From a virus: a stretch of DNA of 26,088 nt. This document shows, piece after piece, positions 1-26,088 of the stretch. Location: positions 1 to 26,088 of IMG/VR virus record IMGVR_UViG_3300032092_000209, one strand, 5' to 3'. Position 1 is the stretch's first letter; every line of letters starts with the position of its first letter. Both the position numbers and the translations under genes were made by a program. The notes under the pieces were generated by a model that saw only the letters and a program-made list of their open reading frames with translations, was not told where the DNA came from and did not search any database.

Positions 1-698
1 GTTTTAGCTGCTGCGGTTTGTGCGATGTGTGCCGGCGCGCCCACAGGCTGCCCGGCTGGCCAGCGCAACGCAATCAGCCGATCGCGGCTAAACCGCCGGA
101 CATTGACAGCGTCACCCTGATTGCCGCCCAAGACGTTGAGGCTATTATCAGCGTTGACGCTATTCACAAACCCGACATGGCCGCCACCTTCACGGCCAAA
201 GACTGCGATAGCGCCCATGGGCGGCGTTGCAGACAGTGACAGCGGAATGCCCCATGTTGCCCACGCCTTAGCGCGGATGGCGATATTGGGAGGTGCAATG
301 CCAGCCTGATGAACGCACCAGGCGGCATAAAGCCCGCACCAAGGAACGGAATCCGCCCCGTAGGCAATGCCCAGCACCCGCGCGCCAAGGCGATTGCCCC
401 AAGACATGATGATCGGATTGTTGGCACCGCCAGGCACCTCACAAGTGCCGATCAATCGCCGTGCTTCTGTCATCCACTGCATAGATTCGACCTCCAAAGC
501 TGCCAGCTTTAAAGCCCGCGCCATTACGGCGCGCGTTGCGCTTTGTAGCACATCACTGCCAATGACGCCACGCAACCATAGCAATTCAGATTCCACCTCT
601 GATTGAAACTTTTGAGCGTAGATAAGCGCCAGATCATCGGCGTGATCTGCAAACGCATTTGGCCGAAGCGCCTCCCAAGGGACGCGCGCAACGATCAC
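1..698 (-). CDS. Endolysin, TIGR02594-like cysteine hydrolase, C-terminus cut by window edge
   Basis: The frame is open from a GTG at 698 to the window edge, 232 codons. GTG overlaps the upstream stop as GTGA and has GGAA upstream. Residues 75-200 look like the TIGR02594 group of NlpC/P60/CHAP-type peptidoglycan hydrolases: a WMxxAR..IG..E segment, then DSVPWC with candidate nucleophile Cys121, GGGHVGFV with candidate base His174, and LGGNQ with candidate polar residue Asn193, followed by a basic stretch ending in RW. It would cleave cell-wall peptide bonds at the end of infection. The first ~72 residues form a helical extension of unknown role. No signal peptide is visible, so export should depend on the nearby holin. 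Family assignment is by motif recognition; the true C-terminus is not visible. Confidence 0.82.
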   Translation of the reverse strand, partial: MIVARVPWEALRPNAFADHADDLALIYAQKFQSEVESELLWLRGVIGSDVLQSATRAVMARALKLAALEVESMQWMTEARRLIGTCEVPGGANNPIIMSWGNRLGARVLGIAYGADSVPWCGLYAAWCVHQAGIAPPNIAIRAKAWATWGIPLSLSATPPMGAIAVFGREGGGHVGFVNSVNADNSLNVLGGNQGDAVNVRRFSRDRLIALRWPAGQPVGAPAHIAQTAAAK

Positions 699-1861
699 TC
701 AAACATTTCCGGTTTGACGGTCAAGGTGCTGACTTGGCCGTATTTGGCGTGATAGCTGATAGCATAGGCCGCCCGCTCTGCATGATAACCGCCACGCGCC
801 GCATAGGCATCGCGGGCTGCAAGCGTTGGGTGCTGCATCCATTTGATGCCGGAAAACTCTTTCACCACTTCGTGATGGTAGTGGCCGCTATGGCCATAGG
901 CCATTTTGGTATTGCCCCACATTTCACGGAATTGGGATGCAAACAGCGCCGGCAAACCGTCCATCCTCACCTTATGCCCGTGGTGAAACGCCAGCATGAC
1001 GTTGCCGTGCTGATAGGCATAAAACGGCAGCGGCGAATCCTCAACCGTGACGCGCGGCTCATTCTCAAACAACGCCTTGAACATGACGCGAAGCCAAACC
1101 GATGAGGCCTCATCGTGATTGCCTTCGGCGTGCAGCACGATCACATGTTCATGACGTTCTAGGGCCATGCCAACGATGCGCCGCAGGATGCGAACGCCGG
1201 CCTCGATCATCTTGGGAAACCGGCTGTCGGCATCCAGCAGATGCCCACTGGCAGGCGTTAGCGGCTTGAATGAATCGTAATGGAACCAATCGCCAAGCTG
1301 GCAAACGATGCCAACCTTAGCCGCTGGCGCGTTGTCAATCATATGGCGATAGGCGTTTGTTATTAGTTTTTCAGCAATGGACAAATCCCAATCCTGGCCG
1401 CCCTCTCGGTGCCACGCCAACATGCCGACATGGTAATCGGTGAAAACATATAAGTTCAGCAGATCGGCCAAGGTTGCAGCCGGTGGCGTGACGGGTTCCG
1501 CTGGCGGGATGTTTTCGGCTAGCGCCTCCGCTGCCGCGCGGATCGCCTCTTGCCGCTGCTCATCATCCAGACGAGTTTTCACCCATTGGGCGCGCTGGTT
1601 GCCGTCTGCATCAAAATAGGTGGACACGCCTTTGATGATATAAGGGCTGTGACCGTCTCGCTCCGCACCTTGCCCGATGCCGCCAGCCCCATAGGCCTCG
1701 CCTTGCGTCGCCTTGTGTCGCCGCACTGCTGCCAAGATGCCCATCTTGCCGCCATAGCGGCCCGTTCTGGCCAATGCCCGCCCACTGTTCCCGGCCTCTA
1801 CATATGCGGCGTATATTTCGGCATCGCGCGCCGGATCGATATCGTGTTGATTGCGCGGCAC
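695..1861 (-). CDS. Calcineurin-like metallophosphoesterase with N-terminal HTH-like segment
   Basis: The 388-residue product carries the full metallophosphoesterase motif series: TDYHVG (Asp142, His144), LGDWFHYD (Asp191), GNHDE (Asn248, His249), HHGH (293-296) and GHSGHYHH (His327, His329). These would bind a two-metal centre that hydrolyses phosphomono- or diesters; the substrate cannot be read from the sequence. Residues 15-50 resemble a helix-turn-helix, and an Ala/Pro-rich linker (about 105-130) joins the two parts. Start is GTG with AGGTG a few bases upstream. It lies between holin and endolysin and is coupled to the endolysin by GTGA, so it is expressed late with lysis genes. Possible roles are nucleic-acid or nucleotide processing late in infection; that is inference. 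Confidence 0.85.
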   Translation of the reverse strand: MPRNQHDIDPARDAEIYAAYVEAGNSGRALARTGRYGGKMGILAAVRRHKATQGEAYGAGGIGQGAERDGHSPYIIKGVSTYFDADGNQRAQWVKTRLDDEQRQEAIRAAAEALAENIPPAEPVTPPAATLADLLNLYVFTDYHVGMLAWHREGGQDWDLSIAEKLITNAYRHMIDNAPAAKVGIVCQLGDWFHYDSFKPLTPASGHLLDADSRFPKMIEAGVRILRRIVGMALERHEHVIVLHAEGNHDEASSVWLRVMFKALFENEPRVTVEDSPLPFYAYQHGNVMLAFHHGHKVRMDGLPALFASQFREMWGNTKMAYGHSGHYHHEVVKEFSGIKWMQHPTLAARDAYAARGGYHAERAAYAISYHAKYGQVSTLTVKPEMFE

Positions 1862-1905
1862 GCTGCACCTGTTAGCTGCGACAGGACGGCCCTGCGACGA
1901 TGAGC

Positions 1906-2088
1906 TTAACTAGACTCGGATTTGCCAAGCAGGCGTTGCACCGTTTGCGTTTCATAAATGCGAATCGCCGTCCAGATGATCGTAAAGATCGCGGCGATTG
2001 CAGGCAGCCATGACGCCAGTGTGGCCAGCACAACGCCAATCGAAAGGATGTCGCCAGCCGGTTTCATGCTCTCCATTATGCCGTTCAT
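1906..2088 (-). CDS. Probable holin (small membrane protein)
   Basis: A 60-residue protein with one long hydrophobic region (about residues 14-45, rich in I, L, V, A and W) followed by a charged tail ending KSESS. Size, hydrophobic core, charged C-terminus and position just upstream of the phosphoesterase-endolysin pair fit a phage holin that would permeabilise the inner membrane. The hydrophobic stretch could form one long or two short membrane segments with a break near the Pro in SWLPAI. AGGA sits at a good distance from the ATG. Met codons at positions 1, 5 and 8 leave room for a dual-start holin/antiholin arrangement, but no strong second ribosome site is seen. Holins have little sequence conservation, so this call rests on context. 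Confidence 0.62.
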   Translation of the reverse strand: MNGIMESMKPAGDILSIGVVLATLASWLPAIAAIFTIIWTAIRIYETQTVQRLLGKSESS

Positions 2089-2116
2089 TGGTAATTCCTA
2101 CATTAACGCGATGGCA

Positions 2117-2455
2117 TTACAGCGTGACGGCCAGAGTGAACAGGCCGTTGATCGCCTCGTCATCTAGGCCAAGCGCCGGGCCAAGCAACGCAACCAGCAC
2201 GTTGTCCCGCTCTACCGTCTGGGCATATTCCCACTCGATTTGCGTTTGTGTGCGCTGCGGTTCGGTCATGGCCATGATAACCGAATCAACATCATCAAGC
2301 AGGCCATAGGACAAAAGCGCAAGCCGGGCCTGGCGCATGGACACGGATTGCGGGATGGGTGGCGGCTGATTTGCGCGAGCCTCAATCTCCGCGATCTCAT
2401 CGGGCGTAGCGTCACGAATGATGCCGTTTTCGCAGATTTGGGGAGTGTCTGACAT
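2117..2455 (-). CDS. Tail fibre-associated protein (possible fibre assembly chaperone)
   Basis: A 112-residue acidic protein. An in-frame ATG at 2470 lies inside the fibre gene, but the ATG at 2455 has GGAG nine bases upstream and falls two bases past the fibre stop, so 2455 is preferred. The C-terminal half contains SVSMRQARLALL, then a WEYA..VERD segment and a short hydrophobic end (LGLDDEAINGLFTLA), a pattern often seen in small proteins encoded directly after phage tail fibres. It may assist folding or attachment of the fibre; this is inferred from position. No catalytic motif or membrane segment is present. Confidence 0.6.
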   Translation of the reverse strand: MSDTPQICENGIIRDATPDEIAEIEARANQPPPIPQSVSMRQARLALLSYGLLDDVDSVIMAMTEPQRTQTQIEWEYAQTVERDNVLVALLGPALGLDDEAINGLFTLAVTL

Positions 2456-2456
2456 G

Positions 2457-4949
2457 TTATAGAACTCCATAGATGCGGTAGTAGGAGCCGGCTAGAAAAT
2501 TGCCGCTTCCTGGATAAACCCTAATTCCACCCCAAGAGCCAGTGTTACTATAACCGCCGCCATAAAGAATATATCCAACAGAAGAAGATTTATCTCCAAA
2601 ACCTTGTACGGTAAAGCCGCGCTTAGTAGTAGTCTGGTTGGTCTGTTGGAAGTTAATGATAGCGCCAATTTCTGATGTTGCCGCGCTGGTAAATCCAAGA
2701 TTTAGATAAAATTCACTACTGCCATTAAAGGCAAAATTAGTATCGGTAGCGTTACTGCTATTACCTTCTGATAGTCTTCCATAAATTACGCTATTATTTG
2801 AAGTCCCTCCCGGAGCAAGAAATCCAAAGGAAACATACGTCGCGCTATCTGGCCGCACCATCAACTCAATTATGATAGATGAATAAGATGTTACCGGAAT
2901 GTTGTTAAGTAGAAATTGAGCGGCGCTTGCAGTCAGAGTTGCACTAGCAATCAACGTAACCGTTGACGGGATTGCCGCGAAAGCCCCATCTCCGCGAAGG
3001 AAAGTGCTGCTGCTTGGCGTCCCTGAACTATTCAGCCGGCCTTCAACGAACATCGACGTTGCGCTCAGCGCCTCGCCTACGCGAACGCCACCCGCAGTGG
3101 TCAGCGCGCCAACGCTCGTCAAGAAATAAGACGCGTTAGTGGTTAAGCCAGTTTGGTTAGCATTGGTTCCACCTGTAACCGTGACGTTAAGCGTCTGGCC
3201 GGTGGTGGCACTCGCGGCGGCAAGGCCGATGAAGTTTTGCGTGTTGCTGCTATCAGCGGCTGGCCGGAAGCTGCGAAGGTTTGCCCCGTCTGAATCGTTG
3301 ATGATGTAGAAGATCGTGCGGTTTTGCGCCGGCAAATAGGTCAAACGCGGCGCTCTGGTCAAAAGTGCAGTCGAATTATAAGACGAAAAAACCATCGACG
3401 CACCGAAGCCCGTCGAAGTTATGTATCTAACGTTATTAGCGTTGGCGTAAAATATATACACAACCCTTTCCGACTTTACGTCATACGAAGCTCTAGCCTC
3501 GGCGCTAGAAATAGTATTGCCACTCGGTAGAACCGGAAACGTCGGGGCTGCATCAACTGTAATTGATGAAGCCGTAATTGAAAAAGTGCGCGCAACTGGA
3601 TTGTTTGAACCATCATAGCCAACTACAACATATTTGTTGTTAACGCTGTCAAATGTCATGCCAAGCGTGTTAGAAGAAATTCCAAGAGCAGTAGAGGCAG
3701 CAACGCTAATCAATCCGCTGCCGCTGTTTGTAATAAGTATTACATTGTTTACGTTAGTTGTTTGTAGAACTGAAACAATACGATTTACTGTCGTATCATA
3801 AAGCAAATTTAATGGATTCGCGACGCCAGAGCCGGTGGTTACGACACCTCCGTCGACTGTTGTAAACGACAATCCGCTAATTGTTGCTCGTTGAATTTGG
3901 AATCTTTGATTGCTGTAAGAGGGGTCATAATAAGTGGCACCAATAATAATTTGCTGGCGCAATGGGTCGTAGCAAGAGGCCTGACCTGAAAACGATCCCT
4001 GAGTTCCAATAACTTGAGGACTACCAAAGGCAACTGTTGTGCCGGTAATGGTGCAAACAACACCGCGCCATTGGCTACTAGCAGAATATGTAAAAAGCGC
4101 GGAGCCGCTAACAGGATCGAAAGTGCAAGCAATATTATTACCGTCTGTCATACCTGTTGGAACAGTAGTCGGGGTGTTGTAGGTAATAGTTTCACCGCTA
4201 ACAGAGGCAACAAGCACCTGTTTCGTCGCGCCGGTATTAATGGTAATAAGCAAATTAGACGTGCCAGGAATTGGCACAATTAATGTGGCAGTATCACTGG
4301 TTGCCCCAGCCCTAATTTGCGCCGCCCCAAGCGTTTCTGTCTGTTGAAAGCCCGTTGCCACTTCGACAGCGCCATCGGAGCGCAAGCAAACCGGCTGCCC
4401 AGCCGTGATGGAACCGCTGGCGGTAAACTGCCGCACGCCGCCTTCAACGTTGCCCCAAACAGGCGCATTGCCAGAGCCGCCCGAAAGCAGCGCCTGCCCT
4501 GCCGTGCCGTTATTAAGGCCGCTCTTGATGATCTTGCCTGTGGTGCCATCATAAAGCGCCAGGGCGTTTGCAGTGGCGCTTACAGGCCCCACAACATCGC
4601 CATCATTGATAAGCAACCAGTTAGCGCCTTCAGCCGGCGTGACGCCTGTATTGATGGTCTTGGCCACCCATTGCCGCCCACCGCTAGAAACGCTCTGCCC
4701 GATCTGGTAGGTCGTGCCGGCGGAATATGCGCCACGATAGTTAGCCGCGCCCACCGCAATGCTGGCCGCATTTGTCGCGGTCGTTGCACTTGCTGCCGCG
4801 CTAGCCTCATCAGCGTTGACATCGGTCGCCAGCGCGTTTGCCTCAGTGGCAAAATCGGGCAGCGCGCCAAGGAAGGTGTCTGCATCCGTGCTGAACGTGG
4901 CTGGCGACTGTGACCGGCTGGGCGGCGTGGGAAGCGGCGTAATGGCCAT
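2457..4949 (-). CDS. Tail fibre / receptor-binding protein with propeller-like repeats
   Basis: An 830-residue modular protein. Residues 1-70 are an Ala/Thr-rich N-terminal segment typical of fibres anchored to the tail. Residues 70-112 resemble a carbohydrate-binding module (YRGAYSAGTTYQIG... WVAKTINTGVTPAEGANW). A motif of the form [YF]D-x-x-x-x-x-[RK/hydrophobic]-hydrophobic run starts at about residues 277, 327, 384, 433, 489 and 538, suggesting a six-bladed beta-propeller-like domain. A Gly/Thr-rich linker with the common fibre motif STFLRGDGAF precedes a C-terminal beta-rich domain (about 665-830). DNA for the propeller and C-terminal domain is clearly more AT-rich than the flanks. It should contact the host surface. 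It is joined to the upstream gene by TAATG. Confidence 0.8.
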   Translation of the reverse strand: MAITPLPTPPSRSQSPATFSTDADTFLGALPDFATEANALATDVNADEASAAASATTATNAASIAVGAANYRGAYSAGTTYQIGQSVSSGGRQWVAKTINTGVTPAEGANWLLINDGDVVGPVSATANALALYDGTTGKIIKSGLNNGTAGQALLSGGSGNAPVWGNVEGGVRQFTASGSITAGQPVCLRSDGAVEVATGFQQTETLGAAQIRAGATSDTATLIVPIPGTSNLLITINTGATKQVLVASVSGETITYNTPTTVPTGMTDGNNIACTFDPVSGSALFTYSASSQWRGVVCTITGTTVAFGSPQVIGTQGSFSGQASCYDPLRQQIIIGATYYDPSYSNQRFQIQRATISGLSFTTVDGGVVTTGSGVANPLNLLYDTTVNRIVSVLQTTNVNNVILITNSGSGLISVAASTALGISSNTLGMTFDSVNNKYVVVGYDGSNNPVARTFSITASSITVDAAPTFPVLPSGNTISSAEARASYDVKSERVVYIFYANANNVRYITSTGFGASMVFSSYNSTALLTRAPRLTYLPAQNRTIFYIINDSDGANLRSFRPAADSSNTQNFIGLAAASATTGQTLNVTVTGGTNANQTGLTTNASYFLTSVGALTTAGGVRVGEALSATSMFVEGRLNSSGTPSSSTFLRGDGAFAAIPSTVTLIASATLTASAAQFLLNNIPVTSYSSIIIELMVRPDSATYVSFGFLAPGGTSNNSVIYGRLSEGNSSNATDTNFAFNGSSEFYLNLGFTSAATSEIGAIINFQQTNQTTTKRGFTVQGFGDKSSSVGYILYGGGYSNTGSWGGIRVYPGSGNFLAGSYYRIYGVL

Positions 4950-5839
4950 TAGATCAAGCCCTCAACTTCAATGCTGCAATCAGAAATGCTTGGCGTAGAT
5001 ATTACTATATTAAAACCGCGATAAAATCCATACACGATGGTTTCAGCGCGGTCTTCATCACCAATGAAAACCGTCGGCGTTGTGCGAATGTCAGCCAGGG
5101 CCTTTTGCACAGCGGCAACGGCACCCGTTTCCACGGTAACGTCAAAATCGGCCCGCTTAGAGAATGGCCTTGTTTCGACAACCGTGTTACCAAATTCGTC
5201 CGTCTCTTTGCGGCTGTAGTCCAGAATGCTAACGCTTGTTCCGAAATTGGTCACGCCGAGGTTGCGCTGTCTGCCGATCACGACTTCGCCAATGGCTGCG
5301 GTGGCTGCCCCAGCGTTTACCTGAATCCGTATTGTCGCACCGCCATAAGCAGGCAAGCCCAAAAACACCACATCAGATACCGTTGTGATGCTCTCAAAGA
5401 AATAGCTATACCAATCAATGATGATCGTGTTGTCTTGCAGGCTTTTTGTCTCGGTGAAAACCACACCCTCAACCGGATCGGTCATTGTTATGGTAGTTGT
5501 AACGCCATTCAGATCAAACATGGCCAACGCGTTGATGATCGTTCCCGGCAATATGCTCACGTCAATCAGGCCGGTGCGGGTGGTCTGCGTGTTCACCACC
5601 TGATCGAACATCTTAAAGCGGTTGATCGCGCCAATGTCCTGCCAGCTTGGCGGCGTTAGCGTCACGCCAACCGTGGGATTGTCCGTAGTGCTGGCGACGA
5701 TGACTTTATAGAGCCGGGTGCCAAGATAGCGTTGCGTGTTGAGCGTGTAGGTGCCTGCCGTCCACAGCGTATCCGTGATGGTGACGTTGCTGGCCGTCAC
5801 CATTGCAGAAGTGACGGGGACGGGCTGGACAATAATCAT
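4949..5839 (-). CDS. Tail-tip protein (family with ending SxCSIEVEGLI)
   Basis: A 296-residue, beta-rich protein between the tape measure and the fibre, joined to both by TAATG. It starts MIIVQPVPVTSAMV and has WQDIGAINRFKMFD, then IIDWYSYFFE, GRQRNLGVTNFG, LDYSRKETDEFGN and a final CSIEVEGLI. I recognise this as a recurring phage protein type placed after tape measure genes, sometimes labelled as carrying a carbohydrate-binding domain; its biochemical role is not established from this sequence. Position suggests a distal-tail or hub component linking tube to fibre. No enzyme motif was seen. Confidence 0.6.
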   Translation of the reverse strand: MIIVQPVPVTSAMVTASNVTITDTLWTAGTYTLNTQRYLGTRLYKVIVASTTDNPTVGVTLTPPSWQDIGAINRFKMFDQVVNTQTTRTGLIDVSILPGTIINALAMFDLNGVTTTITMTDPVEGVVFTETKSLQDNTIIIDWYSYFFESITTVSDVVFLGLPAYGGATIRIQVNAGAATAAIGEVVIGRQRNLGVTNFGTSVSILDYSRKETDEFGNTVVETRPFSKRADFDVTVETGAVAAVQKALADIRTTPTVFIGDEDRAETIVYGFYRGFNIVISTPSISDCSIEVEGLI

Positions 5840-8800
5840 TAGAATCCCCTCGCGTCTGGCAGGCCGTCGCCATCCCAGCGCACAAGTTGATTGGCTGTCC
5901 GGCCGGTGTTTTTGGCGATCGCAAAAAGGCTGGCGCGCATCTCATCACGCAACGCTGCGATTTGGCTGGCCGTCGTCGCCCCGCCGCCGCTCAGGATGTC
6001 GGATGTCTGGTTTGCGTTATAGATGCGGCTAGAGCCGGTAGATTCGATTTCCGGCCCATTCTCACCGACCAAACGATAGCCGCCGCTGTGCATCCCGCCA
6101 CTGGCAAAGTCGGGCATCGGCTCGCCGCCCTCGGTTCGGAATCCGGTGCCGCCCGTCACGGTGATATTGATCGGGCGATTGCCAATGTTCTTAATAACGT
6201 CGTTGAGGTTTTTAATGGCATCCGCCACGCTCAAAACGCTTTGATCAAGCGTAATCAGCCCCTCAACACTGGCGTTAAGCGCGGCAAGCTGTTCCTGCGC
6301 GTAGGCCTCTAGCGACTTGCTTTGCTCAATAGCTACATCAACCGCCTTCATTACGTTTTCAATTTCGCGGTTATATTCTTCTGGTGTCAGGAAGCCCTTT
6401 GCCGCTTCCAGATAGTTTTGGCTCACGCCGACAAGTTGGCCAATCGCTTCCTCATTGCCAGCTATCGCCGCTGCGCTAATTTCCTGAAACTTGGCGCGGG
6501 CGGCGGTATAGATTTCTTCTGCCGTCATCAAGCTCTGTGACAGGCTATCGCGGAACGCTTGCAGATTGGCCGTCATGGCCTGGAATTTTTCAATCGTCGC
6601 GCCAATAGCAGCGGATTCTCGGTTATAGGCATCGGCCAGCGCATTTCTGGCGGTGCTGATTTTCTCCAGCACCTGAATAATTTCATCAGCGCCAAGGCCC
6701 GCAAGCTTCTCGACGATGATCTTGCTGCTTGCTTCCAGGCCCTCAAACGCGCCCTTGCCGACTGCGTTCTTGATGGCGGCTGCAACGGCCTCCTCTGCGC
6801 TGGCAAATTTCTGCACGCCCGCGCTCTTAAAGTCGCCGCCGCTCTCATTGAAAAAGAACTGTTCGCCGCTAAAGCCGATGCTACCAAGCTGCTTTCCGCT
6901 TGCCACGGTGCCACCAAGCGCGGAGGCGATCGCGCCCAATGTTTGGCTAAACTCTGTCCCAAGCGCCAGGCCCACCTGTTTGCTTTGATCGCCGCCGCGC
7001 TGATTAAAAACAGTCCCCGGCCCGGTGCCGCTCAACGTCACATCGGCGAAATTGTTTTTACTCTTAATCATCGCGCCAATTGTGCTGCCCAGCACGGAGC
7101 CAATCAATGTGCCTATCGGCCCGGCAACCGATCCAATCGCGCCGCCAATGGCACCGCCAGTTTGCGCGTTGCCTTTATTGCCGCCAAAAATGCTGGTGCC
7201 AATATTGCCAATCGTAGAGCCGATTTGAGCGCCCGCCCCAATCGCCCCCATGCTAGTCCCAAGGTTGGCCAAAACGCCGTCAATACTTTTGCCAATGCCC
7301 TCAAAAGACTTGCCCAGACTGGCGGAGAATGCAGGATATTGCTTGGTCATCAAATCGCTTAAACGGTCAACTGATGAGCCAATATTCTTGCCAAACAGAT
7401 CACCAATGCCGCCCAAAACATCGCCGAATGTTTTCAGGCTGTGCTGTATGGCATCGTCGGATTGCCTGCGCGCATCTGCCCTTGCATTGCTGCCAATGTC
7501 AGCCATTTCTTGCAGGCGCTTGCCAGCGTCCTTAAACACGTTATCGTCAAACTTGAACGACCTTTCCAGCGCCGTGATGGCCTGGCCTGTTTCTTTGGCG
7601 ATATATTCGCCAAGCGTCTGCCCAGATTTTTTGGCCGCGTCCTTTAAGGTGCGTTCGTCAAGGATCGTATCAGCGCCGGCCTTCATGCGCTCCTTGGCGG
7701 CGTCAATGATGTTGCCGCTTAGTGTATCGCCCGCCGCGCTAAAGCCTGCTTTAGCTTCGCCAAAGGCCTGCTTGATCTGGCCGGTGAACGCCTTTCCCGC
7801 CGCATCAGCCGCGCCTTTATACTTATTCTCTAGCTCTGGAATGTCCACAATCGCTTTGATTGTGTCCATGCCAAACTTCTTTAGGATGGTGTTCGTCGAT
7901 GCGATAAAGCCATTGAGGAACACTTCAATTGCCCGGCTGGCAGCGTTGACCGCTTGAATGGTCACATCACCCAATACCTTGGGCAAGTCCTTAAAGACCT
8001 GAACAATGCCACGAAAGCCGCCGACAAACGCCGCATAGATGCCAGCCGCCGCATCACTAGCCAATTCAGCCGCAAAGCTGAAAGCGGCAAAGAAACCCTT
8101 CTTGAACATATCAAAGGCTTTGTCCAAATTCAAAGCGTCCGAAATGGTCTTGCCAATTCCCTTAAACACGTCACCAATCGTAATGCCCACCGGGCCGACT
8201 TCCTTTTCTAGTTCCTTCAATTCCTTTTTGGTCAAGCCAAGGCTGCGCTGGAACTTTTCCAGTTCCCCGGTCTTGCCCACCTCCGACTGAAACGACTTGA
8301 ACGCCGCAAACGCCGTGGCCGCTGCGGCTGCAAACGCCAAGAACGCCGGATTCAGCGCAACAGCAGCCACCACGCGGCCTGTCATTGCGGCAACTTCTGC
8401 GGCAAACGCCTTAACGCTCAGGCCGCTTTGCATCATGATCTGACCGATTTGGCTGCCCTGCTGCATGAACACGGTCATCGGCTTTTGACCGCTAGTCAGA
8501 CCGACAAAAACGTCGTTCATCTGAAACGCAAGGTTCTGTGCGTGATGCCCGGCCAGCTTGCTGCTTTCACCCATGCTGCCAATGTGCGGCGTGGTAGTCG
8601 CGGCCGCCCGTTCGGCGTTGATAAGCGCCGCGCCCATGCTGCGAATTTCGCGCGCCAGTTCAGCAGTTGGAGCCGCTGCGGCGGCCATCTTGATTTCCAT
8701 GGCCTTGATTTGCAGCGATGACTTGCCGATCGTCTCAAGCTCACGATTAAGCGAATCCAGATAGCGCACCGCATCCAAAGTCGGCTTGTGGGCGGACTGC

Positions 8801-8952
8801 ATGGCCTCAGTCATGCGGTGCTGGCCAGCGATCATGGCATCAACGGCGCGGCCTGTATTGCCAGCGGCAGACGCAAGGCCCTCAAGATCGCGCTCGGCGG
8901 TCTTGGCGCTTGTGCTGTCAACCGCAATTCTAAGCGTGGCGAGTTCGGCCAT
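5839..8952 (-). CDS. Tail length tape measure protein
   Basis: At 1037 residues it is the longest gene in the window and lies just after the tail-assembly chaperones, the usual place. The N-terminus is a helical, Ala-rich coil; residues 135-175 (AQNLAFQMNDVFVGLTSGQ, then MTVFMQQGSQIGQIM) match the prophage tape-measure type domain. A hydrophobic Ala/Phe run lies near residues 190-215, and a Gly-zipper-like segment (GGAIGGAIGSVAGPIGTLIG) near 595-620 may act in membrane passage. The C-terminal FASGGMHSGGYRLVGENGPE segment is typical. It would be threaded in the tail tube lumen and set its length. By the usual rule of about 0.15 nm per residue the tail would be roughly 150 nm, an estimate only. 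Confidence 0.93.
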   Translation of the reverse strand: MAELATLRIAVDSTSAKTAERDLEGLASAAGNTGRAVDAMIAGQHRMTEAMQSAHKPTLDAVRYLDSLNRELETIGKSSLQIKAMEIKMAAAAAPTAELAREIRSMGAALINAERAAATTTPHIGSMGESSKLAGHHAQNLAFQMNDVFVGLTSGQKPMTVFMQQGSQIGQIMMQSGLSVKAFAAEVAAMTGRVVAAVALNPAFLAFAAAAATAFAAFKSFQSEVGKTGELEKFQRSLGLTKKELKELEKEVGPVGITIGDVFKGIGKTISDALNLDKAFDMFKKGFFAAFSFAAELASDAAAGIYAAFVGGFRGIVQVFKDLPKVLGDVTIQAVNAASRAIEVFLNGFIASTNTILKKFGMDTIKAIVDIPELENKYKGAADAAGKAFTGQIKQAFGEAKAGFSAAGDTLSGNIIDAAKERMKAGADTILDERTLKDAAKKSGQTLGEYIAKETGQAITALERSFKFDDNVFKDAGKRLQEMADIGSNARADARRQSDDAIQHSLKTFGDVLGGIGDLFGKNIGSSVDRLSDLMTKQYPAFSASLGKSFEGIGKSIDGVLANLGTSMGAIGAGAQIGSTIGNIGTSIFGGNKGNAQTGGAIGGAIGSVAGPIGTLIGSVLGSTIGAMIKSKNNFADVTLSGTGPGTVFNQRGGDQSKQVGLALGTEFSQTLGAIASALGGTVASGKQLGSIGFSGEQFFFNESGGDFKSAGVQKFASAEEAVAAAIKNAVGKGAFEGLEASSKIIVEKLAGLGADEIIQVLEKISTARNALADAYNRESAAIGATIEKFQAMTANLQAFRDSLSQSLMTAEEIYTAARAKFQEISAAAIAGNEEAIGQLVGVSQNYLEAAKGFLTPEEYNREIENVMKAVDVAIEQSKSLEAYAQEQLAALNASVEGLITLDQSVLSVADAIKNLNDVIKNIGNRPINITVTGGTGFRTEGGEPMPDFASGGMHSGGYRLVGENGPEIESTGSSRIYNANQTSDILSGGGATTASQIAALRDEMRASLFAIAKNTGRTANQLVRWDGDGLPDARGF

Positions 8953-8994
8953 TAATAAAGCCCCATCAGTTCATGCCACCTTGCCACAGATTGA

Positions 8995-9483
8995 CTATTT
9001 TTGCAAAGCGCCCTTGCCGCTATTCAGCTTGTCAGCCCAGGACGACATCGCCTTGCTGATTTTGTCGCGCCGATCTGCGGTCATGCGTTCCGGTGACAGA
9101 TAGAAGGGCGGGCAGGATACTTGACTGGCCTTAGACAGCGCCGAAGCATACTCATGTGATAGGCGGCGGATCGTGCCAGCCTCCCATGCCGATAGGCTGA
9201 TTCCGCGATTGGCCTTCCAAGCAGCTATCTCAAGTTCACTGATTGCCACCGGGCTACTCATAGCAAGCGGCTGGGCTGGGCCAATCTCAAACAACAAATC
9301 TATCAAATAGCCGCCAGCGGTGATGGGCGGCAGATCGCCGCCCACCGTATCACGCCTTGGCCGCTTTTCTTTTTCTGGGATCGTGTTTAGCCAAGCGATT
9401 TGCTTGACGTAAATCGCCAGCGTTTCAATCGTTTCCGCGAAAGAAGTTTGCGCGATTAGCAACAAACTCCTGCGCCTGTTCAC
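8995..9483 (-). CDS. Tail assembly chaperone T-frame, probably expressed by +1 frameshift
   Basis: A 162-codon frame overlapping the end of the upstream chaperone by 59 bases in the +1 frame. Its only early start, GTG at 9483, has no recognisable ribosome site, and a stop lies 10 codons upstream in the same frame, so translation as an extension of the G protein is more likely than independent initiation. The body contains YLIDLLFEIGPAQP and ELEIAAWKANRGISLSAWEAGTIRRL, as in C-terminal T domains of siphovirus G-T chaperones, which bind the tape measure during tube assembly. Slippage at TTT-C near 9440 would give a fusion of about 277 residues. Tail position directly before the tape measure supports the call. 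Confidence 0.75.
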   Translation of the reverse strand: MNRRRSLLLIAQTSFAETIETLAIYVKQIAWLNTIPEKEKRPRRDTVGGDLPPITAGGYLIDLLFEIGPAQPLAMSSPVAISELEIAAWKANRGISLSAWEAGTIRRLSHEYASALSKASQVSCPPFYLSPERMTADRRDKISKAMSSWADKLNSGKGALQK

Positions 9484-9829
9484 GAATCCACGGCCAATCG
9501 GTGTAGACCGTCACCGCGTTAGCCTTTTCGCACTTAAGCGCCTTGCCATCCAACTCAAAGCCGCTCCATTTGACCGTCATCTTGGCCAGATCGTCAATCA
9601 TCTCAGCCGCCAGCTTTTCGGCGTCCAGATCGGCAGTTATCCGCTTGCCCTTGGAAAGACGGTTCAATGCCATTTGCTGCTTTGCCATCTGGATTTTACG
9701 ATAGGCGGCGCTGTCCTGGCCCAGAAGCGTGATGGTCATCCCATCTAGCGGCTCCTCAGTCTGTGGATGCACTAGCTGTAGCGTAGCGCCTTCGTCCGCC
9801 TTTACGGCCCTTAGCGTGTCCAAGTCCAT
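9425..9829 (-). CDS. Tail assembly chaperone G
   Basis: A 134-residue protein placed between tail tube and tape measure. The start ATG has AAAGGG six bases upstream. Features include LQLVHPQTEEPLDGMTITLLGQDSAAYRK near the N-terminus, a central LAAEMIDDLAKMTVKWSGFELDG segment and a C-terminal DWPWIREQAQEFV..RANFFRGND, a layout common in siphovirus G-type chaperones. In lambda the equivalent protein coats the tape measure together with its frameshifted G-T form and is absent from the finished tail. Here the 3' end overlaps the T frame. It lies after a 93-base gap that holds a stem-loop, which may lower its level relative to the tube protein. Confidence 0.78.
   Translation of the reverse strand: MDLDTLRAVKADEGATLQLVHPQTEEPLDGMTITLLGQDSAAYRKIQMAKQQMALNRLSKGKRITADLDAEKLAAEMIDDLAKMTVKWSGFELDGKALKCEKANAVTVYTDWPWIREQAQEFVANRANFFRGND
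9437..9445 (-). other. Candidate +1 ribosomal frameshift site (TTC TTT CGC)
   Basis: Within the overlap of the two chaperone frames the G frame reads TTC TTT CGC GGA AAC GAT TGA. A Phe tRNA on TTT could re-pair with TTC after a one-base forward slip, after which the T frame continues GCG GAA ACG ATT. The slip lies four sense codons before the G stop. The frame difference is +1 (equivalently -2), not the -1 seen in phage lambda. No downstream pseudoknot was worked out. Confidence 0.45.
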
Positions 9830-9857
9830 GGTTGCCCTTTCATGTCAGCCCAAGAAT

Positions 9858-9911
9858 GCCAGCGGCAGGCGGCGGGCGATCCGCTTTTCGGGTGCTACCC
9901 TAGCCGCTGGC
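9858..9911 (-). other. Stem-loop after the tail tube gene
   Basis: GCCAGCGGC (9858-9866) is an exact inverted repeat of GCCGCTGGC (9903-9911), nine pairs with a 36-base GC-rich loop. In the leftward transcript the stem begins 11 bases after the tail tube stop codon. There is no U run, so it is not a classical intrinsic terminator. It may protect the upstream mRNA end or reduce read-through into the chaperones. Confidence 0.35.
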
Positions 9912-9922
9912 GTCTGGCGATG

Positions 9923-10384
9923 TTACGGGGCTACAACCTTGACAACCTTGTTGTCGATTTCAAGCGTCACTTCGGCCATCGTGATGGCGTCAGCGTTGCC
10001 AACATTCACCTTGTAGCTCATCACCTGAGCGGTGAAATACTGGATTTCACCGTTCACCAGCAACACCTTGACCGCAACCTGTGCGTCGGTGCCAGCAGCC
10101 GCTTCGGCGGCGTCCTGCAACACCGTTTGGCCAGCATCGTCATCTGACACGGCCATCGTCAAAGCAACGGAGCCAAAATTCAGCGAACCACGGCGCTTGG
10201 CGACGATGCCGGTTGACAGCGGCGTATGCGTGGCAAGCGCGGCTTCTGCGCCGAAGGCGGGCAGTTCTGCAAGCTCGCCGCAAGCGATCCAAGTCAGTGC
10301 GGCAAAGCCGGCTGCGTTGTATGTGGCGGGCGATGCGTTGGCAACCGATACGATCGTGCCAACTGAAGAAACTACGTCAGACAT
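9923..10384 (-). CDS. Major tail tube protein
   Basis: A 153-residue protein with the marks of lambda gpV-like tube subunits: an N-terminal ATYNAAGFAALTWIACGEL segment, a GIVAKRRGSLNFGS loop, an acidic MAVSDDDAGQTVL stretch and a beta-rich C-terminal half including GEIQYFTAQVMSYKVNVG. It would polymerise into hexameric rings forming the tail tube around the tape measure. The gene has a full AGGAGG ribosome site eight bases before ATG, one of the best in the window, as expected for an abundant structural protein. It follows the tail completion gene and precedes the chaperones, the normal order. Confidence 0.85.
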   Translation of the reverse strand: MSDVVSSVGTIVSVANASPATYNAAGFAALTWIACGELAELPAFGAEAALATHTPLSTGIVAKRRGSLNFGSVALTMAVSDDDAGQTVLQDAAEAAAGTDAQVAVKVLLVNGEIQYFTAQVMSYKVNVGNADAITMAEVTLEIDNKVVKVVAP

Positions 10385-10396
10385 AATTCAAACCTC

Positions 10397-10816
10397 CTAC
10401 AGTCGCAGCGCGCGGCTAACTTCGTTAATGCTAATTCGCACCATACCACTTGGAGCTTGCAATGAAAAGCCACCAATTGTCTTTGGCCCTGGGCGATATA
10501 GGCCAAATTCTAGAGACGCAATATAAGTCAGATTGTTTGTGATGTAAAAGATGTTGCCGGGTGCGTTCTGCACATCACGTGCCGCCGCTGAAATTGTGGC
10601 GCTTCCTGATTTGTCCGTTGAACTAATCTGGCCGCTTGGCGCTTGATTGATGCCGGTCTGCCAGTTCGCCCGCGCCCGACCTGTGTCAACCGGCGTTTTT
10701 AGGATAATGTTGGAAGTCAGATCAAGGCAGATTTTGCTAATGACAGCGTTCGCCGCATCGCCTGCCTTTTCGGCAAACTTAGTTAGATCAAGAGCAAAGT
10801 CATGGCCCGCGCTCAT
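10397..10816 (-). CDS. Tail completion / neck protein, HK97 gp10-like
   Basis: A 139-residue protein with a helical N-terminus (FALDLTKFAEKAGDAANAVISK), the motif TPVDTGRARANWQ typical of HK97 gp10-like minor tail proteins, an IFYITNNLTYIASLEFG strand and helix, and APSGMVRISINEV near the end. Proteins of this type sit at the head-tail interface and complete the tail top. ATG overlaps the upstream stop as ATGA. It lies between the putative tail terminator and the tube; in many relatives it comes before the terminator, so the order here is slightly unusual. Confidence 0.75.
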   Translation of the reverse strand: MSAGHDFALDLTKFAEKAGDAANAVISKICLDLTSNIILKTPVDTGRARANWQTGINQAPSGQISSTDKSGSATISAAARDVQNAPGNIFYITNNLTYIASLEFGLYRPGPKTIGGFSLQAPSGMVRISINEVSRALRL

Positions 10817-11208
10817 GCGAACGCCCGATAATCAATCGACAGCGGCACCGTGTAGCGATCGCCATCTATCAGCGCCGGCCCCATGCTGGCCCGCAAGATC
10901 GTGACGGTAATTCCCGATCGCGTCAGTTGCAGGCCACGCGGGAACAGCGCCAGCACAGCATCGGCGGCCACCCTTGGCGGCCCCTTAGTGGCACCCTTGG
11001 GAGCCATCACGCTCACCTGATAGATGCCGCTGTATTCATCACTGGAAGCGTTGGAAATGCCCACGGCCAGCGTGTCAGCCGGTAGGAATGACTCTGCCAG
11101 ATAGACACCAGAGGGCGGCGTGAATGGCGAGTTTTCCCACTGCACTTGATACCCGGCCACCGTGTTAAGGCGGGCGCTTAGGGCGGCGCTGATGATGGCT
11201 TGACTCAC
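10813..11208 (-). CDS. Tail terminator-like protein (DUF4128 type)
   Basis: A 131-residue protein starting with an Ala-rich helix (MSQAIISAALSARLNTV), followed by WENSPFTPPSGVYLAESFLPAD, EYSGIYQVSVMAPKG, a helix VAADAVLALFPRGL and a final beta pair ending YTVPLSIDYRA. This order matches phage tail terminator proteins of the DUF4128/gpU-like group, which cap the tube and stop polymerisation. It shares ATGA overlaps with both neighbours, so its translation is coupled within the head-tail cluster. The call is from motif memory and position. Confidence 0.72.
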   Translation of the reverse strand: MSQAIISAALSARLNTVAGYQVQWENSPFTPPSGVYLAESFLPADTLAVGISNASSDEYSGIYQVSVMAPKGATKGPPRVAADAVLALFPRGLQLTRSGITVTILRASMGPALIDGDRYTVPLSIDYRAFA

Positions 11209-11396
11209 TGCACCGTGACCGTTTCGCCGTCGGCGTAATCAAGCGCAATCTGGCTGCCATCGGCTTTGCGAATCATTACGGTCGTGATTTCATCGCCTTC
11301 GGCAATAATGGCTTCAACGGTGCCACGCTCCCACTGCACCGGAAACCAAATGTCGCCGCCGACTTTGAGCATCTCGCCATCATCATGATCGATCAC
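11205..11396 (-). CDS. Small hypothetical protein in head-tail cluster
   Basis: A 63-residue acidic protein starting at GTG with GAGGG seven bases upstream, in a TAGTG junction with the upstream gene and ATGA with the downstream one. The sequence reads as a small beta fold: DIWFPVQWERGTVEAI, then TTVMIRKADGSQIALDY. No family is recognised. The tight coupling on both sides and the ribosome site support it as a real gene, perhaps a minor head-tail joining or decoration factor, but no function can be assigned. Confidence 0.6.
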   Translation of the reverse strand: MIDHDDGEMLKVGGDIWFPVQWERGTVEAIIAEGDEITTVMIRKADGSQIALDYADGETVTVQ

Positions 11397-11767
11397 TAGT
11401 TTGCCCTCAGTTGCAGGATATAAATCACATCAGCGCCGGCCTTGCGAATTGGCCTTACGTCCATAACGCGGTATGTTTTACTGTCAACTGTGGCGCTGCA
11501 ATTGACTTCCGGGCGCGGCGTGATGTTTTCCAGCGTCAATCGGATGTCACCGGATTGAATGGTTGTCTGGCTATTTTGATTGCCGGCTCCAAGCTCGCTT
11601 TGACGATATTGGGATGGGTAACCTTTGCCGGTGACCGTCGTCGCGGACGTTGGCGTCTGTGCTGCGCCGGTCACAGGGTCAAAGGCCGGCGTGCCGGGAA
11701 ACGATATGCTAACCGTCTCGCCCTGACGGGCAAGCAAAAGCGCAGCGCGTTCGGCAATGCCCGTCAA
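11396..11767 (-). CDS. Head closure / head-tail connector protein
   Basis: A 123-residue protein, second in the head-tail joining set after the adaptor. It has FDPVTGAAQTPTSATTVTGKGYPSQYR near the N-terminus and a beta-rich C-terminal part with DSKTYRVMDVRPIRKAGADVIY, a pattern I associate with small stopper-like proteins that close the portal after packaging. ATGA overlap with the upstream adaptor and one-base overlap with the next gene indicate coupled translation. Function is inferred from position and fold pattern; no enzymatic motif. Confidence 0.6.
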   Translation of the reverse strand: MTGIAERAALLLARQGETVSISFPGTPAFDPVTGAAQTPTSATTVTGKGYPSQYRQSELGAGNQNSQTTIQSGDIRLTLENITPRPEVNCSATVDSKTYRVMDVRPIRKAGADVIYILQLRAN

Positions 11768-12276
11768 GTGCGGATCACCGTCACAGAGGCAAACGCGCCG
11801 CCACTGCTTGAATTGGTGTAGGGCGACAGGATGCGCGCGATCTCTGTGAACTGCGTTCCTCGCGGCCCAAACTCGCTGTAATTGATCTCAATCACGTCAA
11901 CCTTTTCGCGGGTGATCGTGCGGCCAGTGTCGGGAATCAGATCGGTGTTAGTTGAAGCCCGAAGCGCCATCTCGATCGTGGCACGGGCCACCGGCGCTGG
12001 CACCACGTTACTGGCGACAAGGAACAGGTCAACAAAAACATCATAGCGCGGCCATGATAGGGCCTGAACCTCTGTATTGCGGAAGCCCTTCCATGCGCTG
12101 CGATAGGTGGCTTCTAGAAAGTCAGTGGCGCGGATTAGCGCCTGTTCTTTGACCTGATTGGTCAAAGCTCCCCAGCCAGTCACGCCACGATCGGCGACAT
12201 AAGCATCCGCCGCCGCAACGCTGACAAAGCTGTTGGAGTTGCTAAGGCCGGCCCCGGTTTCGACAACGAACGCCAT
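11764..12276 (-). CDS. Head-tail adaptor (labelled DnaT-like in related phages)
   Basis: A 170-residue protein starting MAFVVETGAGLSNSNSFVSVAAADAYVADRG, with ALIRATDFLEATYRS.WKGFR and ALSWPRYDVF, then VPAPVARATIEMALRA and REKVDVIEINY. This is the protein type often database-labelled DnaT-like ssDNA-binding, yet in phages it sits after the capsid as here and most likely acts as the gp6-like adaptor ring under the portal. It follows the AT-hook-like small protein by three bases and overlaps the connector by ATGA. I judge the structural role more likely than DNA replication. Confidence 0.72.
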   Translation of the reverse strand: MAFVVETGAGLSNSNSFVSVAAADAYVADRGVTGWGALTNQVKEQALIRATDFLEATYRSAWKGFRNTEVQALSWPRYDVFVDLFLVASNVVPAPVARATIEMALRASTNTDLIPDTGRTITREKVDVIEINYSEFGPRGTQFTEIARILSPYTNSSSGGAFASVTVIRT

Positions 12277-12279
12277 CTT

Positions 12280-12489
12280 TTAGACTTCCTTGCGAGGCCT
12301 GCCACGCTTTGCCGCAATCGGTGCCAGTGTTGGCTCGATCGGCTCCGCCTTGGTTTCTACCACAGGATCGGGCTGTGCAACAACCGCGCCGGGTGGCTTG
12401 AAGCGTGCGTCTAGAATCTTGTAACCGGCAGCCTGTAATTCAGCCTTGCGGGCCATGCTTACTGGATGCGGTTCATATGCAATTTTCAT
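12280..12489 (-). CDS. Small capsid-downstream protein with C-terminal AT-hook-like motif
   Basis: A 69-residue protein with GAGGG upstream of ATG. The N-terminal half (EPHPVSMARKAELQAAGYKILDARF) is a compact helical segment seen in small proteins after phage capsid genes; the middle is Pro/Val/Glu-rich and probably unstructured; the C-terminus ends KRGRPRKEV, a basic RGRPRK core like an AT-hook for minor-groove DNA binding. It may be a head-tail or packaging accessory factor comparable in location to lambda FI. The function is unknown; the AT-hook resemblance is visible but short. Confidence 0.6.
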   Translation of the reverse strand: MKIAYEPHPVSMARKAELQAAGYKILDARFKPPGAVVAQPDPVVETKAEPIEPTLAPIAAKRGRPRKEV

Positions 12490-12508
12490 GTGTCGCCCTC
12501 AAAGGTTT

Positions 12509-12534
12509 GGGGCTGGCCACTCCCTGCCAGCCCC
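12509..12534 (-). other. Stem-loop after the major capsid gene
   Basis: GGGGCTGGC (12509-12517) pairs exactly with GCCAGCCCC (12526-12534) around an 8-base loop. In the leftward transcript it starts 13 bases after the capsid stop and is followed by AAACCTTT, so it lacks the U run of an efficient terminator. It may stabilise capsid mRNA or reduce read-through. The same stem core occurs at 25294-25318 in the opposite arm. Confidence 0.5.
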
Positions 12535-12547
12535 TCACCATCACGTC

Positions 12548-13519
12548 TTACGACATGTCGCCGATGGCGATAACGCCAGCGGTGTTTTTGATGTCGGTAG
12601 CAACCTTATCCCAGTTGCTGCCGGTCGCCAGTTCGGCATCAGTCGGAGACTTGCCGCCGTTGGCTTCGTCCCAAGCATAGCCCTTAAGGCCAAGACCGAA
12701 GCTGTAATCGACTTGCATCGTCGTTTCGATGCGGGTCTGGCCATTGCTGGTATCGATGTTGCTGATGACATCGCCACCATCGAACACGGTAGCAGCGCCA
12801 GACACCAGGCCCAGCACCTTATCCTTGCCCGGCGAACCGGCAACGGACAGAGCCGGTGCGTCGGTGACGATCACGGCCTTGCCCAGAATGTCCACCACCT
12901 GAACGCCCTGCGCATAGAACAGGCGCGCGGTGTTGGTCAGGTTCTGGTCAACCAGCTTGTGCAGCATGGAACCAGTCATCACGTTGGCCAGAATGTCCAT
13001 GCTACGATCACCAAACTTCGCATGTGCGCCGTTAATGGTGTTGTAGGTAATGACAGCATTCGTGCCGGCAGAGATGTCGTTGGTTGCGGTTGCCTGATTC
13101 TCAATGGCAGCCACAAGGCCAGCGATGGCCGTGTTAAGCTGGTCACGAAGCAGCGCCTCGGCGAAGTTGCGGCTGGCAACTTCAATGCCTTCAGCAGTCG
13201 GCTTCTGAAGCCAAGTAAGCTGCGACGGCTCGAAACGGATCGGGCCGAAACCACCGGCGACCTTAACCGACACATGCTTAAGCTGGCTGAGATCGGTCGG
13301 GGCTGCGTTGGCCTGCGCTGCATAGCGATCAACGCGGCGCTGGGCTGCATGGATGCCGGCAAAGAATGACTCCTGAAGGAAATCACCGTCAAAGCCAGCA
13401 GTCGTCAGGCGGATAGTGCCGTTGGAAGCGCCGTTGAATTTGTCAATCATCTGGCCCAGCGTTTCAATCGTCGCCGGCATGATGTATTGGTTAAATACCT
13501 GCATCTGTGAAAGAGACAT
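12548..13519 (-). CDS. Major capsid protein
   Basis: A 323-residue protein following the scaffold, with AAGGA eight bases before ATG. It starts MSLSQMQVFNQYIMPATIETLGQ and contains RRVDRYAAQ, LTWLQKPTAEGIEVASRNFAEALLR, a dimer/oligomer-like segment HAKFGDRSMDILANVMTGSMLHKL, GVQVVDILGKAVIVTDAPAL and a beta-rich end with YSFGLGLKGYAWD. This is the pattern of one HK97-fold major capsid group of siphoviruses. No N-terminal delta domain and no adjacent protease gene are seen, in line with a separate scaffold protein. It should form the icosahedral shell. Confidence 0.87.
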   Translation of the reverse strand: MSLSQMQVFNQYIMPATIETLGQMIDKFNGASNGTIRLTTAGFDGDFLQESFFAGIHAAQRRVDRYAAQANAAPTDLSQLKHVSVKVAGGFGPIRFEPSQLTWLQKPTAEGIEVASRNFAEALLRDQLNTAIAGLVAAIENQATATNDISAGTNAVITYNTINGAHAKFGDRSMDILANVMTGSMLHKLVDQNLTNTARLFYAQGVQVVDILGKAVIVTDAPALSVAGSPGKDKVLGLVSGAATVFDGGDVISNIDTSNGQTRIETTMQVDYSFGLGLKGYAWDEANGGKSPTDAELATGSNWDKVATDIKNTAGVIAIGDMS

Positions 13520-13534
13520 GATCTAAGTCCTTAG

Positions 13535-14143
13535 TTAGCCATTATTGGCGAGTTCGGGGAATCGGGCATTAATTGCGTTGACTCGCTGTGACTTGTCACC
13601 GCCAAGATTGCCCTTCGGCTGTATGCTGTTGCCGCCCGAATTACCACCAGATGCGCCGCCACCAGCGTTTGCGGGCGCTGCAACAAAATGCTTGCCCTCG
13701 TCAGTGGCTGCCCATTCCAAAACTGCATCGGACAGCGGCTTATCCCCAAGAATGGCCTTGTATTGCCCGCCCTCATCGGTCAGCTTGGCATTTGCACGGA
13801 GCATTGCCTTGACTGCCGGCATAAGTTCGGGCCTCACGTTGGCCTTTAGGAGGGCATCAGACAAACCATTATCAATTAGATAGCTTTGCAAGGTGGTGTC
13901 TTTGGTCTGCAACGTCTTTTGCAGTCCTTCAATCGTCTTGCCGCTTTCCCTTTCGACTTTGGTTAGCTTGGCGAGAAGTTCCTCATTGGCGCTTTGCAAG
14001 GCTGCAAATTCATTCGGGTCAATGTCAGCGCCCCGCGCTTTCGCTTTGACTGTCTTGAGTTCGCCCAGCAGTTCCCGGTTCTTCGCACTCAGTGCGTCCA
14101 CCGCCGCTTTCAGTTCTTCAATCTCGCTATTGCCTTCGCTCAT
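13535..14143 (-). CDS. Capsid scaffolding protein
   Basis: A 202-residue acidic protein directly upstream of the capsid. Residues 1-95 are a coiled-coil-type region (EIEELKAAVDALSAKNRELL, LQSANEELLAKLTKVERE, GLQKTLQTKDTTLQSYL), followed by a small helical domain with VRPELMPAVKAML and DAVLEWAATDEGKHFV and a Gly/Asn-rich linker to a C-terminal segment ending SQRVNAINARFPELANNG. Such proteins guide procapsid assembly and are later lost. An in-frame ATG at 14203 exists, but the ATG at 14143 has AGAGGA at the right distance and gives a normal N-terminus, so it is preferred. Confidence 0.82.
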   Translation of the reverse strand: MSEGNSEIEELKAAVDALSAKNRELLGELKTVKAKARGADIDPNEFAALQSANEELLAKLTKVERESGKTIEGLQKTLQTKDTTLQSYLIDNGLSDALLKANVRPELMPAVKAMLRANAKLTDEGGQYKAILGDKPLSDAVLEWAATDEGKHFVAAPANAGGGASGGNSGGNSIQPKGNLGGDKSQRVNAINARFPELANNG

Positions 14144-14213
14144 TCTTGGCGTCCTCTGGACTGATGGCCACTGGCCGTTAACTCCAACATGGGCGCTACC
14201 CATGCTGCAAGCG

Positions 14214-14241
14214 CAGATACTTTAACAAACTATGTTGTCAA
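14214..14241 (-). promoter_or_regulatory. Possible leftward sigma70-type promoter before scaffold-capsid
   Basis: In the 113-base gap between the minor head gene and the scaffold start, the minus strand has a perfect TTGACA (14241-14236), a 16-base AT-rich spacer and TATCTG (14219-14214). This stretch stands out as AT-rich among GC-rich neighbours and lies upstream of the scaffold and capsid, which need strong late expression. The -10 match is partial, so this is a candidate only. Confidence 0.4.
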
Positions 14242-14256
14242 TAACAAGGTGGCGGA

Positions 14257-15282
14257 TTAGCCGTATTTCTCACGCAATTCCCGCAGCGTTAGCGGGACGC
14301 CTTGCGCGTTTAGCAAGTCTTGCAAAGTGATCTTGCCATCACGCCAAAGCTGGGCGCGGCCCTTGCCTAGCATCTCATCGGCAAACTCTACTGGCTTGCC
14401 TTTCAGCCAATCGCCAAAAGTCAGATCGGCGGCCACTTGCCCATCCATGCTGGCGCGAGTGGATGCCGGCACTTCGTCAATGTCTAGGCCAAGTTCACGA
14501 AATGTTTTGGTGATCGGGATGATGGTGGATCGGCAAGCCCAATGCGCGGGCGGCGGCCCTTGCCACTCAATGTTGTGGCCCTGCGGCTTATAGCCGGGCA
14601 GCGTCCAAACAAGGCCGGATCGCGCAATGCAAATATCACTGGTGCGGCTGTCTAGGGTGCTAATCCACTGCACCGCCTTGATCACGTTGGTGTTGGCCTC
14701 AAACGTGGCAAGCCGGGCATCATTGGCCACCGTCTGCACCGCCGTTCGGGTGACTGCCATAACGTCACGTCGGCCACGCGGAAACGCTTCTGGCCCGCGC
14801 ATTCCGTCGCCAACAATTGATCGGGCAATCTGTTCATTGGTGTCGCCCAGCACCACGCCCGTTTTGACGGCCCGCTCAATGTCAAAAGCGATTTGGTCAC
14901 GGATGCGGCGGAACCATTGGCCTGTCGTTGCACCTTGCACCAGACTTGTGCTGGCAATCCGGTCAATCACAGACGCGCCAGGCAGCACGGCATCAATGGA
15001 AATGGTGGCAAACGCCTGCCGGGCAAACGCCGCCTCTAGCGCCGCTAAGTCACCTAAATTCGGTTGCGTGATCTTCACCACCTTCTGCAAGTCAGCGATG
15101 GCGCGATCCAGCCGCTTGCCCTGAAAGCTAGTCAGAGGCTTGCCGTTTTTGATCCGCTTTTCAATCTCGCGTGACACCTCAAGCAACTGGCGATTCAGCC
15201 GTGCCTGTTCACCAGCCGCAAGCCTGTTTAGGATTAGCTGGCGGATCGTATATAGATCGGCCAAGCGGTCGGCGGCGTTCAC
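14257..15282 (-). CDS. Minor head protein, phage Mu F / SPP1 gp7-like
   Basis: A 341-residue protein after the collagen-like gene, GTG start in a GTGA overlap. The C-terminal half has the head morphogenesis signature: RTAVQTVANDARLATFEAN, then VQWISTLDSRTSDICIARSGLVW, PPPAHWACRSTIIPI. Cys and His residues in this block are the conserved core of the MuF-like domain. The N-terminal part is long helices with many charged residues. Proteins of this group are minor capsid components associated with the portal and, in some phages, enter the host with DNA. Position after portal and before scaffold fits. No toxin domain is fused. Confidence 0.85.
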   Translation of the reverse strand: MNAADRLADLYTIRQLILNRLAAGEQARLNRQLLEVSREIEKRIKNGKPLTSFQGKRLDRAIADLQKVVKITQPNLGDLAALEAAFARQAFATISIDAVLPGASVIDRIASTSLVQGATTGQWFRRIRDQIAFDIERAVKTGVVLGDTNEQIARSIVGDGMRGPEAFPRGRRDVMAVTRTAVQTVANDARLATFEANTNVIKAVQWISTLDSRTSDICIARSGLVWTLPGYKPQGHNIEWQGPPPAHWACRSTIIPITKTFRELGLDIDEVPASTRASMDGQVAADLTFGDWLKGKPVEFADEMLGKGRAQLWRDGKITLQDLLNAQGVPLTLRELREKYG

Positions 15283-16316
15283 GGTGCCACCCGATTAACA
15301 GTCAAGATGATTGATGGCGTGGCAGGGCGCACCGGATTAATGCGCGCCGGTGTCGCGCCAAGCGTCACGTTTGCGCTACTGGCAGACCACATCAGCCGGA
15401 AATATTCGCCTGCACTGACACGGTAAAAGAAATTCCATGCCGCAACCGCTGCGCCGTCAACGGAGCCATGCCTTGCCGGCACCGTAATGTCAGTGCAGCT
15501 ATCAGGCTCCGCTGTGCCGTTACGCATCAGCCAAATGCTTACATTATGATCTTGGCTTTGGCTGTTGACCAACTGGGCGCTGAATTGGATATTGTAAATC
15601 CCAGGCTGTGAAAACGTCACCTTCACGTCATCGGTGATCGTAATGCGAACGCCTTCAACGACATTCTCGAATCGCATCGGCGCGGCCACGTTTGGCGCTT
15701 CGGTTTGCGTTGTGCTGCTATAAGCCGACAGATAGGCCGGCAAGTCTTTGCCACCGCCGCCCGTTATGATTTGCGTGGCAGCCTTGGGCAGTTCAATCTC
15801 GAACTCGCGGCCATCGTCTAGCGTGATCCAGAACGATCCTTCGTCACGCTGTTCCACCAGCGCAATGCCAATTCCCTGACTGCCAGTAGCGCCAACAGGG
15901 CCAGCAGGGCCAGGCCTACCATCAGCACCATCACGGCCATCAGCGCCGTCACTGCCACTGCGGCCATCAGTTCCACGCAATCCCGCGCGGTTTGCTTCCA
16001 TCCAGATAGAGACGGCAAGTTCGATCTCCTGTTCTGTTGGCGGGCGTCCTTGCGGCCCTTGTGGGCCAATGTCACCTTGCGGCCCTTGCGGGCCTTCTGC
16101 GCCGGGCTGGCCATCGGCTGGCTGTGCGATGTTGGCCGACAGCCAAGCCGTAGCGGCATCGCGGATCGCCTCATCGGTTGGCGGCGGGCCAGGCTCGCCA
16201 TTGGCACCGGCCGGGCCGATCGGGCCAGCGATCAACTCAAAGCTGCCTAGATCATTAACGCGCCGATTAAGCGCGGCAACAGCCTCGACCAAACTCGTGA
16301 TGATTTCCGGTTCCAT
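15279..16316 (-). CDS. Collagen-like fibre protein with C-terminal C1q/TNF-like domain
   Basis: A 345-residue protein. A short N-terminal helix is followed by three Gly-X-Y blocks (about 31-45, 68-91, 111-148) separated by two similar helical inserts, PPTDEAIRDAATAWLSANIA and PPTEQEIELAVSIWMEANRA, which look like an internal duplication. A linker then leads to a beta-rich C-terminal domain (about 200-345: GVRITITDDVKVTFSQPGIY, VSIWLMRNGT, AAWNFFYRVSAGEYFRLMW, PSIILTVNRV) with the strand pattern of C1q/TNF-type jelly rolls. It should trimerise. Located between portal and minor head genes with TAATG and GTGA junctions, it is likely a head or neck fibre or decoration protein that binds surfaces. 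Confidence 0.75.
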   Translation of the reverse strand: MEPEIITSLVEAVAALNRRVNDLGSFELIAGPIGPAGANGEPGPPPTDEAIRDAATAWLSANIAQPADGQPGAEGPQGPQGDIGPQGPQGRPPTEQEIELAVSIWMEANRAGLRGTDGRSGSDGADGRDGADGRPGPAGPVGATGSQGIGIALVEQRDEGSFWITLDDGREFEIELPKAATQIITGGGGKDLPAYLSAYSSTTQTEAPNVAAPMRFENVVEGVRITITDDVKVTFSQPGIYNIQFSAQLVNSQSQDHNVSIWLMRNGTAEPDSCTDITVPARHGSVDGAAVAAWNFFYRVSAGEYFRLMWSASSANVTLGATPARINPVRPATPSIILTVNRVAP

Positions 16317-17797
16317 TAAAGCCCAAGCCGCGCCCTGATTGCCGCCATTGTGCCGCTTTCGGCCGGCGGTTCGTCCTCGGTCATGCTTGGCCCGGCATCG
16401 TCAAGCTGTGCCTGATACGATTCAAATGTCATCGCATCCGAAACGATCTCGCCCTTTTGCATATTGTCGAACAGCACACTCAGCGGCATTGCGCCAGTCT
16501 GATATGCCATCAAAAGCTGCTGCATCATTGCTGGCGCGATCGCGGATGTGACATATTCCGTGTTGAGGCTGTAGCGCGCCGTTTCGGGTGCGCCCACCCA
16601 TGCGGCCATGACATTCAGCGCCTTTGTGATGGCGTCCGATGCTGCACGGGATATGCTGGCAAGGTTAGCGCGCTCGCCGCTGGTGCGTAGCTCAAGCGTT
16701 TCGAATGCCTCGGCGCTGCGCTTATCATCGGACAGGAAGCGTGCGCCAAGCGCGGCCATGCGGCTTTCCTTGTCCTTCATGGCCTCGCGGATGGTGGACA
16801 GGCCCTGCCCGGTGAACTCCAAGAACGCCGCCTTAGCTGATGGATCGGGAAACACCCAAGCCGTTTTGCTGCCAAGATTAAGCGTCTGGCCTTCGTCAAG
16901 CTGCACGCCAGCCACATAAGGCGTTGGCAAGCCGGTGAAGTGCAAGCCATGCTCATAGTCGGCGCTGTTGCGATAGTGCGCGATGTTGGCATCAATCAGA
17001 TCAAGCAGCGGCGGCTTTTGGACATTGGTGGTGCTGCTGTTCGCTCCCAAAACGATAAACGGAATCCGCTGCAATGGCCGACCACGCATCAGCGGATAGG
17101 TTTCGGATACGGTTTCGCCCTGCTGCGTCATGACGCGAACGCGATAACCTTGCTCTGTCAGATCAAGCACGCGATACCGCGTCACCTCTAGCGTCGTGAA
17201 ATCGTCCTCGCGGATGTCGTGCGTTTCTTGCAGCACGACCATCGTCAGCACCCTGACGCCGCCGATGCTTTCCACGCGCCAGTTGAGGATGGTCTCCGCT
17301 TTGTATAGGCGCATGAATGGCCTAATGTTCAGCGCCTCTGCGGCGGCAACTGACAGGCTGCTTGGCACATCGGCGGGATAATCCACCATGATGCCGACAC
17401 GGCCCACGGCAATCTGTTCCTCAACGATCTGCTCGCTAAACTCGCGCAGATTGTCACCGGCCAGCGTGATGTCATCAGAAAACCGCTCAATGGCTGGCGG
17501 CAAATCGAACTGCGGATTCTTGGCGAAGATCAGGCCGGTGAGCGCATCCAATGTGCGCCCGCTGGCATTGAAGAACGCCGCGCGTTCCGCGTAGCTGCGA
17601 TACTCGGATTCCGATTGCCCGCTAAGGCGCGGAAGGTAAATCTCCTGGCTGAAAACCGGATCGTATAGACTTCCCTGGAATCGCTGCCCTTGGCGTCCGT
17701 TCTGTAGAACGGAATCGCGGCCAGAGATAACGTCGCGGCAACGCCGCCAGCGCCAGCGATAAGCGTCATACTGCTTGTGCGTGTTATTGACGGCCAT
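16316..17797 (-). CDS. Portal protein, DUF4055-like
   Basis: A 493-residue protein between terminase and minor head genes. It starts MAVNNTHKQYDAYRWRWRRCRDV; a TTG two codons upstream is possible, but the ATG has GGGG about eight bases before it. Blocks typical of DUF4055 portals include YLPRLSGQSESEYRSYAERAAF, ALTGLIFAKNP, EEQIAVGRVGIMVDYP, PPLLDLIDANIAHYRNSADYEHG and LEFTGQGL, followed by helical C-terminal segments with many Met/Gln residues. Twelve copies would form the packaging channel at one capsid vertex and dock the terminase, connector and tail. The family label comes from memory of such blocks. Confidence 0.85.
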   Translation of the reverse strand: MAVNNTHKQYDAYRWRWRRCRDVISGRDSVLQNGRQGQRFQGSLYDPVFSQEIYLPRLSGQSESEYRSYAERAAFFNASGRTLDALTGLIFAKNPQFDLPPAIERFSDDITLAGDNLREFSEQIVEEQIAVGRVGIMVDYPADVPSSLSVAAAEALNIRPFMRLYKAETILNWRVESIGGVRVLTMVVLQETHDIREDDFTTLEVTRYRVLDLTEQGYRVRVMTQQGETVSETYPLMRGRPLQRIPFIVLGANSSTTNVQKPPLLDLIDANIAHYRNSADYEHGLHFTGLPTPYVAGVQLDEGQTLNLGSKTAWVFPDPSAKAAFLEFTGQGLSTIREAMKDKESRMAALGARFLSDDKRSAEAFETLELRTSGERANLASISRAASDAITKALNVMAAWVGAPETARYSLNTEYVTSAIAPAMMQQLLMAYQTGAMPLSVLFDNMQKGEIVSDAMTFESYQAQLDDAGPSMTEDEPPAESGTMAAIRARLGL

Positions 17798-17861
17798 CAG
17801 CAAAGCCCCGGTAATACATTCCGCGCCACATTAGCACAAGGTGCGCCGCGCGGCAAAGGCA

Positions 17862-19112
17862 TCAAGCTCCTGTTATCTGCGCGAAGCGAACTGGCCCGCG
17901 TGATATGCCATATTTGTAGAATATGAAATAGCCTAGAGCATCATTTAAGTGATCAAGCCCGTTTGCCTTGTCCGGTTCGCCGTTCTTGTCATAGGCTTGC
18001 TGTTCCAGCGCCTCAGTCAATGACGGGCAGCGATCTGGATTGACTAGCAAGCGGCGGCTGCCTTGGTTATGTATCATCTGACTAAGCGCCAGCACCCGAT
18101 CCTTGACTGGCGGATTAGACGCATGGGCCAGCACCGTGAAGCCCGCGTTCCGCAGTAGCACGATGTCTGACAGGCTGGCGTTGATTGATTTGCGCGATCC
18201 GCCGCTGGCGTCGGGATAGACGTTGATCGCGTGGCCTTTGTAGCGGCTTTTAATCGTGTCGATCATGGCGGGCGTGTCACGGATGCCGGTTAGCTCATCA
18301 AGCGCCATCGGGTTGCCATGGCGCATTACGCCGATGACGGCCGACATGTTGCCGACGTTAAAGTCCATGCCAATATGCAGCGGCTCGCTCATATAAATCG
18401 TCTCAAACGTGCCGTTCTCTTTGCGGTCAAACTCTGAATATACGCTGCCGCTGACAAGGTTAACGAAGTCACCGTCAATATAAGCGGAAAGCTGCGCCGA
18501 TGAATAGGCGGCCCGCAACTGGTCGGCATAGCCGGCGGGCAGATATGGATTGGAGCTTGTCGGCGCTTTAATTAGTTCGTAGCCGGGCTTCGGATCACGG
18601 CCCCATGTTTTATAGACGAACTTGAAGCCCTCTGGCGTTGACACGGCGGCAAGCGTGTTGGCTGAACCATCCGGCTTGGATTGCCGGCACCGGCCCAGCA
18701 TCTTTGTCCATACGTCAGAGGCGTGCGACTCTCTCAGCGTGTCGATTTCGTCAATGATAGCGTCTGCCACCTCAAAGCCGACCAGCCGTTCCGGTGCCTC
18801 CGCCGATCGGAATATGATCTGGCTGCCGTTCTCCAAGGTGCCGATGTTGTCGCCCTTGTTGAGTTCGAAGCCGATTCCCCACCGCTCAAAGATGGCGGAA
18901 AAGCGCGGCCATGCAATGAGGCGCACCAGATCAAAGGTCGGCTCGACAAATGCAAAGTCCATGCGAGGATACTGCAAGGCCAGCAGCGCCAGGCGCACCA
19001 CGGCCGCCTCCGACTTGCCTGCACCAAAGCCTGCCACCATTGCCGGATGGCGAGCCTTGCTGAACACGAACGCCTCTTGAGGCTCCGTTAGCTGGATTTT
19101 GACCTCATGCAT
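17862..19112 (-). CDS. terL: Terminase large subunit
   Basis: A 416-residue protein with both packaging motor parts. The ATPase has Walker A GFGAGKS (28-34), Walker B DAIIDE (117-122) and a coupling motif AAVSTPEG (155-162). The nuclease domain has GMDFNVGN (Asp250), LDE (Asp272), YPDASGG (Asp301) and GLDHLNDALGYF (Asp387, Asp391), the RNase H-like metal ligands. It pumps DNA into the head and cuts concatemers. Start: ATG at 19112 overlaps the small subunit stop by eight bases; a TTG five codons upstream is possible. No strong ribosome site is seen, so translation is probably coupled to the upstream gene. Confidence 0.93.
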   Translation of the reverse strand: MHEVKIQLTEPQEAFVFSKARHPAMVAGFGAGKSEAAVVRLALLALQYPRMDFAFVEPTFDLVRLIAWPRFSAIFERWGIGFELNKGDNIGTLENGSQIIFRSAEAPERLVGFEVADAIIDEIDTLRESHASDVWTKMLGRCRQSKPDGSANTLAAVSTPEGFKFVYKTWGRDPKPGYELIKAPTSSNPYLPAGYADQLRAAYSSAQLSAYIDGDFVNLVSGSVYSEFDRKENGTFETIYMSEPLHIGMDFNVGNMSAVIGVMRHGNPMALDELTGIRDTPAMIDTIKSRYKGHAINVYPDASGGSRKSINASLSDIVLLRNAGFTVLAHASNPPVKDRVLALSQMIHNQGSRRLLVNPDRCPSLTEALEQQAYDKNGEPDKANGLDHLNDALGYFIFYKYGISRGPVRFAQITGA

Positions 19113-19437
19113 TGGGCTTGATGTCAATCACCTTAGCGTCGTCACCGTTGGCCGGTGCTGCCCGCTCGATCACGATCTTGATGCCATCGGCCTTAGTGCC
19201 AAGATTGATTTGCGTGGGCAACACCTTAGACAGCAGCGCCAAGAACGCAACCGGCTGCTCATCGGCCATGCGCGCCAGATAATTCGCACCGCCAGCCTTA
19301 TCAAACGCCGCAAGGATCGCCTCGCGGATGGTGATTGTGGTCTTGTTTTGGACACCTTTCGGACGGCCTTTACCGGCTTGCGCCATGAAAGCTGGCGTAA
19401 TCCGTTTATCAACCACATTTTTGGGTTTGCTGGCCAT
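19105..19437 (-). CDS. Putative terminase small subunit
   Basis: A 110-residue basic-to-mixed protein directly upstream of and overlapping terL. A Lys-rich N-terminus leads to GKGRPKGVQNKTT, an AT-hook-like basic motif often found in small subunit or DUF5681-like proteins, then helical segments IREAILAAFDKAGG and PVAFLALLSKVLPTQI and a charged tail. Its size, DNA-binding-type motif and position support recognition of the packaging site on DNA. Small subunits are poorly conserved, so confidence comes mainly from context and the helix pattern. Confidence 0.7.
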   Translation of the reverse strand: MASKPKNVVDKRITPAFMAQAGKGRPKGVQNKTTITIREAILAAFDKAGGANYLARMADEQPVAFLALLSKVLPTQINLGTKADGIKIVIERAAPANGDDAKVIDIKPNA

Positions 19438-19489
19438 GCCGTTCTTTACGCCTCAGTCATATTTTTTTCAATGGGAGGCATACCCCCCC

Positions 19490-19705
19490 CTATTTCTCAA
19501 GTTCACTCATCAGCCGTTCAATATACCACTTCGCCTTGCCCAAGTCTGTAGCGCCACCTTTTTCCCGCCAGCGCCAAAGATATTTGATCGCGTTAGCTGT
19601 GCAGATAGCTTCGATACCGCTTAGGTTCACGGTAGCAGCCGCCAGAGCGTCTATGCACTCCACATGCCCTTGTCGGTAGTGATCTGGATTTATGTGATCG
19701 GTCAT
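19490..19705 (-). CDS. DUF3310 family small protein
   Basis: A 71-residue protein with the DUF3310 signature: HYRQGHVECIDAL at the N-terminus and AIKYLWRWREKGGATDLGKAKWYIERL at the C-terminus. In T7 the larger gp1.7 protein that carries this domain is a nucleotide kinase; stand-alone short versions are common in phages and their role is unclear. AGGTGA lies five bases before ATG. It sits between the repeat cluster and the terminase small subunit. The stop codon runs into an eight-G tract (19490-19483), after which a 52-base gap precedes the terminase gene. Confidence 0.85.
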   Translation of the reverse strand: MTDHINPDHYRQGHVECIDALAAATVNLSGIEAICTANAIKYLWRWREKGGATDLGKAKWYIERLMSELEK

Positions 19706-19732
19706 TGTTCACCTCATTTGATGCCGCACCGC

Positions 19733-19848
19733 TATCACCCTATCACCCTGCACCTTAAGGTGCAGAGGGTGAGGGAGGGTGAGGTTAGCGGCTTTTTGCC
19801 CCCTTTTTCACCCTAACCCTCACCCTCACCCTAGGGTGACTTAGGGTG
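19733..19848. repeat. CACCCT/AGGGTG repeat cluster with palindrome and G-quadruplex motif
   Basis: Nine copies of CACCCT or its complement fall in 116 bases: forward at 19736, 19744, 19809, 19821, 19827; reverse at 19766, 19776, 19833, 19843. TATCACCC is tandem (19733-19748). CTGCACCTTAAGGTGCAG (19748-19765) is a perfect 18-base palindrome. AGGGTGAGGTTAG (19776-19788) can pair with CTAACCCTCACCCT (19813-19826) with one bulge. Four tandem hexamers at 19809-19832 give, on the minus strand, four GGG runs with 3-base spacers (TGA, TGA, TTA), a textbook G-quadruplex pattern. The cluster overlaps the 3' end of the primase-helicase gene and fills the gap before DUF3310. Candidate roles are replication origin, packaging site or RNA regulator. 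Confidence 0.7.
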
Positions 19849-21852
19849 ACCATTTTTAGCCATTATCATCGCGCCACGGTGCGTTGGATCGGTGAAAATC
19901 CAGCCGTGTTCCGTTGTCTCAATCATGTCTGATATGATCAACGTTCCGATGATTTTGTCCGTATAGGACGGATTTAGCATGTTATCGACAGTGCGTTTTG
20001 CGTTGCCATCTTTTTCTAGCGCCGCGCGCAAAAATGAACGGGACAGGTAAGGCATCCCGTCACGTTCCTCTGCGCCGCTCTCCCACCAAGCTTTTTCCCA
20101 GCGTTTGCGAAATTGCGCCAGCTTACTGTCGGCCTTTGGCGTTTGTTCCGGCGCTTCGGCTGGCATGACCACAACGCTTTTTACCGGCTCACCATCCTCA
20201 TCCATCCAGCCTGGAATGACCACTTCAACAAGATTAGCGTGCAGGAAATGATCGGGTTGCCCGTCTTTCATTTTCTTGTTTACGATCTTAAGCGGCTTGC
20301 CTGCTTGCACGCTATATTCCACGTCAAGCGCGCCTTTCCATGCTGATGAGCCTCGCGCACGGTGCTGGGCTTCATCACTCACGCCAGTGTGGTGAACAAG
20401 AATAACGGTGCAGCCAAATTCTTCCTTTAAGCCGTCTGCGGCTTGGATCATCGTTCGCACGTCTTGTGCGCTGTTTTCGTCACCGTTCATAAAGCGGTGG
20501 ACGGTATCGACCACAATCAGCGATGGCGCTTCGCCAACACCGCGCACGGCTTCCAGAACGCGGCTGTAGCCCTCTGGCGTGTTTAAATCGCAGCCGGTCT
20601 TGCTAACCCACAGATTAATATCTTCCGGGCGGTAATGCGCTGCCCATGCTGCTAATCGGCGCTTGATGCCGTAATGGCCTTCGCCGGCTAGATATATCAC
20701 CGCGCCGTGTCGTTTCACTTTGTTGCCGTGCCATTCCGGCAGGCTTGACGCTATATGCAAACACCAATCCAGCACCACAAACGATTTGCCGGCACCGCTT
20801 GGCCCATGAACCATTGCCAGTGCGTGCTGCTCAAGCCAGCCTTTGATGATCCATTTTGGCGGCGCTTGATCAGCCATTAGCGCATTGGCTTTTAACAGCC
20901 AGCCATCTTGTGTGGGCGGCAGCAATATGGCCTTCAGATCATGCCCAGCGGCCCGGTAGTCGTTGGCGTCCATGCCCTCGATCGGGACGCGCACAACGCG
21001 GACGCCATACTTGGCGGCGGCCTGATCGGCATATTTAAATCCGATCCCGCCCTTGTCATGATCTGCCACTACCACGATGTCAGCCAAGCTGCCGCGCTTT
21101 TCCCGCAGTGCCTTTGCAACGGCTGGCAGATTGCTGGCGCTGTAAGCAATCGCGCAAGCCTGGCCCGTTTCCTCCGCGATCGTGGCGGCGGTGGCGAATC
21201 CCTCGGCTATGTAGACAGTGCCGCCGTTGTCATCGCCGACGATCCAGTGGGCGTCTGTGGCACGGCCGCTGGCGTGATAAAGTTTGCCGCCGTCGCCGTC
21301 GATGTATTGCAGACTAACCAAATGCCCGGCTGGGTCATACATGGGCAAGGCCAGCCGCCCGTCACCTGTCACCCGCGCGCCGTTGGGGCTGACACCTTTT
21401 CGCACCAGATACGGATGCCAATCAGGAGCGCCGGCAAGGCTGGCCCAAATGGTTTCCGCCACGTCTGCAACGGATTCCTGAATTTTGGCCTTGGCAGCAT
21501 CGCGCGCCTTGACGGCTTCGGCCAGCCGTTTGGCCTCTGCCATGCGCTCTGGAATAGTCAATTCACGGCCAATGTCTGCGCGGAATGTTTGCTCTATAGC
21601 CGCCCGCCAGCACCCAAACCGCCCAGCCGGAACGCCATCGGGGAAAACGCAATACCAGCCGCTCTTGTCATGGCCCGGCTTGCCTTTGGTGTAGCTGTCA
21701 AAGCGATGCAGTTTGCCATCAAGTTGAATGTTAGCCGGTGGCCTGATGCCTGCCCGCTCCATGGCGGCAACAAGCTGCACCTCTGGCGGGTCGAACTGCG
21801 GCTGGGCTGGCGGTGACCACGGGCCATCTAGGATTTTGGTTAGGTCAGCCAT
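19831..21852 (-). CDS. Toprim primase - RecA-like helicase fusion
   Basis: A 673-residue replication protein. An N-terminal region with KSGWYCVFPDG and GRFGCW is followed by a Toprim domain (VYIAEGFATAATI with Glu217; VVVADHDKGG with Asp264 and Asp266). The C-terminal half is a RepA/DnaB-type hexameric helicase: Walker A GPSGAGKS (350-357), Walker B LIVVD (445-449) and VILVHHTG (484-490). A long C-terminal region after about 560 resembles a small winged-helix domain (LSRSFLRAALEKDG). It would prime and unwind phage DNA. ATG overlaps the methyltransferase stop by eight bases with AGGA upstream. Its last codons lie in the G-rich repeats, so the C-terminal GHPKSP is encoded by repeat sequence. 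Confidence 0.88.
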   Translation of the reverse strand: MADLTKILDGPWSPPAQPQFDPPEVQLVAAMERAGIRPPANIQLDGKLHRFDSYTKGKPGHDKSGWYCVFPDGVPAGRFGCWRAAIEQTFRADIGRELTIPERMAEAKRLAEAVKARDAAKAKIQESVADVAETIWASLAGAPDWHPYLVRKGVSPNGARVTGDGRLALPMYDPAGHLVSLQYIDGDGGKLYHASGRATDAHWIVGDDNGGTVYIAEGFATAATIAEETGQACAIAYSASNLPAVAKALREKRGSLADIVVVADHDKGGIGFKYADQAAAKYGVRVVRVPIEGMDANDYRAAGHDLKAILLPPTQDGWLLKANALMADQAPPKWIIKGWLEQHALAMVHGPSGAGKSFVVLDWCLHIASSLPEWHGNKVKRHGAVIYLAGEGHYGIKRRLAAWAAHYRPEDINLWVSKTGCDLNTPEGYSRVLEAVRGVGEAPSLIVVDTVHRFMNGDENSAQDVRTMIQAADGLKEEFGCTVILVHHTGVSDEAQHRARGSSAWKGALDVEYSVQAGKPLKIVNKKMKDGQPDHFLHANLVEVVIPGWMDEDGEPVKSVVVMPAEAPEQTPKADSKLAQFRKRWEKAWWESGAEERDGMPYLSRSFLRAALEKDGNAKRTVDNMLNPSYTDKIIGTLIISDMIETTEHGWIFTDPTHRGAMIMAKNGHPKSP

Positions 21853-23032
21853 TTGAGTTCCTAATCATATTTTCTACCATCTGAATTCGTTGACCAATCC
21901 AGCGCATTACCGGCACGGCCATGCTGTTGCCTAGCGCCTTGTAGCGCGGGCCATCAGGGCAGGCGTTTGCGCCTTTTTTTCGCCAAGGGATAGCTGTCCA
22001 ATCATCAGGAAAGCCTTGCAGGCGTTCGCATTCGCGCGGCGTGAGGCGGCGGACGGCTGAAGCCTGTGCCACCGCCGGAACCTGACAACGCTGCAATTGC
22101 GCCGTGTCTTTCGGCTCAAGCCCGCGCGCATCACCGCCAGATTGCCAGTCAAATGCGACGGGGACGCAAAAATCATCTTTGTTGTGGCCAAGTCCCTTCC
22201 CAAGCGATGCCGGCAACGCGCCCACCACATAAGCTTGCGTATCAGGCCCGCGCAGCCCACCCTTTTGCGTATCAAGGCAAGGTGAAATAGCAGGAAAAAA
22301 CATCCCCGCCCCCCCATTAATGTGCTGATTTTCTATCCCTTGCTTATCGCCAAAATGCGCGTTGAGTGTTGGAGCAATTTCGGCTGGCCAAGTGGCTAAG
22401 AAATTGTCGCTGTCCTCGCGGTGACTGCTTTGAGACTGCGCTCTAATGCTTCTGGCAACACTTTGCCCCGTTTCTCGGCGCGGCGCAGGATGCCCCGACA
22501 TGCTGTGGCGCTCAAAAAGAACCGCTGCGGCACGTCGCCAATCTCCAAGATATCCGACAACGAACACACGACGGCGGCGCTGGGCCACTCCAAAGAACTG
22601 AGCGTCAAGCACTCGGTAGGCCCACCCATACCCGAGTTCGCCCAAGCCCCCGAGAATGGAACCAAAATCCCGTCCGCCGTTGCTTGACAAGACGCCGGGG
22701 ACGTTCTCCCAAACCACCCATCTGGCCCGTGTTCGGTCAGCAAGCCTAAGAAACTCAAGGGCCAAGTTGCCACGGTCGTCATCCAGTCCGCCTCGCAGGC
22801 CAGCGATGCTGAACGATTGGCAGGGGGTTCCGCCGACAAGAAGGTCAATTGCTCCATATTGATCTGCTCCTATTGTGGTAAAATCGCCGTGCAGTGGCAC
22901 GCTTGGATAGTGATGCGCTAACACGGCGCGCGGAAATGGCTCAATCTCACTAAAAAAAGCAGGTTGCCAGCCAAGCGAATGCCATGCGGATGATGCTGCC
23001 TCAATGCCACTGCAAACGCTGCCATATTTCAT
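21845..23032 (-). CDS. dcm: DNA (cytosine-5) methyltransferase
   Basis: A 395-residue protein with the C5-methyltransferase motifs in order: I GSVCSGIEAASSAW (4-17), IV GGTPCQSFS with catalytic Cys71, VI WENVPG (108-113), VIII QRRRR (151-155), IX RRLTPRECERLQGFPDDW (about 340-357) and X YKALGNSMAVPV (about 372). The region between VIII and IX (about 160-335) should hold target recognition; the target sequence cannot be read. It transfers a methyl group from S-adenosylmethionine to cytosine in a short DNA motif, likely protecting phage DNA from host restriction. No partner endonuclease is seen. ATG overlaps the HTH gene stop as ATGA. A second frame inside it may also be coding. Confidence 0.92.
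   Translation of the reverse strand: MKYGSVCSGIEAASSAWHSLGWQPAFFSEIEPFPRAVLAHHYPSVPLHGDFTTIGADQYGAIDLLVGGTPCQSFSIAGLRGGLDDDRGNLALEFLRLADRTRARWVVWENVPGVLSSNGGRDFGSILGGLGELGYGWAYRVLDAQFFGVAQRRRRVFVVGYLGDWRRAAAVLFERHSMSGHPAPRRETGQSVARSIRAQSQSSHREDSDNFLATWPAEIAPTLNAHFGDKQGIENQHINGGAGMFFPAISPCLDTQKGGLRGPDTQAYVVGALPASLGKGLGHNKDDFCVPVAFDWQSGGDARGLEPKDTAQLQRCQVPAVAQASAVRRLTPRECERLQGFPDDWTAIPWRKKGANACPDGPRYKALGNSMAVPVMRWIGQRIQMVENMIRNSNG
22396..22857 (-). CDS. Possible overlapping gene nested out of frame in the methyltransferase
   Basis: A 153-codon ORF on the same strand as the methyltransferase, in the +1 frame over its codons 59-212. Its ATG has AGGAG nine bases upstream, a better ribosome site than most starts here. 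The predicted protein begins MEQLTFLSAEPPANRSA and has SLSDILEIGDVPQRFFLSATA followed by RGILRRAEKRGK, wording I recall from separately annotated short phage proteins that overlap or accompany cytosine methyltransferases. Part of any similarity could be a by-product of methyltransferase conservation in the other frame. Function unknown. No membrane segment or enzyme motif is visible. Confidence 0.42.
   Translation of the reverse strand: MEQLTFLSAEPPANRSASLACEADWMTTVATWPLSFLGLLTEHGPDGWFGRTSPASCQATADGILVPFSGAWANSGMGGPTECLTLSSLEWPSAAVVCSLSDILEIGDVPQRFFLSATACRGILRRAEKRGKVLPEALERSLKAVTARTATIS
22867..22871 (-). promoter_or_regulatory. Internal Shine-Dalgarno inside the methyltransferase gene
   Basis: AGGAG on the minus strand, nine bases before the ATG at 22857. 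It is the main evidence that the nested out-of-frame ORF may be translated. In the methyltransferase frame the bases encode parts of Ile-Gly-Ala and carry no recognised motif. Confidence 0.45.
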
Positions 23033-23199
23033 GTCCGGCCTTCCAAATACTCTGCCAACCGCTGCACCGTTTGATAGCGCGGATTAGTGCTGTTGCCGTT
23101 GCGGATGTCACTAATGGCATCTTTTGACAGGCCGGTTGCCTTTGCCACTACATCAATGCGCCGATCCTTTAGCGCCTCGCGCACTTTTTCAAGCGTCAT
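23029..23199 (-). CDS. Small HTH transcriptional regulator (Cro/C1-like)
   Basis: A 56-residue protein from ATG 23199, which has GGAG nine bases upstream; an ATG at 23238 would add 13 residues (MKMRQRAVTEKKP) but has only a weak site and lies flush against the putative operator. The sequence TLEKVREALKDRRIDVVAKATGLSKDAISDIRNG with later YQTVQRLAEYLEG follows the helix pattern of XRE/Cro-type DNA-binding domains, recognition helix around LSKDAISDIRNG. There is no dimerisation or cleavage domain. As first gene of the leftward arm, coupled to the methyltransferase by ATGA and next to a dyad, it probably autoregulates and balances the two arms. Confidence 0.8.
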   Translation of the reverse strand: MTLEKVREALKDRRIDVVAKATGLSKDAISDIRNGNSTNPRYQTVQRLAEYLEGRT

Positions 23200-23238
23200 G
23201 GGTTTTTTCTCCGTCACGGCCCGTTGCCGCATTTTCAT

Positions 23239-23269
23239 GCTTTACATCCGCATTGGATGGCTGTAAAGC
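23239..23269. promoter_or_regulatory. Divergent promoter/operator with nested dyads
   Basis: GCTTTACA (23239-23246) and TGTAAAGC (23262-23269) are exact inverted repeats around 15 bases; inside lies CATCC-N5-GGATG (23245-23259). Read either way the site offers TTTACA, a 17-base spacer and TAAAGC, weak sigma70-like -35 and -10 elements that overlap on opposite strands. The 81-base gap separates the leftward HTH gene and the rightward Sak4-like gene, so a two-way promoter controlled by the HTH protein is the simplest reading. The -10 matches are poor and the exact elements are uncertain. Confidence 0.5.
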
Positions 23270-23319
23270 CAAAATCACGCCGCGACCGGATTCGCCGACT
23301 GCGGTGTTGGAGAAAGACA

Positions 23320-23997
23320 ATGGCTATTAACCTAAAGAGAACAGGCGGCCTATCCGCCAATGGTGTTAAAATGTGCGTATATGGCCAGGCAGGCGCTGGC
23401 AAAACAAGCCTGATTTCGACCTTGCCTAATGTTGTGGCAATCAGTGCAGAAGGCGGCTTGCTTTCGATCGCGGGTGCAGACGTGCCTTATATCGAAGTCA
23501 AAAGCCTTGCCGATCTGCACGATGCCTATGCGTGGCTTACCGGCAGTGACGAAGCCAAAGCGTTTCAATCGGTGGCGATTGATTCACTGTCAGAAGTTGC
23601 CGAAGTGGTTTTGAACGCTGAACTTAAAGCCAACAAAGATGGTCGCGCGGCATACGGTGAACTCAGCACCAAAATGAACGAGCTAATCCGCGCTTTCCGT
23701 GATCTGCCCGGCAAGCATGTTTACATGAGCGCCAAGCTGGAAAAGTCACAGGATGAGATGGGGCGCATTCTTTACAATGCGTCCATGCCGGGCAAGTCGC
23801 TTACACAAAGCCTGCCCTACTTCTTTGATCTCGTTATGGCCCTGCGCGTTGAGCGTGATGCCGATGGCAACGCCCACCGCGCGCTGCTGACTGACAGTGA
23901 CGGGCTTTGGCAGGCTAAGGATCGGAGCGGAAGACTGTCTCAGTGGGAAGCGCCAGACTTGGGCGCGATTATTGCCAAGATTGGGGGTGCAGCATGA
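23320..23997 (+). CDS. Sak4-like RecA-fold ATPase (AAA_24), recombinase
   Basis: A 225-residue protein. The start ATG has GGAG eight bases upstream and replaces a longer frame from 23224 whose extra 32 residues cross the promoter region. Walker A GQAGAGKTS is at 22-30 and a Walker B-like SVAIDSL at 84-90, followed by GKHVYMSAKLE (131-141) and a beta-rich end with LTDSDGLWQAKDR. This matches phage nucleotide-binding proteins of the AAA_24 group, which include Sak4-type single-strand annealing/recombination ATPases with a Rad51-like core. Being followed by an SSB-like DUF669 protein and a PD-(D/E)XK nuclease supports a recombination role. First gene of the rightward arm. Confidence 0.82.
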   Translation: MAINLKRTGGLSANGVKMCVYGQAGAGKTSLISTLPNVVAISAEGGLLSIAGADVPYIEVKSLADLHDAYAWLTGSDEAKAFQSVAIDSLSEVAEVVLNAELKANKDGRAAYGELSTKMNELIRAFRDLPGKHVYMSAKLEKSQDEMGRILYNASMPGKSLTQSLPYFFDLVMALRVERDADGNAHRALLTDSDGLWQAKDRSGRLSQWEAPDLGAIIAKIGGAA

Positions 23998-24233
23998 ACA
24001 CGCGCATGGATAACTGGGCTGAACAAGCCGAACGGCGTTTCAACGAGCAGCAACAGGCAATCATTGCCGAAAACGATGCGCGGCGGCGCTTGCGGGATGC
24101 CGCGCCCAAATTGCTGGCTGCCCTAATAGAGTTAGACGCATGGGCAATGAACGAAAGCGGCGCTCACTATCCAAACGGGACATTTGAAATTGTTCGCTCT
24201 GTCATTGCCGAAGCTACAGGTGAAACATGCTGA
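23994..24233 (+). CDS. Small hypothetical protein, coiled
   Basis: A 79-residue protein in ATGA overlap with the Sak4-like gene; GGGGGTG precedes the ATG. The N-terminal half is a charged helix (WAEQAERRFNEQQQAIIAENDARRRLRDA), then APKLLAALIELDAWAM and a C-terminal helix EIVRSVIAEATGE. The LLAAL..L plus terminal A.ATG pattern is common in short phage proteins of unknown function. No catalytic residues are evident. Real status is supported by tight coupling to both neighbours. Confidence 0.68.
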   Translation: MNTRMDNWAEQAERRFNEQQQAIIAENDARRRLRDAAPKLLAALIELDAWAMNESGAHYPNGTFEIVRSVIAEATGETC

Positions 24234-24394
24234 TCGCCCTCGCTATCGCACAAGCGATATTCGCCATCGGCGCTTTGCCGGTGATCAATGGCAACATCCG
24301 TGATCGGCACGTCAATGCAGCATGGGGAAGCATATTTGCTTGTTTGCTGTTTAGCGTGACCGCCTACGTCCTTGCAATGGAAGGTATGCAATGA
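24227..24394 (+). CDS. Small two-helix membrane protein
   Basis: A 55-residue frame filling the gap between its neighbours: its ATG overlaps the previous stop by seven bases and its stop overlaps the next start as ATGA. Two hydrophobic segments, about residues 1-20 (MLIALAIAQAIFAIGALPVI) and 33-51 (WGSIFACLLFSVTAYVLAM), flank a polar loop NGNIRDRHVNA, so a hairpin in the inner membrane is likely. No family is recognised. A membrane protein inside an early recombination operon could act in superinfection exclusion or replication anchoring, but this is speculation. Confidence 0.65.
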   Translation: MLIALAIAQAIFAIGALPVINGNIRDRHVNAAWGSIFACLLFSVTAYVLAMEGMQ

Positions 24395-24774
24395 CCGTGC
24401 CAATTTATCAGCAATGGCTAAACGCCAAGGCAGTTGAAGAAGCCGCCATTAAAACACGCCGCGATCTGGAAGATGCAATGGCGTTTGAGTTGGCCTTGCC
24501 GGCCAATCTTGACGGCACCAGCAACTTTGATTGCGACGGCTACGCGGTGAAGATTGTTGGCCGCATCAATCGCAAGATTGATTCCGACAAGCTGCAATCA
24601 CTGGCGGCAGAGCATGGGCTTGCCGATCATTTGCCCAGCCTGTTCCGGTGGAAGCCGGAAATAAACGCGACGGCATGGAAAGCTGCCGCTGCAACCATCA
24701 CCGAACCGCTGCTTGACGCCATCACGTCCACACCGGGTCGTCCTACGTTTAACATCAGCAAGAAGGAAATCTGA
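24391..24774 (+). CDS. Hypothetical protein of recombination module
   Basis: A 127-residue protein in ATGA overlap with the membrane protein. The N-terminal helix WLNAKAVEEAAIKTRRDLEDAM is followed by a small beta segment (SNFDCDGYAVKIVGRINRKIDSDKLQSL) and FRWKPEINATAWKAA, ending GRPTFNISKKE. I have seen proteins of this layout next to DUF669 and Sak4-like genes in phages, but no function is known to me. No nuclease or ATPase motif. Two bases separate its stop from the DUF669 start. Confidence 0.68.
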   Translation: MTVPIYQQWLNAKAVEEAAIKTRRDLEDAMAFELALPANLDGTSNFDCDGYAVKIVGRINRKIDSDKLQSLAAEHGLADHLPSLFRWKPEINATAWKAAAATITEPLLDAITSTPGRPTFNISKKEI

Positions 24775-24776
24775 CA

Positions 24777-25283
24777 ATGGCTAACCTTGGAGAGAGCTTT
24801 AACGCTGACGATCTGCCCACAGGCAACAGCGGCGAATATGAATTGCTGCCAGAGGGCCTTTATTCGGCCATGATCGCCAAGGCAGAAGTCGGGCAGACCA
24901 AATCCGGCACCGGCACAAAGATTGATTTGCGCCTCGACATCACCGGGCCGACGCATCAAGGCCGGGTGATCTTTGCGGCGATCAACATCCGCAACCAGTC
25001 TGCCAAGGCAGAGGAAATTGGGCGGCAGCAGCTTGGTGAGATCATGCGCGCCATCGGCCTGCCACGGCTTGAAGATAGCGACCAGCTTGTCGGTGGCCAG
25101 TTGCAGATCAAGGTGAAGGTGCGCCAGCCGTCACCGGATGACGTAGCGCGTGGCTACAGCCAGCCCCGCAATGATGTTGGCGGCTATCGCGCCTTGGCTG
25201 GCGGCGGGCTTCCTGCACCGGTTGCTGCCAAGGCTGCCGCTGCACCGGCTGCCTCTAGCGCCAAACCGCCCTGGGCAAAGTAA
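24777..25283 (+). CDS. DUF669 family protein, probable SSB-like
   Basis: A 168-residue protein with AAGGA upstream. The core (GEYELLPEGLYSAMIAKAEVG, TGTKIDLRLDITGPTHQGRVIF, then EIGRQQLGEIMRAIGLPRL and QLQIKVKVRQ) matches DUF669, a group usually found in phage recombination/replication operons and thought to act like single-strand DNA-binding proteins. The C-terminal part is an Ala/Pro-rich flexible tail ending PPWAK, without the acidic tip of bacterial SSB. Between Sak4-like ATPase and nuclease it could coat single strands and aid annealing. A stem-loop follows ten bases after the stop. Confidence 0.8.
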   Translation: MANLGESFNADDLPTGNSGEYELLPEGLYSAMIAKAEVGQTKSGTGTKIDLRLDITGPTHQGRVIFAAINIRNQSAKAEEIGRQQLGEIMRAIGLPRLEDSDQLVGGQLQIKVKVRQPSPDDVARGYSQPRNDVGGYRALAGGGLPAPVAAKAAAAPAASSAKPPWAK

Positions 25284-25318
25284 CAACAAAAAATGGGGCT
25301 GGTGATGAGCCAGCCCCA
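25282..25318 (-). terminator. Stem-loop; intrinsic terminator if read leftward
   Basis: TGGGGCTGG (25294-25302) pairs with CCAGCCCCA (25310-25318) around TGATGAG. On the minus strand the stem is followed by UUUUUUGUUGU, the classical shape of an intrinsic terminator for leftward RNA. In the rightward transcript the stem lies ten bases after the DUF669 stop and lacks a proper U run, so there it would act at most as a weak attenuator or RNA stabiliser. The stem core equals that after the capsid gene. Confidence 0.5.
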
Positions 25319-25342
25319 AGTTGTTCACGGGAGGAGACAAAC

Positions 25343-26088
25343 ATGGCAAAGCTGCCGGAAGTCATTATAGCCGATCAAAGTGCCGTGGCAAGCCTGATAG
25401 ATGCTCATCACGCTGCCAAGCGTGAACGGCCACGCCAGCACCTAGGCGCAAGCCTGCTTGGCCATCATTGTGATCGGTGGTTGTGGCTATCGTTTCGCTG
25501 GGCTGTTGTCGAACAGTTTGAAGGCCGCATTCTGCGCTTGTTCCGCCGTGGCCACAATGAAGAATCTACCATCATCACCGATCTGGAAGCGATCGGCATC
25601 ACGGTTCGCGGCCAGCAAAACCGCGTTGATTTTGGCGCGCATGTTAGCGGCTCCATTGATGGGATTGGCCTTGGCATTCCCGAAGCGCCAAATACGGAGC
25701 ATTTGCTAGAGTTTAAGACGCATGGCAAAAAGAGCTTTGACGATCTGGCGGCTAAAGGTGTTCGCGTCTCTAAGTGGCAGCACTATGTGCAGATGCAACT
25801 ATACATGGCCGGGCTTGGCTTAACGCGGGCGCTCTATGTCGCCGTTTGCAAGGATGATGATCGGCTGCACTGTGAACGCGTGCGATATGACAAGGAGACC
25901 GCCGATCGCTTTATTGAGCTAGGCCGGGCGATTACTTTGGCCGATCGTATGCCGCCGCCTATCAGCACCGATCCGACATGGTATCAATGCGGCTGGTGTC
26001 CCGCCAAGGCCATGTGCCATAAATCACAGCCGACCAAAGAAGTGAACTGCCGCACATGCGCCCACGCGACGCCGAAAGAGGATTCAAC
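25343..26088 (+). CDS. Cas4/RecB-like PD-(D/E)XK nuclease with iron-sulfur cysteines, cut by window edge
   Basis: The frame starts at ATG 25343 after a strong GGGAGGAG site and is open to the edge (248 codons). PD-(D/E)XK residues are clear: RRGHNEE with His71, SGSIDGIG with Asp106, LLEFKT with Glu123 and Lys125, and the QMQLYM motif at 150-155. Cys43 plus Cys216, Cys219 and Cys225 give the C-Xn-C-X2-C-X5-C set of iron-sulfur nucleases such as Cas4 and AddB. A further Cys236-X2-Cys239 begins what may be a zinc ribbon beyond the window. It should degrade or resect DNA ends for the Sak4-like and DUF669 proteins; the polarity is not visible. No Cas1 or Cas2 gene is near, so a CRISPR role is unlikely. 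Confidence 0.85.
   Translation, partial: MAKLPEVIIADQSAVASLIDAHHAAKRERPRQHLGASLLGHHCDRWLWLSFRWAVVEQFEGRILRLFRRGHNEESTIITDLEAIGITVRGQQNRVDFGAHVSGSIDGIGLGIPEAPNTEHLLEFKTHGKKSFDDLAAKGVRVSKWQHYVQMQLYMAGLGLTRALYVAVCKDDDRLHCERVRYDKETADRFIELGRAITLADRMPPPISTDPTWYQCGWCPAKAMCHKSQPTKEVNCRTCAHATPKEDS

What the first reader, a model, noticed from the sequence alone, without database searches (positions are those of the whole stretch)
9425..9515. Probable +1 (not -1) programmed frameshift joining tail chaperones G and T
The T frame overlaps the end of G by 59 bases in the +1/-2 frame, opens only after a TGA about 27 bases upstream of its GTG, and lacks a ribosome site. TTC TTT C four codons before the G stop allows Phe-tRNA re-pairing after a +1 slip. 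Most described siphovirus tail chaperones use -1; the other direction is less common. A 277-residue fusion is predicted.
Basis: partly seen in the sequence, partly recalled or inferred. Interest (0 to 1): 0.6.

Follow-up and report, generated by a model that had tools for sequence, protein, structure and literature searches.

The report
Phage tail-chaperone +1 ribosomal frameshift
In this phage some ribosomes very probably slip forward by one base at UUU_C near the end of a tail-assembly gene and so make a longer fused protein; relatives as close as about 70% identical slip backward instead, which makes the family a clean case of a frameshift that changed direction in evolution.

Summary
The G ORF (9829-9425, minus strand) and the T ORF sit between the major tail protein and tape-measure genes. 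T is in the +1 frame, with no usable start conserved among relatives, and a +1 slip on TTT_C (9442-9439) gives a 277-residue GT fusion. I tested this on 191 distinct related overlaps. T is in the +1 frame in 104, forming two clades, and in the -1 frame in 87. All 104 carry UUU_Y at the junction: UUU_C in 101, of which 90 are UUU_CGN, and UUU_U in 3. In the window clade the site Phe codon is TTT in 68/68. It is the only conserved two-fold codon with no synonymous change (mean 7.4). In 42 of the 104, no ATG/GTG/TTG exists in the T frame upstream of the site. Canonical -1 heptamers occur in 0/104 of the +1 overlaps and 38/87 of the -1 overlaps. T is under purifying selection. UUU_Y is a documented bacterial +1 site, and UUU_CGN is the +1 motif of influenza PA-X. 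Tail chaperones using -1, -2 or +1 are already known. What looks new is a large UUU_C family whose direction switched between relatives about 70% identical. No frameshifting was measured, and no stimulator was found.

The parts
9425..9829 (-). G: tail assembly chaperone, 134 aa (zero-frame product)
   Evidence: phrog_313 'Tail assembly chaperone' E=2e-11; AlphaFold model pLDDT 88 matches predicted structures of named tape-measure/tail assembly chaperones, e.g. Caulobacter phage Sansa E=6e-6, Escherichia phage Seurat, Xanthomonas phage Suba; lies between the tail tube and tape-measure genes
8995..9510 (-). T: open frame in +1 relative to G (stop to stop); the part used is downstream of the shift site, 9438-8998, with stop 8997-8995
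   Evidence: homologous to the -1-frame T of Acinetobacter phage Effie by tblastn E=5e-9; dN/dS 0.05-0.15 among window-clade pairs
9439..9445 (-). Shift site TTC_TTT_C; P-site TTT 9442-9440, the skipped C is 9439, zero-frame A-site codon CGC 9439-9437
   Evidence: TTT 68/68 and C 68/68 in the window clade; zero synonymous changes against a mean of 7.4
8998..9829 (-). Predicted GT fusion, 277 residues, junction ...ANFF/AETIETLAIYVK...
   Evidence: translation with TTTC read as one Phe; the fusion of the homologous L072 matches phrog_313 continuously over residues 9-253
9460..9483 (-). Possible but unconserved T-frame start codons: GTG 9483, TTG 9465, TTG 9462, with SD-like AGGAG at 9471-9467
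   Evidence: lost or stopped out in relatives
9923..10384 (-). Major tail (tube) protein, upstream gene
   Evidence: phrog_158 E=2e-15
5839..8952 (-). Tape-measure protein, downstream gene
   Evidence: Pfam TMP_2 E=5e-16, phrog_19487

Best explanation
A minority of ribosomes translating G pause with tRNA-Phe (anticodon GAA) in the P site on UUU (9442-9440). The tRNA re-pairs one base forward on UUC, and translation continues in the T frame with GCG. This yields a small amount of a 277-residue GT fusion besides the 134-residue G. By analogy with lambda gpG/gpGT, G coats the tape-measure protein and the T domain of GT recruits the tail tube protein. Shown here by sequence comparison: frame relation, site, direction, conservation and purifying selection on T. 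Inferred: that slippage occurs, how often, and the role in tail assembly.
For: UUU_Y at the junction in 104/104 distinct +1 overlaps: UUU_C 101, UUU_U 3. The site TTT never varies in 68 window-clade and 36 Curvibacter/Limnohabitans-clade sequences, although the neighbouring Phe codon changed 5 times and other two-fold codons 7.4 times on average in the window clade. The T frame is closed by a stop 5-8 bases before the end of TTT in 33 of 36 of the second clade. No ATG/GTG/TTG exists upstream in 42/104, usually with none for a further 90 bases downstream. The site stays put when the G stop moves to 3, 9, 12, 21 or 51 bases downstream. Zero of 104 hold a canonical -1 heptamer, against 38/87 of the -1 relatives. 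T dN/dS is 0.05-0.29. UUU_Ynn is reported as especially prone to +1 frameshifting in bacteria (PMC5009743).
Against: No protein or reporter data. No stimulator found: no conserved structure within 107 columns (6 pairs, none compensatory), no conserved SD-like element at RF2-type spacing, and the A-site codon CGC is the commonest Arg codon of this phage. In 62 of 68 window-clade members some T-frame start codon does exist upstream, so independent initiation is not excluded for the window by itself.
Confidence: 0.93

Rival explanations
1. T is a separate protein initiated inside G, at GTG 9483 or at TTG 9465/9462 behind AGGAG, by internal initiation or translational coupling.
For: AGGAG lies 4 bases before TTG 9462, and a T-frame TTG at -26 or -23 occurs in 52 of 68 window-clade members.
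Against: The GTG is lost in L002 and L007. A T-frame stop with no later start upstream of the site occurs in L016, L025, L026, L056, L098 and L156 and in all 36 of the second clade. The TTG and AGGAG follow from coding of Q-E-F-V in G. It does not explain the frozen TTT.
Confidence: 0.04
2. A -2 frameshift, as in phage Mu, reaches the same frame and adds one residue.
For: In 36 of 68 window-clade members TTT is preceded by TTT, so a -2 re-pairing of that tRNA would be possible.
Against: In the window and 31 others the tRNA would face UCU, and in the second clade ACU, AUU or CCU. Only +1 re-pairing is possible in all 104.
Confidence: 0.02
3. Transcriptional slippage, sequencing error or a decayed gene.
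For: The two reading frames are simply out of register.
Against: No homopolymer longer than three bases at the window site. The arrangement recurs in 104 distinct overlaps. T is under purifying selection.
Confidence: 0.01

Closest known systems
Lambda gpG/gpGT -1 programmed frameshift (tail assembly chaperones)
   Same: Gene order tail tube, G, T overlap, tape measure; short abundant G and rarer GT fusion
   Different: +1 at UUU_C instead of -1 on a slippery heptamer; the shift site is close to the G stop
phrog_313 tail assembly chaperones with -1 shift (Acinetobacter phage Effie, phage 438212, Roseobacter phage CRP-6)
   Same: Orthologous G and T; shift at the homologous R-A-N-F place
   Different: T in the -1 frame, often with A_AAU_UUY, U_UUU_UUU or related sites
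UUU_CGN +1 sites of eukaryotic viruses (influenza A PA-X UCC_UUU_CGU, amalgaviruses, fijiviruses, chronic bee paralysis virus; PMC3498833)
   Same: UUU_C P-site re-pairing followed by CGN; no evident stimulator
   Different: Bacterial phage and ribosome; E-site codon is UUY or AAY, not UCC; CAC, CAA and UGU also occur at the A site
Bacterial UUU_Y +1 sites (Yersinia YopN-TyeA, as reviewed in PMC5009743)
   Same: UUU_Y without an adjacent stop codon, bacterial ribosome
   Different: There not a phage tail gene; here conserved over 104 overlaps
HSTV-2 tail chaperone (archaeal virus, very likely +1; PMC5009743) and phage Mu (-2)
   Same: Tail chaperone fusion reached through the +1 frame
   Different: Different families; the HSTV-2 site could not be read here (paper not held)
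Bacterial prfB +1 frameshift (CUU_UGA_C with SD stimulator)
   Same: +1 P-site slip

Membership tests
Phage tail assembly chaperone (G/GT) | Sequence membership of G in a tail assembly chaperone family | tested here: met
   phrog_313 E=2e-11
Phage tail assembly chaperone (G/GT) | Position between the tail tube and tape-measure genes | tested here: met
   phrog_158 upstream, TMP_2 downstream
Phage tail assembly chaperone (G/GT) | Predicted fold like annotated chaperones | tested here: met
   BFVD hits to named tape-measure/tail chaperones, E 6e-6 to 7e-4; no PDB match
Phage tail assembly chaperone (G/GT) | C-terminal extension joined by a frameshift to one fused protein | tested here: met
   By comparison only: fused L072 aligns over most of phrog_313; T conserved in the other frame
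Phage tail assembly chaperone (G/GT) | Fusion protein made in infection and needed for tails | not testable with these tools
   Needs proteomics or genetics
-1 X_XXY_YYZ programmed frameshift | T in the -1 frame and a canonical heptamer | tested here: not met
   T in the +1 frame; 0/104 heptamers
UUU_Y +1 programmed frameshift | UUU followed by Y at the junction, conserved beyond coding need | tested here: met
   104/104; zero synonymous changes
UUU_Y +1 programmed frameshift | Measured +1 product | not testable with these tools
   Needs a reporter or mass spectrometry
UUU_CGN class of eukaryotic viruses | A-site CGN | tested here: met
   CGC in the window; 90/104 in the family
UUU_CGN class of eukaryotic viruses | UCC in the E site (PA-X) | tested here: not met
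   TTC or TTT in the window clade, AAY mostly in the other
[quoted passage not shown]
   A-site CGC; nearest AGGAG about 24 bases upstream and not conserved

The most novel reading that the evidence does not exclude
UUU_CGN is a general minimal +1 frameshift cassette shared by bacterial and eukaryotic ribosomes, gained at least twice in these phages, and the CGN codon in the A site helps the slip. The frame of T flipped between -1 and +1 several times by exchanging one slippery site for the other within a few bases.
Probability: 0.35. Interest if true: 0.65.

Novelty: new variant of a known kind. Interest (0 to 1): 0.52.

Why it matters
Frameshift direction is usually taken as fixed among orthologues of a programmed gene (PMC3711429). 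Reviews list -1, -2 and +1 among tail chaperones of different phages (PMC5009743), but I found no paper describing a UUU_C tail-chaperone family, nor close relatives that differ in sign. This family gives matched natural pairs about 70% identical in G, one reading -1 on A_AAU_UUU and one +1 on UUU_Y, so how such a switch can happen without losing the G:GT ratio becomes directly testable. It also gives a bacterial counterpart of the influenza PA-X site. For annotation, the fusion is missing from the public records inspected.

Tried and rejected
Downstream RNA structure: some relatives fold strongly (z to -6 with a simple shuffle) but nothing is shared, so it is not claimed. SD-like stimulator AGGAG: too far away and not conserved. 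Rare A-site codon: CGC is common in this phage. Genome collection: two scans found no prophage relative of the window clade, so the host is unknown. PDB search of the G model gave nothing meaningful. The HSTV-2 genome paper is not held. Papers on +1 tail chaperones with UUUC: only the Atkins review and the PA-X paper turned up.

Full report
What is there. The genes are on the minus strand, in the order major tail protein (10384-9923), G (9829-9425), T, tape-measure protein (8952-5839). G is a phrog_313 tail assembly chaperone (E=2e-11). Its AlphaFold model (pLDDT 88) matches predicted structures of named tape-measure or tail assembly chaperones in BFVD. T is in the +1 frame. It opens after TGA 9513-9511, has GTG at 9483, overlaps G by 59 bases from that GTG, and ends at 8995. 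Reading TTTC at 9442-9439 as one Phe gives a 277-residue fusion.

Close relatives. Eighteen IMG/VR loci with G 75-95% identical all keep G at 134 codons and T in +1, with TTC TTT C unchanged. The GTG is GGG in L002 and L007. L016 and L017 have a T-frame TAG that leaves no start upstream of the site. So the GTG and the TTG codons are not needed.

Wide comparison. Further scans with G and T queries and phage records gave 286 loci. These were reduced to 191 distinct 500-base contexts with both G and T recognised by profile. T lies in +1 in 104 and in -1 in 87. None has G and T in one frame. The +1 cases form a window clade (68) and a Curvibacter/Limnohabitans clade (36). At the junction, 101 have TTT_C (CGC 67, CGA 21, CGT 2, CAC 6, CAA 5) and 3 have TTT_TGT. 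All therefore fit UUU_Y, which the Atkins review describes as especially prone to +1 frameshifting in bacteria without an adjacent stop codon (PMC5009743).

Is the site conserved beyond coding? On a nucleotide tree of the 68 window-clade G genes, 25 conserved two-fold codons show on average 7.4 synonymous changes. The site Phe codon shows none and is the only such codon. The Phe codon beside it shows 5, and the other two conserved Phe codons 4 and 12. In the second clade the site is TTT in 36/36, with two other two-fold codons also unchanged. Under the frameshift model the third T is not read twice, so protein constraint does not explain this. Under separate T initiation it could, but that model fails where the frame is closed.

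Localisation. In 33 of 36 second-clade members the T frame is closed by a stop 5-8 bases before the end of TTT, so the shift must happen on the last few codons of G, and TTT_Y is the only conserved one that re-pairs. In the window clade the site keeps its place while the G stop lies 3, 12, 21 or 51 bases downstream, so the stop codon is not part of the signal. A -2 slip would put the Phe tRNA on UCU, ACU, AUU or CCU in 68 of 104. Transcriptional slippage lacks a homopolymer in the window.

Purifying selection. dN/dS of T downstream of the site is 0.05-0.15 in window-clade pairs and 0.09-0.29 in the second clade. The fused L072 protein matches phrog_313 over residues 9-253 of 263, as one continuous protein.

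Change of direction. The -1 relatives have T homologous to that of the +1 forms (Effie T, tblastn E=5e-9) and shift at the homologous place. There 38 of 87 hold a canonical heptamer (A_AAU_UUC, A_AAU_UUU, U_UUU_UUU and others), against 0 of 104 in the +1 set. In the window clade the combinations GCA AAT TTY and AAT TTT TTT, which would make -1 heptamers, do not occur. L197, L198, L199 and L201 (-1, A_AAT_TTT) have G about 68-74% identical, over the 65 residues compared, to +1 members L196, L200, L202 and L022. A tree of 67 G proteins needs at least 4 changes of sign, of which well-supported branches force 2. Long branches make the exact count unsure. The counts of sequences are not counts of independent events.

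Mechanism and its gaps. The best reading is P-site slippage of tRNA-Phe from UUU to UUC. No stimulator was found: no conserved downstream structure, no SD at RF2-type spacing, and no rare A-site codon. The Open Biology paper on influenza PA-X (PMC3498833) reports the same UUU_CGN preference and likewise no clear cause, at about 1% efficiency. The lambda-like role of G and GT is inferred from homology and gene order.

Known or new. That tail chaperones use -1, -2 or +1 in different phages is known (PMC5009743). I found no description of a UUU_C tail-chaperone family or of a switch of direction between such close relatives, but the library is incomplete. GeneTack authors state that direction is conserved among orthologues of programmed frameshift genes (PMC3711429). 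The review mentions a fungal case, a Rab-GDI displacement factor, with both directions.

Noticed in passing
window 9848-9910 (-): Rfam int-alpA RNA (RF02996, 50.1 bits, gathering 35.8) lies between the major tail protein gene and G. It is found in the same place in L003, L009 and L014 but not in the 11 more distant window-clade relatives scanned. An odd place for a motif named after integrase-alpA.
   Followed up: partly
L197-L199, L201 versus L196, L200, L202: Relatives about 70% identical in G differ in the frame of T: -1 on A_AAT_TTT versus +1 on TTT_TGT.
   Followed up: yes
L205, L206: Probable -1 shift on A_AAA_AAA in a relative 46% identical in G to the Limnohabitans group; T is cut off by the contig end.
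   Followed up: partly
L072, L022, L020: Public records of Limnohabitans phage DC31, Curvibacter phage P26059A and Acinetobacter phage Effie carry no fusion; T is missing or annotated from a late start.
   Followed up: partly
window 15279-16316 (-): ORF of 345 aa with collagen-like G-X-Y repeats among the structural genes.
   Followed up: no
L023 3240-3866: Homing endonuclease gene between T and the tape-measure gene in Rhizobium phage RHph_X2_24.
   Followed up: no
L058, L066, L099: Hairpin TCCCGTC..GACGGGA about 60 bases downstream of the shift site in one branch of the window clade; not shared by the window.
   Followed up: partly
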